A DNA stretch of 64,000 bases, taken from positions 1,178,001 through 1,242,000 of the forward strand of contig NZ_LT906662.1 in NCBI RefSeq assembly GCF_900205865.1. The letters run 5' to 3'. Position 1 is the stretch's first letter; each line of letters begins with the position of its first letter. Origin of the DNA: Thermoanaerobacterium sp. RBIITD. Lineage in GTDB: Bacteria; Bacillota; Thermoanaerobacteria; Thermoanaerobacterales; Thermoanaerobacteraceae. The notes under the pieces are model-generated. The model did no database searches. It saw only the letters and a list, made by a program, of their open reading frames with translations, and was not told where the DNA came from. Both the position numbers and the translations under genes were made by a program. Below, in pieces: positions 1 to 64,000 of the stretch.

Positions 1-139
1 TTTGAACAATCTCCTCTAGGCTCGCATGTTCTTTAACTAACTTCTGCCACTCAGCCATGTTCTTCATTACATCAGGGTCAGCAATCTTCTGACTTAATTC
101 TACATACCTATCCTCGATAGTCTTAAGTTTATCTATCAT
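1..139 (-). CDS. prfA: Peptide chain release factor 1, N-terminal part (cut by window edge)
   Basis: The 46 visible residues begin [17 protein letters not shown] and continue with the helical N-terminus typical of bacterial RF1, which reads UAA and UAG stop codons in the ribosomal A site. The GGQ and PxT motifs lie outside the window. Two ATG codons are adjacent (starts 142 and 139). The second is preferred because the GAGGTGAG Shine-Dalgarno lies too close to the first. It follows the prmC region in the same direction, and PrmC methylates RF1/RF2, but two chromate-transporter genes are interposed. Confidence 0.9.
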
Positions 140-204
140 CATCTCACCTCAAAGGTTGATTATATCATATTATGCATATTTTGAAAATAGGGGGATGTCG
201 TCTT

Positions 205-723
205 TTAATATACCAAAAACCCTATTACACCTGCTAATATTATCATCAATATTGGGTCAACTTTGTATTTAGATGTTGCAATAAATGCTGCTAAAAATAT
301 TATCACGCTTTTATAGTCTATAAAGGAACCATATGCTACTAATATTGCTGCAGCTGCTATAAGTCCAACAACAGCAGGCCTTAAACCGGTAAAAGCAGCA
401 TCAACATATTTATTATTTCTGAATTTAAAGAAAAACTTAGACATTGTAAGAATAATTATTACCGACGGCAGTACAACACCTACTGTCGCAAATGTTGAGC
501 CTATAATGCCTGCAACTTTATATCCCACATATGTAGCAGTATTAATTGCTACAGGTCCAGGTGTAACCTGTGATATCGCGACGACATTTATAAATTCTTT
601 AGTTGTAAGCCAATTATTTGCATTTACGACTTCCTGCTGTATTAAAGGAAGCATGGCATATCCGCCGCCAAAGCTAAATAATCCAATCTTAAAAAAAGAA
701 AATAATAGCTTTAAATATATCAA
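205..723 (-). CDS. Chromate transporter family half protein (second of pair)
   Basis: This 172-residue integral membrane protein has the CHR-family signature FGGGYAMLPLIQ near residue 18 and the conserved QVTPGP motif near residue 53, followed by hydrophobic helices. It is a single-domain (short) CHR protein. Such proteins are usually encoded in pairs that replace one long two-domain ChrA. The ATG overlaps the stop of the upstream partner by 4 bases, so the two are translationally coupled. Family members export chromate or related oxyanions; the substrate here cannot be read from sequence. Confidence 0.85.
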   Translation of the reverse strand: MIYLKLLFSFFKIGLFSFGGGYAMLPLIQQEVVNANNWLTTKEFINVVAISQVTPGPVAINTATYVGYKVAGIIGSTFATVGVVLPSVIIILTMSKFFFKFRNNKYVDAAFTGLRPAVVGLIAAAAILVAYGSFIDYKSVIIFLAAFIATSKYKVDPILMIILAGVIGFLVY

Positions 724-1280
724 TTTCTATCAGCCCTTTCACTATGTCTTTCATTCCAAATATAAAAGCCTAAACCGCAAATCGCAGCAATTATAATTAC
801 ATAAATCGGGCTAAATTTCAAAAAGCCTACGGCTATCGCCACAACTATAGGAATAATAACCGTTTTTTTATTTACTTTTGCATCCTTCGCAAGATTTAAA
901 ACAGGTGCAGCAATTAATGCCACAACAGCAGGTCTGATTCCTTTAAATATTCTCTCGACAATGGGATTTCCCTGTACTCCAACAAAAAATGACGCTATAA
1001 TAAGGATAATCAAGAATGAAGGCAGCGCAGAGCCAATAGTTGTAAATATTGCACCAGTCACACCAGCAATTTTATATCCTACAAAAACGGCAGTATTAAT
1101 AGCGATAGGGCCCGGTGCTGACTGCGCTACAGCTATCATATCTATAAATTCCTCCCGGTCTATCCACTTCTTTCGCTCTACAACTTCTTTTTGTATAAGC
1201 GGCAGCATTGCATAGCCACCTCCAAGTGTAAATGCTCCAATCTTAAAAAAGGATATAAACATCTCGATATACAATCTCAA
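720..1280 (-). CDS. Chromate transporter family half protein (first of pair)
   Basis: This 186-residue membrane protein is homologous to its downstream neighbour, with LGGGYAMLPLIQ near residue 18 and AQSAPGP near residue 51. The two probably form an antiparallel heterodimer, as proposed for short CHR pairs. It starts shortly after prmC ends and an internal ATG at codon 7 is an alternative start. The pair is placed between prmC and prfA, which are adjacent in many Firmicutes, so it looks like an insertion into a housekeeping operon. Oxyanion export is the family role; the physiological substrate is unknown. Confidence 0.85.
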   Translation of the reverse strand: MRLYIEMFISFFKIGAFTLGGGYAMLPLIQKEVVERKKWIDREEFIDMIAVAQSAPGPIAINTAVFVGYKIAGVTGAIFTTIGSALPSFLIILIIASFFVGVQGNPIVERIFKGIRPAVVALIAAPVLNLAKDAKVNKKTVIIPIVVAIAVGFLKFSPIYVIIIAAICGLGFYIWNERHSERADRN

Positions 1281-1297
1281 AATAAAACCTCCTTGTT

Positions 1298-2125
1298 TTA
1301 TTTCCCTATCAAAACTCTATCGATGCCCTGCAAATCCTTTATGATCTCAATATGCGAATAACCATAATTTTTGAGGAGATTTTCCACATCTTGTGCCTGG
1401 TCATAACCTACTTCAAATGCCATCATTGCATCTTTTTTCATATAATTATGCGAATCTTTTATTATTCTCCTATAAAAGTCAAGGCCATCTTCCCCACCGT
1501 CTAAGGCAATTATCGGCTCCTTCTTGACTTCTTCCTGTAAATCCTTTATCTCATTGCTTCTTATATAGGGTGGATTTGATACGATAACATCAAATTTTAC
1601 ATTATTTGGAAGTGAAGAATATAAATCACTTCTTATGAATGTGACCTTGTCCTCTACATTATTCATAATTGCATTTTCGCGAGCTATTTTAAGTGCATCG
1701 ATGCTTATATCAACTGCAAAGACTTGTACATCCTTATATTTGGCTATGCTTACTGCTATTGCACCACTTCCTGTGCCGATGTCAAGAACTGCATCGCCAT
1801 TTTTAAGCCTTTTTAAGACTTCCTCAACTAGAATCTCTGTGTCATTCCTCGGTATTAAAACAGAAGGGCTTACATTAAATATAAGTCCCATAAAATACTT
1901 CTTTCCAACAATATATTGGTATGGTATATTCTCTTTTCTCATTTCCAAAAGGTCAAAAAATCGTTTTATATCATCGGGGCTCAATTCTTTATCCCTATTT
2001 ACAATAATGTATGTCCTATCGACATTTAGGACATATGATAGCAGAAGTTCCGCCTCTAAGCGGGGCTCCTTAATATTGCCATTTAAATACTCCATGCCAT
2101 ATCTTACAGCATCAGATATCTTCAA
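1298..2125 (-). CDS. prmC: Release factor glutamine N5-methyltransferase
   Basis: PrmC (HemK) uses S-adenosylmethionine to methylate the glutamine of the GGQ motif in RF1 and RF2. The protein has a helical N-terminal domain, the SAM-binding loop VLDIGTGSGAIAVSIA near the middle, and the diagnostic NPPY active-site motif. I place the start at TTG 2125 because AGGGAGGA lies at normal spacing before it, giving 275 residues, a usual length for the family. A longer reading to 2155 would overlap the upstream gene by 44 bases. The chosen start overlaps the yqhQ stop by 14 bases. Confidence 0.88.
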   Translation of the reverse strand: MKISDAVRYGMEYLNGNIKEPRLEAELLLSYVLNVDRTYIIVNRDKELSPDDIKRFFDLLEMRKENIPYQYIVGKKYFMGLIFNVSPSVLIPRNDTEILVEEVLKRLKNGDAVLDIGTGSGAIAVSIAKYKDVQVFAVDISIDALKIARENAIMNNVEDKVTFIRSDLYSSLPNNVKFDVIVSNPPYIRSNEIKDLQEEVKKEPIIALDGGEDGLDFYRRIIKDSHNYMKKDAMMAFEVGYDQAQDVENLLKNYGYSHIEIIKDLQGIDRVLIGK

Positions 2126-3035
2126 AAGCTTTTCCTCCCTCATCTTCAAGGACACTTTTAAGTGATGCTATCGCAACTTCCAATTGGCTGTCATCAGGTT
2201 CTTTTGTTGTAAGCTTCTGCATAAGCAATCCCGGATATATAAGTGCACCTATTATCTTGCTGTCGCTGTGGCCCGCGATTTTTATGACTTCATAAGATAT
2301 CCCGGCTACAACAGGAAGCAGAAGTACTCTACTTATTATCCTAATATAAAGTGTCGGCCATTTAAGAAATGAAAATACAATTATTGAAACTATCATAACT
2401 ATAAATAAAAAATTAGTGCCGCACCTTGGATGCAATGTCGTGTATTTGCGGGCATTCTCCACTGTAAGCGCTTCTTCATGTTCAAAGCAATGTATCGTCT
2501 TATGCTCTGCCCCATGGTATTCAAATACCCTCCTGATATCCTTCATATGTGATATTAAAACAAGGTACAAAAGAAAAATGCCTACCCTTATGACACCTTC
2601 TGCAAAATTTATTAAAATTGTATTCTCTGTGTATTTCTTTATAAATCCTGCAATATAAGTAGGACCAATAAAAAATACTACTATTGATATCGCTAAAGAT
2701 ACTGCAACAGAAAAAAACATAACAATATCATCAAGCTTATCGCCAAACATCTTTTTCAAAAATAAATCAAATTTAGAGGGTTCTTCATCTTCACCTTCTA
2801 TCATCTCTGCAGAATATGTAAGTGTTTTAATGCCTATAATAAGAGAATCAATTAGGGCAATAGTCCCTCTTATAAAAGGTATGGAAAGAATTTTATATTT
2901 TTTAGTCAATGGCTTTGCCATATCTTTTTTTACAATAATTTCATCGCCTTTTCTAATTGCTGTAGCCACACTGTTATGTCCCCTCATCATTACACCTTCA
3001 ATAACTGCTTGGCCGCCAATATCTGTCTTTTTCAT
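2112..3035 (-). CDS. yqhQ: DUF1385 family membrane protein (YqhQ-like)
   Basis: About 307 residues beginning MKKTDIGGQAVIEGVMMRG, the signature N-terminus of the DUF1385/YqhQ family. Several membrane segments follow, with a conserved YHGAEHKTIHCFEH stretch in the middle and an HPRCGTNF motif. The histidine and cysteine motifs suggest metal binding, but the biochemical role of the family is unknown to me. The second of two tandem ATGs suits the AGAGGTGAT Shine-Dalgarno better. It lies between tdk and prmC, a common arrangement in Clostridia. Confidence 0.88.
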   Translation of the reverse strand: MKKTDIGGQAVIEGVMMRGHNSVATAIRKGDEIIVKKDMAKPLTKKYKILSIPFIRGTIALIDSLIIGIKTLTYSAEMIEGEDEEPSKFDLFLKKMFGDKLDDIVMFFSVAVSLAISIVVFFIGPTYIAGFIKKYTENTILINFAEGVIRVGIFLLYLVLISHMKDIRRVFEYHGAEHKTIHCFEHEEALTVENARKYTTLHPRCGTNFLFIVMIVSIIVFSFLKWPTLYIRIISRVLLLPVVAGISYEVIKIAGHSDSKIIGALIYPGLLMQKLTTKEPDDSQLEVAIASLKSVLEDEGGKAFEDI

Positions 3036-3128
3036 CATATCACCTCTAAATGCACTAATTAAAATCTATCCTGTCACATTAGCATTCATGCCAATATGCC
3101 GCAAATTAAAAGCATATCATCTTTCATG

Positions 3129-3710
3129 CTATGTACGTGGAACTTCATGGCACTTCCTGCACCTTGCTTCATAGGACTCCTTTGCACCAACCATGATTAT
3201 TGGATCATCGTAATTTGCTGGCTTTCCGTTTATTAGCCTCTGTGTACGTGTTGCAGGGTTACCGCATTTCATGCATATAGCAGTAAGCTTATCTACGAAC
3301 TCAGCGATCGCCATGAGATCAGGCGTCGGTCCAAATGGCTCACCGCGAAAATCCAAATCAAGTCCGGCACAGATTACTCTCTTGCCGCTATCCGCTATCT
3401 CCCTCACTATATCTACTATTTCATAGTCTAAAAACTGAACCTCATCAATTGCAAAAACGTCTGTATCTTTTTCAATATGCCTCAATATATCTGATGCCTT
3501 AACAATCGCGATTGCATGCATATTATCGCCATTGTGTGATACGACTTTATCGATCGAATACCTGTCATCTATTGCAGGCTTAAAAACCTGTACTTTCTGC
3601 TTTGCAATCTTTGCTCTTTTTATTCTTCTTATGAGCTCCTCACTTTTACCGCTGAACATGGGTCCTGTTATAACTTCTATATACCCATGGTCTGTAGGCC
3701 CGTATATCAT
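3129..3710 (-). CDS. tdk: Thymidine kinase (type II)
   Basis: This 193-residue enzyme phosphorylates thymidine with ATP in pyrimidine salvage. It has the P-loop GPMFSGKS at residues 16-23, the Walker-B-like FAIDEVQF segment, and a zinc lasso built from CMKC and CRKC pairs near the C-terminus. The length matches bacterial type II kinases. GAGGTGG precedes the ATG. It follows rpmE, but the strong terminator at 3743-3773 means it needs its own promoter or read-through. The segment 3731-3749 is a perfect 19-base palindrome with nine-base arms TTTATTGTA around one central base. Confidence 0.93.
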
Positions 3711-3742
3711 TAAAACCCACCTCTTCAGTATTTATTGTAATA

Positions 3743-3773
3743 CAATAAAAGGTTAGAGCAATACACTCTAACC
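3743..3773 (-). terminator. Intrinsic terminator after rpmE
   Basis: Perfect inverted repeat GGTTAGAG (3751-3758) / CTCTAACC (3766-3773) with a 7-base loop. On the minus strand it is followed by TTTTATTG. It lies 7 bases past the rpmE stop. Confidence 0.85.
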
Positions 3774-3779
3774 AACCTG

Positions 3780-3989
3780 TTATTTTGCATTAATGTTGTA
3801 TTTTTTCTTAAATCTTTCTACTCTTCCACCACTATCAATCAACTTCTGCTGACCTGTAAAAAGCGGATGACATTTTGAGCATATTTCTACTCTAAGTTCT
3901 TTTTTTGTCGAACCTGTTATAAATGTATTGCCACAGGCACATCTTACAACCGCATCATGGTAATATTTTGGATGTATTCCCTCTTTCAT
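3780..3989 (-). CDS. rpmE: 50S ribosomal protein L31 (zinc-binding type)
   Basis: The product is 69 residues long when started at ATG 3989, which has GAGGTGAAGG at good spacing; a 6-codon longer reading is possible but lacks a suitable site. It starts [10 protein letters not shown], as in L31. It keeps C17, C19, C37 and C40, so it is the zinc-binding C+ form rather than the zinc-independent paralogue. It sits between rho and tdk as in many Firmicutes and ends at the terminator 3743-3773. Confidence 0.95.
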
Positions 3990-4052
3990 CGCCTTCACCT
4001 CTTTCAAACCGGAATTACACTTAAATGATTATAACATACCTATATAATAATA

Positions 4053-5936
4053 TCAAGATTTATAAAGCTGCGATCTAATGGCCTCTATAAATTCAGCATT
4101 TGTCCTTGTCCTCATAAGCCTCTCTATGAGCATCTCGGTTACTTCACCAGGTTGAACGCTGCTCATGGCTTTTCGAATCATCCACATAGCCTCAAGCTCT
4201 TTTTGTGATAATAAAAGCTCTTCTTTTCTTGTCCCTGATTTGTATACATCAATGGCCGGGAATATGCGCCTTTCCTGAAGTTTCCTGTCAAGGTGAAGCT
4301 CCATATTGCCTGTACCTTTGAACTCTTCAAATATGACGTCATCCATACGGCTTCCCGTCTCAATCAATGCTGTTGCAAGAATCGTTAAGCTGCCGCCTTC
4401 TTCTATATTTCTTGCAGCGCCAAAAAATCTCTTTGGTGGATGTAGTGCAGACGGATCGAGTCCACCAGATAGAGTCCTTCCGGATGGCGGCGTAACAAGG
4501 TTATATGCCCTTGCAAGCCTCGTTATACTGTCCATAAGGATTACAACATCCTTGCCATATTCGACAAGCCTTTTTGCATACTCCAATACCATTTCAGCTA
4601 CTTTTGTATGGTGTTCTGGAAGTTCATCAAATGTAGAGTAGACAACTTCACCTTTTATTGACCTCTTCATATCTGTTACTTCTTCAGGTCTTTCATCAAT
4701 TAAAAGCACGATTAAATGTACTTCAGGATGATTTATAGAAATGCTGTTTGCGATTTTTTTAAGTAATGTTGTTTTACCTGCTTTTGGAGCAGCAACTATC
4801 ATACCTCTTTGCCCTTTTCCTATTGGTGCAATAATATCTACAAGCCTCATGGCAAGTTCGGTTGGAATCGTTTCAAGCTTTAATCTTTCATCTGGGAAAA
4901 TAGGAGTAAGTTCATCAAAAGGAATTCTCTTCTTTGCAAGATCTGGGTTTTCACCGTTTATTGATTCTACATAAAGAATTGCAGAATATTTTTCCCCTTC
5001 CCTTGGAATCCTTGTAATGCCTTTGACTTTATCACCAACTTTTAGGCCAAAACGCCTTATCTGTGATTGCGAAATATATATATCTTTGTTGCCTTGAATA
5101 AAATTTTCAACCCTTAAAAATCCATAACCGTCCGGCATTATATCAAGGACACCTTCTGCAACTACATCACCTTGTGTTTCAATAAGCTCTTTTAATGGCT
5201 CAGAAACATCGCTTATAAGTGGCAGTCCTTCTTTAATAAAGATGCTCTGAGGTTTTTTTGTCTCTTTTTCCCGCTCTTTTACTTCATTTTCATCGTTATT
5301 TTCTTCAATTACTGCTTCACTTTCTTCGACATTTTCTTCATCTTTTACTGCTTCATTCTCGTGTTTTACCTTTAATGCCTCATCAATGTCTTCTTTTGCT
5401 TCTTTTATGCTTACAGCGGTATTTTCTTTGTTTGCAAGGCGGGACTTCAATCTTCTTCTAAGCTCTTCATAATCAGCATCAGATTTTTCAAGTTCTTCAA
5501 CAGGTATATTTATTTCTCTAATGCTGCGTTTTTCTTCTTCTTTATCGTCTTTATTTTCATCCACTTTTTCTTCTTTTTTTGCTTCTACTATATCATCTTT
5601 CTTCGGTTCATTTTTTTCTTCGGCTTTTTCTTCTTTTTTCTCTTCAATTATGTCTTCTTTCTCTTCATCCTCTACCATTGCGTTAGCATTGTTGTCGTCA
5701 TCTTTTATCTCTTCCGGCTTTATAGCTTCATCCTCTGCTTTCTCTACTTCAGCATTTTCGTCTTTTACATCTATCAGTTCATTATTTTTTTCGTCAATAT
5801 TGATCTGCTTTGACTTCTCAACAATGAGCTCCTTTAACTGCTGCTTTCTGTACTTTGTGATACTTTTAATCCCATAGCTTTTAGCTATATCCCTTAGTTC
5901 CATCAGGGATTTACCTTCTAATTCACTAAAATCCAA
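4053..5936 (-). CDS. rho: Transcription termination factor Rho with long acidic insertion
   Basis: Rho is the hexameric RNA helicase that ends transcription. The 627 residues comprise a Rho_N helical domain (about 1-45), a Lys/Glu/Asp-rich low-complexity stretch (about 45-235), the RNA-binding cold-shock-like domain ([14 protein letters not shown], about 260-330) and the ATPase with Walker A APKAGKT near residue 388 and Walker [13 protein letters not shown]. The Escherichia coli protein is about 420 residues, so nearly all extra length is the charged insertion. The start is a TTG with AGGAGGTG upstream. The insertion keeps an open frame and normal composition for a disordered linker, so it is not a frameshift artefact. 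Confidence 0.96.
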
Positions 5937-6221
5937 AAAAAGGCACCTCCTAAGTATAATTATTTAATATGATTTTAATTTGGGATTTTATTAAAAAATT
6001 ATATTATATAATTTTAGTAATAGAATTTGTTTAAGATTGGTCATCGAATACATGGATAATTTAAATGTTATATTCATGATGTATTCTTGAGCCATTCAAA
6101 CGTTATACACTATTTATATTTTATTATACTTAATCAAAAAGTCAAGTATAATTTATATAATTTTAATATTATTTTAACAACTATTTATATTATCGACACA
6201 TTAAATAAAAATATTCAGCAT
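5937..6221 (-). promoter_or_regulatory. rho promoter and leader region
   Basis: No gene is visible here. On the minus strand a TTGACT box (6140-6145) and TAAAAT (6118-6123) are 16 bases apart and give a leader of roughly 175 bases before the TTG start. The leader contains an inverted pair GAATACAT / ATGTATTC (near 6050 and 6080). Rho leaders are often autoregulated in other bacteria; that it happens here is inference. Confidence 0.45.
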
Positions 6222-6255
6222 AAAAGAAAAAAGTCAGAGAAAAATTCCCTGACTT
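6222..6255 (-). terminator. Intrinsic terminator after fsa
   Basis: Inverted repeat AAGTCAG (6231-6237) / CTGACTT (6249-6255). On the minus strand the stem is followed by TTTTCTTTT. It separates fsa from rho. Confidence 0.85.
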
Positions 6256-6271
6256 GAATTTATTAACCACT

Positions 6272-6919
6272 TTACTTTTTCGGTACTGTCTCCCAATCCT
6301 TTAGGAACCGCTCAATACCTATATCTGTTAGTGGATGTTTTATCATCTGCATTATGACTTTGTATGGCACTGTTGCTATATGTGCACCGACCTTTGCAGC
6401 TTCAAGCACATGCATAGGATGTCTTATACTTGCAGCAATTACTTCTGTATCAATACCGTAATTGTCAAAGATCTGAACAATGTCTGCCACAAGCTCAAGA
6501 CCGTCTGATGATATATCATCAAGCCTTCCAACAAATGGGCTTACATATGTCGCACCTGCACGAGCTGCTAAAAGCGCCTGAGTAGCTGAGAATATAAGTG
6601 TCACATTTGTCTTTATACCTTTACTTGAAAGAATCTTTACAGCTTTTAATCCTTCCGCTGTCATAGGTATCTTTATTACGATGTTTTTATGTATCTTTGC
6701 AAGTTCAACCGCTTCTTTTACCATTCCATCATGGTCTTCTGATACAACTTCTGCACTAATGGGGCCATCGACAATTGTTGTAATCTCTTTTACAACTTCT
6801 ATGAAGTCTCTACCTTCTTTCGCTATAAGTGAAGGATTTGTTGTAACACCACATATTACGCCAAGTTCGTTGGCTTCTCTAATTTCGTCAACATTCGCAG
6901 TGTCAATAAATAACTTCAT
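6272..6919 (-). CDS. fsa: Fructose-6-phosphate aldolase / transaldolase (MipB/TalC type)
   Basis: The 215-residue protein belongs to the short transaldolase family, which includes fructose-6-phosphate aldolase and transaldolases of the pentose phosphate pathway. It starts [13 protein letters not shown], has [12 protein letters not shown] near residue 25, and the Schiff-base lysine K83 in [10 protein letters not shown] 6919 is chosen because AAAGGGGACGG precedes it; a 6-codon extension is unlikely. Short members can have either activity; transaldolase is more likely in a Firmicute whose pentose pathway needs it. It lies just downstream of fba. Confidence 0.9.
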
Positions 6920-6989
6920 ACAACCGTCCCCTTTCAATTATTATTAATTAACCCATAGTGACGAAAGATGTCCTTATAGTATTCAAAGC

Positions 6990-7844
6990 TTAAGCCTTAC
7001 CAGCTGAGCCAAACAATCTCATCTTATTCTTAACAACTTCCTTCATTGCATCTTTACATGGACCTAATATCTTTCTCGGATCGTATACCTCGTGGTCATT
7101 TTGTAAAAGCTCTCTTAATCTTGCAGCAAAGCCTTGTCTTATATCTGTATCGATATTGATTTTATTGACGCCTAAGCTTACAGCAGTCCTTATTGCATCC
7201 TCTGGGACTCCAGATGCCCCGTGAAGAACAATAGGCATATTTAGCATGCCCTTTATCTTCTTGAGTCTTTCAAAGTCAAGTTTTGGTTCACCTTTGTATG
7301 GCCCATGAGCAGTGCCTATCGATATTGCAAGGTAATCGACGCCTGTCTCGGTAGCAAACTTATATGCCTCATCAGGATCTGTCATAGCAGCTTCTCTCTC
7401 GTCAACCGTGACATTGTCTTCTGTACCGCCAATTTTGCCTATCTCAGCTTCTACAGAGACACCCATGCCGTGGGCAATTTTAACTACATTTTTTGTTACT
7501 TCTATGTTCTTTTCAAGGGGTAATTTGGAAGCATCCATCATAACTGATGTCCAGCCATTCCTTAAGCACTTCATAACGTTATTAAAATCTGTACCATGGT
7601 CTAAGTGTAACGCGATGGGAACTGATGCACGATTAGCCAAAGTTCTTACGATTGCAGAAATGGTCTCTATGCCGGCATATTTTAAACCGCCTTCACTAAC
7701 TTGTATAATGGCAGGAGATTTCATTTCTTCTGCAGCCTCAACGATGGCCTGTGTTATCTCAAGATTGCTTGTATTAAAAGCACCAACTGCATATCCTTCC
7801 TCGTGTGCTTTTTTCAATAATTCTATACCTGTTACTAACATCAT
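6990..7844 (-). CDS. fba: Fructose-1,6-bisphosphate aldolase, class II
   Basis: This zinc-dependent glycolytic aldolase splits fructose 1,6-bisphosphate into dihydroxyacetone phosphate and glyceraldehyde 3-phosphate. The 284 residues include VGAFNTSN at the N-terminus, the metal-binding LHLDHGTD motif near residue 80, LHGASG with a further zinc histidine near residue 208, and NIDTD near residue 231. AAGGAGGTG lies just before two tandem ATGs; the second (7841) has slightly better spacing. It is preceded by the spo0F-like gene and followed by fsa. Confidence 0.94.
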   Translation of the reverse strand: MMLVTGIELLKKAHEEGYAVGAFNTSNLEITQAIVEAAEEMKSPAIIQVSEGGLKYAGIETISAIVRTLANRASVPIALHLDHGTDFNNVMKCLRNGWTSVMMDASKLPLEKNIEVTKNVVKIAHGMGVSVEAEIGKIGGTEDNVTVDEREAAMTDPDEAYKFATETGVDYLAISIGTAHGPYKGEPKLDFERLKKIKGMLNMPIVLHGASGVPEDAIRTAVSLGVNKINIDTDIRQGFAARLRELLQNDHEVYDPRKILGPCKDAMKEVVKNKMRLFGSAGKA

Positions 7845-7913
7845 AACACCTCCTTAATATATTTTAACCAATTAACTTGTATAAATCAAGAAAAAAGGTA
7901 CCTTGCGGTACCT

Positions 7914-8267
7914 TTACACCATCATTTTGTCGTTTAAAATTTTATTTATGTAATCCTTAAGCTTGAAAATATCAAAAGGCTTTTTGATGAAATGTTGCCC
8001 ATTGAAAGATTCATCAGGCTCATCCGCTGACATGAAAATAGTTACCATATGGGAATATTTATGTTTCAGTTTCTCAGTAAATTTTAAAATATCGCATCTT
8101 CCGACATGGATATCAAATATCCCCAAGTCCGGCGAAAATGAAGCAAGTCTGTCATAAAGCATTTCTATGTCTGAACATGTTTCAACATCATGCCCTTCCA
8201 TTGAAAAAAGTTCTTTTAATAATGCACATATTCCTTTATTGTCATCAACTACCAATATCCTCCCCAT
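7914..8267 (-). CDS. Single-domain response regulator, Spo0F-like
   Basis: About 117 residues forming only a CheY-like receiver: the acidic pair D8-D9, phospho-acceptor D52 in FDIHVG, and conserved K96 in IKKPFD. There is no output domain. Its place directly before fba matches spo0F in Bacillus, so a role as phosphorelay intermediate in sporulation is likely by synteny; sequence alone cannot prove it. The start at 8267 uses a GGGAG site; an ATG six codons earlier (8285) has no visible site. Confidence 0.75.
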   Translation of the reverse strand: MGRILVVDDNKGICALLKELFSMEGHDVETCSDIEMLYDRLASFSPDLGIFDIHVGRCDILKFTEKLKHKYSHMVTIFMSADEPDESFNGQHFIKKPFDIFKLKDYINKILNDKMMV

Positions 8268-8285
8268 CTTAACATAATCTCCCAT

Positions 8286-8529
8286 CGATATAGTAAATAA
8301 TATTATGCAAATATAAAACCTATTTGAATGTTACTACTGTACATAATACCTAGCATAAAACTACAAATAATTTATCGCTTCGATTCGCTTCTTTCTTATT
8401 TACACACAATAATATATATTCCACATAAATCTAAATATTCCTTTATTTTTATTAAAAAAATATTAAATTATTATACATTTATGAATAAAGTTATTTGTCG
8501 AATTTATATAACTATCTTACATAAACTTA
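8286..8529. other. AT-rich gene-free spacer
   Basis: No convincing ORF, promoter hexamer pair or hairpin is visible. It should hold the promoter of the spo0F-like gene. Confidence 0.4.
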
Positions 8530-8560
8530 AAAAAATAATCCCCAATAGGGATTATTTTTT
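8530..8560 (-). terminator. Bidirectional-looking terminator at end of FAD oxidoreductase gene
   Basis: Inverted repeat AATAATCCC / GGGATTATT with a 5-base loop, with A-run on one side and T-run on the other. It overlaps the stop codon of the oxidoreductase gene. On the minus strand it is followed by TTTTTTAAG. Confidence 0.8.
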
Positions 8561-10450
8561 TAGAAAATTATATAGCGTCAATGTCATATCATATGCATCA
8601 GCCCATTCGACATTTTCTTTATTTTTCATTTTATTATAAGCCATGTCAGATATTAGTCCTTTTTTATGCGCAAGTTCAAACAATTTCCCCTCATTTGCTG
8701 ATATATCATTTTTAAATCCTCCATATGTCAAAAGTATTTCAGATGCCTCTTCTTTATTTATAGGCTTATTAACTATAAATCTCTGAAGATTTGTATAGTT
8801 TTCATCAACAATTTGAGCCTTATCTGGTATAGCATTTCTTATCATATTCGATGTCATATAATAAAATGATATACTTGATGCATTCTCATTAAGCCTATAA
8901 TCATTATTATATCCAGGAACAATAAGACCCCAATGGAGCACAAATTTAAGCCCATCGAAAGCCCAGTTTTTCTCAACCTTATTTTCCACTTTAAATGGTG
9001 TAAGATATGCACCTTGGCTTATAAGTATCGATTGAATTTTCTTTATATCATCCATATTATTCATTATCTCGGTATATGATTTGTTTTTTGCGATTGAGTA
9101 TGCTGCAGCGACACCTGCCGCATCGCCCTCCGCCATACCAATTGGTATCGTCCTTGCAGAACCTGCAGCAAGATGGCTGTATGATGCGGATCTTCCAACT
9201 ACAAGTAGGTTATCAACATTTTTCGGCACGATGCACCTAAATGATATAGCATATTCTATTGGCTTTCCATAAACAAATCCTGTATCATTTGGAGATGTTG
9301 CCTGTACATCAACAGGATATGAGCCTAATGCAATCCTGTCATCAAAATCCCTATTAAAAACCACATCATTTATATCTAATGTGTAATACCCTTTTATGTG
9401 CCTCGTCTCCCTTATATAAGGCTCATCTGCAGTACCGGCAAACGAAGCTTTTTCAAATCCCGGAACTTTTGCCTTAAGGAAGTCTACAACTCTTGGTAGC
9501 TCTGATTTTGCAAGTTCTATTCCATTATTAATGGATTCTTGGTTAAGACCATCAACACCATAGATTAAAAGAGCGTTAATTAAAACAGTTCCATCATCCT
9601 GTTTTCCGAGGTTAAGACCTCTTAACCTTAACATAGGTGTTGACGGCTTGTAATTTTTAGTAATAGTAGCAAAGCCGTTTGCAGAAGTGTCATCTATAAA
9701 TGTCGCAGGTATCTTCTTTTCATCTTTTATAATTTTTACTAAATGATTCCAATCAATTCCCTTCAATTTAAAGATAAGTGTTGATGCTTGTACTCTATTT
9801 TTTATCCCTATATCCTCCGCACCTATTGTATATGGAACACCTGATGCAGCTGCAACATCGGCATCCTGAGTTGCATCGATTATCCTCTTTCCATAGAAAT
9901 TTATATCCTTCCCGTCTTTTCTAACTGTTATGCCTATAATCTTGTTTCCTTCCATTATGGGCTTTTCAAAGATTGTATTAAATAATGTCGTAATATTAGG
10001 CATGTCTAAAAGATTTCTAAAAACCTCTTTTGCCCGCTTCACATCAAAAGAAGTCTTTGAACCTATTCCTTTAAAGAATTCTTCAAATGTCCCTTGTGTT
10101 AAAAGCGTACCTTTTGGGTCTCTACTCATATCAATAGTATTTAGCATCCCGTATGTCATAAGCCCGCCAGGTCCGTCGTGTTTATCAATGATCAGTACTT
10201 TTGCATCGTTTTTTGCAGCAAACCTTGCCGCAGCAACACCCTCCGGTTCAGCACCTACAACTATTACATCGTACTTACCTTTGTCATCTGGAAGATTGAG
10301 CTTTGGGGGTGCTGGAAGTTTTTGCTTTTCTTCCGTTAAAGTAGGCAGTTTTTTATTTCTATGCGTATAAAAATAGCCGCCAATTGCTGTAATGATCGCT
10401 ATAGAAATAATAAACAATGATATCACGATTATCAAATACTTCTTTGGCAA
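8552..10450 (-). CDS. Membrane-anchored FAD-dependent oxidoreductase
   Basis: The 632-residue protein has an N-terminal hydrophobic segment (about residues 5-28) likely to anchor it in the membrane, then a Rossmann FAD-binding motif VIVVGAEPEGVAAARFAAK and the GPGGLMTYGMLN segment typical of the FAD_oxidored family (Pfam PF12831 by recall). In that family the substrate is rarely known. GTVE-like loops and a second FAD contact (LLVVGRSASYSHLAAGS) follow. The C-terminal 130 residues resemble no domain I know. TTG 10450 is chosen as start since GAGGTG lies 6 bases upstream. It has its own terminator and no obvious partner gene. Confidence 0.8.
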   Translation of the reverse strand: MPKKYLIIVISLFIISIAIITAIGGYFYTHRNKKLPTLTEEKQKLPAPPKLNLPDDKGKYDVIVVGAEPEGVAAARFAAKNDAKVLIIDKHDGPGGLMTYGMLNTIDMSRDPKGTLLTQGTFEEFFKGIGSKTSFDVKRAKEVFRNLLDMPNITTLFNTIFEKPIMEGNKIIGITVRKDGKDINFYGKRIIDATQDADVAAASGVPYTIGAEDIGIKNRVQASTLIFKLKGIDWNHLVKIIKDEKKIPATFIDDTSANGFATITKNYKPSTPMLRLRGLNLGKQDDGTVLINALLIYGVDGLNQESINNGIELAKSELPRVVDFLKAKVPGFEKASFAGTADEPYIRETRHIKGYYTLDINDVVFNRDFDDRIALGSYPVDVQATSPNDTGFVYGKPIEYAISFRCIVPKNVDNLLVVGRSASYSHLAAGSARTIPIGMAEGDAAGVAAAYSIAKNKSYTEIMNNMDDIKKIQSILISQGAYLTPFKVENKVEKNWAFDGLKFVLHWGLIVPGYNNDYRLNENASSISFYYMTSNMIRNAIPDKAQIVDENYTNLQRFIVNKPINKEEASEILLTYGGFKNDISANEGKLFELAHKKGLISDMAYNKMKNKENVEWADAYDMTLTLYNFLKK

Positions 10451-10566
10451 AAAACTCACCTCAAACGAATGTTATTTATATTTTGATTATAACATTAAAA
10501 GAGACATTTTTTCTACATGATAATATAAAAGTATGAAATAAAAGTTGGCATATAAATTTCTTCACT

Positions 10567-12351
10567 CTATGCACCTTCATTTAAGAATTTATACTGCGAC
10601 ATATAAAGATTATAATAAAGGCCTCTAAGTCTCATAAGTTCATTATGGGTACCTGTCTCTACAATTCTTCCACCTTCAACCACCATTATCTTGTCGCAGT
10701 CCCTTGTTGTAGATAGTCTGTGAGCAATTACAAAAGAGGTTCTGCCCTTAAGCAATTTACTTATGCCCCTTTGTACAAGCCTCTCTGTCTGTGTATCAAT
10801 ATTTGAGGTCGCTTCATCAAGTATCAATATCCTAGGATTTGCAAGCAGTGCCCTTGCAAAGGATATAAGCTGCCTCTGCCCGACAGATAGCCTTGATCCC
10901 CTTTCATTTACTTCCGTATCATAGCCTTTTTCCATCTTCATAATAAAATCGTGGGCATTTACGGCTTTTGCCGCAGCGATGACTTCCTCATCTGTCGCAT
11001 CAAGTCTGCCATATCTTATATTCTCCTTAATAGTCGCCGAAAACAAAAATGTGTCTTGAAGCATTATACCCATCTGGCTTCTCAATGACTCTAACTCAAC
11101 ATTTTTAACATTTCTCCCGTCTATGAGAACATCACCACTTTTAGAATCATAAAAGCGGCTAATAAGGTTCACAATCGTTGTTTTGCCTGCACCTGTAGGG
11201 CCAACTAGTGCTACAGTTTCACCAGGCTTAACTTTAAAGCTCACATTATCTAAGACAGTTGTCCCATCTTCATAACCAAAAGTCACATTTTTAAACTCCA
11301 CAGTTCCTTTTATTTTCGGCATCTTAACCGCATTATTGATATCTATGATATCAGGCTTAATGTCCATTATCTCAAATATTCTTTCCGCAGATGCAAAGGA
11401 CATTATGAGGCTGTTGTAGAAATTGCTTATATCGAGAATAGGCCTCCAAAACATACCTATATACATAGTAAATGCAATAATTGTACCTATTGTTAAGCCG
11501 TCATTCATCAATTTTGAACTGTACCAATATAAAAGAACTACGCCAAATCCATACGATGTATCCACCATAGGCCAGAATAAGTCGTTAAGCTTTACCGCAT
11601 GTACAAACCCATTCATCATATCTTTTACCAAGCCAAAGAAGGTATCAGATGTCCTCTTTTCATTAGCAAATGCCTGAACGACTTTTATGCCTGAAAAGTC
11701 TTCATGTGTATAGGCATTAAATGTCGAACGCTTCCTTCTAAAATTCTGCCATCTTCTCCTGGAAAATGTTTCTATTGAAAAAAGTCCTATAACAAGTATC
11801 GGCAGCAACGTTATTGAAGCTAGTGCCAGTTTAGTATTTAAATAAAACATCATCAATCCAACACAGATTACTGTTAAAAGCTGTGGGATAAAATTCGTTA
11901 CACTATTGTTAAATAAATCTTGAAGAGAATTGACATCGCCAATTACCCTCGCCAAAATCTTGCCAACAGGCCTGCTGTCGAAAAAAGAAAATGAAAGCTT
12001 TTGGATGTGGCTGTAAAGTTCATGCCTTATCCTTACCAATATATCATTCGTCACAGAAGCCATCTTGACTATTCTTGTCTTAGATGCCAGCATCGAAAGA
12101 AAATTTATCGAAACCATAAACGCACCAATAAGTAAAAGTCCTTTTATATCATTGTTTTTAACATTTTTGTCGATAGCTATCTTTAAAAGAAGCGGATTTA
12201 TAAGATTGACAAACATCTCAAAGATTAAAAGCAATATTACTAAAAATACTTTTAATTTATATTTTTTTAGATAGCTAAACAACCTTTCGATGATGACAAT
12301 ATTCGACATCCGTCTTAAATCTTCATCTTGTTTTACTGTATTTTTCGCCAT
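10567..12351 (-). CDS. ABC exporter subunit with canonical catalytic glutamate (heterodimer half B)
   Basis: The 594-residue fused permease-ATPase has six membrane segments in the first 320 residues, then an ATPase with Walker A GPTGAGKTT, signature LSVGQRQL, and Walker B ILILDEATSNID retaining the catalytic glutamate. The gene starts 30 bases after its partner ends, with GGAGGAGT before ATG. The partner has DDATS, so the two would form an asymmetric heterodimer like BmrCD of Bacillus subtilis or TM287/288, which export drugs. The signature is LSVGQ rather than LSGGQ. Multidrug export is inferred from family and from the attenuator-like leader. Confidence 0.88.
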   Translation of the reverse strand: MAKNTVKQDEDLRRMSNIVIIERLFSYLKKYKLKVFLVILLLIFEMFVNLINPLLLKIAIDKNVKNNDIKGLLLIGAFMVSINFLSMLASKTRIVKMASVTNDILVRIRHELYSHIQKLSFSFFDSRPVGKILARVIGDVNSLQDLFNNSVTNFIPQLLTVICVGLMMFYLNTKLALASITLLPILVIGLFSIETFSRRRWQNFRRKRSTFNAYTHEDFSGIKVVQAFANEKRTSDTFFGLVKDMMNGFVHAVKLNDLFWPMVDTSYGFGVVLLYWYSSKLMNDGLTIGTIIAFTMYIGMFWRPILDISNFYNSLIMSFASAERIFEIMDIKPDIIDINNAVKMPKIKGTVEFKNVTFGYEDGTTVLDNVSFKVKPGETVALVGPTGAGKTTIVNLISRFYDSKSGDVLIDGRNVKNVELESLRSQMGIMLQDTFLFSATIKENIRYGRLDATDEEVIAAAKAVNAHDFIMKMEKGYDTEVNERGSRLSVGQRQLISFARALLANPRILILDEATSNIDTQTERLVQRGISKLLKGRTSFVIAHRLSTTRDCDKIMVVEGGRIVETGTHNELMRLRGLYYNLYMSQYKFLNEGA

Positions 12352-12381
12352 TTATTACTCCTCCCTCAAATCAAATGTCTA

Positions 12382-14136
12382 TCATTCAACAGTGCACATA
12401 TCATATGATTCATCATCTAAATCAGAGAAATCTTTAAATTGTTCACAGTATATTTCGTAATATTTCCCTTTTTTCGCTAATAGTTCCTCATGTGTACCTC
12501 TTTCGACAATTCGTCCATCTTCCATGTAGATTATCATATCTGAATTCTTCACAGCCGATATTCTGTGAGCAATTATGAATGTCGTTGCATCTTTGTGCCT
12601 CTCATTTAGGTTTTTCAAAAGTCGGTATTCGGTATCCATATCAAGTGCAGATGTAGCATCATCGAGTATCAGTATTTTCGCATCCCTTATAAGTGCCCTT
12701 GCAATTGATATCCTCTGCTTTTGACCGCCTGATAATCCGATACCCCTTTCGCCAATCACTGTATCGTATTTATCATCAAGTTCCTCTATGAAATCATCTA
12801 CACATGCGAGTTTACATGCATCAACGATTTCATCCATTGTTGCATCAGGCTTTCCAAACTTTATGTTTTCTTCAATGCTGGCTGAAAATAAGAATGTGTC
12901 CTGCTGGACAACCGCCATTTGGCTTCTTAAATCTTCAAGGTTTATCTCTCTTACATCATGTCCATCAATATATATTGCACCGTCTAAAACGTCATAGTAT
13001 CTTCCAATCAAATTGATGATAGATGATTTTCCTGATCCTGTTGTACCCATTATTGCGACTGTCTTTCCTGCGTCTACCTTTAGATTAATATCTTTAAGCA
13101 CTAATTCGTCATTGTATCTAAATGACACATTTCTAAACTCTATATCACCTTTTAGATTATCTAGCCTTACCGAATTCGCACTATCTCTAATCTCTGGCAC
13201 CACGTCCATGATTTTCATAATCTTTTTTGCCGATGCATCTGACTGTGCTATTAAATTTGTCAAAAATCCCAGCATTCTCATTGGCCATATCAGCATGTAT
13301 ATATAACCGCTAAAGGCTACTAATTCTCCAATAGACAATGTAGAGTGTATTACAAGTACTCCGCCTAATACTACTAATATAACGATTGAGAGATTCGTGA
13401 GAAAATCAATCGGCGGAAAATACCTTGATACTATTCTGTTTTGTTCCATGCTTAACTCAAAATTCTCGTTATTTAAATTTAAAAACTTCATTATCTCATA
13501 TTTTTCCCTTGCAAAAGCTTTTACAAGCCTTACACCTGCTATATTTTCCTGTGCCGCCGTATTCATTAGCACCCCTTGGTCACTGAGTTTTCCATAGGAT
13601 ATGCCTATTTTTTTCTCAAACTGTAGTGCAAGATAACCAATTAGTGGCATACCAGCAAGGCAAACAAATGTCAGCTTCCAGTTTATAAGGAACAAGATTA
13701 CAGATGCTGTAACAAAATAAATCATGTTTTCGATAAATAGCCTTATTCCAAATGAGACGCTTCTCCATATATTGTCAACATCCTCACCTATTCTCGACAT
13801 AAGCTCACCTGTATTCATGCTGTCAAAGTAACTAAAAGGAAGACTTTGTATGTGGTCGAAAAGGTCCTTCTTTATATCTATGCTTATCTTTGCTGAAAGT
13901 ACATCAAATATATACTCCTTCACATACCCAAGCACAGCCCTTAAAACCGTAATTGCAATAAATCCCCACAGTATAGGCCATAATAAGCTTTTATTTCCGC
14001 CTATAAATACTTTATCAGTTATAAGCTCCTGAAGATATGGATTAAACATATCAAGAGCAATTGCAAGTATCATCGCAATAGTTGGTATTATAACGTGCCA
14101 CTTGTACCTTAAAACATATTTTAAAACTCTGCTCAA
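12382..14136 (-). CDS. ABC exporter subunit with degenerate Walker B (heterodimer half A)
   Basis: A fused permease-ATPase of 584 residues. The start is TTG 14136, preceded by a six-G Shine-Dalgarno at 14142-14147; an ATG reading from 14250 would run through the terminator hairpin and is rejected. Walker A is GTTGSGKSS, the signature is canonical LSGGQKQR, and Walker B ends ILILDDATSALD, with aspartate in place of the catalytic glutamate. That marks this subunit as carrying the degenerate ATP site of a heterodimeric type IV exporter. It is first in the operon, behind the leader at 14137-14460, as bmrC is behind bmrB. Confidence 0.88.
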   Translation of the reverse strand: MSRVLKYVLRYKWHVIIPTIAMILAIALDMFNPYLQELITDKVFIGGNKSLLWPILWGFIAITVLRAVLGYVKEYIFDVLSAKISIDIKKDLFDHIQSLPFSYFDSMNTGELMSRIGEDVDNIWRSVSFGIRLFIENMIYFVTASVILFLINWKLTFVCLAGMPLIGYLALQFEKKIGISYGKLSDQGVLMNTAAQENIAGVRLVKAFAREKYEIMKFLNLNNENFELSMEQNRIVSRYFPPIDFLTNLSIVILVVLGGVLVIHSTLSIGELVAFSGYIYMLIWPMRMLGFLTNLIAQSDASAKKIMKIMDVVPEIRDSANSVRLDNLKGDIEFRNVSFRYNDELVLKDINLKVDAGKTVAIMGTTGSGKSSIINLIGRYYDVLDGAIYIDGHDVREINLEDLRSQMAVVQQDTFLFSASIEENIKFGKPDATMDEIVDACKLACVDDFIEELDDKYDTVIGERGIGLSGGQKQRISIARALIRDAKILILDDATSALDMDTEYRLLKNLNERHKDATTFIIAHRISAVKNSDMIIYMEDGRIVERGTHEELLAKKGKYYEIYCEQFKDFSDLDDESYDMCTVE

Positions 14137-14149
14137 AAATATCCCCCCT

Positions 14150-14193
14150 AAGAAAATAAAGACTGTACAAGAACATAGTCTTATACAGTCTTT
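14150..14193 (-). terminator. Leader terminator of the ABC exporter operon
   Basis: Perfect 10-base inverted repeat AAAGACTGTA (14158-14167) / TACAGTCTTT (14184-14193) with a 16-base loop. It is followed on the minus strand by TTTATTTTCTT. It ends just before the six-G Shine-Dalgarno of the exporter gene, so it would stop transcription before the coding region. Confidence 0.75.
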
Positions 14194-14373
14194 TTTAAGC
14201 AAACTTTGATACACAATAATTATATGTGCAATTATTGCGTATAAAGGCAAAGATCGTGTTGGACTGTGTTCTTAAACAATTTAAAGTACAGCAAACAAAG
14301 CCAATAAATTACCATAAATTTACGGCTTCAAATTAAAATGCCATACTTATCACGCCATTTTCAGTTTAATGGC

Positions 14374-14400
14374 TTATTTAAGAACACCCTTAATCATCAC
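14374..14400 (-). CDS. Leader peptide MMIKGVLK of the ABC exporter attenuator
   Basis: The ORF is GTG ATG ATT AAG GGT GTT CTT AAA TAA, with AAAGGAAAG (14404-14412) six bases before the GTG; a start at the ATG one codon later is equally possible. It lies about 24 bases from the predicted transcription start. Its last codons (GTT CTT AAA) form the pairing segment that would be covered by a ribosome stalled there. It resembles leader peptides that sense ribosome-targeting antibiotics. It is too short for family comparison. Confidence 0.55.
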   Translation of the reverse strand: MMIKGVLK

Positions 14401-14430
14401 AATCTTTCCTTTCAAAGAGAAACTACAGAT

Positions 14431-14460
14431 ATTATACCATTCAGGACAAAACAATTGCAA
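14431..14460 (-). promoter_or_regulatory. Promoter of the ABC exporter leader
   Basis: The -35 box is TTGCAA (14455-14460) and the -10 box is a consensus TATAAT (14431-14436), 18 bases apart on the minus strand. Predicted transcription start is near 14424. Confidence 0.65.
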
Positions 14461-14490
14461 CAAATTTTAGCAAAAAAATCCTTAAAATGA

Positions 14491-14724
14491 TCAGCTTTCT
14501 TTGTATTCAAAAACTGGAACTTCGATTGTCTTTACAGGCTTTTTCTCATAAAAATACTCATCAAGTTTTAGTGATGTATCTGCATCAAAATACCTTTCAC
14601 CACATTCTACACATTCCAATACTGGTACATGCTCGATAACAATAAGCTTATCATTTACCCATTTTTCTATTCTCGTCTCTTTCTTTTCCAATTTACCACC
14701 ACATTTAAAGCACCTGTCATTCAT
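14491..14724 (-). CDS. YgiT/MqsA-type zinc-finger antitoxin
   Basis: The product is 77 residues long when started at ATG 14724, which has a near-perfect AAAGGAGGT site inside the end of the toxin gene. Two CxxC pairs (CFKCGG at the N-terminus and CVECGE near residue 46) form the zinc finger of the YgiT-type family. The helix-turn-helix DNA-binding domain of full MqsA is absent. It overlaps the upstream DUF4258 gene by 8 bases, the usual toxin-first order of MqsR/MqsA-like and DUF4258/YgiT pairs. With the toxin apparently frameshifted, the antitoxin may be a relic. Confidence 0.8.
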   Translation of the reverse strand: MNDRCFKCGGKLEKKETRIEKWVNDKLIVIEHVPVLECVECGERYFDADTSLKLDEYFYEKKPVKTIEVPVFEYKES

Positions 14725-15041
14725 GATATTTACCTCCTTTTGTTCTTTCATTAATCCATTTTGGTGGTTCCGGAATATACGAAGTTATTATAACCAAACT
14801 CTTATTTTGAAAACCGCAAACCGTATGTACATATTTATCATCTTTCTTTCCTAATATAAGACAGCTATGGCCTCTTGGATCATCAGGATAATCCTCTAAG
14901 ATTTCTCCATTTAATATAGAAGTTAAAACATCAACAATCCTTAAGTTTCGCTCAAGTAGTTTGTCTAAAGCATGTTCACTCAATAACCATTGACCCTTTT
15001 AATATAAACTTCTTAATATTTTTTATATCAAAATCACTCAT
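14717..15041 (-). pseudogene. DUF4258-family toxin gene with a frameshift near its start
   Basis: From ATG 15041 (site AGGGTGA) the reading frame gives 21 residues, MSDFDIKNIKKFILKGSMVIE, then TGA at 14976-14978. In the next frame the family-typical SEHALDKLLERN continues for about 88 residues to 14717 with DDPRGHSCLILG and VIITSYIPEPPKW. A single extra G near 14981-14984 explains the break: removing it joins GSMVI directly to SEHALDK, as in intact members. The downstream frame could begin only at a TTG at 14983 with poor site spacing, giving a protein lacking the first strand. Members are predicted RNases, MqsR/RelE-like. A sequencing error is the alternative. Confidence 0.7.
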
Positions 15042-15127
15042 CTATAAATCACCCTATATTAAATTATATCACATCAATCCACTATATTCTGTTATTTTTT
15101 ACCGCCTACAAAAATTATATGCTAAAG

Positions 15128-15156
15128 GTAAAAATAAAGCTCCGTATAACCGGAGC
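15128..15156 (-). terminator. Terminator of the fru operon
   Basis: GCTCCG (15139-15144) / CGGAGC (15151-15156) hairpin, followed on the minus strand by TTTATTTTTACC, 7 bases after the fruA-remnant stop. Confidence 0.85.
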
Positions 15157-15162
15157 GATATA

Positions 15163-15890
15163 TCAAGATATTTTCTTTTTCAAAAGCCCTATCATCAAAG
15201 CTGTCACAACCATGCCAACAAGTATTGCCACGATGTACAAAAGCGGATTTGATACAGCGATTGGTATTACGAATATCCCGCCGTGGGGTGCTCTAAGTTC
15301 AATGTGGAATAACATTGAAAGTGCACCTGTAACAGCTGAGCCTACCATAATTGATGGTATTACCCTAAAAGGATCAGCTGCTGCAAATGGTATTGCTCCT
15401 TCTGTAATAAATGATGCACCAAGCACCCAAGCAGCCTTGCCAGCTTCTACTTCTTCCTTAGTAAATCTGTTTTTGAACAATACTGTTGCAAGAGCAAGTC
15501 CAAGCGGTGGAGTCATTCCCGCTGCCATTGCCGCTGCTTAGCCAAAATTTTTAGATGTAGATTGTCTGAATTCTCAGGTGCCGCAATCAGGAAAAACAGG
15601 TGTGCCGGTTTTCCATCCATCGAATCGTAGTCTATCCCCTCCTTTGATTTTCCAAATACTAATGCTGCTCTTTTTACAAGGCTGCTTTTCCCATGTGGAA
15701 TAGCTATGCCCATGCCAATTCCTGTCGTATATTCTTCTTCTCTTTTTAACACAACATCCAAAAATTTATCAGAATCTGTAACTATACCCTTCGACACTAA
15801 TAGATTTATCAGCTCCTTTAAAACAGATAGCTTATCCTTTGACTTAAGGTCGAATATCATCATATCTTTATCAAGTATTTTTTCTATCAT
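15163..15890 (-). pseudogene. fruA: Fructose PTS permease gene fruA with an internal deletion
   Basis: The 5' part (15513-15890) encodes residues 1-117 of a fructose EIIA domain, with the phosphorylatable histidine H66 in GIAIPHGKS, then a nonsense tail KQRQWQRE. The 3' part (15163 to about 15537) encodes the last ~125 residues of the fructose EIIC membrane domain ([32 protein letters not shown]). The EIIA end, whole EIIB and first two thirds of EIIC are missing, roughly 1.1 kb compared with a normal ~620-residue EIIABC. The two parts meet near 15533-15542 in different frames. The product cannot take up fructose; assembly collapse is possible. Confidence 0.85.
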
Positions 15891-15892
15891 AT

Positions 15893-16828
15893 TTATCTCC
15901 TTTCAATTATTTCAATCTCAATTTTATCCTTTAATTCATATACATCATTTAATGTACAAGCTTTTGTGCCTTCCCTCATTACAACTGACGTAGATGCAGC
16001 AGCTGCAAATCTTATTGTCTCTTCGATAGAAAGCCCATTGTATATGCCATGGGCAAATCCTGCAACATATGCATCGCCAGCGCCAACTGTACCTTTCACA
16101 TCGACTTTTATAGGCTTTACAAAATATATCTTCTCGTCTGTCAAAACAAGGCTGCCTTTGCCACCCATTGATACAGCAACTATTGAAACACCATTTTCAA
16201 TAATCTTCATGCCTTCTTCAATTATTTCATCTTTTCTTTCAAGTTTTTTTCCTGCAATTTGTGAAAGCTCATGTACGTTAGGCTTTATCATGTAAGGTTT
16301 TGCCTCAATGCCGTATTTCAAAGCATCTCCATCAGCATCCAGTATAACTTTTATGCCTTTTTTCTTGATTTTTTCAATAACATATCCGTAAAACCTTTTG
16401 TCGACACTTGGTGGTAAACTACCAGACAAAACAATCACATTTGAGAAATCGACATGCTCATTTATGCTCGAAATTAACTTCTCAACTTCATCATCTGAAA
16501 CGTAAGGCCCAGCTTCATTTATATCTGTATACGTGTGAAATTTTTCATCGATTATCTTTATATTTATCCTTATATCGCTTTTGATTTGAACAAAGTCAGA
16601 TTTAATGCCTAATTTATTGAGGACATCTTCGATGTACTTGCCGTTTGGTCCCATAAAGCCAAGACACACCACATCATTCCCTAAGTTTTTAAGGTTTTTA
16701 GCGACATTTATGCCTTTCCCACCAGCATCAATCATAGCTCTTGATACTCTATTTACAGCACCTACTTTAAATTCATCAATTATCAATGTCTTGTCTATCG
16801 CCGGATTCAGTGTTACTGTCGTTATCAT
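15893..16828 (-). CDS. fruK: 1-Phosphofructokinase
   Basis: The 311-residue PfkB-family sugar kinase begins MITTVTLNPAIDKT, typical of FruK, and carries the C-terminal catalytic motif GTVGAGDAYVAGFAHG. It phosphorylates fructose 1-phosphate, the product of fructose PTS transport, to fructose 1,6-bisphosphate. The start ATG lies 53 bases inside the 3' end of fruR with AAGGATG upstream; the fruA ATG lies within a few bases of its stop. The gene itself is intact although the partner permease is broken. Tagatose-6-phosphate kinase is a related alternative; the PTS neighbour favours FruK. Confidence 0.92.
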   Translation of the reverse strand: MITTVTLNPAIDKTLIIDEFKVGAVNRVSRAMIDAGGKGINVAKNLKNLGNDVVCLGFMGPNGKYIEDVLNKLGIKSDFVQIKSDIRINIKIIDEKFHTYTDINEAGPYVSDDEVEKLISSINEHVDFSNVIVLSGSLPPSVDKRFYGYVIEKIKKKGIKVILDADGDALKYGIEAKPYMIKPNVHELSQIAGKKLERKDEIIEEGMKIIENGVSIVAVSMGGKGSLVLTDEKIYFVKPIKVDVKGTVGAGDAYVAGFAHGIYNGLSIEETIRFAAAASTSVVMREGTKACTLNDVYELKDKIEIEIIERR

Positions 16829-17600
16829 CGTCTACATCCTTTCCTAAATTTAATATATCTACATTTGCTTGCTCATACTTCTTTACTATCTCATAATCTA
16901 ATTCATCATCTGTTATAATCGCTGTTATATCTTTAATATCCGCAAATTTTACAAAAGATTTTTTGCCGAATTTAGTATGATCGACTACAGCATATACCTC
17001 ATTTGAAACCTCAATCATGGCCTTTTTTGTATTCGCTTCTATAAGATCTGGAGTCATAAGGCCATTTTCGTACGATACCGCATTTGCACCAATAAAAGCC
17101 TTATCCACTTTGAAGTTTCTGATTACCATTTCCGCTATGGGTCCTACAAGTGCCTTTGTATTAAGCCTCTCTATGCCGCCTGTTACAATAAGCTCAATAT
17201 TGTGATAACCTGAAAGCTCTATCGCAATTATTGGCGAGTTCGTCACGACAGTAAGATGTATGTCTGGTAAAGATTTCGCAATCATCAATGTCGTCGTGCC
17301 AGCATCCAATATTATAGAGTCACCTTCTTCTATAATCGATGCAGCAATCTTGCCGATTTTCATCTTTGACGAAAGCTCATAGTCCTCTTTTTCCACAAAA
17401 GACGGCTCATAATGTGTGTGTGTATTTAATATAGCACCGCCGTGTGTCCTCTGAATGAAACCGTCCATCTCCAGCATACGAAGATCTCTTCTTACAGTAG
17501 ATTCCGATACGCCTAAAATTTCACTTAGCTCAGACACCGTCATGCTTTTATCTTTACTTAAAAGCTCTGCAATCTTCATCCTGCGCTCTTCACCAAACAT
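16776..17600 (-). CDS. fruR: DeoR-family repressor of the fructose operon
   Basis: The 274-residue protein has an N-terminal helix-turn-helix (MTVSELSEILGVSESTVRRDLRML) and a C-terminal sugar-phosphate sensing domain (DAGTTT, VVTNS, TGGIERL). DeoR repressors of fru operons respond to fructose 1-phosphate or fructose 1,6-bisphosphate. ATG 17600 is preferred; a TTG at 17618 would add six residues. The last 17 codons overlap fruK in another frame, giving an Asp/Asn-rich tail longer than usual. It is first in the operon, so it probably controls itself through the inverted repeat at 17667-17706. Confidence 0.88.
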   Translation of the reverse strand: MFGEERRMKIAELLSKDKSMTVSELSEILGVSESTVRRDLRMLEMDGFIQRTHGGAILNTHTHYEPSFVEKEDYELSSKMKIGKIAASIIEEGDSIILDAGTTTLMIAKSLPDIHLTVVTNSPIIAIELSGYHNIELIVTGGIERLNTKALVGPIAEMVIRNFKVDKAFIGANAVSYENGLMTPDLIEANTKKAMIEVSNEVYAVVDHTKFGKKSFVKFADIKDITAIITDDELDYEIVKKYEQANVDILNLGKDVDDDNDSNTESGDRQDIDN

Positions 17601-17656
17601 CCAATCACATCCATTCAAAGCAGATGATAATTATTGATTATTTCTGCTCATTTATG

Positions 17657-17706
17657 ATTATATAATGAAAATGTTTTTTTGTCAATTATTTATATATAAC
17701 ATTTTC
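17657..17706 (-). promoter_or_regulatory. Consensus fru promoter with overlapping inverted-repeat operator
   Basis: On the minus strand TTGACA (17680-17685) and TATAAT (17657-17662) are exactly 17 bases apart, a perfect consensus promoter for fruR-fruK-fruA. A perfect nine-base inverted repeat GAAAATGTT (17667-17675) / AACATTTTC (17698-17706) brackets the -35 box, with one arm in the spacer. That position suits a repressor site, most simply FruR autoregulation. It may also affect the divergent gene at 17761. Confidence 0.75.
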
Positions 17707-17760
17707 ACTTTTTTACTATATTATATGTAGTTCAAAAATTTAAAAGGGAGGAACAAAAAA

Positions 17761-18684
17761 ATGTTCAACGGTATTAATTTTTTGAAATTCGATTATATCA
17801 AGTTTCCTATGGAATTCTTCACAAAGTTTTCAACTATGAGCGGGTCCCAACTAAAGGTCATAATGTATATTTTAAAGCATACTATAGGATGTGGGAACAA
17901 TGAACCAATAAAACTTACAATAAATGAAATACAGTTTGGAAGGTATGATGGAAAAGGCGGCCGAATAGACGATGGTACAGGCCTTTCGACAGGTATTATA
18001 AGCAAATGCTTGAAAAATGCAATTGAAGAAGGACTTTTAGTATGCTTTGTCGATAACGAAGACAAGCTCCACATTAAGAAATATTACACAATAAGACAAA
18101 ATCCTCATATTCAAGGTGTGACGTATAAATATGACGAAATAAGGGGAAATACTGATTTCGACACATGGCAAAATATGACATCTGCTGATTATACAAGTGT
18201 CGAAAATATCGACAAAGATTTTGCACCGAATTCAAATATTATAAAAGAGGGTGGATCAGCAGATACAGAAATACTAATAAATGGCTCACTTTCAAAAATT
18301 GAAAACAATAAGATCATATCAGATCAGAATGATATGATAGATAATAAAATATATAAATCAATCAATCATATCAATGATATGATGTATGCAGAAATTGAAA
18401 AGCCAAAAAAGTACTGCGATAAAAAAACGTTGCAGGAAAAATACAATCTTACAGATGATGAGATGAAGATTTGCTTATCAAAGATGAGAGGAAAGGACAT
18501 AAAATACCCTTCAAGATTTCTAGAGAAGGTAATACAAAACTACATAAAAGATAAAGACATATTAAAAGATGCTGCAAGAACAAATGCAGCACCAAAGAAT
18601 TATTATAACTCATATCCGCAAAGAAAATATAATATAGATGAGCTTGAGAAAAAACTACTAGAAGCTTCAAGGAACAAATTTTAG
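17761..18684 (+). CDS. Phage/plasmid-type replication winged-helix protein (orphan)
   Basis: The protein has 307 residues and an excellent GGGAGG site. The N-terminal ~110 residues read as a winged-helix domain like replication protein O/RepA N-terminal domains, with a long loop GRYDGKGGRIDDGTGLS before the recognition helix, a pattern I associate with proteins of phages, plasmids and integrative elements. Residues about 115-215 are polar and low complexity; the C-terminus (about 220-307) is helical and basic, as in DnaD-like proteins. No other mobile-element gene is next to it. It is one of few plus-strand genes here. The functional name is tentative. Confidence 0.5.
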   Translation: MFNGINFLKFDYIKFPMEFFTKFSTMSGSQLKVIMYILKHTIGCGNNEPIKLTINEIQFGRYDGKGGRIDDGTGLSTGIISKCLKNAIEEGLLVCFVDNEDKLHIKKYYTIRQNPHIQGVTYKYDEIRGNTDFDTWQNMTSADYTSVENIDKDFAPNSNIIKEGGSADTEILINGSLSKIENNKIISDQNDMIDNKIYKSINHINDMMYAEIEKPKKYCDKKTLQEKYNLTDDEMKICLSKMRGKDIKYPSRFLEKVIQNYIKDKDILKDAARTNAAPKNYYNSYPQRKYNIDELEKKLLEASRNKF

Positions 18685-18717
18685 TGTTTAAATGCGGCGC
18701 ATAATATTATTTTAATT

Positions 18718-19122
18718 TTAAGCCCTTTTAAATACCCATAGCTTGTTGCCTATAAAGTTTACTATCATTGAAAATATGGTAGCTATTATCTTGGCATAAA
18801 ATACACCTAAATGGGGCTTTAAAGGGTAAAGTATTGCGAGGGAGACTCCAAGCGATATAATATTTACAATAATGAATTTTATCACTTCAAGACCCTGTGG
18901 TGTTGATTTAACGCCAAATGTCCAGTATTTATTCATAATAAAGCTATTTACAACACCGCAGCTGTATGAAATAACTTGTGCCACCATGTAATAAACTCCT
19001 AAGAATGTGAGGAGCGTAAAGACGGCGAAGTCAACTAAAGTATTTACAACCCCTACTAAATTAAACTTAATAAACTGCACCAAGCCATTTTTGCTTTTAA
19101 TTATTTTCCTTATTTGTTCCAT
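18718..19122 (-). CDS. GtrA-like flippase-type membrane protein
   Basis: About 134 residues with four hydrophobic segments and the GtrA-family marks FNLVGVVNTLVDF at the N-terminus, NKYWTFG in the middle and GNKLWVFKR at the C-terminus. GtrA proteins work with GtrB-type glycosyltransferases, probably moving lipid-linked sugars across the membrane for surface glycosylation. ATG 19122 or TTG 19134 could be the start; both lie inside the end of the adjacent glycosyltransferase gene, so the two are coupled. Confidence 0.87.
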   Translation of the reverse strand: MEQIRKIIKSKNGLVQFIKFNLVGVVNTLVDFAVFTLLTFLGVYYMVAQVISYSCGVVNSFIMNKYWTFGVKSTPQGLEVIKFIIVNIISLGVSLAILYPLKPHLGVFYAKIIATIFSMIVNFIGNKLWVFKRA

Positions 19123-20071
19123 TTTCCTTATCAAAACCTACTTTCTTTGCAATTATATATAAGGGTCTGTCCCTTACCTCGTCATAAATTCTGCCGATGT
19201 ACTCGCCAAATGCCCCAAGGATCATGAAGTTAATACCACCAAGTAAGACATTTACAGCAATCATTACACCCCACATAGATGTATTAACGGCAAAGAGCTT
19301 TAATATAAGTGCTGCTACTAAGTACAGTAAGCTTATGACAGTCAAGAATCCTCCAAGCTGTACTGGCAATTTAAGCGGTACATATGAAAAAGATGTTATA
19401 CCGTCCATCGCAAGCTTCAGCATCTTTTTTAGCGTATACTTAGTTTCACCAGATAGTCTCGGGTCTCTTACATATTCTACACCAGTCTGCTTAAAACCTA
19501 CCCAGCTCACAAGCCCTCTTATATACCTATTTTTCTCTTTAATCGAATTAATTGAATTCATTACATCACAAACTTTACGGTCAATAAGGCGGAAATCTCC
19601 TGTATCAACCGGTATATCTATATTTGTAAGGTTTTTTAATAATCTGTAGAAAACTCTGGCAGTAAATAGCTTAAAGAAGGATTCTCCCTTTCTCTTTGCT
19701 CTTTTGCCGTATACGACATCATAGCCTTCCTTCCACTTCTCAATCATCTTTAGTATTACCTCTGGCGGATCTTGTAAATCAGCATCAATTACGACAACAG
19801 CATCGCCTTTTGCATTATCCATGCCAGCGGTTATAGCAATCTGGTGGCCAAAATTCCTTGAAAAACTGATTAATTTGACATGGCTATCATTTTCACATAT
19901 TCTCATCAATATTTCCGCTGTCCTGTCTCGGCTACCATCATTTACAAATATAAGCTCATATGTCTCACCTGCCGAATCCATGACTTTTTTAAGGCGCTTA
20001 TACGACTCCTCGATTAGTGATTCCTCATTGAAAGCCGGTACAACTATAGAATATTTTACACTATCTGACAT
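19097..20071 (-). CDS. GT2 glycosyltransferase, GtrB / dolichyl-phosphate-mannose-synthase type
   Basis: A 324-residue family 2 glycosyltransferase that attaches a sugar to a polyprenyl phosphate. It has SIVVPAFNEESLIE at the N-terminus, VIDADLQDPPE as the metal and nucleotide-sugar motif, SRNFGHQIA, and two membrane helices near the C-terminus. ATG 20071 follows AAAGGAGAC; an upstream ATG is less well placed. It overlaps the GtrA gene. The pair would supply lipid-linked sugar for later membrane glycosyltransferases, possibly those at 20181-25656. Confidence 0.9.
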   Translation of the reverse strand: MSDSVKYSIVVPAFNEESLIEESYKRLKKVMDSAGETYELIFVNDGSRDRTAEILMRICENDSHVKLISFSRNFGHQIAITAGMDNAKGDAVVVIDADLQDPPEVILKMIEKWKEGYDVVYGKRAKRKGESFFKLFTARVFYRLLKNLTNIDIPVDTGDFRLIDRKVCDVMNSINSIKEKNRYIRGLVSWVGFKQTGVEYVRDPRLSGETKYTLKKMLKLAMDGITSFSYVPLKLPVQLGGFLTVISLLYLVAALILKLFAVNTSMWGVMIAVNVLLGGINFMILGAFGEYIGRIYDEVRDRPLYIIAKKVGFDKENGTNKENN

Positions 20072-20180
20072 AACATGTCTCCTTTCTTCATTCATTATAT
20101 CATTGGAATAATATTAATTTATCCATCATTTCAATTGTATTGTACATTCATTGAAACGTCTCACAAATCTACTTCTCCCA

Positions 20181-21464
20181 TTAAACTACGAAGAAATAAT
20201 TATTTATGAAAGCAATAACATAAATGGTATTTAGTCCTAAAAATAACCATGTATACAGATAATTTATAGATTTTCTCTTTGATGCCATTTTCCCGAGATA
20301 TATAAATACAGGTATAGATACCATCATATATCTTACAATGCTTGTCATAGATTCTGCCGTAGTATATGGCATAAGCAACAGCAAAAGACCGTATATGAAA
20401 AATATAATTTCTTGAAAATCAATATTTCTCTTTATAAATTCATATATAAATATGCCTATATATCCTCCGAACACTGACGTTGTCATTATAAATGAAATTA
20501 AACCATTATCCCATCCACCATATGCGCCAAAATAAGGATATTTTAAAAATTTAAAATATGCCAAAAGTGGTATTGTCGTTACTCTGCCCCAATTAAATTG
20601 TTCATGTACTGCAGCTAAGAAATCTCCTGTTAGGCCTTTTAAATACAAAAAATATATAAAAAGCGGTATACCTGATATAATGCCATACAATATAAACTTT
20701 CCTATTAACTTGTGATCAAATCTTTTTCTCTCCTGATAAAGCATTGTCATAAGAACTAAAAACACATTTATAAACCCGGGTACTCTTGTGACTGTTGACA
20801 ATGATGCAAATATTAAAGCTATAAAATATTTCTTCTTATAGACATAATAAATACTTAATATTGATAGAAGTAAAAACAAGCTTTCTGTGTACATAATGGA
20901 GAAATATAATGATGTGGGATAAATCAATATAAAAAACAAAGTTTTTAATCCAACATCACTGGAAAATCCCTTTATCTCAATACAAAATTTATACATATAG
21001 ACCAAAGCTATTATTAAAAATATATTTGATAATAATATTCCAATTATACTATAATCCAAAAATGGCAGTACTATATGAACCGCTTTTATTGTCATCGGGT
21101 AAAGCGGGAAAAACACCCAGTTTGCAGCGGGATGCTTTTCACTCATCTTGTATTTGTCATAACCCTTTTCTACTATTTTTAAATACCATCCGGCATCAAA
21201 TTTATTAAAATCCTCAATATTAAAAAACTTAGTATCCCTTACAGTGTCCGGCAATTTCATGGTTTTGCTCTGCCATGTTCCATAATCATTATAAACATAT
21301 GTAGAAGGGTTAACATAGCTACTGAACAAATTCTTTCCAAGATATCCTTCAAAAAGCATAATGCCTCTACTAATTATAAAAAGTGATATAATTAATATAG
21401 CAACCTTCTTCATGTTCAAATTTTCTTGAATCACGTTCATATTCCTTTCATTTAAAACTATCAT
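20181..21464 (-). CDS. PIG-V-like (Gpi18-related) membrane mannosyltransferase
   Basis: This 427-residue protein has about ten membrane segments. Between the first two is an acidic outer loop with FDAGWYLKIVEKGY, and then NWVFFPLYPM, both typical of the bacterial PIG-V/COG5542 family, in which the aspartate is thought to be catalytic. The family transfers mannose or other sugars from polyprenyl phosphate donors outside the cell. Several methionines near the start leave the exact N-terminus open; codon 9 (21440) is an alternative. It ends the run of glycosyltransferases downstream of the two-component system. Confidence 0.75.
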   Translation of the reverse strand: MIVLNERNMNVIQENLNMKKVAILIISLFIISRGIMLFEGYLGKNLFSSYVNPSTYVYNDYGTWQSKTMKLPDTVRDTKFFNIEDFNKFDAGWYLKIVEKGYDKYKMSEKHPAANWVFFPLYPMTIKAVHIVLPFLDYSIIGILLSNIFLIIALVYMYKFCIEIKGFSSDVGLKTLFFILIYPTSLYFSIMYTESLFLLLSILSIYYVYKKKYFIALIFASLSTVTRVPGFINVFLVLMTMLYQERKRFDHKLIGKFILYGIISGIPLFIYFLYLKGLTGDFLAAVHEQFNWGRVTTIPLLAYFKFLKYPYFGAYGGWDNGLISFIMTTSVFGGYIGIFIYEFIKRNIDFQEIIFFIYGLLLLLMPYTTAESMTSIVRYMMVSIPVFIYLGKMASKRKSINYLYTWLFLGLNTIYVIAFINNYFFVV

Positions 21465-21694
21465 TCCCTCTTATCATATTTTAACATATATTTTAATTAT
21501 TTGATACCATATTGTACATATATTTCTGATTTTTATCATTATAAGCAATAGCAAAGCAAAACCAATAATAATACTAATAAAAATCTTTTTTAAATATCAC
21601 ATCTCCCTCATTTATTAGCTATAATTCTCCTACACATACTAAAACCGGCATTTACTATTCCTCCTTCAAAGCATATATTTATACATGAGAAGTA

Positions 21695-21723
21695 TTTATG
21701 ATAATCTTAAAGATTATCATAAA
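21695..21723. repeat. Perfect 29-base palindrome across the GT39 stop codon
   Basis: Arms of 14 bases, TTTATGATAATCTT and its complement, surround one central A at 21709. The stop codon of the GT39 gene falls in the centre. There is no U-run, so it is a weak candidate terminator, mRNA 3'-end stabiliser or protein site. Confidence 0.6.
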
Positions 21724-23869
21724 TTCCTTTCAAATCATACAACTGCTCAAAATTTCTATCACCAAATCCACCAAAATTTTGATTTCCTGAATTTATATTG
21801 TTTTCTCCACTGCCTTGCTGGTTGTCTAACAAATTGGAATCTTTCCATTCACTTTCAGAAACAACTTTACCATTTTCTTTAACCCAGTTCATAATATCAT
21901 TACTTGACCTTATTCCCATACCGCCTACCATTACATACCTTATTTCTCCTTTTTTAACCAATTGTTTAAATTGATTAAGGCTTAGTATATTATCACTGCC
22001 TGAAAAACCTCCAAGAGCCATGACAGGTTCACCAGTCTTAATTATTATGTCCTCGGCACTCTGCGCTGAAGAAACAACAAGTAGATATTTTGCATTTCCT
22101 TTATTTTTTTCTAAGAATTTTATCAATTTTGTATTGCGGTTATCATTAGTATTAGTATTAAAGTCCATCATTCCTTTATTGGACGCAAGTCCTAATCCAG
22201 CAGAAGGAAAAGTTCCGGACATCGGATAAAACATCGTAGTAGCCGACCAAACTGTAGGAGCTATTAAAAGACCCGCAATGGCAGTACTTACTAATATCTT
22301 TTTTATCTTTGTATTTTCACTTTTTATTAAATTTACAATAATAAGTATAGCTGATGATACAAAGCATAAAACTGATAATGCTATCATTATAACCTTAGTG
22401 GCGCTTGATATTTTGTAATAGTAAGATAATATCAACATCTGGATTAACCCGTCTGTGATAAGTGCAGCCGGTAAAATCCATGACTTCCATCCACCTTCTT
22501 TATAAAGCTGCCACATTGATACAATTCCAATTCCACAAAGAGCCGCAATTGGTGGTGCAAGCATGGTTAAATAGTACGGGTGGAACAAGCCAGTTGTAAA
22601 GCTGAAATATATAAACACGGGTAACAGCCACGTAATCCATAATATTAATGATAACTTTTCTTTGCTATTAAAAGGTCTTTTAAGTTTTTTCCTTATTATC
22701 TCTGATACAAAGCCAAATATCGCAAGAGGGAATAACCATATTATTTGATCTGATAAACTGTTGTTAGAAAATAACCTTATTATGCTTGCCTTTTCCCGGC
22801 CTCCAAAGGTTCCTCCCATGCCGCCTCCAGGTCGCTGCATGTTTCTTCCGCCAAATCCTGGCGTCATTCCATCCTGACCGTTAGTTCCTGGAATTCCCGG
22901 TCTTTGGCTGTCTCCATTAAAAGAGCTTCCAGGTACACCTTGCCCATATTGTCCTGTCTTTGTTGCACTAGAAGTAGCATTATCACTATTTACAGTTTGT
23001 CCCTGAACATTAAAGTTTCCGGGTTGTCCCTGACCATTAAAGCCCTTGCCCTGGTTTCTACCACCTGGAGCACCAGTACCTCCAATGCCGAGCCTCTCTA
23101 GTCCGTTGTGTCCTACTATAAGCTCCATTACTGTATTATTTGTACTGCTTCCTACATAAGGTCTGCTTCCTGCAGGGACCAAATCTACAACTATAGCCCA
23201 GGAAAGTGAAACTAAAAGAAGAATAACCGTACCAATGATGAGATGCGATATTCTTTTTTTGATAGGTATTGCAGAAGAGATAAGATAGGTTATATATAAA
23301 GCCGGAACTATCATGTACGCCTGTAGCATTTTTATATTAAAACCAATGCCAACTAAACCTAAACTTAATATAAGGTATTTTAACTTTCCCTTTTCAGCAG
23401 CTATAGATAGAGCTAAGCAAGCTAGAAGCAAGGTTAAAACAAGCAAGTTATCTATTGTATTATTTCTGCTATCTGCAACAAAAACCGGTGTCACTGCAAG
23501 GCTTAAAGCCGCTATGAGTCCTGCTGCACTTCCAAAAGACCTTTTAACAATGATGTACATTATCGCGACTGAAATCACTCCAGCAAGAGCTTGAGGAAAA
23601 ATTAAACTCCATCCGCTGAAGCCAAATAATTTAGCAGAGATTGCCTGAATCCAAAAGCCCAGAGGCGGTTTGTCAATTGACACAAATCCGGCGGGGTCAA
23701 ATGATACAAAGAAGAAATTTTTTAAGCTCATAGTCATGCTTTTTACACCAGCAGCATAATATTGATTTGCATATCCTTCTATGCTTAAATTTGTAAAATT
23801 TAAAATTGCTGACAACAATAAAATTAGTGATAATGCAAACATTTCTTTTGAAATCTTTATTTTTTTCAT
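21707..23869 (-). CDS. GT39-family (PMT/ArnT/YkcB-like) glycosyltransferase
   Basis: A membrane glycosyltransferase of 720 residues. Start ATG 23869 has AAGGAGG upstream. After the first helix comes the outer-loop motif SIDKPPLGFWIQA, with the conserved acidic residue of the GT39/ArnT family, then ten or so membrane segments. Residues about 275-360 form a Gly/Gln/Asn/Pro-rich low-complexity outer loop (GQGQPGNFN, GMGGTFGG). The final ~160 residues are a soluble domain, seen also in Firmicute YkcB-like proteins (ALGGFSGSDNILSL). Transfer of sugar from polyprenyl phosphate to a surface acceptor is the family role; donor and acceptor are unknown. Confidence 0.85.
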   Translation of the reverse strand: MKKIKISKEMFALSLILLLSAILNFTNLSIEGYANQYYAAGVKSMTMSLKNFFFVSFDPAGFVSIDKPPLGFWIQAISAKLFGFSGWSLIFPQALAGVISVAIMYIIVKRSFGSAAGLIAALSLAVTPVFVADSRNNTIDNLLVLTLLLACLALSIAAEKGKLKYLILSLGLVGIGFNIKMLQAYMIVPALYITYLISSAIPIKKRISHLIIGTVILLLVSLSWAIVVDLVPAGSRPYVGSSTNNTVMELIVGHNGLERLGIGGTGAPGGRNQGKGFNGQGQPGNFNVQGQTVNSDNATSSATKTGQYGQGVPGSSFNGDSQRPGIPGTNGQDGMTPGFGGRNMQRPGGGMGGTFGGREKASIIRLFSNNSLSDQIIWLFPLAIFGFVSEIIRKKLKRPFNSKEKLSLILWITWLLPVFIYFSFTTGLFHPYYLTMLAPPIAALCGIGIVSMWQLYKEGGWKSWILPAALITDGLIQMLILSYYYKISSATKVIMIALSVLCFVSSAILIIVNLIKSENTKIKKILVSTAIAGLLIAPTVWSATTMFYPMSGTFPSAGLGLASNKGMMDFNTNTNDNRNTKLIKFLEKNKGNAKYLLVVSSAQSAEDIIIKTGEPVMALGGFSGSDNILSLNQFKQLVKKGEIRYVMVGGMGIRSSNDIMNWVKENGKVVSESEWKDSNLLDNQQGSGENNINSGNQNFGGFGDRNFEQLYDLKGIYDNL

Positions 23870-24008
23870 TTTTGCTTCCTCCTTATACGAAAGAAAATTT
23901 GTTATTTGTGCCATAATTGTAACGATTATTTTAGCTTTACATTTAAAATATACTTCATTTAATTTTTTTAGTAATTTTTAAGTAAACAACAAAAATTTCA
24001 TATTTCGA

Positions 24009-24063
24009 ATTATAACTGTCAATTATCGCATCAGTATCAAATAATTGTGTGAACTTTATGTGA
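24009..24063 (-). promoter_or_regulatory. Promoter with tandem 11-base-spaced boxes upstream of GT39 (copy A)
   Basis: On the minus strand two direct repeats TCACATA (24057-24063) and TCACACA (24046-24052) start 11 bases apart, followed by TTGATA (24035-24040) and TATAAT (24009-24014). The same pieces at the same spacing occur at 25765-25819. The site overlaps the 3' end of the GT87-like gene. Direct repeats at one helical turn are typical of OmpR/PhoB-family regulators such as the one at 27231-27908. Confidence 0.6.
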
Positions 24064-25656
24064 TTGCAAATTGCTAACATTTAAAGTATATGTCCTTTTT
24101 TTTACAGCGATATCGAATAAAATCTTTGTGAGGTAAACAAACAAAAGTATATTCAAAAGCGAAGTAAGTATAAGTACAGGGTCATATATCACTGAATTTA
24201 TACCTTTAAAGGTTTCAAAGAGGACATAATAGGTGTTGATGTAAATAGCAGCGCTAAATCCGCAGAATAAAAGAAGCAACCTTTTATCCCTAAGATATAT
24301 AAAAGTTATAATTGTCAGGGCAGCAGCTGGAAACAAATATCTCTCATGCATACCGGTTGAAAAAGTGAATACGCCTGCTATCTGAATAAGTGCCGCTGCA
24401 AAAGCATACAAGCTGCTGTTTGCCTTAATATAAATAAACCATGAAAATGCTGTAATAATAGCTATAAAGATAATTCCCCAGATATGATAGCTGAATACAA
24501 AGAGTATAGAATTATCCTTTAAGTAATTTGCTCCGAGCAAACTGAAAAAGTTAAATGCATTGACTGAAGCGTAAGGATATTCTGACACAGTGCTTGAAAA
24601 CAGTTTAAAAATCCATAATACATCTTTGCTTGAAGTAAATGGTAGTATAATAACTGCAGATGTAATTAATGCAGAAGCTGCTGCTTTTATAAAGCTCATG
24701 AAACTTTTTTCCCTTATTAATTCAAAGAAAAGCACAGGCAGAAAGATAATCCCTTGTGGCTTCATAAGCACTGCGGCTGTAAACAAGGCAGAAGATAGCA
24801 TAATTTTTTCTTCTGACAGAAAAAATAATGACGATACAACAAAAAATGTAAAGAAAGAATCTACCTGCCCCCAGATAGTTGAATTAATAAAAACAGCCGG
24901 ATTAAAAATATAAAATGCGGATATGAAAATACTAATTTCCTGTGAAAGATATCTTCTAGCCAGCTTGTAAATAAGGTATGATGTAGCAATATCGGCTGCT
25001 ATCGATGGCAGCTTTAACAGTATTGTATAATAGTGAGAAAGCGCCGGGATACTTGCAATTTTGCCAACAAGAAACAGGACATAGATATACAATGGCGGAT
25101 AATCGCTTGACATTGTGTTTGAATAAAATTTAAAGAGGTTATTTGCAGCAGATGTTGCCCAGCTTCTAAAAATATTTATATCAACGGGATGGCCTTCTAC
25201 TAATGTTGCTAAAGAAATGCGCAAAAGCAGCCCTATGCAGAGTAAAATAAGTATTAACATCTTTTCATTATCAAAGTTAATTTTTTTACTTTTATATATA
25301 AAAAGATAGTATGCTGCAATAAATAAAAATAAAAATATTATTGAATATGTAGTAAGTAGTGGTGCATATTTAAAACCAGAACTTATATTCATACCGAATA
25401 TCCTTCCATTTTGTGGCGCCATATGCTGTGGCGAGTTTACATCCGGGAACCGCTTTCCATGTATTTGATTTCCATCACCGGATATTTGATTTCTAGCATT
25501 TATCGGTGGCATACGATGTTCAATGTTATTTGGGGTTGATACCGTGCTATCATTATAATTCAATAGTGCATAAATACATATAAAAACTGATAATCCCAGA
25601 ATTAAAAGCATGCTAACTTTAAATATTTGTCTTTTATGCATAATTTTTATGCTCAT
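24037..25656 (-). CDS. Polytopic membrane glycosyltransferase (GT87/mannosyltransferase-like)
   Basis: The 539-residue protein has a signal-anchor helix, a Pro/Asn/Gln/His-rich outer stretch (about residues 35-80), then about ten membrane segments. DYPPLYIYVLFLVGK near residue 170, with a preceding GHPVDINIFRSWA carrying the outer-loop aspartate, resembles bacterial mannosyltransferase and GT87 proteins that use polyprenyl-phosphate sugars. Start ATG 25656 suits the AAAGGG site; a TTG at 25665 is too close. Its 3' end contains regulatory copy A of the next gene. Family assignment is by motif only. Confidence 0.7.
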   Translation of the reverse strand: MSIKIMHKRQIFKVSMLLILGLSVFICIYALLNYNDSTVSTPNNIEHRMPPINARNQISGDGNQIHGKRFPDVNSPQHMAPQNGRIFGMNISSGFKYAPLLTTYSIIFLFLFIAAYYLFIYKSKKINFDNEKMLILILLCIGLLLRISLATLVEGHPVDINIFRSWATSAANNLFKFYSNTMSSDYPPLYIYVLFLVGKIASIPALSHYYTILLKLPSIAADIATSYLIYKLARRYLSQEISIFISAFYIFNPAVFINSTIWGQVDSFFTFFVVSSLFFLSEEKIMLSSALFTAAVLMKPQGIIFLPVLFFELIREKSFMSFIKAAASALITSAVIILPFTSSKDVLWIFKLFSSTVSEYPYASVNAFNFFSLLGANYLKDNSILFVFSYHIWGIIFIAIITAFSWFIYIKANSSLYAFAAALIQIAGVFTFSTGMHERYLFPAAALTIITFIYLRDKRLLLLFCGFSAAIYINTYYVLFETFKGINSVIYDPVLILTSLLNILLFVYLTKILFDIAVKKRTYTLNVSNLQSHKVHTII

Positions 25657-25764
25657 TTTGAACAACCCTTTCTTTAAAGTCCTTAAAACCTTTTTAATTT
25701 AACTAGATTTTATTTGCTTAAATGAAAACAAACCATTGTGGCATCATCATGTGGTTTTATTAGA

Positions 25765-25819
25765 ATTATAACTTACATTTGTTGCATGAATATCAAATAA
25801 TTATGTGAATTTTATGTGA
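25765..25819 (-). promoter_or_regulatory. Promoter with tandem 11-base-spaced boxes upstream of GT87-like gene (copy B)
   Basis: On the minus strand TCACATA occurs at 25813-25819 and 25802-25808, exactly 11 bases apart, followed by TTGATA (25791-25796) and TATAAT (25765-25770). Every interval equals that of copy A at 24009-24063. The predicted transcript starts near 25758, about 100 bases before the gene start. Confidence 0.6.
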
Positions 25820-25825
25820 TAGCAT

Positions 25826-25866
25826 AAAATAATAGCAATCAGCAGTAATGCTGGTTGCTATTATTT
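25826..25866 (-). terminator. Terminator after the histidine kinase gene
   Basis: A long near-perfect hairpin, AATAATAGCAA..CAGCA against its complement with one mismatch and a 4-base loop, overlaps the kinase stop codon. On the minus strand it is followed by TTTTATG. It separates the two-component operon from the glycosyltransferase genes. Confidence 0.75.
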
Positions 25867-27234
25867 GAGTGGATATTTTATTATAAAGCTTACGCCTTTA
25901 TCTCTATTTACGGCCTTAATTTCTCCGTTGTAGAAATCTATAATTTTTTTGGAAATAGCAAGACCTAAACCAAAGTTTCCAGTTTTATCTTTATAAAGTT
26001 TATCAAAGATATGGTCTATATGTTTTTTGTCTATATTTGGCCCATCATTGTATATTTCCAGTACTGCATAGTGTCCTTCTTTTTTTAAAGTTACAAAAAT
26101 TTTTTCTCTTGCATATCTTAATGCATTATCTAGAATATTCTCAATACAAACTTGTATTTTATCAATATCTCCGGTGATTATAATTTCGTCTATATCTAAA
26201 TTCCATTCTATTCTGCTATTAATAATTTCAAACCTGTTTATTATATGAATGAGCAGATCATGTAAATTTATATCAACGTTTTTATTGCTATTTTCCAGAA
26301 CATAATCAAGTGTATTTAAGTACAGCATCTGATTAATTTTCTTTTCTAATCTGGCAGCCTCGTCCCTTATTATTTCGGCGGTTTTTTCAACAGAGTCTAT
26401 ATATACACCATCGATGATTGCATCGGCATGGCTCATGATAACCATAACCGGAGTTTTTAAATCGTGAGATATACTTTGCAAAAACATTTTTTCTTCTTCA
26501 TCTGCGTGTTTCAATTCTTTTTGCATTCGGTTCATAGATTCTACAAGCCTTCCTATTTCATCATCACTCTTAACTTTAATTGGTTCCTTCCAGTCTTTAT
26601 GAGCTATTCTTATCGTATAATCTTCAAGCTCTTTTAAAGGTTTTGAAATATAGCTTGCAACAACCTTTGCCGCAAAAAAACCAATAGTTATAAATATAAT
26701 TCCTATTACAATTACCATGTACAGTAATCTATTATCTACTATATTGGGCATATATGATATTAAATACGATTTTCCTGTATTGCCATATTTAATAGAGCTT
26801 ATTATAAAGAAAAATTCTATATTATTGTAAACTTCCTTAAATTGCTTTTCATGAATATTGCCATCTTTTATGAAGCTGGCCATCCACATTTTAACTGCCA
26901 AATTGCTATAACCGGGTGAGTAAGGCAACGGCGGAGGCTCTTTTTTATCTATATCTATAATTAGAGTTCTATTATTGTTATCTATATTTATGATAAAATT
27001 ATCGCTGCCTTTAAGGTTTCTCATTTCACCAAAGTTGTTAACGGGTTGATTAAAATTATTATTCTTTAGCAGTATCTCATGAGCAACTTTTAGATCTTGG
27101 ATCTTTGCATTCTCATCAATTTTTCTAAAGGCGAATAAATATAAAATCGATATACTGCATATTATAATTAAAATTACAGCTGTAAAAGTTACCCATATTC
27201 TCATTGTTAATGATTTAAATTTAAAGCGCCTCAT
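25861..27234 (-). CDS. Membrane sensor histidine kinase
   Basis: The 457-residue kinase has a membrane helix (about 12-31), an extracytoplasmic sensor segment of ~140 residues, a second helix (about 170-192), a HAMP linker, the phosphorylated-histidine box SISHDLKTP near residue 255, and the ATP-binding N box ENILDNALRYA and G box GLGLAISKK. The ATG overlaps the regulator stop as ATGA. The signal sensed is unknown. With the adjacent regulator it probably controls envelope genes; the repeated boxes upstream of the glycosyltransferase genes are the best candidate targets. Confidence 0.92.
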   Translation of the reverse strand: MRRFKFKSLTMRIWVTFTAVILIIICSISILYLFAFRKIDENAKIQDLKVAHEILLKNNNFNQPVNNFGEMRNLKGSDNFIINIDNNNRTLIIDIDKKEPPPLPYSPGYSNLAVKMWMASFIKDGNIHEKQFKEVYNNIEFFFIISSIKYGNTGKSYLISYMPNIVDNRLLYMVIVIGIIFITIGFFAAKVVASYISKPLKELEDYTIRIAHKDWKEPIKVKSDDEIGRLVESMNRMQKELKHADEEEKMFLQSISHDLKTPVMVIMSHADAIIDGVYIDSVEKTAEIIRDEAARLEKKINQMLYLNTLDYVLENSNKNVDINLHDLLIHIINRFEIINSRIEWNLDIDEIIITGDIDKIQVCIENILDNALRYAREKIFVTLKKEGHYAVLEIYNDGPNIDKKHIDHIFDKLYKDKTGNFGLGLAISKKIIDFYNGEIKAVNRDKGVSFIIKYPLK

Positions 27235-27908
27235 GATTTAAACACCAATTTATAACCGTACCCATATACGGTTTCAATATTTAATTTATTAACTTTTTTT
27301 CTAAGCCTTCTAATAGTATCATCAACTACTCTGTCTGAACCAAAATAATTTTCACCCCAAATGCTATTTAAAATCTGCTCCCTTGATACTAAAATGTTCT
27401 TGTTTTTAACAAGATAATTTAATAGTTCAAACTCCTTGTTTGTAAGCTGAATCTCATTATCTCCTTCGAAAACCGTCCTCTGTCTTTTACTTATCCTGTA
27501 TTCACCAATACTAAGCATGTCTTCAGGCTCATCATTTTCATTTCCATAAATTCTTTCCATAAGTTTATTAGTTCTAATAACAAGTTCCCTCGGTAAAAAT
27601 GGCTTTGATAAATAATCATCGCTGCCAAGTTCCAGCCCAACTACCCTGTCAAGCTCCTCGTTTCTTGCAGACATAAATATAACAGGCGTCTTTTTATTGT
27701 ATTCCTTAATAGCTTTAATTAATTCATACCCATCAATATCCGGCAGCATTATATCCAAAATCCAAAGGTCAGGCAAGTCCTTTATTCTTTCTATTGCAGA
27801 ATTTCCGTTTAAAAAAGTAGTCACTTCATAACCTTCACGCTGTAAATATTTTTCAAGTAAAATATTAAGGCTCTTTTCATCTTCTACAAGATAAATCCTT
27901 TTAGACAA
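27231..27908 (-). CDS. OmpR/PhoB-family response regulator
   Basis: About 225 residues: a receiver with acidic pocket E9-D10-E11 and phospho-acceptor D52 in LDIMLPDIDGYE, lysine in LSKPF, then a C-terminal winged helix (LTNKEFELLNYLV, SDRVVDDTIRRLRKK). The TTG start at 27908 is chosen because GAGGTG lies 6 bases upstream; the GTG at 27917 would use that same site as its own codon. It is coupled to the kinase by a 4-base overlap. Regulators of this family bind direct repeats 11 bases apart, matching 24046-24063 and 25802-25819. Confidence 0.93.
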   Translation of the reverse strand: MSKRIYLVEDEKSLNILLEKYLQREGYEVTTFLNGNSAIERIKDLPDLWILDIMLPDIDGYELIKAIKEYNKKTPVIFMSARNEELDRVVGLELGSDDYLSKPFLPRELVIRTNKLMERIYGNENDEPEDMLSIGEYRISKRQRTVFEGDNEIQLTNKEFELLNYLVKNKNILVSREQILNSIWGENYFGSDRVVDDTIRRLRKKVNKLNIETVYGYGYKLVFKS

Positions 27909-27946
27909 ATTTATCACCTCAAGACTTTATATAACCCTACCATTAT

Positions 27947-30900
27947 CTATATTGCATTTATATATTCCCATTTGCCCGTTGCTTCATTGTATTTATACGT
28001 ACCAACTTTTCTTGGATCAGTTGAGCCCTTTGAATTTATTGCAACAGATATAGGAATATTTACATCCTGTCCATTTTTTGTTACTGTTATATCGTATATA
28101 TCTGAAACCGGCGTAAGATTGCCTGTCTTTTGTGCTGCACCTTTATCAATTATTTTAATCGATACATCACCATATGTATCGTTAAGATTTAGTAAATCTT
28201 TTGAAAACGCAATTTTTACATCACCTGTTTCAATAATCAGGTTTCTTTGAGCCGTTTTTATTGCATTCAAGACTGAAACAGGTACAACAACTTCTTCTGA
28301 AAGAGAATTTTCGTCACCACTTAAGTTAATTGCTAAATCATTTCCTGCATTTTTTATTATGTCCAATGATTTCGCCTCATCTACTCTATACAGTGCGATA
28401 TTTCCATATACACTGGTAGTGCCGCTTAAGTAAATATAATTGTTTTTACCTTTATCAAGCTTCGTTTTAACATTTATCACATTGCTTGTGTCTAATATTT
28501 TGCCTGATGCATCAAATGCTTCTATTTTGTAATCGTAAGATTCTCCCGGTGTATATGTCATATCCTTATAATTCGTTTTGTTGACCCTTGCTATCTCTTC
28601 ATCATTTCTTACAACGATATATCCTGCTATATTCGAATTTACAATACTACCGCTCCAATCTAATAATATACCACTACCATCTGAATCTACTGCTTTTAAC
28701 CTGCCATTTAAAGCTGTAGCCGTTTGATTTAATGAATTTGTATCAACAGAGAAACTGAATTTTGTATTTGTTCCAGGTTTAATATTCAGATTACCCTTTA
28801 TATTGACTCTTATATTCGCTTTGCCGATGCCATTAATTTTTAAGGCACCATTTGAAACTTCTGCTACAGCAGTATTATCTGATGATATATCGTATTGAGA
28901 CGGGTCAAGATAAATATTGTCAAGTTTGTTGTCACTAAATGATGCCTTTACTTTTATAGGCAATATATTGCCCTTATTTAAATCTATTGATGGTATTTCT
29001 ACTTTTATATCATCTATTACATGATTTGACCTAAACTCCTCATTTGCTAAAAAACTACCGAGAATATTTTTGCATCTTCCCAAATCATTTGTCAATTTAG
29101 ATGCTACATTCGCATTAAGACTTTTGTCGCTATTTATCGTATTTACGGCATTGTCAATACTGTTTACAATATTCTTCGCATTTTCAATTGTCATAGAAGA
29201 TTTTGCAGTATTAGCTATACCACCAATCAAGTTTTTATACGAATATGCCTGGTTTTGCGTCATCCCACCAAATTTAACATATATCCCGTCGATATTTGTT
29301 AAAATATCATTAAGTATAGTAGTAGTTGCAACAACAGGATCTTTATCAGGGATTACTGCTGGTGTACTGAAAACACCGGATTTAAGTGCAGCGTCATACC
29401 CCTTTTTGAACAAAGACTCAAATTCAAAGAGTCCGACGCCACTTGCACTATTATCCCTTATTGCCTCTATCTGCTTTAAAAGTGTCACATTGTCAGTGCC
29501 AATAGATGTACCAATGCCTGGAACAACATCGGAATGACCATTAGCAAAATCCAATGTATTTTTCAAATCTGCAGCAACAAGTGAAACCGTCGTATTGTAT
29601 GACATTGGGTTCAATGTATCAATATAGTTTTTTACTGTCCAATCTTTTGAATCCTGAAAAATATCTGATGTTGCTGTGCTGTAATTCGGCCATACATCTG
29701 CAGCTATTTTTAGTCCCGGTTTTATCGTCCTAAGCTCTGATATGACACTGTAAGCAAATGTATTTACTATATTCATCCTAAAGTAATTCCACAGCTGCCA
29801 CATATCACCATTTACATCCAGATATTTTGGATCTGCCCCTGTGTATTGTTTGAATAATTCTCTTGTATAGTCATCATATCCAAAGTCATTTGAATAATCA
29901 TTTGAATTTGGAAATCTCATGTAGTCAAATTGGATGCCGTCTATGTCATATTTAGCTGCAAGCTCTTTATACAAATCCGACAGAAAATTCCTCGCATCGG
30001 GAATCATAGGATTCAAGAAGTAATATTTAATGCCATATTTATCTAACGTGTAATTATCGCCTTTGCGACTTATCAAAAGCCATTCAGGCATTTTCTCTTT
30101 TATAGGTCCACCATTTCCGACATCTGAAGTCCCTATTAAGAAATTTTCTGTCCACGCATATACAGCCATTCCCCTTTTATGTGCTTCTTTTATATATGCG
30201 TCAAGAACATCAAAGCCTTCATATACAGGATTTTGCTCTGTATATTTACTATCTGTTGGATATATGGTGTAGCCAGACCAGAATGTATCGAGGTATATAG
30301 TATTTATGTTTATGCTCTTCATCATGTCGAGATTTTTTACAACTTCTTCGAGGCTTTTTTCTTTAGGCTTTATCCAGACAGCGCGGCTCTCTACTTTCTC
30401 TGATGCAAAAGACATGTACGTTGCTTTATTGATGTCATCATCAAGTGATTTTATAACAACTTCTGCATCTTTATATGATCCATTATTTATGTAATTCTTC
30501 GCATTATTCAACTTTATCTTCGCATTATCTATTATTGATTGTATATCATTATAGGGAATATCCTTAAATTCTTTTTTTGCATCGATTAGATTGTTTTCAA
30601 CCATATTGAGCCTATACTCGGCTTCATCTATGTATGACACAGGTGTATGCTCTATTATTACCTCTTTATTAGCCTTGTCTATCGTGACATTTGACCCGAG
30701 TGTTGCATATTTTATAAGCCATTCCGCACTTTTCCCATGGCCTGATACAACAAAACCGCCATCTGGTATATCAGAGTTATTCCCACCTACAGATATAATT
30801 TTACCATCTTTGCTTACCACAACTTCATAGCCATAATCATTAGTCCCTGTTTTTTTACCATATAAGCTATCATAAACAATAAGCTGGTCAGGCCCTCTCA

Positions 30901-31471
30901 TACCTGGAAAATAATATCCGTAAGGGTTGTCTGATTCTGTCTTAGGATCAATCGCATTATAACTTACTTTCCACATCGTCGTAGTATTAAAATTATCTAA
31001 GACAACCTCTATTTTGTCACCTTCTTTTACCGTTTCAAGAAGTTTATCACATATCGGGTTTGCAATATGTATTGATATAACTGAGCCATTCTCCGGTATG
31101 TCTGAATTATTTGCATTTATGTAATCCGGTTTTGTGACTTTTGTTACGATATTATTTACAACTGTTATCTCCATGCCCCACTGGTTTGTATTTGTGGATT
31201 TACCATATGCCGGTGTATAGACTATAACTGACCCTTCCTGCCTATCTTTATTTACATCATCTATTGGTACAACTATTTCATCAACTTTAAAATATTTTTC
31301 AGGCAGGTTATATACATCATTTGCTACAGTATTTGCTTCTATACCCGATGGTGTATTTGAACCAGTTGTTCCAGTCATAGTTCCAGTATCAGCAAATATG
31401 TAGCTAATATTGAAGCTTAAAAGAAGTGCTACTGCAAGTATTAGTGATAAAGTTTTTTTGGCATAAGTCAA
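27947..31471 (-). CDS. Secreted glycoside-hydrolase-like protein (GHL10/YngK type)
   Basis: A 1174-residue exported protein with a signal peptide ending near residue 28. The N-terminal ~270 residues contain two similar modules with YDSLYGKKTGTNDYGYEVVV. The core (about 365-690) is the GHL10 (DUF187) barrel: RAVWIKP, NTIYLDTFWSG, AVYAWTENFLIG and DGIQFDYMRFP. Later come a helical stretch, a bacterial Ig-like segment and a fibronectin-III-like segment (about 930-1010). The family acts on cell-wall or extracellular glycan, probably peptidoglycan-related, but specificity is unproved. It has no SLH domain, so it is likely released or held by other modules. Start is a TTG. Confidence 0.8.
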   Translation of the reverse strand: MTYAKKTLSLILAVALLLSFNISYIFADTGTMTGTTGSNTPSGIEANTVANDVYNLPEKYFKVDEIVVPIDDVNKDRQEGSVIVYTPAYGKSTNTNQWGMEITVVNNIVTKVTKPDYINANNSDIPENGSVISIHIANPICDKLLETVKEGDKIEVVLDNFNTTTMWKVSYNAIDPKTESDNPYGYYFPGMRGPDQLIVYDSLYGKKTGTNDYGYEVVVSKDGKIISVGGNNSDIPDGGFVVSGHGKSAEWLIKYATLGSNVTIDKANKEVIIEHTPVSYIDEAEYRLNMVENNLIDAKKEFKDIPYNDIQSIIDNAKIKLNNAKNYINNGSYKDAEVVIKSLDDDINKATYMSFASEKVESRAVWIKPKEKSLEEVVKNLDMMKSININTIYLDTFWSGYTIYPTDSKYTEQNPVYEGFDVLDAYIKEAHKRGMAVYAWTENFLIGTSDVGNGGPIKEKMPEWLLISRKGDNYTLDKYGIKYYFLNPMIPDARNFLSDLYKELAAKYDIDGIQFDYMRFPNSNDYSNDFGYDDYTRELFKQYTGADPKYLDVNGDMWQLWNYFRMNIVNTFAYSVISELRTIKPGLKIAADVWPNYSTATSDIFQDSKDWTVKNYIDTLNPMSYNTTVSLVAADLKNTLDFANGHSDVVPGIGTSIGTDNVTLLKQIEAIRDNSASGVGLFEFESLFKKGYDAALKSGVFSTPAVIPDKDPVVATTTILNDILTNIDGIYVKFGGMTQNQAYSYKNLIGGIANTAKSSMTIENAKNIVNSIDNAVNTINSDKSLNANVASKLTNDLGRCKNILGSFLANEEFRSNHVIDDIKVEIPSIDLNKGNILPIKVKASFSDNKLDNIYLDPSQYDISSDNTAVAEVSNGALKINGIGKANIRVNIKGNLNIKPGTNTKFSFSVDTNSLNQTATALNGRLKAVDSDGSGILLDWSGSIVNSNIAGYIVVRNDEEIARVNKTNYKDMTYTPGESYDYKIEAFDASGKILDTSNVINVKTKLDKGKNNYIYLSGTTSVYGNIALYRVDEAKSLDIIKNAGNDLAINLSGDENSLSEEVVVPVSVLNAIKTAQRNLIIETGDVKIAFSKDLLNLNDTYGDVSIKIIDKGAAQKTGNLTPVSDIYDITVTKNGQDVNIPISVAINSKGSTDPRKVGTYKYNEATGKWEYINAI

Positions 31472-31599
31472 TAGTTATCACATCCCTTTTTTTAATTCTG
31501 TAATTTAAATTGTACTTCAAGCTGAATGCCACTTAGCCCATATATTAATTATATCATAAGATCATGTATTTATATTTATCTTATTAAAGAATAAAAAAG

Positions 31600-31646
31600 A
31601 CAAAAAACGCAAGATTATGAAAATTGACCATTCCCATAATCTTGCA
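31600..31646 (-). terminator. Second terminator downstream of the S-layer gene
   Basis: Perfect 11-base inverted repeat GCAAGATTATG (31610-31620) / CATAATCTTGC (31636-31646), followed on the minus strand by GTTTTTTGTC. Confidence 0.8.
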
Positions 31647-31928
31647 TCAAGTTAAGGATTGAATATTCAATTCAATTAATACTGTCATTAATTTATTTTA
31701 AATAATTTAGAGCATTAGCTCTTCTTTTCTTCCTTTATCTTAAATTTAAAAATATCTATTAAAAGATGTTTAAGACAAAACCAAACATTAACATATAAAT
31801 GCGATTAAAAAAAAGAAAGCATGACTGTAGAGTTTTTAATTTAATTAAGCCAGGATGAAAAAGAAAGGCAGATATGCCTTCAGAGAGAAAAGCGGAACAT
31901 TAAAATAGTTACAGTTTCTTTATTTTAA

Positions 31929-31966
31929 CATAAAAAAAGAGTCCCCCAAAAGGAGGAGGACTCTTT
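31929..31966 (-). terminator. Strong terminator of the S-layer gene
   Basis: AAAGAGTCC (31936-31944) / GGACTCTTT (31958-31966) hairpin, followed by seven T on the minus strand, 15 bases after the S-layer stop. Confidence 0.92.
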
Positions 31967-31981
31967 GATTGATAGACATAA

Positions 31982-34381
31982 TTAATATTTTATTGCAACT
32001 ACTTTTCCAGTTGAATCAGTGTATATAATAATTGATGTACCACTAGATAAGTTGGAAGCATATTTAACTGAATATGTTCCATCACCATTATCTTTTATAA
32101 TCTGGTAGCCAGGAGCAAGTAGATAATGACCATTACCACCAGTTACATCTAATGTCATGTTAACTGTATCAATTTTCCCGAATGTAACAGATGTAGATGT
32201 CAATGGTGATACACTTACTACTTTACCACTAGCATTATCAACTTTAAGTGCATATACTGAACCAGCTACTGTTGTATAGGAATCATTAACAGTATCAAAT
32301 GTCTGGCTCTGTCCATTTACATATCCTGTAATTCTATTGAAATCACCATTTGATGTCGAAACTGTATACTGTTTTGTTACAAATACATTCGTTGTTGTTG
32401 TATCAGATGATACAAAAGCAGGATTATCAAATACAATAGCTTTTACATTATTGTAATTGTCATATGCAATTGCATTAACTGTATAGCTGTCACTTGATGT
32501 AACATCTGATAGTTTAGCAACTGAGTAATTACCATTTGCATCTTTTACATATACTACTGTGCTGCTATTTAAGTAATAATATGTGCTAGAATTTGCTGCT
32601 GCTTGGAGTGTATTGCTTGTAGCATCATACTTCCCTGATGTAAATGATGACGTTCTAAAGATAACATCACCTACACTGCTATCATAAACATTAGATACTA
32701 CAGTCTTATCAGAATTAATATCAAATTTCACCAATGTACCTTTTGTAATATCATCCTGTACTGCAGCAGTATTAGATGTATCCCATGTATATACTGTATC
32801 TTTGCCATCAGCAGTTAAAAGTTCTATTTTTGCAATTAATTTTGAAGTGTCAAACGCACTGTTAAGAACTATACCATAATTTGACGAAGTTGTTATAGAA
32901 CCACTAATATATCTGAATGCATTACCATCTTTATCAAGTGCAAATGTAATTTCATCTCCAGCACTGAATGTTTTTCCAGTTAAGTTTTTATAATCTTTAC
33001 CAGCTACTGTTATATAATTATTAGTGTCGGTATATGTCGCTGTAACTTTACCAGAAACAGTTTTTCTTACAACATTGAGGTATATACCTACCTGATTTCC
33101 ATCAGCATCGTATTGTTTACCGTAGTAAACAACATCATTAGCCTTGATGTCTGATAATTTTGCAGCATCACCAACAACTGTGTAGTGATATGCTGTTCCG
33201 TCATCTTTTACCAATGTATAGTTGCCATTATCTGTAGGCAGATATTTTGCACTATCAGTCACATTTGCAGTTACAAACATAGGATCATAATTATATCCTG
33301 TAACAACTGCATATTCATATTTACCATCATTATTATTATCAATAAGTTTTACATCAAAAGATGATGGCAAGCTGCTAACTTTGCTTAATGCTGTCAAACT
33401 TGTTAAATATCCATTGTAAAGTATTGGTAAACTCTTAACAGATACATTTGTATCAGTTGGTGGTGTTGTACTTGCATCATATACTTCACCTGATGTAGTA
33501 TTAATTGTTGCATCACTATATTCTTTTACATTGTTTGTATTCTCTTCAACTAATACTGGAACACCACTGCTTGTGTAATATACATTCACATCTTTACCAA
33601 CATATTTTGTAAAATCAAGACTACCAGCACTCTTTACTACATCTTTATTTGCAGCAACATCATGTAATTTTACATTTCCTGCAGCTACATTGCTCGTCTG
33701 GTCAGCTGTAGCTAAAACGATATATTCAGTTGGTGTAGCAACTTTTGATATTAATTTTATTACATTGCCATTACTATCTTTTTTTTCAGTAAGAACACCA
33801 TCTGAATTATAAGTATACAAAGGCAAATCTAATGCATTGTTAACTAAAACGGCCATTTGACCACGATTTATTGTAGCATTTGCTGATAATGTAACACCAT
33901 CTGTCAAACCTATATCAGCAGCTTTTGCTATAACACCATATGGCCATGATAGATTCTCTGTAACACCCAATGCTCTTAATAATAATGCAAGAGCTTCTGG
34001 ATATGTTACTGTGTTGTCTGGTTTGAATGTTCCATCTGGATATCCATCAGGATTAGCAATATTTATATCTCCTGATGCCCAATAATTTGCTGGAACATCA
34101 CTGAATTTTGTTGGGCCTGCTGCTACTTTTGCAGCATCCTGTAAACCCTTTGCTGCATTTACAAATGCTATCATCTGTGCTCTTGTAACAGCACCATCAG
34201 GATTGTATGTGCCATTTGGCATACCTGATACCAAGCCTAACGATTGTAGGCGATCAACTGCACTCGCATACGGTGCACTACTATTCACATCTGAAAATGT
34301 TCCTGCAAAGCCAACTGCCATTGCACTGAACACCAATGTGAATGTAAGAACCACTGCTATTAACTTTTTAAGGTTCTTCAT
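31982..34381 (-). CDS. S-layer protein with N-terminal SLH domains
   Basis: The 799-residue exported protein has a signal peptide (cleavage near AVGFAG, residue 27) and three SLH repeats (about 28-185) that bind pyruvylated secondary cell-wall polymer. The usual TRAE motif is weak: VTRAQ, VTYPE and INRGQ. The second repeat is short, reading ANPDGYPDGTFKPD, as if 6-9 residues were lost. The rest is Ser/Thr/Asn/Asp-rich beta structure, as in major S-layer proteins. A near-consensus promoter, a structured leader, AAGGAGGAGG before ATG and a strong terminator all point to very high expression. Confidence 0.88.
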   Translation of the reverse strand: MKNLKKLIAVVLTFTLVFSAMAVGFAGTFSDVNSSAPYASAVDRLQSLGLVSGMPNGTYNPDGAVTRAQMIAFVNAAKGLQDAAKVAAGPTKFSDVPANYWASGDINIANPDGYPDGTFKPDNTVTYPEALALLLRALGVTENLSWPYGVIAKAADIGLTDGVTLSANATINRGQMAVLVNNALDLPLYTYNSDGVLTEKKDSNGNVIKLISKVATPTEYIVLATADQTSNVAAGNVKLHDVAANKDVVKSAGSLDFTKYVGKDVNVYYTSSGVPVLVEENTNNVKEYSDATINTTSGEVYDASTTPPTDTNVSVKSLPILYNGYLTSLTALSKVSSLPSSFDVKLIDNNNDGKYEYAVVTGYNYDPMFVTANVTDSAKYLPTDNGNYTLVKDDGTAYHYTVVGDAAKLSDIKANDVVYYGKQYDADGNQVGIYLNVVRKTVSGKVTATYTDTNNYITVAGKDYKNLTGKTFSAGDEITFALDKDGNAFRYISGSITTSSNYGIVLNSAFDTSKLIAKIELLTADGKDTVYTWDTSNTAAVQDDITKGTLVKFDINSDKTVVSNVYDSSVGDVIFRTSSFTSGKYDATSNTLQAAANSSTYYYLNSSTVVYVKDANGNYSVAKLSDVTSSDSYTVNAIAYDNYNNVKAIVFDNPAFVSSDTTTTNVFVTKQYTVSTSNGDFNRITGYVNGQSQTFDTVNDSYTTVAGSVYALKVDNASGKVVSVSPLTSTSVTFGKIDTVNMTLDVTGGNGHYLLAPGYQIIKDNGDGTYSVKYASNLSSGTSIIIYTDSTGKVVAIKY

Positions 34382-34424
34382 GGAATAAATCCTCCTCCTT
34401 AATAATAATGTATATTTTTCTTTT

Positions 34425-34517
34425 GAAAGGTGGTACCTTCCAAAAAGCTTTTAACTATGTATGGTGGCTTTCCACCGACCTGAGTTTATTATATCATCCT
34501 GTCAATCGTGAAGTCAA
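34425..34517 (-). promoter_or_regulatory. S-layer gene promoter and leader hairpins
   Basis: TTGACT (34512-34517) and TATAAT (34488-34493), 18 bases apart, on the minus strand. The leader of about 100 bases has the hairpin GGTGG-AAAG-CCACC (34463-34476) and a second self-complementary stretch GAAAGG..CCTTCC (34425-34441). Leader hairpins near the 5' end often stabilise S-layer mRNA; that is inference here. The remainder up to 34675 shows nothing more. Confidence 0.65.
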
Positions 34518-34675
34518 TAAATGTTACCAATTTGTAATAAAACTGTAATATTCATTTAACATTGTGATACATTTTAGCTAATCTATCTCATCATATGAAT
34601 ATATACGACATAATTGAAAAATATCCTTCTACATTATACCATAAAATCATTACATTTTTTTGTTAAAAATTTAAT

Positions 34676-36214
34676 TTAATATTTCGGTTCTACCTCTACT
34701 TCGAACATCCTTCTCCATGGGTATTGTACTTCTATACTATTTATCTTCAATATATCATTATCATCATATCCCTTTACCAGTTTATCAAGATACTGTCTCA
34801 TCTTCTCCTTTAATACTGTATCGGCTTCATTTATATTTTTGAGGTTATCAGGATTTTCTCCATTTGATTTAGCCCAATTCTGCATCTCATTTCGCACTAT
34901 CCTTTGGTATACATAGTCATCAGCATATCTTATAAAAGTAAATGCATAATAATCTTTATATCTCTCGATAGATATCTTTTTATCTTTTATTCTATCAATA
35001 TTTGACTTAATGCTAAGCTCAGCTATAACGGTACCTATTGAATTGCTTGGAGTATTCCAACCGGAATACGCATCAATATTTTTGAGGAGATTATTCCTTA
35101 TGATATCTTGAACGAGATTCTGATCACCTCCATTTGTATATGCTACATCTGCTATCCCAAAATTTTGTCCATTATTTTTATATTTATCTATAGCACTTTT
35201 TATTCCTATTTTATTATCTATATGTGAATGTATATATACAATATTTTTTGCATCATCAGATGCTTTTCCGCCAATGTAGTCTATCTTCTCCACAGTTATT
35301 TCTTTTATTGTGCCGCCTTCGTAAGGCAAATACATGTTTTCATCTTCTTTTTTCTCAAATGCTATTTTATATGCTGGTGAAAAATTATTTTCTTCATTTA
35401 TAAGCCTAGCTATTGCCAACATGCTGATCTCATCTGCGCCATGAAGCATATAGATATTTTTATATTTCTTTATGCCATTTTTAAGGTCATTGTATGCATA
35501 ATTAAGCATGCTTTTCATTGTTGTATCATCAAGGCCGATTGTCAGGATTACATTCGATTTTAAGCTTGATGCTATTTCATTATTTATAAGCCCTTCTGAT
35601 GCAATGACATACATATAATTAAATAGGTTTGATGGCATACGTGATTTTAATTTGTTTAATTCAATTTCATCACTATTTGATATGGCATTTTTCATCATTT
35701 TATAATATTCTATATTAGTCTGATTTTGAACGTATTTTGTGTCCTGCTCATACAGTGTAGGTGCTGCCTGTGGCATTATTGATATAAGAATAATTCTTTT
35801 GTTGCCTGACATTTCTATAATATTTTTTAACCTTGCTACTCCTTCTTTATATTTTATATTATTTAAATAATTCCGAGAAGCAATAAGCCCGCCAGATAAA
35901 AACTGATTTGTGGATATCACGACTGCAGAGACATCAGGTCTTTTTACCATAACTTTTAGCCATTCATAAAGCATATTTTGATTGCCCTTCTTCATATAGT
36001 AATCAAGTGTATCCATCGGCGGTACCAAGAGCTCCTTCCCACCTGCATTCGAGAGTATTTCTACATTTTGAAGTGATACTGGTCTTGTATCGAGGGGAAC
36101 AAAGACAATTTTTTCTTTATATGCGTATTTTAAATTGTCCTTATATGAAACTTTATTACAATATACATTGATGGTTATGATAAATATTATGATGAATGTA
36201 ATAATTTTCTTCAT
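34676..36214 (-). CDS. DUF4127 family exported protein
   Basis: The 512-residue protein has a short N-terminal signal (hydrophobic residues 4-19, then YCNK) and the DUF4127 opening IVFVPLDTRPVSLQ, VPPMDTLDYY and STNQFLSGGLIASR. The middle has LHGADEISMLAIARL and GIADVAYTNGGDQNLV. Motif layout suggests a hydrolase-like alpha/beta fold, but the activity of the family is unknown to me. A cysteine near residue 19 gives a possible but poor lipobox. It is divergent from the deacetylase gene at 36329 across about 110 bases. Confidence 0.8.
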   Translation of the reverse strand: MKKIITFIIIFIITINVYCNKVSYKDNLKYAYKEKIVFVPLDTRPVSLQNVEILSNAGGKELLVPPMDTLDYYMKKGNQNMLYEWLKVMVKRPDVSAVVISTNQFLSGGLIASRNYLNNIKYKEGVARLKNIIEMSGNKRIILISIMPQAAPTLYEQDTKYVQNQTNIEYYKMMKNAISNSDEIELNKLKSRMPSNLFNYMYVIASEGLINNEIASSLKSNVILTIGLDDTTMKSMLNYAYNDLKNGIKKYKNIYMLHGADEISMLAIARLINEENNFSPAYKIAFEKKEDENMYLPYEGGTIKEITVEKIDYIGGKASDDAKNIVYIHSHIDNKIGIKSAIDKYKNNGQNFGIADVAYTNGGDQNLVQDIIRNNLLKNIDAYSGWNTPSNSIGTVIAELSIKSNIDRIKDKKISIERYKDYYAFTFIRYADDYVYQRIVRNEMQNWAKSNGENPDNLKNINEADTVLKEKMRQYLDKLVKGYDDNDILKINSIEVQYPWRRMFEVEVEPKY

Positions 36215-36328
36215 TTTAGTTCTCCTATTACTTCAAGCAAATATTGTTTTGCTATATTTTTTCTAATATATATCCATGATATTATTTTACAACAAGTTAT
36301 GATATAATGCTATTGCGAGGTGACATTG

Positions 36329-37192
36329 ATGAAAAAATTTCTTATTGCAGTCTTTATTATTGCGGTTATTGCCACTTTCGGTTATTATAAATATGAAAGA
36401 GCAGAAAACCTCAAGAAAGGTGTTCCTGTCCTTATGTACCACAATATATTTAATGGTGATATTTCATCTTCGAAGAGTGGTGTCCTTATAACGCCACAAA
36501 ACTTTGAAAGACAGATGATGTATCTTAAAAATCACGGTTATGAAACTATAACTGTTGAGCAGTTGTATGATTTTATGAAATATGGTAAAATGCTTCCAAA
36601 AAAACCTATAATGATAACATTTGATGATGGGTACCTTGGAAATTATGAATACGCTTATCCTTTGTTTAAAAAGATTGGATATAAGGGGATTATAAATGTC
36701 ATTGTCAAAAATGTCCCTTCACAAACAAATAAGGTTGTTACACCATATCTTCATTTTGATTGGGCAAAAGCAAAAGAAATGGCATCGAGCGGTGTTATTG
36801 AGATAGAAAGCCATACGTATAATTCACATATGTATAAAAAAAGCAAAAATGCAGATATCCCAATGCTGTCAGGACCAATCAATATAAATGGAAGGCTTGA
36901 AACGATGAATGAGTATAAAAATAGAATCAAAGAAGATTTATATAAGGCAAAAAAAGACATAGAGGATAATACCGGAAAGAATGTCACTGCTTTGGCATAT
37001 CCTTATGGTATTGGCAGCGAAACAAGCAAAGATGTTGCTGCTTCTTTAGGATACAAGGTTATATTTACTATGATTGAAGGTGTCAATAGATACAAGGATG
37101 ATCCATATGCTGTTAAAAGAATAACAGTACGTAATTCTGATAGCGGTGAAGATATTGTAAAGAAGATAGAGAAGTACAAAAGAATGCATTAA
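36329..37192 (+). CDS. Polysaccharide deacetylase (NodB domain)
   Basis: A 287-residue protein with an N-terminal membrane anchor. The NodB fold shows PVLMYHNI, the catalytic-base motif MITFDDGY, and the zinc motif EIESHTYNSH; ALAYPYG is the later conserved strand. Such enzymes remove acetyl or other N-acyl groups from glucosamine-type sugars of wall or exopolysaccharide, as in PgaB/IcaB-like proteins. ATG 36329 is preferred with GCGAGGTG upstream; a GTG three codons earlier overlaps that site. The next gene on the same strand begins 57 bases downstream. Confidence 0.88.
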   Translation: MKKFLIAVFIIAVIATFGYYKYERAENLKKGVPVLMYHNIFNGDISSSKSGVLITPQNFERQMMYLKNHGYETITVEQLYDFMKYGKMLPKKPIMITFDDGYLGNYEYAYPLFKKIGYKGIINVIVKNVPSQTNKVVTPYLHFDWAKAKEMASSGVIEIESHTYNSHMYKKSKNADIPMLSGPININGRLETMNEYKNRIKEDLYKAKKDIEDNTGKNVTALAYPYGIGSETSKDVAASLGYKVIFTMIEGVNRYKDDPYAVKRITVRNSDSGEDIVKKIEKYKRMH

Positions 37193-37249
37193 AGCTTATC
37201 TCAAATATATTTAATTGTTAATTTAAAGTTAAAGGGAGGTCAACTTCTA

Positions 37250-39478
37250 ATGTCACATCCTAAAAGGTTAATTTTAGCAGAATTCATTTTAATTATTATT
37301 TACATTTTAATCTGTTCTAATATTCTTTTTGGGAATCCACATGTCGGTCTTGCAGATAATGGTGATTTCTGGCGTGTAAATAGAATAGTTGGTATAAAAG
37401 ATTCTTCCTCATATTTTTATAATTCTCAAAGGTATTTTGAATATGAAACTAAAAAGATTGTAAAGCCTGAGTATTTTTCAACGCAAATACCAGTTGTTAA
37501 ATTATCAAAAGTTCTATCAATCCATTTTGAAGGAACAAAAAAATATGATATTCATTTTTTAGGATTATTATATCTATTGATTTCTTCTGCAGGTCTTTTT
37601 CTATTATTTGATGGATTACGGCGACTTTTGCCACAATATTTCTTTATTTTATCAGCGATAATTGTCTTTATCTTTTCTGATGTAGGATATATTTCTTATT
37701 ATAATTCGTTTTTTGGTGAAGCTTCGCTATTGTCTTTTCTTCTTTTATTTTTTGGTGGAACCATCTTTATAATCTCTTTAAATAAAATAAATATTTTTAC
37801 TTTATCAGCTATCACTATATTAGCTTTGTTTTTCATAGGGTCGAAGGAAGCAAATGCTCCCTCAGGTGTCTTTTTGTCTCTATTTATCCTTACAATGTTA
37901 TTTTTTACGAAACAAAAGTCAAAAAAAGTACTTATTTTAGCATCATTTTTAATTGTTTTAGGTTTTTCTTTTTATTGTTATAAATCTATTCCGAAAGAAA
38001 TAAGAATGATTAATCAATATCAGACCATAACACAAGGTATTTTAAAGAATTCTAATAATCCAAAAAAGGACTTAATTGATATTGGAATTGATCCAAAGTT
38101 TTCTGTTATTGCAAATACTACTTATTATGAAGCAAATTTACCATATAAACAAGATAGCTATGAGTTAATAAATGGATTTTATAAGAAATTTTCTTATTTT
38201 AATGTATTAAAATATTATTTAACACACCCAAAAAGATTTTATGAAAAATTGCAGATAACTGCAAATAATAGTTATTTTATTAGGCCTACATATTTAGGTA
38301 ATTATCAATTTAGCGATACTAAGGAGAGATTTACATTTGAGAAAAGATATTCTTTATGGAGTACACTAAAAAGAGAATATGCACCGCGTAATTTAATTTT
38401 TATTTTTATATATTTTATATTATTCTCAATTTTTAATATATATGAACTCATAAGAACTTATAAATTACACGATAAAAGGTATTTTATATTAGCATGTCTT
38501 GTTGCATTTAATGCTATTACAGCAGCCGTGCAGTTTGTAGTTCCATTAATAGGCGACGGCGAAGCTGATCTTGACAAGCACTTATTTTATTATAATGTTA
38601 ACAGTGATATAATTTTTGCAATTTCAATAACTTACATAATTTACAATGCAGCTAAACTTATTAAATATATTAAGAGCCGTTCATTATTTCGAAATATGAT
38701 TATAAAATCAGTTTCTATTGTTTTATTATTGTGTTTAGTTTTTGTACCATTAAGTATAAGGTACATAAACGACAATAAACCTTCACATACAATAAAAATT
38801 AATTCTTTTATAAAATTTGGGAAATATAATAACTCTCCTATATTGTGGCAAGTATATTATAATGATAAAAATCATATAAAATTAATTTCTTATAATGTAT
38901 TAATTAAAAAGCAATTTAGTATAGCTGATCCTAATAATCAAAATCCAGAAAGAGCAATTTTCGGTTCTAATAACTGGAAAACTTCAATTTTGCGCGATTG
39001 GCTTAATAATAGCAATGGATTTTTATCATCTTTTTCGGTAAGTGAGAGAATGCTGTTAGTCAATTATACTCACAAATCTTTGGTTTCTACTGTTGACATA
39101 AATAAATCTGATGGAGGTATTAGGCCTCATCTTTGGAGTGATATACCGGAAGATTTAATCCAAAATTATCAAAATGCATATTATCAAATTGTTTCTGATA
39201 GAGTATGGCTCCCAGATGCAGTTGATATTGAACAAATCATAAAGTCCCATATTTCTTTAAGAAAAAAAGATATATATAATGTATATACAGGATACTGGCT
39301 AAGTATGCCATACGCTACATCACCGAGTATGGTTAGATTTATTGATACTGATGGATTCGTGTACCATAAGGATGCAATTAATAAAAATTTAGGTATTGTG
39401 CCTTGTATTTATTTACCGTCTGACATCAAAATAATAAGTGGGAATGGTACTTATAACCATCCATTCATAGTAAAATAG
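37250..39478 (+). CDS. Polytopic glycan-biosynthesis membrane protein fused to a DUF6273-like domain
   Basis: 742 residues with AAAGGGAGGT before ATG. The first ~510 residues hold about 11 membrane segments; after the first is GLADNGDFWRVNR, a motif I associate with WsfD-type glycan hexose transferases. Residues about 525-742 form a soluble C-terminal domain: SFIKFGKYNNSPILWQVYY, SNNWKTSILRDWLNN, YHKDAINKNLGIVP, matching DUF6273, a probably extracellular carbohydrate-associated domain. The AT content is higher than in neighbours. A role in surface polysaccharide assembly is inferred from topology and the deacetylase next door. Confidence 0.6.
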   Translation: MSHPKRLILAEFILIIIYILICSNILFGNPHVGLADNGDFWRVNRIVGIKDSSSYFYNSQRYFEYETKKIVKPEYFSTQIPVVKLSKVLSIHFEGTKKYDIHFLGLLYLLISSAGLFLLFDGLRRLLPQYFFILSAIIVFIFSDVGYISYYNSFFGEASLLSFLLLFFGGTIFIISLNKINIFTLSAITILALFFIGSKEANAPSGVFLSLFILTMLFFTKQKSKKVLILASFLIVLGFSFYCYKSIPKEIRMINQYQTITQGILKNSNNPKKDLIDIGIDPKFSVIANTTYYEANLPYKQDSYELINGFYKKFSYFNVLKYYLTHPKRFYEKLQITANNSYFIRPTYLGNYQFSDTKERFTFEKRYSLWSTLKREYAPRNLIFIFIYFILFSIFNIYELIRTYKLHDKRYFILACLVAFNAITAAVQFVVPLIGDGEADLDKHLFYYNVNSDIIFAISITYIIYNAAKLIKYIKSRSLFRNMIIKSVSIVLLLCLVFVPLSIRYINDNKPSHTIKINSFIKFGKYNNSPILWQVYYNDKNHIKLISYNVLIKKQFSIADPNNQNPERAIFGSNNWKTSILRDWLNNSNGFLSSFSVSERMLLVNYTHKSLVSTVDINKSDGGIRPHLWSDIPEDLIQNYQNAYYQIVSDRVWLPDAVDIEQIIKSHISLRKKDIYNVYTGYWLSMPYATSPSMVRFIDTDGFVYHKDAINKNLGIVPCIYLPSDIKIISGNGTYNHPFIVK

Positions 39479-39515
39479 AATATTACGGGCTTTTTTTCTC
39501 ATACTTATTGTCATA

Positions 39516-40556
39516 TTATTTACCAACAATAATTGCACCCCATGGTATCTTTTTTAAAATCTTTGTTATAAAGTACGACACAATAAATATTATTACAAAG
39601 GCTACGCCTGTATAAATGTCAAACAGCAATGGCTTTCCTGTCTTTAAAAAGTGCATGAGGATGTCAAGTATCAATGGATGTATTAAGTATATGCCGAATG
39701 AGAGCTTCCCTGTATTTATTAAGAAGCTGCTTAGTCTATGATATCTGGATATTTGCGTTGATAATGCCATAAAGAATAATGATGCTGTTAGAGTAAATGT
39801 ATACCAATAAATATTGTATAGATTAAGATTTACCGGTTTATTAATAAATATTTTTAATGATATATCTACGAAAAGATAACCTGTTATAAGTGCAATGAAT
39901 AAAGTAATAAGTCCTTCTTTAGTGTAATATTTTTTCCACTTTGGAATATTTTCGCCGATATACATACCAGCTATTATGTATGATATATATGTTATAAAAA
40001 GCACTGATGAATTTTGGAAATACTTATATATGAGGTATTTAAAAATCAATATGTCTGCTATCTGGAATAGTATTATAGCTGAAGCTACTGTATAAAAATT
40101 CTTATTTATAAATTTATAGATGTAAAGTATTATCGGAAATAAAAGATACAGCTGGACTATTATAACTATAAAATACATATGGTAAAACATACCACCAAGT
40201 AATAGGTTTTTTACAGTTAATATTGATTTAAGCGGCATATGATAGCGTACAATTAAGTATGCACCATATATTATAGTCCACGATATGTATGGAAATAGGA
40301 CATTTTTAAAGCGCCTTTTATAAAATACTCCCCAATCATGTTTATCACCATAATTGTACATGAGGAGCATGGCAGATGCGAATATGAATGCAGGTACGGC
40401 AAACTGTGTCAATCTATTTATCGACGCTAATATGAAATACGATATAGATGTTTTATTTAATACTACAACTGCATTGCTTGTTGTGTGTATCATTAGTACC
40501 GAGATAATCGCAATTCCTTTTAGTATATCTATCTCATTTATTCGTGATTTTGTCAT
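39516..40556 (-). CDS. Acyltransferase family 3 membrane protein
   Basis: The protein has 346 residues from ATG 40556, which has GAAGAAGGTGAC upstream; a 33-residue upstream extension lacks a site. It begins NEIDILKGIAIISVLMIHT with the catalytic-type histidine of acyltransferase-3 proteins, followed by about ten membrane segments and a C-terminal FGIYLIHPL. These enzymes O-acylate (usually acetylate) surface polysaccharides, lipids or peptidoglycan. It is downstream of pyrG but separated by a hairpin, and converges with the glycan gene at 37250. Confidence 0.85.
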   Translation of the reverse strand: MTKSRINEIDILKGIAIISVLMIHTTSNAVVVLNKTSISYFILASINRLTQFAVPAFIFASAMLLMYNYGDKHDWGVFYKRRFKNVLFPYISWTIIYGAYLIVRYHMPLKSILTVKNLLLGGMFYHMYFIVIIVQLYLLFPIILYIYKFINKNFYTVASAIILFQIADILIFKYLIYKYFQNSSVLFITYISYIIAGMYIGENIPKWKKYYTKEGLITLFIALITGYLFVDISLKIFINKPVNLNLYNIYWYTFTLTASLFFMALSTQISRYHRLSSFLINTGKLSFGIYLIHPLILDILMHFLKTGKPLLFDIYTGVAFVIIFIVSYFITKILKKIPWGAIIVGK

Positions 40557-40661
40557 TATGTCACCTTCTTCGTTATATTTTAGGAATTTTTTTATAATGT
40601 TCTTTTTAGATAAAAATGCCAATAATTTGCTGTGATATGGAGTGTATCTCCACATTTAAGG

Positions 40662-40693
40662 CCATAAGGGGTTAACAAATCGAACCCCTATGG
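40662..40693 (-). terminator. Hairpin after pyrG (terminator without T-run)
   Basis: CCATA..GGGGTT / AACCCC..TATGG with a 9-base loop and one bulge. It lacks a proper T-run on either strand, so termination would be weak or factor-dependent. Confidence 0.45.
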
Positions 40694-40706
40694 TAACATG
40701 GCACTG

Positions 40707-42311
<1,605 letters not shown>

Positions 42312-42373
42312 TCATTTTTTATTTTTTCTTATATCGGTATTTGAAATACTATTTTTTAAAGGGTTTAAACATT

Positions 42374-42401
42374 AAAAAAATCTCTATTTTAAAAATAGAG
42401 A
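42374..42401 (-). terminator. Leader terminator (attenuator candidate) of pyrG
   Basis: TCTCTATTTT / AAAATAGAGA hairpin followed by seven T on the minus strand, 72 bases before the pyrG start. An alternative stem AUAGA-AGUC-UCUAU would trap its 5' arm. It can only terminate transcripts begun upstream, so it sits in the pyrG leader. Confidence 0.75.
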
Positions 42402-42465
42402 CTTCTATCCCTTTAATTTTTTGATGTTTTTTTTAATTTTCCTCGATAATGCCGCATTAAAAACA

Positions 42466-42518
42466 CCCCAATAATATAAATACTTTTTTATTATATATAA
42501 GTTTTAAGAGAATGTAAA
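42466..42518 (-). promoter_or_regulatory. pyrG promoter candidates
   Basis: TTTACA (42513-42518) and TATAAT (42490-42495), 17 bases apart on the minus strand. A second possible -10, TATATT, lies just before a GGGG tract (42466-42469), the kind of start used in Bacillus subtilis pyrG, where repeated G addition controls attenuation. Which is used cannot be read from sequence. Confidence 0.5.
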
Positions 42519-42577
42519 GGGGGATTATATAAAATAATGTGATATAATATATAGACAAATTTAAAACCAGTGGTCAT
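42491..42577 (-). CDS. Unrecognised 28-residue ORF upstream of pyrG
   Basis: ATG 42577 is preceded by AAAGGAGGTGAG at ideal spacing, one of the best ribosome sites in the window, and by TTGCAA (42634-42639) and TATAAT (42609-42614) 19 bases apart. The peptide MTTGFKFVYILYHIILYNPP continues for eight more residues and is hydrophobic and aromatic, a possible single membrane helix. Its end overlaps the pyrG promoter boxes. I do not recognise the sequence. It may be a leader peptide, a small membrane protein or chance. Confidence 0.4.
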   Translation of the reverse strand: MTTGFKFVYILYHIILYNPPLHSLKTYI

Positions 42578-42691
42578 TGTCTCACCTCCTTTCATGGAGT
42601 TTAATTTTATTATACATGCATTAGTTCGCTTTGTTGCAATATTTTGTATTTAATATTATAATGATTTTATTAAAGTAAAGGGGGAAAGTTT

Positions 42692-43510
42692 ATGGCAGCA
42701 GATTATCATGTGCATATTGAAAGAGGCCCATACTCAATTGATTGGCTAAAAAAATTTGTCGATAATGCTTTAAATAAAGGACTTAGTGAAATAGGCATTT
42801 CAGAGCATGGATATAGATTTGATGAAGGATATGATGCATTTGGAAGTGACGGTTTTAGAGGGAAATGGGTCAAGGAATACAGCGGGCAAGATATTAATGA
42901 ATATGTCTCACTGATATGTGAAGCGAAGTCAATGGGACTACCTGTCAAACTTGGTATTGAAGCAGACTATATACCCGGAAGAGAAAAAGAGCTTGAGGAT
43001 TTTTTAAAGCCGTATCCTTGGGATTATGTTATAGGTTCTATTCATTGGATTGGCGACTGGGGCATCGACCTTGATGACTGCCTCGATGTATGGAAGACAT
43101 GTGATGTGGACTCTGTATACTTAGAATATTTTAGCATGATAGAAAAGATGGCACAAACCGGACTTTTCGATTTTATCGGCCATATTGACCTCGTTAAGAT
43201 ATTTGGATACAGGCCAACACCAATGGTATTTGATAAAATAGAGAAAAATATTGCAGAGATTGCAAAGACAGGTATAGCACTTGAGGTTTCTACTGCCGGT
43301 TGGAGAAAGCCAGTAGGCGAAATTTATCCGTCAAGAGAAATCATGGCGATGATAAAAAAATATGATATTCCTATCGTAGTTAATTCAGATGCACATACAC
43401 CAGAGGATGTCGCACGTGACTTTGACAATGCATATGAATATGTAAAATCTTATGGGATTGATACATTGCATTATTTCGATAAAAGAAAGAGGATACCGTA
43501 TAAGATATAA
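42692..43510 (+). CDS. PHP-domain phosphatase (histidinol-phosphatase type)
   Basis: The 272-residue protein shows the four metal motifs of PHP phosphoesterases: DYHVHIE, ISEHGYRF, GIEADYIPG with SIHWIGDWG, and GHIDLVK, with VNSDAHTPEDV at the end. The layout fits HisK/HisJ-type histidinol phosphate phosphatase of histidine synthesis, though no his genes are nearby and related PHP enzymes act on other phosphates. AAAGGGGGAAAG precedes the ATG. It ends at a strong terminator shared with the convergent SLH gene. Confidence 0.85.
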   Translation: MAADYHVHIERGPYSIDWLKKFVDNALNKGLSEIGISEHGYRFDEGYDAFGSDGFRGKWVKEYSGQDINEYVSLICEAKSMGLPVKLGIEADYIPGREKELEDFLKPYPWDYVIGSIHWIGDWGIDLDDCLDVWKTCDVDSVYLEYFSMIEKMAQTGLFDFIGHIDLVKIFGYRPTPMVFDKIEKNIAEIAKTGIALEVSTAGWRKPVGEIYPSREIMAMIKKYDIPIVVNSDAHTPEDVARDFDNAYEYVKSYGIDTLHYFDKRKRIPYKI

Positions 43511-43520
43511 ATTTATGTAA

Positions 43521-43553
43521 AAAATCCGCCCGAATTGTTGAGCGGATTTTTTT
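43521..43553. terminator. Bidirectional terminator
   Basis: AAAATCCGC (43521-43529) / GCGGATTTT (43542-43550) with T-run on the plus side and A-run on the other. It ends both the PHP gene and the convergent SLH gene. Confidence 0.88.
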
Positions 43554-43562
43554 CATTTATTA

Positions 43563-46160
43563 TTATTGTTTTGTTTTTACTGTAAACATAATTGTGGTCG
43601 GTGTACTTAATGTTTGTTTTGTTTCAGCATTCACTAATTCAAGTTGAAGTTTGTAGTTTCCTGGATTAGCGATAGTTGCTTTAAAGATTGTCGTAATTCC
43701 ATCATTTAGGCCTATCTGGTTAATATTAAAACCACTTGCTGGGCCAAAATATGCTACACCACCGGAATCAGTAGTAAATGGTTGCCAGCTATCACCAACT
43801 TTATAATATATAACTTGATTAGGTACTCCATACGTATCATCATATGTAGTGCCATATGTCGTATCTGCAACAGTCAATGTTGCTTTATATAAAGCATAAA
43901 CATCATCCGTTACATTATTGGTTTTTGCTGTTATACTAAATTGATTTTCTTCACCAGCGACAAAATCATCAAAGCCGTTGCAGTTAAATGACATTGGTTG
44001 TACATCTAACTCTCCAAAATAGCTTCCAATAAGTTTAGAATTGTAATTCGAACTATCATATAAATCAATATATACATAATATTGATTTACTTTATTTACC
44101 CGTACCCTAAATTTTGTAGTTTCGTTGTAGTTGTCACTCACTGTAAAACCTTCTGTCGGGCCAAATGTTCCGTATACCTCATTGTAAGTTGTTCTTTCAT
44201 ACATAGGTACATCGAACCATTTACCATTATCATTATATTGCAGTGATATATCATTGGTGCTTATTGGTAAATTATAATTTGACCACACGTCATATTGGAT
44301 TTTCACATTATCATATTTTATGCCGTTTTTAGTATTATTTATATTTACATTAAAATTACTATATAAGCCCATTGTTGATATGCTTAGATCGCTATTAATC
44401 TCTATTGGGGCAGTCTTTGCATCAAGTTCAAATATAGTTGAAAGTGGATTACCATAAGTATCTGCTACAAGATAATATATTTTATAGTTTGTATTTGCGT
44501 TTAAATTTCGCTTTGAAATAACCGATGCTCTATCTTTTACAATCACATCATAACCATAACTTTGCTTTATTAATTCATCTATACTAGGTTTTGTGTTATT
44601 TGGTAATTTTGCAATTGAATATATTCTTCCATTAAATTTAGGCTTATTTATAAAAAATTCTATATAATTTGATCCAAAAACACCAATGTACGGTGAACCT
44701 TCATCAAAAAAGTCTAAAAGATTTTGTGATAAATTATTACTACCACCGCTGATACCACTGCCAGTGCTTCCTGTACTCCCCGTACTTGGTACTGTAACAT
44801 TTTGTCCACCAATTGTTGCTGTTACGCCACTTGCTATATTAGTATTAGCCGGTTTTTGTTCTATTGTTACACCATTCGCATTGATATTTGCTATCTCTAT
44901 AGAACCTTTCCCTGTGACAGATACGGCTACATTTGCCTCAAGTATTGATACTTTTGCACCTTCTGCTATGTCTATTTTTGCATCTTTTGCGGTATCACTT
45001 ACTGTTATGTTATTAACTATTCCACTCGCTACACTTACAGATACACCTGGCACATTAACTTTTACGTTGTCAAAGTTTCCTGATAGTACTATCTCCGTAC
45101 CTGCTGGCAATGTCCCTTCTATTGTTACATTTGAGAATCCTTTATCAGTTGTATTATCTTCTTCAAGCTTTGCACCTGATTGTAAACTTACTGAATCAGC
45201 TTTTGTTGAACCTTGTGCAACAACTCTTACCTTTCCATCTTCTTTTCTTACAACTACTTTTGCTAATATACAATTATCAAATACTATGCTGTGTTCTCCA
45301 CCGCCATTAACAGTGACTGTACCGTTTATAGTGACGTTCTTTAATGTAACATTGCCATTACCTACTGCTTTGTCAATTAATAAATTACCATTAATGATTG
45401 TATTTTGCAATATTACATCTGGTGCAGATATTAAAACATCACTATTGATTGTACTAGTACCTGTTTCTGGGCCATATGTACCTGCTTTATCATATGATAC
45501 TGCCGAGGTTTGTTTTGATTGTTCAATTAATGCCCTATTGAGTAATACTATTGTTTCTGCTCTCGTTATTTGTTTTGTTGGTCCTAATGTATTATCTCCA
45601 TAACCTGCTAATAATCCATTTGCTACTGCTGCATTTACTGAATTCCTACTCCAATCGGAAATCTGCGATAAATCTTTAAAACTTTTTAATACATCTTGGC
45701 TTGACGGTTGTAATTTCAGCAATCTTACAACTATCGCAGCAGCTTCCTCCCTTGTTATGGGATTATTTGGTCTTACGGTATTATCATTATAACCATCTAT
45801 AAGATTCGAAGCTTTGGCTTTTTGTATGTCTGCATAGAACCAATCTGATAATTTTACATCTTTAAAGCTTATATCGGTTGTTTGTGTCAATTTAAAGCTT
45901 CTATCTATAAACGTTACAAACTCTGCTCTTGTGACTGGATTATCTGGCTTAAATGTATTGTCTTCATATCCGCTAACTAATCCCTTTGCTACCCAATCAT
46001 TTATATCATTTTCTGCCCAATGTCCTTTGACATCGGTAAATTGTTTTGCATCGGATGTAGAATTTGTATCGGCAAATCCAGTAACAGCAATACTCGGTAT
46101 TAACATTAATACTGCAGTTATCAATGCTAATATTTTTGAAAAACGAGTTTTAGTGTTCAT
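43563..46160 (-). CDS. SLH-domain surface protein, putatively cyclic-di-GMP controlled
   Basis: The 865-residue exported protein has a signal peptide (about 1-31) and three N-terminal SLH repeats (about 36-220) with good wall-binding motifs VTRAE, ITREE and ITRAE. Residues about 235-420 look like a parallel beta-helix rich in short strands (INGNLLIDKAVGNGNVTLKN, INGTVTVNGGG). A Ser/Gly linker follows, then ~390 residues of Ig-like beta modules. It is probably an adhesin-like wall protein. GGGGGAAT precedes the ATG. The leader is more than 300 bases and contains the riboswitch and terminator at 46389-46482. Confidence 0.85.
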   Translation of the reverse strand: MNTKTRFSKILALITAVLMLIPSIAVTGFADTNSTSDAKQFTDVKGHWAENDINDWVAKGLVSGYEDNTFKPDNPVTRAEFVTFIDRSFKLTQTTDISFKDVKLSDWFYADIQKAKASNLIDGYNDNTVRPNNPITREEAAAIVVRLLKLQPSSQDVLKSFKDLSQISDWSRNSVNAAVANGLLAGYGDNTLGPTKQITRAETIVLLNRALIEQSKQTSAVSYDKAGTYGPETGTSTINSDVLISAPDVILQNTIINGNLLIDKAVGNGNVTLKNVTINGTVTVNGGGEHSIVFDNCILAKVVVRKEDGKVRVVAQGSTKADSVSLQSGAKLEEDNTTDKGFSNVTIEGTLPAGTEIVLSGNFDNVKVNVPGVSVSVASGIVNNITVSDTAKDAKIDIAEGAKVSILEANVAVSVTGKGSIEIANINANGVTIEQKPANTNIASGVTATIGGQNVTVPSTGSTGSTGSGISGGSNNLSQNLLDFFDEGSPYIGVFGSNYIEFFINKPKFNGRIYSIAKLPNNTKPSIDELIKQSYGYDVIVKDRASVISKRNLNANTNYKIYYLVADTYGNPLSTIFELDAKTAPIEINSDLSISTMGLYSNFNVNINNTKNGIKYDNVKIQYDVWSNYNLPISTNDISLQYNDNGKWFDVPMYERTTYNEVYGTFGPTEGFTVSDNYNETTKFRVRVNKVNQYYVYIDLYDSSNYNSKLIGSYFGELDVQPMSFNCNGFDDFVAGEENQFSITAKTNNVTDDVYALYKATLTVADTTYGTTYDDTYGVPNQVIYYKVGDSWQPFTTDSGGVAYFGPASGFNINQIGLNDGITTIFKATIANPGNYKLQLELVNAETKQTLSTPTTIMFTVKTKQ

Positions 46161-46388
46161 ATCTATTCCCCCAATTATAGCTTTTGTTTTAATGCTTTTA
46201 AAATATAATATTTTATATTACCCCCTTCCAAACATAAAAAACTAATATTTCTATCAACCACCTCCTTTTATTGTTAAAATCGGCAAATAAATTTTAAAAA
46301 TTAGTCTAATTACAAAAATATTTAAGGGATAAGTTTATAAACTTATCCCTTTCTCTATATAAACCCCTTTTGCCCGCTTTAGGCATAT
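46161..46388 (-). other. Leader between riboswitch terminator and SLH gene
   Basis: No gene. A second hairpin AAGGGATAAGTTTATAAACTTATCCCTT-like sits at about 46323-46350 and a near-perfect AAAGGAGGTGG site at about 46260 has no start codon with a useful frame after it. Confidence 0.4.
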
Positions 46389-46416
46389 AAAAAACCGCAG
46401 TACAAATATACTACGG
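46389..46416 (-). terminator. Terminator of the riboswitch expression platform
   Basis: CCGCAGTA (46395-46402) / TACTACGG (46409-46416) with one G-U pair and a 6-base loop, followed by six T on the minus strand. Its 5' arm overlaps the 3' end of the aptamer. Confidence 0.85.
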
Positions 46417-46482
46417 CCGGTTGCACCATTATCTTCATTTAACCCAGGTGCCCAGATACAGGTTAAATATCATCGATTCCTC
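46412..46482 (-). promoter_or_regulatory. Cyclic-di-GMP-II riboswitch aptamer
   Basis: On the minus strand the order is GGAATCGATGAT, a long hairpin with arms ATTTAACC / GGTTAAAT, CTGGGCACC in its loop, then GGTGCAACCGGCCG (46414-46427). GCACC and GGTGC form the pseudoknot. From memory, the class II cyclic-di-GMP aptamer of Clostridium acetobutylicum has GGAAACAAUGAUG, UUGGGCAC and GUGCAACCGACCG in the same order. It is followed directly by a terminator and then the SLH gene. The overlap of terminator and closing-stem sequence suggests ligand binding prevents termination, an ON switch. That direction is inference. Confidence 0.85.
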
Positions 46483-46627
46483 TTCTATATTTTTCTATTT
46501 TTCTATATATTTCTATATTCGACGTTAAATTTAATTTTCCTGCAAGATTTTAATAAAATTTTACAAAATATTTCACAGTACAAAACATTAATAGAAAATA
46601 AAATATTTATTGTGGTATTCCTTAATA

Positions 46628-46660
46628 GTCAGAGATTCTTCGCTTTAACTTAGAATGACA
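46628..46660. repeat. Degenerate interspersed repeat (TGTCATTCT..AAGCGAAGAATCTC type)
   Basis: The minus strand reads TGTCATTCTAAG, then AAAGCGAAGAATCTCTGA, close to an interspersed repeat I recall from several thermophilic bacteria. It lies just past the serA stop. A more diverged relative is at 60895-60931. Confidence 0.4.
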
Positions 46661-46670
46661 ATATAATTTT

Positions 46671-48272
46671 TTATATCAATCCTTTTACAGCCTTTGCTCT
46701 TAAGATACTATTTAGATTATTTAAGGATTCTACTGCTTCGTGTGGTATTTCTCTATCAGTATTTACAATCATTAATGCTGTTCCATCGCTTTTATTCGGG
46801 CTTACATGCATTGAAGAAATATTTATGCCAAAGTCTCCAAGGACATTTCCTATATGTCCGATAACACCTGGAATATCTTTATTTCTCACAAAAAGCATGT
46901 ATTCTGTAGGTTCGAAATTTACTTTATGCCCTAAATATTCTACTATCCTTATTTCATCACCATATGTTGTGCCGGCAAACTGTGATATTCCACCTTTTGT
47001 ATCGGTAATTTTTAATATTACAAGGCTTGAATAATGGTTTATCTCGTCTATCTTGCCTTCGATTACTTCTACACCCATCTCCTTTGCTCTAAGTCGTGCA
47101 TTTACAACGCTCACGCCTTCCTTTAAGGCAGGTTTTAAAAGGCCTTTTAATGCATGGAGTGTAACAACATCTGTATTATGCTGCGATATATGTCCTCTAT
47201 AAATTATTTCTACAGATGATATCGGTATATCATTTATCTGATAATACAGTGCACCCATTGCTTCACATAGTTTCATATAGGGTTTTAACTCACCAAATTC
47301 ATCTGCTTTTATATCAGGCAAATTCACTATGTTTCCGTAAAGTTTGCCGTTTAATGCTGTTACTACTTCTTTTGCAACTGAAATACCTACATTATTTTGA
47401 GCCTCTACTGTGGATGCGCCAAGATGCGGCGTTACAACTACATTTGGAAGCTCTAAAAGTTTATTATTAAAGTCTTGCTTTTCCCTATCATATGATGGTT
47501 CAACTTTAAATACGTCTAGTGCTGCTGCCGCGACAATCCCTTCTTTTAGCGCATTATATAGTGCATCTTCGTTTATAAGGCCTCCTCTTGCACAGTTGAC
47601 TATCCTGACGCCTCTTTTTACCTTTTTAAATTCTTCTTCATCAATTATATCTATGGTCTCTTCTGTCTTTGGTGTATGGATCGTAATAAAGTCGGATTCC
47701 TTTAATAATTCATCAAAGGTTACCTTTGTTGCACCATATTTTTCAAAGCGGCTGTCTCTAATATATGGGTCATATGCGATAACTTTCATGTTAAAAGCTG
47801 CAAGCCTCGTCGCGACAAGTGAGCCAATCCTTCCAAGGCCAATTATGCCAACAGTCTTTCCACTAAGCTCGACACCTTTAAATTTATTTCTTCGAAAATC
47901 ACCATTTATTGTTCCATTATATGCCTGCGGTATATTTCTCGCAATTGAAAGCATAAGGCCTATTGTATGCTCAGCCGCTGATATTATATTGCCTTCTGGT
48001 GTATTTACTACTATTATGCCTCTTTCTGTTGCTACATCGAGGTCGATATTATCGACACCATTTCCAGCTCTTCCTATAACTTTTAAGTTTTTTCCTCTTG
48101 TGATCAACTCTTTATCGACTTTTGTAACACTTCTTACAATAATAGCATCATAATCTTTTATAATATCAAGGAGTTCTTCCCGCGGTATGTCTAATCTAAA
48201 GTCGACGTCGACATACTCTTTTAGATATTCTAGGCCGCTATCCGCTATCCTTTCTGTTACTATTACTTTCAC
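46671..48272 (-). CDS. serA: D-3-phosphoglycerate dehydrogenase
   Basis: SerA oxidises 3-phosphoglycerate, the first step of serine synthesis. The 533-residue long form has substrate- and NAD-binding domains (GIIGLGRIGSLVATRL, NCARGGL, catalytic His in PHLGAST near residue 280), an intervening ASB domain (about 315-450) and a C-terminal ACT domain (about 455-525) for serine feedback. The start is GTG 48272 with AAAGGGGG. The aminotransferase gene lies 44 bases upstream in the same direction, probably co-transcribed. Confidence 0.95.
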   Translation of the reverse strand: MKVIVTERIADSGLEYLKEYVDVDFRLDIPREELLDIIKDYDAIIVRSVTKVDKELITRGKNLKVIGRAGNGVDNIDLDVATERGIIVVNTPEGNIISAAEHTIGLMLSIARNIPQAYNGTINGDFRRNKFKGVELSGKTVGIIGLGRIGSLVATRLAAFNMKVIAYDPYIRDSRFEKYGATKVTFDELLKESDFITIHTPKTEETIDIIDEEEFKKVKRGVRIVNCARGGLINEDALYNALKEGIVAAAALDVFKVEPSYDREKQDFNNKLLELPNVVVTPHLGASTVEAQNNVGISVAKEVVTALNGKLYGNIVNLPDIKADEFGELKPYMKLCEAMGALYYQINDIPISSVEIIYRGHISQHNTDVVTLHALKGLLKPALKEGVSVVNARLRAKEMGVEVIEGKIDEINHYSSLVILKITDTKGGISQFAGTTYGDEIRIVEYLGHKVNFEPTEYMLFVRNKDIPGVIGHIGNVLGDFGINISSMHVSPNKSDGTALMIVNTDREIPHEAVESLNNLNSILRAKAVKGLI

Positions 48273-48316
48273 AATATATCCCCCTTTGGATTTATTTCAT
48301 TATTATATGAACCTTT

Positions 48317-49408
48317 TTAGATCTGAAAAGATGATAATGCATCCTTTAGTGCTGCGAATGTTTTATCAATCATTTCTTCCGTTACGTATCCCATATGTCC
48401 AATGCGAATTATTTTTCCTTTAAGATGTGCCTGTCCACCAGTTATAAGGATGCCATAATTATCTGACATATATTTTATTATTTTGCCCGCTTCATACTCT
48501 TCTGGTACCTTAATTGCTGTTATAAGGTCTGATGATATTGATTCATCAGGAAAAAGTTCGAGACTTAATTCTTTTACAAAGTTTCTCACTCTTTGACCGA
48601 TTGAGGCTTGTTTTTTGTATACAGCTTCCATGCCAATATTAAGCAATAGATCTGTAGCTTTTTTAGTAGCCATAATAGTTGAAACTGCTGGTGTATATGG
48701 CGTATCAGGCTTATCCTTTAAAACACCTTTTCTCGCCTTTTTAAGGTCAAAATAAAACTTAGGTAAATCTGATTCTTCTGCCATTTTCCATGCTCTTTCA
48801 CTTAAAGATACAAAACTTAATCCCGGCGGTGACATGAGGCATTTCTGTGAACATGTCACAACAGCATCTAATCCCCATGCATCCATCTCGAGAGGTATAC
48901 CCCCAAGCGAACTTACAGCATCTACTACAATTGGTATATTATATTTTTTCGCGACTTCTGAAATTGATTTAATATCGTTTGTAACACCTGTTGATGTCTC
49001 ATTCTGTGTTACGAGCAATGCCTTATAACTTGTTTTTTTAAGAGTATCTTCTAATCTTTCTAGGTCAACTGCATTGCCCCATCCAAAATCAATGATTTCT
49101 GAATTGAGTCCGTAAGTCTTTGTTATTTCATAAAATCTCTCACCAAAATGCCCTATACTGGCAATTAGAACTCTGTCGCCTCTTTTAAAAAGATTTGCTA
49201 TAACTGCTTCCATGCCGCCTGTACCTGATGATGTAAGCGTCATGACTTCCATATTTGTTTTAAATATCTTTTTAAGATTTGAATTAAGACATGAAAAAAG
49301 TTCATAGAACTCTGGTGTCCTATGGTGTAATGGTTGAAGATGACATACATCTAAAACATCGCTGGGTACCATCGTTGGCCCTGGCGTCATAAGAATTTTT
49401 CCATTCAT
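48317..49408 (-). CDS. Class V aminotransferase (serine-pyruvate / alanine-glyoxylate type)
   Basis: The 363-residue pyridoxal-phosphate enzyme begins KILMTPGPTMVPSDV and HHRTPEF, typical of the serine-pyruvate/alanine-glyoxylate subgroup. The PLP lysine lies in TCSQKCLMSPPGL near residue 195, and SGTGGMEA binds the cofactor phosphate. Paired with serA in many Clostridia and archaea, it may perform the phosphoserine or serine-forming transamination in place of SerC; the direct substrate is not provable here. A perfect palindrome at 49483-49503 lies in its promoter region. Confidence 0.88.
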   Translation of the reverse strand: MNGKILMTPGPTMVPSDVLDVCHLQPLHHRTPEFYELFSCLNSNLKKIFKTNMEVMTLTSSGTGGMEAVIANLFKRGDRVLIASIGHFGERFYEITKTYGLNSEIIDFGWGNAVDLERLEDTLKKTSYKALLVTQNETSTGVTNDIKSISEVAKKYNIPIVVDAVSSLGGIPLEMDAWGLDAVVTCSQKCLMSPPGLSFVSLSERAWKMAEESDLPKFYFDLKKARKGVLKDKPDTPYTPAVSTIMATKKATDLLLNIGMEAVYKKQASIGQRVRNFVKELSLELFPDESISSDLITAIKVPEEYEAGKIIKYMSDNYGILITGGQAHLKGKIIRIGHMGYVTEEMIDKTFAALKDALSSFQI

Positions 49409-49482
49409 TTTCTCACACCCTACATAAATATTTATTTAATATGATAAACTATTAAAGGGAAAAATGCAATAGGAAAATACAT

Positions 49483-49503
49483 TTGTCTACTATTAGTAGA
49501 CAA
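49483..49503. promoter_or_regulatory. Perfect 21-base palindromic operator upstream of the aminotransferase-serA pair
   Basis: Arms TTGTCTACTA (49483-49492) and TAGTAGACAA (49494-49503) flank one T. On the minus strand TTGATA and TATTAA (about 49515-49543) form a plausible promoter just upstream, so the palindrome covers the transcription start. No U-run follows. It is a strong candidate repressor site; the regulator is not in the window as far as I can tell. Confidence 0.65.
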
Positions 49504-49608
49504 TATGATTAATATAATCATTTTCTTATATATCAAAAAATATTACCTTGTATAATTCTTTTTTTCAACAGGTTCAATAAATTGAGCTTCTAAAAATTAA
49601 AAAGATAG

Positions 49609-49650
49609 ATAAAAAAGCCTTATGTAATGAATTTGAATTACATAAGGCTT
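49609..49650 (-). terminator. Strong terminator of the subtilase gene
   Basis: Perfect 14-base arms AAGCCTTATGTAAT (49615-49628) / ATTACATAAGGCTT (49637-49650) with an 8-base loop; TTTTTTATC follows on the minus strand. Confidence 0.92.
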
Positions 49651-49728
49651 AGCTTGAAAGTGCAATATGTTTCGCATCTTACGCTTTTACAGATATTTGT
49701 GGCCCAAAGGCCATGCCATCAGTATGAT

Positions 49729-52700
49729 TTATATTCTTCCGAGCTGTTTTAGCATCCTTAAAATCATTGCTGCCGCCATTGCCCTTGTTGATGTACCATC
49801 AGGCGACAATGTTTCAGAATCAGTACCTTGGATAAGGCCATTTATAACACCTATTGCCATTGAGTCCTTCGCCCAATCCTGTACTTTCCCATTGTCTCTA
49901 AACTTGTTAAGTTCTGCCGCATTTCCTGTTGGTAAGAACTGAGCTACTTTATTGGCTCTTAATGCATTAACTATCATAGCGGTCATTTCCTGTCTTGATA
50001 TTTCTGCATTTGGCCTAAATGTCCCATCTTCATAACCTGATGTTAATCCGACTTGTTTTGCAGCTTCAACTGCACCATAATACCAGTCACTGGATTTTAC
50101 ATCTTTAAAAGATGGTATATTTGCATTATTTCCATCTATGGCAAGAGCTCTAGTAAGCATTGATATGAATTCTGCTCTTGTAACAGCTTTATCTGGCTTA
50201 AATGTATTATCTTCATATCCTGATATTATGTCACGGGATGCAAGTACTTTAATATCATCCTTTGCCCAATTTGATGCAGTATCAGAGAAATTAATATCTT
50301 TTGCCATCAAAGCGTATTCTGAGAAATGTGTAAGATTTACAGTCACTGTATTATTTGTAGTATCAACTGTACCACCTACAGATTCCCATCTTCCATCTTT
50401 ATAAGTAAATACAGATATCAATCTCTCATCTATGCCATTTAAGTTTTTGTCATCATACTTAAATACTGCTTTTACAGGCTTGCTTGGTTGTACACCATTT
50501 GTATCTATTTCATAGGCACTTCCTATTAATTTAATATTTGAGGTCTTATTTATATCTTCTACTTTTAATGGTGTTATTTTTAATGTCACTTCACCATTGA
50601 ATGTGCCGTCAGCAAAAGTCATTGATAAATCTTTTGCAGCTGTTTCAACGGAAGCACCGTCAATAGGAACTTTTACGGTTTTGCTTTCTGTTGAGGTATT
50701 ATCACCTGTTGTTGGTATTTCCCCTGTGCCACTTGATGGTGGGTTTGTACTTCCGCCGCTTGAAGGTAGTGTCGAACCGCCGCCTCCTCCACCTGGTTGT
50801 GATACTTCATTTACCTTTATATTGACAGTTGTTGAAACACTGCCATATGTTATGTCAAGGACTGTTTCACCTTTGCTTAAGCCTTTTACTAGGCCTTTAT
50901 CAACAGAGGCAATACTTGAATCTTTTACAACGTATGTCGCATCATTTGTAATATCTGTCGTTGTTCCATTAGAATAATTTGCAGTAATTTTTAGCTGAAC
51001 TGTATCACCTTTATTTAATTCTACTTTTTCATGATCTGAAACTATATTCTTCAGTGTCACACTCTTTGGTAATGCATTTACACTGACGTTTATCCTCGTT
51101 AACATATTACCATCTTTGTCGTTTACCACAATTAATCCTGCATAATTTGACGGTGTTTCAGGTATTGTCATCTTCGCATTCATACTGCCTGTTTCATTTT
51201 GCTTTATTGTCTCGCTGCCAGTTACAGTCATATCTGACCCTTTAACAGCATCACTTGCAAACAGTGCTTTCTTTGAAAGATTTACAGTCGCTTTACCAGA
51301 TGGCACTGCAAATGCATTTACATCAAGTATATATGTTCCTGCTGGCAAGGCTTTAAGCTTTATACTTTCATTAGAATCCCCATCTGCGTCCATTGCATAT
51401 TGTGATAGCGACTTATCATCGTCATTTAACTTAAATAGATACAAGTCAAGGTCATCAGCAGGATTGTCATCGCTAATAGATACTTCATAGACAAAATTAG
51501 GATTATCTTTTGTTACTTTAAAAAACTCAATATATCCATGTCCAAAAAGATCTGTGTCACTATCACTATTAACATCTATCACAGGATGTGTAACTTTAGG
51601 CGGTGTATTTAAATCAACCAGACCTGTTCCTACATATTTCACGTCTTGATCTGCATCAGTTAAATTTGTAAGACTAAACTGCTTTTCAAGATTTGTACCT
51701 ACTTCACCTGATTCACTCCAAGTATCAGGTTTTGGAACAAGTCCTGTCAGCATGAATTTCAAATCATACTGTGCAACTGGGACTGATGATGCAAAACTTT
51801 CATATACATTTACTTCCCAAACACCTGGAAGTGGATTATATACCGATCTTGTAACAGTTGGCGTATCAGGTGTTGTATATAATATTTCGTTAGGATTATA
51901 TTCTATGCCATTTGGATCAAATAGTGTTGCTCTGATCCTTCCAACACCTTTTTCTGTTTCAAGTGATGTCAAATCGATCTTAAAACTCTTTACACCGTCA
52001 GGTACTCTATAGAAATGCCTTGTATAATGTGATACAGGTACTTCTCCTTTTGTATCGCTTAAATACAATGAATCTTTATCAAGGTTAGTTGGAACAACAA
52101 TTGTAACGGGTATCGAACCATCTATCAACTTTGTAGCTGGATCATCAAGTGTAATTACACCACTATTTAATCCAGGCTGTAATTTTGATTTATCTATTGA
52201 TAAAACTACATTACCAATCTGACCCGCTGGTATATTTAATGTAGATTTATCTAATGATATATACCCTATACTATTTGAAATGTTAAGGGTAATATCAGTG
52301 CTTCCATCGTTTTTGATATATGCATTAACAGTATCAGGTATATTGCCGTTTCTTACGTATACACCTGTTGTGTTTGTGATTTTTTCCTTGTAATCTGTAG
52401 CAACTTCTATGTCGTCCTTAGTAGCACCAAGTTTATTCTTAATATAATCATATGCGGCAACAACATCGGGAAGTCCGCCACCTTCTTCGACAGGTGCATA
52501 ATCGCCGATATGTCTAGCCGTCTTGATCAAGGCTTCACTTACAAGTTCTGGATCTAACCTGTCATTAGGTCCAATTAGTTTATCTTTTCTGGCTGCTGAT
52601 AATAGAAGTGCTGATAAACCAGATGTCTGTGGTGCTGCCATACTTGTTCCCTGATATAGATCATATGGTCCTCTGTATTGGCCTCCTGCCCACACATCCC

Positions 52701-54477
52701 ATTCCGGTACACTTGATATAGCAGAACCAGGTGTTATGATAGTAGGCTTTAATCCACCATCTTCTCTTGGACCAACAGATGAGAAATACCAAAGTCCATC
52801 ACCTGGAACATTATATCCATATTCGAGCCATGTATCGTGTGAAATATATGCGCCAGAGGTAATTGCTTCTGTGCTGTCGCCAGGTGCACCAATTGAATTT
52901 ATGCCAGGTCCTTCATTACCTGCTGATATAGAAAATATTATATGATATTTTTTTGAAAGTTCATTTGCAAGCTGTGATTCTGGTGATGTTCCATCATTTA
53001 TATCTGGCGATGAGCCAAGGCTCATATTCACTATGTCTGCGCCATTCTTAGCTGCATACTCCATAGCAGCCATAATGCCTGATGTTGCACCACCGACATT
53101 CGTGCCAAGTGCTTTTAATGCCATCACCTTCGCACCTGGAGCTAATCCTCTTAAGCTTCCACTCCCGGTAGATATGCCTGCAACATGTGTACCATGTGAG
53201 CCACCTGGAAAACCTAAATTTGCAATGTATACACCATTGTCTCCTTTGAATATGCCTGTTAAGACAAAATTCATCTTTGCTGGTGGCGCACCTTCTGGTA
53301 CATTTGGATCATTAGGAAATGAAGCTACAAAGGGTGTATTAAGCTTTTCTATTCCATCTTTATATGGTATAAGAGGTGTATCATCAGCAATGTTGTTGTT
53401 TTGATTTGTGTCAACAGCTACTATATCGGGTGAACCATTTCCATCGATGTCGATACCTAAGACATAATAATTGTCAGTCTTATCACCATCTCGGTTGAAA
53501 TCAAAACCTGTATTAGCTCCAGGTCTATATCCAAAATATATTTCATTAGGAAATATATTTTCATGGAGCTCTCCTACATAAACCTTTGCTCCGTCAGGAA
53601 TGACGTCAGGCATCTTAATATATGTACCTGTATCTGGGATGTATACTTCTTTGTAGACTTCATTGTATACTTCACCATATACAGATTGATTAACAGTATT
53701 AATAGTAGTTAGTTTTAAAGCATTTAAAATATCATTGTATGCCTTATTTTCTACATTTGGCTTTATTGTAATTGCTGGGCTACCATAGACATCACTATAT
53801 ACTGATTGAACTGTTGTCTCGATATTTAATGAAACATCTCCCTCTCCAGTGAAGTCCTGCCAATCGATCACCTTTATATCTCCATCTGCATTTTGAAGCA
53901 TCTCATGGATAGGATCTACGCCAGTATCTATTATGGCAATTGTTACACCTTTCCCGTCATATCCCATTTGGTAGAATTTATCCGCATTTGTATCATCCTC
54001 TGTTGATTCAACATCTGGTTTAAACGGAAGTTTATTTACATAATTTATTGGATTTCTTTCTTTTGGATCAACATTATAGATATTATCAAGCGATATGCCT
54101 TTGATGCCTGTCACATTCAATAACTTTGATAGGTTATTCTCATTAATATCCAATGTGAATATATTGTCGCCTACCTTTTTGGATGTACCAATTTTATTTA
54201 ATTGGCTTGTCAAATCTGTTCCATCGGATAGAATAACTAAGTTATATGAATGTGAAGTAGTTAATAGGCCATTCGTCAATGGACCATTTTGTTTTGCATT
54301 TTGTGGTAACCTAATTCCATTTAGAGAATTGATAAAATTAGTTACCTCTTGTTTATCATTTGAGAAAAATTTTATTGCATTTTGATTTGTATTAAATATC
54401 TCGGCATTGGCATATGAGCCAATTGTCCCAAATACCATAAGAAATGTTAGGATTAACACTAAAAGTTTTTTTCTCAT
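49729..54477 (-). CDS. Giant SLH-anchored S8 (subtilisin-like) serine protease
   Basis: A 1582-residue exported protease: signal (1-25), a propeptide-like region, then the S8 catalytic triad D184 (AIIDTGVD), H428 (GSHGTHVAG) and S612 (GTSMAAPQ), with oxyanion N521. The D-to-H interval is 244 residues against about 30 in subtilisin; it contains SVYGEVYNEVYKEVY and a DFNRDGDKTD / DIDGNGSPD stretch like calcium loops. Beta domains, a Big_2 Ig-like domain (about 1180-1255), a Gly/Ser/Pro linker (about 1260-1300) and three C-terminal SLH repeats (about 1395-1575; VTRAE, ISRQE, STRAM) follow. It should be wall-bound and degrade external protein. Confidence 0.9.
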   Translation of the reverse strand: MRKKLLVLILTFLMVFGTIGSYANAEIFNTNQNAIKFFSNDKQEVTNFINSLNGIRLPQNAKQNGPLTNGLLTTSHSYNLVILSDGTDLTSQLNKIGTSKKVGDNIFTLDINENNLSKLLNVTGIKGISLDNIYNVDPKERNPINYVNKLPFKPDVESTEDDTNADKFYQMGYDGKGVTIAIIDTGVDPIHEMLQNADGDIKVIDWQDFTGEGDVSLNIETTVQSVYSDVYGSPAITIKPNVENKAYNDILNALKLTTINTVNQSVYGEVYNEVYKEVYIPDTGTYIKMPDVIPDGAKVYVGELHENIFPNEIYFGYRPGANTGFDFNRDGDKTDNYYVLGIDIDGNGSPDIVAVDTNQNNNIADDTPLIPYKDGIEKLNTPFVASFPNDPNVPEGAPPAKMNFVLTGIFKGDNGVYIANLGFPGGSHGTHVAGISTGSGSLRGLAPGAKVMALKALGTNVGGATSGIMAAMEYAAKNGADIVNMSLGSSPDINDGTSPESQLANELSKKYHIIFSISAGNEGPGINSIGAPGDSTEAITSGAYISHDTWLEYGYNVPGDGLWYFSSVGPREDGGLKPTIITPGSAISSVPEWDVWAGGQYRGPYDLYQGTSMAAPQTSGLSALLLSAARKDKLIGPNDRLDPELVSEALIKTARHIGDYAPVEEGGGLPDVVAAYDYIKNKLGATKDDIEVATDYKEKITNTTGVYVRNGNIPDTVNAYIKNDGSTDITLNISNSIGYISLDKSTLNIPAGQIGNVVLSIDKSKLQPGLNSGVITLDDPATKLIDGSIPVTIVVPTNLDKDSLYLSDTKGEVPVSHYTRHFYRVPDGVKSFKIDLTSLETEKGVGRIRATLFDPNGIEYNPNEILYTTPDTPTVTRSVYNPLPGVWEVNVYESFASSVPVAQYDLKFMLTGLVPKPDTWSESGEVGTNLEKQFSLTNLTDADQDVKYVGTGLVDLNTPPKVTHPVIDVNSDSDTDLFGHGYIEFFKVTKDNPNFVYEVSISDDNPADDLDLYLFKLNDDDKSLSQYAMDADGDSNESIKLKALPAGTYILDVNAFAVPSGKATVNLSKKALFASDAVKGSDMTVTGSETIKQNETGSMNAKMTIPETPSNYAGLIVVNDKDGNMLTRINVSVNALPKSVTLKNIVSDHEKVELNKGDTVQLKITANYSNGTTTDITNDATYVVKDSSIASVDKGLVKGLSKGETVLDITYGSVSTTVNIKVNEVSQPGGGGGGSTLPSSGGSTNPPSSGTGEIPTTGDNTSTESKTVKVPIDGASVETAAKDLSMTFADGTFNGEVTLKITPLKVEDINKTSNIKLIGSAYEIDTNGVQPSKPVKAVFKYDDKNLNGIDERLISVFTYKDGRWESVGGTVDTTNNTVTVNLTHFSEYALMAKDINFSDTASNWAKDDIKVLASRDIISGYEDNTFKPDKAVTRAEFISMLTRALAIDGNNANIPSFKDVKSSDWYYGAVEAAKQVGLTSGYEDGTFRPNAEISRQEMTAMIVNALRANKVAQFLPTGNAAELNKFRDNGKVQDWAKDSMAIGVINGLIQGTDSETLSPDGTSTRAMAAAMILRMLKQLGRI

Positions 54478-54810
54478 TACCTTAACCCCCTTTTATATTT
54501 ATTATTTGTAAAAACTATCCTCCCTCCTAATAAAATCTATATCAAGGCATATGCCATGATAGCTGTATAATTATACTTGATTTTTAAGCTGATATTCGAA
54601 GTGTTTTATTTAAATATATTAATATTTATTAACCATTTGTTTCCTATTTATGATTTATATTCTATAACATAAACAAATATTATGCAATAGGTATTATTAA
54701 AATTTTATTTTTTCGATTTTTCTATTATTTGCATAATAATTTTAACTATAATATATTTTTATTATTACAACTTTTTTATAAATACATGTTTTATTAAGAT
54801 ATTCAATAAA
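54478..54810 (-). other. Leader region of the subtilase gene with palindrome
   Basis: No gene. A 22-base near-perfect palindrome centred on GGCATATGCC lies at 54540-54561 with one mismatched pair. The rest is very AT-rich. Confidence 0.5.
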
Positions 54811-54850
54811 AAACAAGCCGCCCCTAATTCTTTATTAAAAAGGGACGGTT
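54811..54850 (-). terminator. Terminator of the glycerate kinase gene
   Basis: AACCGTCCC / GGGGCGGCTT hairpin with a G-U pair and a bulge, followed by GTTTTTTATT on the minus strand. Confidence 0.8.
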
Positions 54851-54856
54851 CTTCTT

Positions 54857-55990
54857 TCAACTCTGTACAAACACTATTAAAGTTCGCATTATATCCTCTA
54901 TCCTATTTTTTATTAGTTCTTCTGTATTTATCATTGCATCTTTTAGTGTCATGGGTCTATCGACTATACTGAATAAGGATGTAACGCCTATTTTATAGAG
55001 GTCTTTATAGTTGCGTCCCAACCCGCCTGACAATATTATTACAGGTTTTTGATATTTCTTTGCAAGTTTCGCTATACCTGCCGGTGCTTTTCCAAAGGCT
55101 GTTTGGTAATCTGTATTACCCTCGCCGGTAATTACAATATCTGATGATTTTATTTTCTCCTCCATTTTTGCAACTTCCATTACTATCTCTATGCCAGGCC
55201 TTAGGTTTGCATTGAGAAATGCCATGAGTCCGAAGCCAAGTCCACCTGCGGCACCTGCACCGGGGTATTCTGACATATCCTTGCCAATCGCTTTTTCCAC
55301 AATATCTGCATAGTGCCTTAAATTCTTATCAAGCAGATCTACCATTTCAGGTGTTGCACCTTTTTGCGGTCCATACACATAAGATGCACCTCTTTCACCG
55401 CACAATGGATTATCCACATCAGATGCGACTGTGAATTTGCTTTCATAAATTCTTTTATCAATGTTGGTTAAATCTATGCTAACTAATTTGTCAAGATTTC
55501 CTCCGCCATATTGTATGTTATTTCCATCTTTGCTGAGAAGTTTAACACCAAGTGCCTGTGCCATTCCGGCACCACCATCATTTGTTGAGCTTCCTCCCAC
55601 ACCTATTATGAAATTGCGGCATCCATTGTCAAGGGCGGCTTTTATCACCTCACCAACACCATATGTAGTTGTAAAAAGAGGATTCCTTTTATCCTCTGGT
55701 ACAAGGTAAAGACCTGATGATGCAGCCATTTCAATGACAGCTGTTCCATCATTTAGAATCCCGTAATATGCCCTAACTCTTTCTCCAAGTGGCCCTGTTA
55801 CATCTACGCCAATGATCCTGCCGCCGGCAGAGACAACCATCGCCTCTACAGTGCCTTCGCCGCCATCAGCTATAGGAACTTCTAATATTTCTGCATCAAT
55901 AGCCCTTTTTATCCCTTCCTTTAAAGCATTACATACATCTTTTGATGATAAACTCCCTTTAAAGGAATCGGGCGCTAATAATATCTTCAT
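54857..55990 (-). CDS. garK: Glycerate kinase
   Basis: The 377-residue GarK/GlxK-family enzyme phosphorylates glycerate using ATP. It begins KILLAPDSFKGSLSS and has IADGGEGTVEA, IGVGGSSTNDGGAGMAQALG and ITGEGNTDYQT, all hallmarks of this family. Product position (2- or 3-phosphoglycerate) differs between members and cannot be told here; 2-phosphoglycerate is commonest in this family. With serA and a serine-pyruvate-type aminotransferase nearby, it could help serine-glycerate turnover, though the genes are not in one operon. Confidence 0.92.
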   Translation of the reverse strand: MKILLAPDSFKGSLSSKDVCNALKEGIKRAIDAEILEVPIADGGEGTVEAMVVSAGGRIIGVDVTGPLGERVRAYYGILNDGTAVIEMAASSGLYLVPEDKRNPLFTTTYGVGEVIKAALDNGCRNFIIGVGGSSTNDGGAGMAQALGVKLLSKDGNNIQYGGGNLDKLVSIDLTNIDKRIYESKFTVASDVDNPLCGERGASYVYGPQKGATPEMVDLLDKNLRHYADIVEKAIGKDMSEYPGAGAAGGLGFGLMAFLNANLRPGIEIVMEVAKMEEKIKSSDIVITGEGNTDYQTAFGKAPAGIAKLAKKYQKPVIILSGGLGRNYKDLYKIGVTSLFSIVDRPMTLKDAMINTEELIKNRIEDIMRTLIVFVQS

Positions 55991-56059
55991 AAATTACCGA
56001 CCGTTCCTTTCCTATGTGCTAGGCATTCTACTTACCATAGCTCAATTACTGCAGCCCTT

Positions 56060-57412
56060 TTATTTTAATAACTCCAATGCTTTATTTAGCTGGTCATCGT
56101 TTTTTAGTGTCAAGTTATAGAAATATGAAACCGCATCTTTCGTGTTTTTGTCAAATACACCTGATGCATTTATTCCGGCTTTTTGCTGAAAACTCATCAA
56201 TGCGTCATATGTGTCGTTTCCAAAGTATCCATTTGGTTCACCTTTATAATAGCCTAAAAGATTCAGATATGCCTGAAGGAGTTTTACATCGCTTCCCGCA
56301 TCGCCTTTCTTCAAATCCTTTGTATATATTAAGTCAGGAAGCAAGGCTCTATTATCTTTCACTTCTACATCTGGTTTTAGTCCTGTACCATCAATACATC
56401 TTCCGGATGGCAGCAAATATTTTGCAATGGTGAGTTTCATTCCACTACCGTCTTTAAAAGGTATAACCGTCTGAACAGTTCCTTTGCCATATGATTTTTC
56501 ACCGACCAATATACCTGCCTTTGTATCCTGTATGGCTCCTGCCAATATTTCTGCTGCTGATGCTGTACCGCCATTTATCAAAACAGCGAGTTTATATTTT
56601 TGTGTTTTTAGGAATGAATAATATTTTTGATCGTCATTACCCTTAACATCGACTGTTAGGACCAATCCTGCTGGTACAAAAAAGTTTGCCACATTAATAG
56701 CCTCTGATAGGAATCCGCCAGGATTATCTCTTAAATCAAGAACAATCTTTTTTACGTTATATTGATCTATATAATCGAGGGCTTTTTTCACATTTTCTGT
56801 TGTGTTTTCATTGAATTCACTTATATCTATGTATCCTATGCCATTTATTATCTTATATGACACAGGGTTTATCTTAATTATATCCCTTGTTAATTCATAT
56901 TCTTTGACCTGTCCGTCGACAAAAAAGCTTATTTTGACCTTTGTACCTTTATCACCCTTTATGAGATTTGTAACAATATTTATATTCATGCCCTTAACAT
57001 CTTTGCCATCGACAGATACAACGATATAACCGCTTTTAATGCCAGCTTTCTGTGCCGGCGAACCATCTACAGTAGATACAACTACGATATTGCTGTCTCT
57101 TTGTTCAACAACCATACCTATTCCGCTGAATACTCCTGATGTTGACTGATTAAATGCGCTCATCTCATCTTTTGTAAAATATGTACTGTATTTATCAAGT
57201 GATGATAATATGCCTTTAATTGCTGCGTCTCTCATTTCATCATTTGTCACATTGCCTACATAATTATCCTTTATAAACTGCATAATTGAGCCTATGTCGC
57301 TTAAATCTTGATCTATTGTGCTGTCAGTTCCTGCATATGTAGTGACTGGTGCTGCAAATAATAAGCTTATGGTAATTATAAATGCAAGGAAAAAGGATAT
57401 ATATCTCTTCAT
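56060..57412 (-). CDS. ctpA: C-terminal processing protease (S41) with peptidoglycan-binding domain
   Basis: A 450-residue exported protease: signal (about 1-25), helical N-terminal segment, PDZ domain (about 90-175; GIGMVVEQRD, SPAQKAGIKSGYIVVSVDG), S41 core with the Ser-Lys dyad in GTASAAEIL and SYGKGTVQ, and a C-terminal PG_binding_1 domain (about 375-440; GSDVKLLQAYLNLLGYY). It matches the CtpA/CtpB type of Firmicutes, which cleaves extracytoplasmic proteins; some act in sporulation signalling. AAGGAGG precedes the ATG. Confidence 0.93.
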   Translation of the reverse strand: MKRYISFFLAFIITISLLFAAPVTTYAGTDSTIDQDLSDIGSIMQFIKDNYVGNVTNDEMRDAAIKGILSSLDKYSTYFTKDEMSAFNQSTSGVFSGIGMVVEQRDSNIVVVSTVDGSPAQKAGIKSGYIVVSVDGKDVKGMNINIVTNLIKGDKGTKVKISFFVDGQVKEYELTRDIIKINPVSYKIINGIGYIDISEFNENTTENVKKALDYIDQYNVKKIVLDLRDNPGGFLSEAINVANFFVPAGLVLTVDVKGNDDQKYYSFLKTQKYKLAVLINGGTASAAEILAGAIQDTKAGILVGEKSYGKGTVQTVIPFKDGSGMKLTIAKYLLPSGRCIDGTGLKPDVEVKDNRALLPDLIYTKDLKKGDAGSDVKLLQAYLNLLGYYKGEPNGYFGNDTYDALMSFQQKAGINASGVFDKNTKDAVSYFYNLTLKNDDQLNKALELLK

Positions 57413-57509
57413 GAAAAAACCTCCTTAAAATATTATTTAATTTTATTATATCACAGTTATATGTTTTATAATTAATGTAAATAATCATGGATAAAAGATG
57501 AGAAAAATA

Positions 57510-57535
57510 ATAAAAAGGGCTCAATGAATGAACCC
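57510..57535 (-). terminator. Terminator of the threonine operon
   Basis: GGGCTCA (57517-57523) / TGAACCC (57529-57535) hairpin with one G-U pair, followed by TTTTTATT on the minus strand, directly after the thrB stop. Confidence 0.85.
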
Positions 57536-58441
57536 CTACACTATGCATGCACCAACATTATCACATTTTAAATTATATACTTGAAATGGCAAATTTCTTT
57601 CATCATAAACACTTTTAACCGATTCCATGACATCTTCGACTTTTTCATCATTTACAATCGCCATCATCGTCGGTCCTGCCCCACTCAAAAATGCGGCGTA
57701 TGCACCGCCTTTTAATGCTGCTTCTATTACATAGTACATCTCAGGTATAAATTCTTTGCGGTACACCTGATGGAGCATATCCTGTGAAGCAAATTTCAGC
57801 ATATCATAATTTTCTGTAAAAAATGCTGCAGTCAATAACGAAGCTCTTCCTACATTAAATACGCCATTTTTGTATTCTATCATCGGTGGAAGTATACCCC
57901 TGGCTTTTGACGTCTTCAATTCCCTATTTGGATAAAATGCAATAAATTTTAGATCATCTTTTAAATCTTTTTTAATGTAATAGGCTTTTTTGCCGTCAAA
58001 TGTCGCTACATTAAAGCCACCATTTAATGCAGGTGCGACATTATCCGCATGGCCTTCCATCATTGACGCCATATCCAGTATTTCATCTTGTCTTAAGGGT
58101 TTACCGCATAAAATATTTGCTGCCACCATCCCCCCAATTATTGCAGAAGCACTGCTGCCGAGGCCGCTTCCCATAGGAATTCTATTGACTGTTGTAATCC
58201 TCAATCCGTCAACATTTATATTCAATCTGTCAAAAACCTTCTTTGCCGCTTTATAAATTAGATTCTCTTCATTCCGCTCTATATTAAAAACGCCTTCCCC
58301 TATAACATCAATAATCAGTCCATCACCAGATAACTCCATGTATATATCATTGTACAGATTTAGTGCGATACCAAGGCAATCAAAGCCCGGACCAAGATTT
58401 GCCGTTGATGCCGGTACCCTCACATGGACAGATTTATCCAT
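57536..58441 (-). CDS. thrB: Homoserine kinase
   Basis: The 301-residue GHMP kinase converts homoserine to O-phosphohomoserine. It begins [20 protein letters not shown] and carries the ATP-binding GHMP motif [12 protein letters not shown] near residue 90 and a C-terminal GAGPTMMA loop. Its ATG overlaps the thrC stop by 8 bases, with AGAGGGTG as the ribosome site. It is the last gene of hom-thrC-thrB. Confidence 0.95.
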
Positions 58442-59492
58442 ATATTACACCCTCTAATGCTTTTAAGTCAGCATCAACAGTCTTAACATTGCCTCCGCCA
58501 AGCTTTATAGCTGTATCTGGATCTTTTAAGCCATTTCCTGTAAGGATGCATACAACTGTGTCACCTTCTTTAAAAAGCCCTTCATTGTATTTTTTGATTA
58601 TACCTGCAATCGGTGCACAGGATGCAGGCTCTGCAAAAATGCCTTCACTTTTTGCAAGAAGAGAATATGCATTCAATATTTCTTCATCAGTAACTTTGTC
58701 AATAAGACCGCCTGATTCATCTCTTGCAGCAACTGCTTTTTGCCAGCTTGCTGGATTTCCTATCCTTATAGCCGTTGCTATTGTCTCAGGATGTTCAAAT
58801 ATCCTATTTTCAACGATAGGGGCGGCACCCGCTGCCTGAAATCCTATCATCTTCGGAAGCTTATCAATCTTTCCTATTCTATGGTATTCCTTAAATCCCA
58901 TCCAATATGCCGTAATATTGCCAGCATTTCCAACAGGAAGCGCGAGATAATCTGGTGCCTCTTTTAATAAATCGCATATCTCGAATGAAGAAGATTTTTG
59001 TCCTTCGAGCCTATATGGATTTATTGAATTAACGACTGTTATAGGATGTTTCTTGGATATTTCTCTAACCAGCCTCAGTGCATCGTCGAAATTGCCATTT
59101 ATGGCGATTACCTCTGCACCATATGCTATTGCCTGTGCTAATTTGCCTAAGGCAATCTTTCCACCAGGTATAAGGACGACGCATTTTAGTCCCGCTTTTG
59201 CTGCATATGCTGCCGCAGATGCAGATGTGTTTCCTGTCGATGCACAAACAACGGCATGTGATCCTTCCTGCTTTGCCATCGATACTGCGACAGTCATACC
59301 TCTGTCTTTAAATGAGCCTGTTGGGTTTAATCCTTCATATTTTAAATATATCTTTAAACCGGGTAACTTCCTCTCAAGGTTAGTTGCTTCTATTAAGGGT
59401 GTATTTCCTTCTTTTAATGTTATAATATTTTCATCGTCTATTTTTGGCAAATATTCCCTATAAGATTTTATGATACCGTCCCACTCCATCAT
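58434..59492 (-). CDS. thrC: Threonine synthase
   Basis: The 352-residue PLP enzyme makes threonine from O-phosphohomoserine. The PLP lysine is K62 in [10 protein letters not shown]; the phosphate loop is GNAGN in the middle; length matches the short bacterial threonine synthases. The ATG overlaps the hom stop by 4 bases and GAGGGGG precedes it. Confidence 0.95.
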
Positions 59493-60748
59493 TCTTCCCC
59501 CTCAACTTTTATGACATTTGCTACTTTATCTATCTCCTCTAACTTTTCGATCTTTTTAAGTGCATTGAATATGCTCCCTGTCACCGCGTTGTGCGTTATT
59601 AAAACTATCTCCGCATATTCACCTCTTACTTCTTTTTGTACAACAGATATTAAGCTTATACCTTCTTGGCCCAAGACACCTGTTATTTTGCTCATGACAC
59701 CCGGCTTATCAAGTGCAGTAAGCCTTATATAATACTTAGATACAGTATCCACAATGTTTTGAACCTTTGCGTCTTCGTATCCATTTTGTCCCGGTATGTG
59801 ATTTACAACATCGATGACATCAGCAACAACGGCACTTGCTGTCGGCATCATGCCAGCACCTTGCCCATAAAACATGAGCCTTCCTACAGCATTTCCTTCG
59901 ACTAATATCGCGTTATACACACCATTTACGCCATTTAACGGATTACTTTTTGATATCATTACCGGGTGCACCCATGCTTCTAGCTTTCCGTCATCATCAA
60001 TTCTGCCAAAGGCTATAAGCTTTATCGTATATCCCAATTCTTCTGCATATTGTATATCCTCTTTTGATATTGTCCTTATACCTTTTGTATAAATATCATC
60101 CGGCACGACATATTTATTAAATGAAAGCGTACAAAGTATTGCAAGCTTTCTTGCAGCGTCAAACCCATCAACATCATCTGTTGGATCAAGCTCTGCATAG
60201 CCCTTTTGCTGTGCCTCCTTCAATACACCTTCAAAGCTCATGCCTCTTTCTTTCATCTCTGTCAAGATATAATTTGTCGTGCCATTCAATATCCCCTTTA
60301 TTTCGTATATCTTATTTGCTGCAAGGCACTGCTTAAGCGGCCTTATAATCGGTATGCCGCCACCAACTGACGCCTCATAAAGAAGGCTTACTTTCCTTTC
60401 ATTTGCAAGCTTTATGAGTTCTTTACCGTGTTTTGAAATTACCTCTTTATTGGCTGTTACAACACTTTTCCCATTTTCAATCGCTCTTTTCATATATTCA
60501 AGGGCAGGATGCTCTTTGCCCATTACTTCAACAACAACATCTATCTCAGGATCTTCCAATATATCCTCAGGCACTATCGTGATTTTCCCCTCTACCTGAG
60601 GCATCCTCTTTTTTTCAGGATCTTTTACAAGTATCTTTTTAATCTCTATTTTTTGTCCAATCTTTTTTTCAATGGCTTCTCCATTTTGTTCAATAAGGCG
60701 TACAACGCCAGAACCAACAGTACCAAGCCCCATAAGACCAATCTTCAT
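59489..60748 (-). CDS. hom: Homoserine dehydrogenase
   Basis: The 419-residue monofunctional enzyme reduces aspartate semialdehyde to homoserine. It begins with the Rossmann motif [14 protein letters not shown], has the catalytic-region [16 protein letters not shown] and [18 protein letters not shown], and ends in an ACT domain (about 340-419) expected to sense threonine. AAGGAAGG precedes the ATG. No T-box or leader peptide was found in the ~190 bases upstream. Confidence 0.95.
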
Positions 60749-60894
60749 GCTATAAATCCTTCCTTTCTCCTATAAACTGCTATATTTTGTGAAATTATCA
60801 AATTGAATCATAATCATTTTTTGTTTTTGGATTATTCGCTTTACTCAAAATAAAAAAGTACATAAATAGGTGTAAAATATAATCATGGGTATCC

Positions 60895-60931
60895 CTCACA
60901 GCCTCGGATTTAAGCTGTGCTCTGAATGACA
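60895..60931. repeat. Hairpin / degenerate interspersed repeat after the ACT gene
   Basis: On the minus strand TGTCATTCAGAG is followed by CACAGC..GCTGTG hairpin arms and GGGATACCC. The first bases resemble the repeat at 46628-46660. It is 3' of the ACT-domain gene and lacks a T-run, so terminator function is doubtful. Confidence 0.35.
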
Positions 60932-60940
60932 TAAGTTAAA

Positions 60941-61381
60941 TTATTCTCCTAATATCTCTATCTTTCTAACCCCATGTTCTGCTTCTATTTTCTTTATAAG
61001 TGACTCAATATTAACCTCCATATATTGAGTATCAACGGAAATAGACACACTGGCAACACCAAGTGATGGCATACTTTGGTTTATAGTTATTACATTTCCT
61101 CTTAGCGATGCAATGATATCTAGGATCGATGAAAGTATCCCTGGCATGTGCTCTAATAAGAGGGACAGTGTGATAATCTTTCCTTTGCTGAATTTAGAAT
61201 ATGGAAATATATAGTCCCTGTACTTATAGAAAGCACTTCTCGACATGCCGACTTTTTTTACCGCATCATTGACAGTTTTTGCTTCACCTGTTTCGATAAG
61301 TTCCTTTACTTTAAGTGTTTTTTTAAGTGCATCAGAAAGTATCTCCTCCCTTATTATATAAAGCTTGCTATCTTCTCCCAA
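60941..61381 (-). CDS. ACT-domain protein (PheB / UPF0735 type)
   Basis: 146 residues from TTG 61381 (AAAGGGG seven bases upstream); a longer ATG reading from 61480 includes 33 implausible residues. The N-terminal half has a helix-turn-helix-like [25 protein letters not shown], the C-terminal half is an ACT domain ([19 protein letters not shown]). PheB-type proteins lie beside hom in many Firmicutes and are thought to sense an amino acid and regulate threonine or phenylalanine genes. It is directly upstream of hom, supporting such a role here. Confidence 0.88.
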
Positions 61382-61614
61382 TATTATTCCCCTTTCACAA
61401 AAGTAATAGATATGTATTTGTATGGTGAACAAATATCCATATATTGTGTACATTTTAACATAGTAAGCTAAAAAAATCAAGGGTACTTCAACGTTTTCTA
61501 AAAAAAATTTTTTAAAAACCGAAAAAATGCCTTAGAAAATTAATAAATATGTAACTTTTTTAGACATGTTTTGTTATATAATATACTTAAATACGTTGCA
61601 GGGGGAGATGAAGT

Positions 61615-62526
61615 TTGAAAAAGTTTTTATTGATTTTAGTGATAATAACCACCATTTTATCATCTGCTTGTGCTAAAGGCCCATTTGATGCATATAAGGA
61701 TGATACAAAATTTCTTTTGAAATATGGCTTTAGTCCAGAAAAAAAAGCACAATATTTTGACGTGAGCATTCCGTCAGACTGGCATATTTCACCAAATGAC
61801 ATGCCTATTGGATTATACTGGAGTGAAGTCAATTTTCTTTCAAAGGATATAGGATATAATATAGAAAAATATAAAGGAAAAGATGTCAAAGCAGTTATAT
61901 ACAGGTTAAATGAAAAGCTTTCTGGAAAGGGCGAAAACAGTAAACATTCATACCCTACAAATGCTGTTATTTTAAGAGACGGTGAAAACATTGTCGGGGC
62001 ATGGCTTGAATTCAATGCATCAACACCACTTTCGCTGAAAAAGAATTATATTGAGGACCTGACAGAAAAGCCTTGGATAGAATGGGTAAATGCCAACGGC
62101 TTTTTGAAGGATTTGTCATCACCTGATGCTGATAAACTAACGCCACAAGAACTTATATATGCATTCTTTAATGGGATTAATAAAGGTGATACTAAAGCGA
62201 TATATTCTACATTGTCGATTAATATGCTTCACAATATGCTCTATATTAATAGAAAAAATAACACGCTTTACAACACTTCTTTTGACCCTTATAGCATAGA
62301 AATGAACACAAAATCTGCAGTTGTCAATAAAATCGAGGAGAATACAAATTGGGTTCCCGGTAAAAATATGGATGTATTTGAAAGCAAGGAATTTTTAGTG
62401 AATGTTGATATGAAGTTTAAAAATGAAGTAGGTTTTAAAGATGGGAAAAACGCTCTTTTCATAATAGTTGCAAAAGTGACAAAAGACTCACCATGGAAAA
62501 TATACGGCATTGGTACAGGGCCATAA
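61615..62526 (+). CDS. Lipoprotein of unknown function
   Basis: The 303-residue protein starts at TTG with GGGGGAG upstream. Residues 1-19 are a lipoprotein signal with lipobox LSSAC. Residues about 20-165 form one domain (VSIPSDWHISPNDMPIGLYWSE, AVILRDGENIVGAWLEFN), and about 170-303 a second domain, LTPQELIYAFFNGINKGDTKAIYSTLS, resembling small secreted NTF2-like/DUF4829-type domains. I cannot assign a function. It is isolated: flanked by a minus-strand gene on the left and ending head-to-head with walJ. Confidence 0.65.
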   Translation: MKKFLLILVIITTILSSACAKGPFDAYKDDTKFLLKYGFSPEKKAQYFDVSIPSDWHISPNDMPIGLYWSEVNFLSKDIGYNIEKYKGKDVKAVIYRLNEKLSGKGENSKHSYPTNAVILRDGENIVGAWLEFNASTPLSLKKNYIEDLTEKPWIEWVNANGFLKDLSSPDADKLTPQELIYAFFNGINKGDTKAIYSTLSINMLHNMLYINRKNNTLYNTSFDPYSIEMNTKSAVVNKIEENTNWVPGKNMDVFESKEFLVNVDMKFKNEVGFKDGKNALFIIVAKVTKDSPWKIYGIGTGP

Positions 62527-62537
62527 AGGCCCTTTTA
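62517..62537 (+). terminator. Terminator overlapping the lipoprotein stop codon
   Basis: GGGCC-ATAAA-GGCCC hairpin followed by TTTTATATTT on the plus strand. Confidence 0.8.
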
Positions 62538-63314
62538 TATTTCAATAACATCACTTTCAGTATATCTTAATGCCATATTTACTTCATAATTAATTCCATT
62601 TTCTTTAAGCATTTCTGTAACTGTTCCATATGCTATCTCAGGTCTATTGTTGTTCTGGCTTAAATGTCCGAGATAAACTATACCTATTGATTTCATCTCT
62701 ATGAGTTTTTTAAGTGCCTCCCCTGCCGCTTTGTTTGACAAATGACCATGATCAGATAGTATCCTCTTCTTCAATGGCCACGGATACGATCCGTTTATAA
62801 GCATGTCCAAATCATGGTTCGACTCGAGAAGGACAATGTCAGAATCCATTATATTTGCTGCGACGCCTTTGCTCATATAACCTAAATCTGTAGCAATTGT
62901 TGCTTTATTTCTCCCGCAAAAAAAGGAAAAACCTACGGGTTCTGCCGCATCATGGGATTTCTTAAAGGGTCTTATTCTTACATCACCTATGTTAAATACT
63001 TCTCCTGTTTTAAAATAACATTTATTATTATAATCGATCTCACCTAATAGATTTTCCATGGCGGACCATGTAGCTTCATTTGCATATATGGGAATGTTGT
63101 ACCTTCTCGATAAGATACCTGCACCCTTTATATGGTCATTGTGCTCATGTGTAATAAGTATCGCTGTTAGATCTGATGGATTCACGTTGATATTTTCAAG
63201 GCATTTTTCTATTGTCCTGCCGCTTAAACCAGCATCTACTAGAATATTTACATCTTTATAACCAATATATGTAGCATTGCCACTGCTTCCAGACCTCAAT
63301 GAACAAAACTTCAT
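62535..63314 (-). CDS. walJ: WalJ/YycJ-like metallo-beta-lactamase-fold hydrolase
   Basis: The 259-residue protein begins KFCSLRSGSSGNATYIG and has the metal motif H56-x-H58-x-D60-H61 (THEHNDH), ATDLGYMS and VLESNHD, and LGHLSQNN. It matches YycJ/WalJ/VicX, an exonuclease-like protein usually linked to the WalRK operon near the replication origin. No walRK is visible here; flanking sequence stops at another ABC gene. The start has no clear ribosome site, and a palindrome lies within its short leader. Confidence 0.88.
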   Translation of the reverse strand: MKFCSLRSGSSGNATYIGYKDVNILVDAGLSGRTIEKCLENINVNPSDLTAILITHEHNDHIKGAGILSRRYNIPIYANEATWSAMENLLGEIDYNNKCYFKTGEVFNIGDVRIRPFKKSHDAAEPVGFSFFCGRNKATIATDLGYMSKGVAANIMDSDIVLLESNHDLDMLINGSYPWPLKKRILSDHGHLSNKAAGEALKKLIEMKSIGIVYLGHLSQNNNRPEIAYGTVTEMLKENGINYEVNMALRYTESDVIEI

Positions 63315-63715
63315 TTGTCAAATACCCGAATTTCGGGTACCCCCTTTCGCAGTTTTATAACTTACCATAAGTTTATGGTAGATATCACATAAGCTCAAAC
63401 CATCTTTTAAAACCTCTTATAAAATATTATATAACAATATTCAACTATTTACCATATCATCACCAGCAATTATTAAAATATTGTGCGAACTAATGGATTC
63501 GTTGGAGTGCTTTCACTTCCCAGCGAATTAATATAAATAAATTATTTTTGATACATGATTATATAACAATTACCCCCAGTTTATGAATATAATAGTATAA
63601 AATCGAGGGATATTTTATTAACAGCACCTCTGTGTGCAACTTTTTTCATACAATATACATGCTCGAAACTCGTCTAATTATGGCATATTTAAATTTATTG
63701 TGTTTTAACATCGAC
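63315..63715. other. Gene-free AT-rich region with palindromes and hairpins
   Basis: It holds TACCCGAA/TTCGGGTA (63323-63339), TACCATAA/TTATGGTA (63363-63380), and a long imperfect hairpin at 63497-63528 (ATTCGTTGG..AGTG loop CACT..AGCGAAT). No credible ORF is present. Confidence 0.55.
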
Positions 63716-63750
63716 TTATCCACATATGCACATTTACCTGTGGATAAGTC
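63713..63750. promoter_or_regulatory. Inverted pair of consensus DnaA boxes
   Basis: TTATCCACA (63716-63724) and its exact complement TGTGGATAA (63739-63747) are part of a 12-base perfect inverted repeat (63713-63724 / 63739-63750) around a 14-base centre. TTATCCACA is the strongest DnaA-binding sequence. It lies in a gene-free region next to walJ, a gene commonly near oriC. Confidence 0.65.
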
Positions 63751-63794
63751 ATGCAACTATCAATATACCTCATTTTGCTTAATTTAAATTTAAT

Positions 63795-63820
63795 TAGGAC
63801 AAGGAACTTTCCCTGTCCTA
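63795..63820 (-). terminator. Hairpin after the ABC exporter gene
   Basis: TAGGACA (63795-63801) / TGTCCTA (63814-63820) with a 12-base loop. The downstream T-run is poor, so termination strength is uncertain. GGACAG is repeated three times within 60 bases here. Confidence 0.45.
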
Positions 63821-63862
63821 TTTTATTTGGGTACAAACTCTCTCCTGTCCAACTGTCCTTTT

Positions 63863-64000
63863 TTAGCTTGCCATTTCATTGTCTTCAAACTGGCTATTAT
63901 AGAGGCTCGCATAGAAACCGCCTTTTGCAAGGAGATCTTTATGTGTACCTTGTTCAACAATGTCACCATGGTCCATGACAAGTATCAAATCTGCATCCCT
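63863..64000 (-). CDS. ABC exporter ATPase, C-terminal end (cut by window edge)
   Basis: The visible 45 residues read [20 protein letters not shown] and continue [17 protein letters not shown] to a stop at 63863. This is the end of an ATPase domain after the switch histidine, as in fused multidrug/lipid exporters (MsbA/LmrA type). The rest is outside the window, so substrate and partner cannot be judged. Confidence 0.88.

What the first reader, a model, noticed from the sequence alone, without database searches (positions are those of the whole stretch)
14137..14460. Ribosome-controlled attenuator upstream of a heterodimeric ABC exporter
The leader has a promoter, an 8-codon ORF with good ribosome site, a segment inside that ORF (14377-14387) perfectly complementary to 14266-14276, and that second segment (14262-14273) also complementary 11/12 to the loop of a U-run terminator (14169-14180). 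The terminator ends right before the exporter start. These are the three mutually exclusive pairings of classical attenuation. A ribosome stalled on the leader ORF would free segment 2 to open the terminator. Bacillus subtilis bmrCD, encoding the same exporter type, is known to be controlled by translation of bmrB with antibiotics as inducers. The leader here is different in sequence and much shorter.
Basis: partly seen in the sequence, partly recalled or inferred. Interest (0 to 1): 0.82.

Follow-up and report, generated by a model that had tools for sequence, protein, structure and literature searches.

The report
Ribosome-sensing switch before exporter genes
In nine heat-loving Thermoanaerobacterium species, the RNA ahead of a two-part drug-type export pump carries a tiny conserved reading frame and three competing RNA pairings, so that a ribosome stuck on the tiny frame should let the pump genes be transcribed; this is a clean new example of a known kind of antibiotic-responsive switch.

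Summary
The minus-strand leader (about 14425-14137) of a TM287/288-type heterodimeric ABC exporter has a promoter, a leader ORF (GTG ATG..., (M)MIKGVLK*), a perfect 11-nt complement between ORF and segment 2, an 11/12 complement between segment 2 and the terminator apex, and a 15-bp terminator. The leader occurs in all nine Thermoanaerobacterium genomes and was not found elsewhere. The ORF-internal segment, the terminator 5' half and the ORF-pairing core of segment 2 are invariant, while linkers diverge. Folding at 55 C, just before the terminator closes, gives ORF:segment-2 pairing (P 0.99) without a ribosome; a ribosome footprint on codons 2-5 switches it to a long antiterminator in all nine species (P 0.59-0.96). 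No linker shuffle (0/200) reproduces this. Best explanation: ribosome-mediated transcription attenuation, like B. subtilis vmlR and bmrBCD, probably sensing early-elongation or initiation inhibitors. No expression data exist here, so antibiotic induction is inferred. Orthologous exporters in Clostridium often have unrelated leader ORFs and terminators. New member of a known kind.

The parts
14431..14460 (-). sigma-A-type promoter (TTGCAA, 18 nt, TATAAT, TG before the -10)
   Evidence: conserved in nine species
14405..14412 (-). leader ribosome-binding site AAAGGAAA; also 5' half of the extended anti-antiterminator
   Evidence: invariant in nine species
14374..14400 (-). leader ORF (M)MIKGVLK*, GTG or ATG start
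   Evidence: intact in all nine species; changes are GTG/ATG at the first codon, a synonymous Lys codon change, and Ile to Leu in G001
14377..14387 (-). segment 1: inside the ORF, pairs with segment 2 (anti-antiterminator core)
   Evidence: 11/11 invariant; P 0.99 at 55 C without ribosome
14284..14373 (-). spacer domain of hairpins between segments 1 and 2 (14373-14354; 14348-14284 with 14330-14296 inside)
   Evidence: only 57% of columns invariant over 14373-14280; compensatory changes in the 14348-14284 helix
14243..14279 (-). segment 2: pairs with leader ribosome site and ORF, or with terminator 5' half
14204..14246 (-). inner hairpin enclosed by the antiterminator
   Evidence: varies in sequence, with single-sided and some compensatory changes
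14169..14193 (-). segment 3: terminator 5' arm and apex, captured by segment 2 in the antiterminator
   Evidence: 14193-14179, the loop, and 14180-14169 invariant in nine species
14149..14193 (-). intrinsic terminator (15-bp stem 14193-14158, interrupted U tail)
14143..14149 (-). exporter Shine-Dalgarno AGGGGGG
12382..14136 (-). ABC exporter subunit 1 (TTG start); Walker B LDDATS lacks the usual catalytic Glu
10567..12351 (-). ABC exporter subunit 2; Walker B LDEATS, non-consensus signature LSVGQ; closest single-subunit PDB match TM288, with BmrD also matched

Best explanation
A ribosome-mediated transcription attenuator for a heterodimeric ABC exporter. Without stress, a ribosome translates or leaves the 8-codon ORF quickly. 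Then segment 2, as it emerges, zips onto the ORF and its ribosome site, leaving the terminator free to form. If a ribosome is held on the first codons, segment 2 cannot pair there; it captures the 5' half of the terminator as RNA polymerase reaches it, and the exporter genes are transcribed. The peptide contains no run of one amino acid, so the likely signal is a drug that stalls initiating or early-elongating ribosomes, such as a lincosamide or pleuromutilin. Shown here: the parts, their conservation, and the computed switch. Inferred: termination in the cell, stalling, the inducing drug and the exporter's substrate.
For: All elements are present. The leader with ORF is kept in 9/9 Thermoanaerobacterium species at the same exporter, although the DNA upstream of the promoter differs between several of them. 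Segments 1 and 3 are 100% invariant, against 57% for the spacer and 35% for the inner hairpin. The switch is predicted in 9/9 species for a ribosome at codons 2-5: P(2:3) rises from 0.00 to 0.59-0.96 and P(1:2) falls from 0.99 to about 0. It holds at 37, 50 and 60 C in G000. 0/200 linker shuffles reach the observed change. A block of ribosome size flips the fold strongly only when placed over the leader ORF. The antiterminator hairpin is the favoured fold of its region in the four species printed.
Against: No transcript, termination or induction data. Key helices are invariant, so covariation cannot support them. The terminator tail is broken by A and C. Once the full terminator is transcribed it wins at equilibrium in every state, so the switch must be kinetic. 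In seven of nine species, a ribosome at the last codons is not predicted to open the switch.
Confidence: 0.77

Rival explanations
1. A metabolite- or drug-binding riboswitch: the spacer domain binds a ligand and the ORF is incidental.
For: Very stable structured leader (z -8.8) ending in a terminator before an exporter.
Against: No Rfam family matches at gathering score, and nothing convincing in the relaxed search. The spacer, where an aptamer would lie, is far less conserved than the ORF and pairing segments. The ORF, start and ribosome site are kept in all nine species.
Confidence: 0.06
2. Amino-acid-starvation attenuator (trp/his type), in which the peptide senses a charged tRNA.
For: Same three-way pairing logic.
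Against: The peptide (M)MIKGVLK has no run of one amino acid beyond the start, only two separated Lys, and the regulated gene is an exporter, not a biosynthetic enzyme.
Confidence: 0.05
3. Plain terminator or constitutive basal attenuator: a conserved hairpin limits exporter expression, mutations raise it, but no ribosome sensing occurs (as described for S. pneumoniae patAB).
For: The terminator is convincing; patAB is controlled by such a terminator (PMC4319486).
Against: Does not explain the invariant ORF, segment 1 and segment 2, or the computed switch in nine species.
Confidence: 0.08
4. Mainly translational control: the leader 5' end pairs with the exporter Shine-Dalgarno, and a ribosome on the leader frees it.
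For: GUUUCUCUUUG at the 5' end is invariant and pairs with AGGGGGG in all nine folds (P any 0.87-0.95); vmlR combines both layers (PMC9226507).
Against: The helix is rich in G-U pairs; 19/200 shuffles of the 5' 16 nt do as well. The helix loosens only if the ribosome footprint reaches 22 nt upstream. It does not explain the terminator.
Confidence: 0.04

Closest known systems
vmlR leader of Bacillus subtilis (PMC9226507)
   Same: Short uORF inside an anti-antiterminator, a competing antiterminator and an intrinsic terminator; ribosome stalling on the uORF lets the antiterminator form; possible second layer at the main Shine-Dalgarno.
   Different: Encodes an ABCF ribosome-protection factor; uORF of three codons (MIN); leader 219 nt. 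Here the uORF has 8 codons, the leader is about 290 nt, the gene is a membrane exporter, and the anti-antiterminator is predicted to cover the uORF's own ribosome site.
bmrB-bmrCD of Bacillus subtilis (PMC4191407)
   Same: Heterodimeric multidrug ABC exporter behind a leader ORF with terminator, antiterminator and anti-antiterminator; needs leader translation; induced by lincomycin, erythromycin and chloramphenicol.
   Different: bmrB is a 162-bp gene that contains the terminator; here the ORF has 8 codons, the terminator lies about 180 nt after its stop, and the leader peptide is unlike it. AbrB control not examined here.
mef(E)L and msrDL leaders (PMC4335068, PMC10314930)
   Same: Very short leader peptides (MTASMRLR, MYLIFM) controlling an intrinsic terminator ahead of macrolide resistance genes.
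   Different: Different peptide and folds; macrolide-dependent arrest. MIKGVLK resembles neither peptide.
patAB terminator of Streptococcus pneumoniae (PMC4319486)
   Same: Intrinsic terminator ahead of a two-gene ABC exporter limits its transcription.
   Different: A ribosome-sensing leader ORF is not part of that paper's abstract.

Membership tests
Ribosome-mediated transcription attenuator | Promoter, translatable leader ORF and intrinsic terminator ahead of the gene | tested here: met
   By sequence:
Ribosome-mediated transcription attenuator | Mutually exclusive anti-antiterminator, antiterminator and terminator pairings, the first overlapping the ORF | tested here: met
   By computed folds:
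Ribosome-mediated transcription attenuator | Ribosome position on the ORF decides which pairing forms | tested here: met
   In silico only:
Ribosome-mediated transcription attenuator | Pairing segments conserved among relatives | tested here: met
   Invariant cores in nine species; covariation not testable because invariant
Ribosome-mediated transcription attenuator | Premature termination relieved by an inducer, dependent on leader translation | not testable with these tools
   No expression data
bmrB-bmrCD type | Downstream genes form a heterodimeric ABC exporter | tested here: met
   Two tandem ABC_membrane plus ABC_tran proteins with asymmetric ATPase motifs
bmrB-bmrCD type | Leader ORF of 162 bp that contains the terminator | tested here: not met
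   ORF is 8 codons; terminator lies outside it (bmrB)
vmlR type | Gene controlled is an ABCF protein | tested here: not met
   Gene controlled is a membrane ABC exporter
Known Rfam riboswitch or leader | Match above the family gathering score | tested here: not met
Amino-acid attenuator | Run of regulatory codons for one amino acid | tested here: not met
   (M)MIKGVLK

The most novel reading that the evidence does not exclude
A one-shot attenuator: the anti-antiterminator covers not only the ORF but the leader's own ribosome site and start codons, so each transcript is interrogated by essentially one early ribosome and then locked off, giving a sensor tuned to drugs that hold ribosomes at the first codons. 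The exporter clade would have recruited unrelated leaders of this kind repeatedly.
Probability: 0.25. Interest if true: 0.55.

Novelty: new member of a known kind. Interest (0 to 1): 0.43.

Why it matters
It adds a well-conserved case of antibiotic-type ribosome sensing ahead of a heterodimeric exporter, in thermophiles outside the Bacilli, with a leader small enough to test completely. It suggests what the uncharacterised exporter does (drug export under translation stress) and makes a position-specific prediction: in seven of nine species, stalls at codons 2-5 induce and stalls at the end of the ORF do not.

Tried and rejected
Rfam, at gathering and relaxed thresholds: no leader family. Phage records: no match. 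IMG/VR exact pattern for the ORF core: none. DNA search of 37 genomes of the class and 398 of the phylum: only Thermoanaerobacterium; two weak short hits (E about 1e-3) disregarded as chance. Leaders of orthologous exporters in Clostridium and others were tested for the same ribosome switch with a simple occupancy measure; results were inconclusive. Exporter homologues at 42% identity or less mostly showed no leader or terminator directly upstream. Pairing of the exporter Shine-Dalgarno with the leader 5' end was examined as a second layer: consistent across species but not clearly above shuffles. A resemblance between the leader ORF and the terminator 5' half was scored against shuffles (49/5000) and not used as separate evidence, because any 1:2/2:3 design implies it. 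First alignment A1 had badly chosen ends and was replaced by A2.

Full report
WHERE. The window lies at 1178001-1242000 of a 3.40-Mb single-contig genome. Named matches to the exporter at 82-87% identity are Thermoanaerobacterium species, so the host is very probably a Thermoanaerobacterium. These organisms are thermophilic (own knowledge), so folding was repeated above 37 C.

OBSERVATION. The stated elements are all present on the minus strand: an extended -10 promoter (14460-14431); ribosome site AAAGGAAA; ORF GTG ATG ATT AAG GGT GTT CTT AAA TAA (14400-14374); the 11-nt perfect complement 14387-14377 with 14276-14266; the 11/12 complement 14273-14262 with 14180-14169; and a 15-bp terminator 14193-14158. 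An 11-nt perfect complement between ORF and linker occurs in 6 of 5000 dinucleotide shuffles. The whole leader folds 8.8 standard deviations below shuffles.

First, the pairing of the ORF with segment 2 extends upstream over the leader's own ribosome site and start codons: 14412-14395 with 14261-14243, 17 bp at 60 C, besides the 13-bp core. This extension is kept with G-U changes and one broken pair in the divergent species G007 and has two broken pairs in G001. Second, the antiterminator is larger than 12 nt: in G000, G001 and G003 segment 2 also pairs (ACGAUCUUU) with the lower 5' arm of the terminator, forming one long hairpin that encloses the hairpin 14246-14204. G007 forms the same outer stem with a different interior.

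CONSERVATION. The same leader precedes the same exporter in nine of nine species of the genus held, at 76-96% identity to the window's copy, and in none of the other 28 genomes of the class. A sample of 398 genomes of the phylum added only two weak short hits. The DNA upstream of the promoter is different in several of them, while promoter, leader and exporter stay together. Invariant columns: 11/11 in segment 1, 21/21 in the terminator 5' arm plus loop, 24/27 in the ORF; against 54/94 in the spacer and 12/34 in the inner hairpin. In the segment-2 stretch 14273-14262 the one variable base (A to G) keeps its pair with U as G-U. Because the key helices are invariant, covariation supports only the peripheral hairpins.

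SWITCH. The RNA was folded at the point where polymerase has made the terminator apex but not its 3' arm. Without a ribosome, P(1:2) is 0.99 in every species. With a footprint of -14 to +16 and the P site on codons 2-5, P(1:2) is about 0 and P(2:3) is 0.59-0.96 in all nine (55 C). In G000 it holds at 37, 50 and 60 C. A ribosome on the last codons leaves the ribosome-site helix free to form, which topologically blocks 2:3, except in G001 and G007. Shuffling the linker never reproduced the change (0/200). Moving the block elsewhere on the leader does not produce it; of the tested positions, only the one covering 14408-14378 gives a strong switch (0.95), with 0.13 at 14398-14368. Once the full terminator is present it dominates at equilibrium in all states, so the decision has to be made during transcription, as in known attenuators.

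GENE CONTROLLED. Two tandem proteins with ABC_membrane and ABC_tran domains. Subunit 1 has LDDATS at Walker B and a normal LSGGQ signature; subunit 2 has LDEATS and the non-consensus signature LSVGQ (read). This is the asymmetric arrangement of heterodimeric exporters (own knowledge). Among single-subunit chains, Sav1866 and TM287 are the best matches for subunit 1 and TM288 for subunit 2; BmrD (7m33_D, deposited as YheH) also matches subunit 2. The pair is thus of TM287/288 type. Substrates are unknown.

MECHANISM. I commit to ribosome-mediated transcription attenuation (0.77). The peptide (M)MIKGVLK has no run of one amino acid, so starvation sensing is unlikely. The predicted sensitive positions are the first codons, pointing to inhibitors of initiation or early elongation. 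vmlR, with its three-codon uORF, responds to lincomycin and its class of antibiotics, which stall initiating ribosomes (PMC9226507); bmrCD responds to lincomycin, erythromycin and chloramphenicol through leader translation (PMC4191407). The drug class for the present leader is inference.

WIDER SETTING. Orthologous exporters at about 48-77% identity in Clostridium and related genomes (L010, L011, L034, L036, L037) are preceded by unrelated, longer leader ORFs (26-54 codons) and terminators; L013 and L035 have a terminator but no clear ORF. Homologues at 42% or less mostly lack them. A simple fold test did not show a clear switch in those leaders, so repeated recruitment of leaders is only a suggestion.

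NOVELTY. No Rfam family, and no paper in the held library that combines Thermoanaerobacterium with attenuation and leader peptide. The kind of system is known; this is a new, well-conserved member, with the burial of the leader's own ribosome site as its most distinctive predicted trait.

Noticed in passing
window 14413-14422 and 14143-14149 (-): The invariant leader 5' end UUUCUCUUUG is predicted to pair with the exporter Shine-Dalgarno in all nine species (P 0.87-0.95), a possible translational second layer; 19/200 shuffles do as well.
   Followed up: partly
window 14274-14298 (-): TTGTTT (or TTATTT), matching the NusG pause consensus TTNTTT, about 20 nt before segment 2 in eight of nine species and again just before it in seven; vmlR uses such a pause.
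   Followed up: partly
L010, L011, L034, L036, L037 upstream of the exporter: Orthologous exporters carry unrelated leader ORFs of 26-54 codons and terminators, several with CCATGG-containing stems; possible attenuators of different origin.
   Followed up: partly
window 14491-14983 (-): Small gene pair just upstream: a DUF4258 protein and a CxxC protein resembling toxin-antitoxin partners; the upstream DNA is not shared by several sister species.
   Followed up: partly
window 15163-15890 (-): After the phosphofructokinase-like gene, a PTS EIIA domain is followed by what reads like only a C-terminal piece of a fructose EIIC: apparently a truncated fructose PTS gene.
   Followed up: no
window 46407-46489 (-): c-di-GMP-II riboswitch (65 bits) ahead of an 865-aa protein that looks like an S-layer-homology protein (43563-46160).
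   Followed up: no
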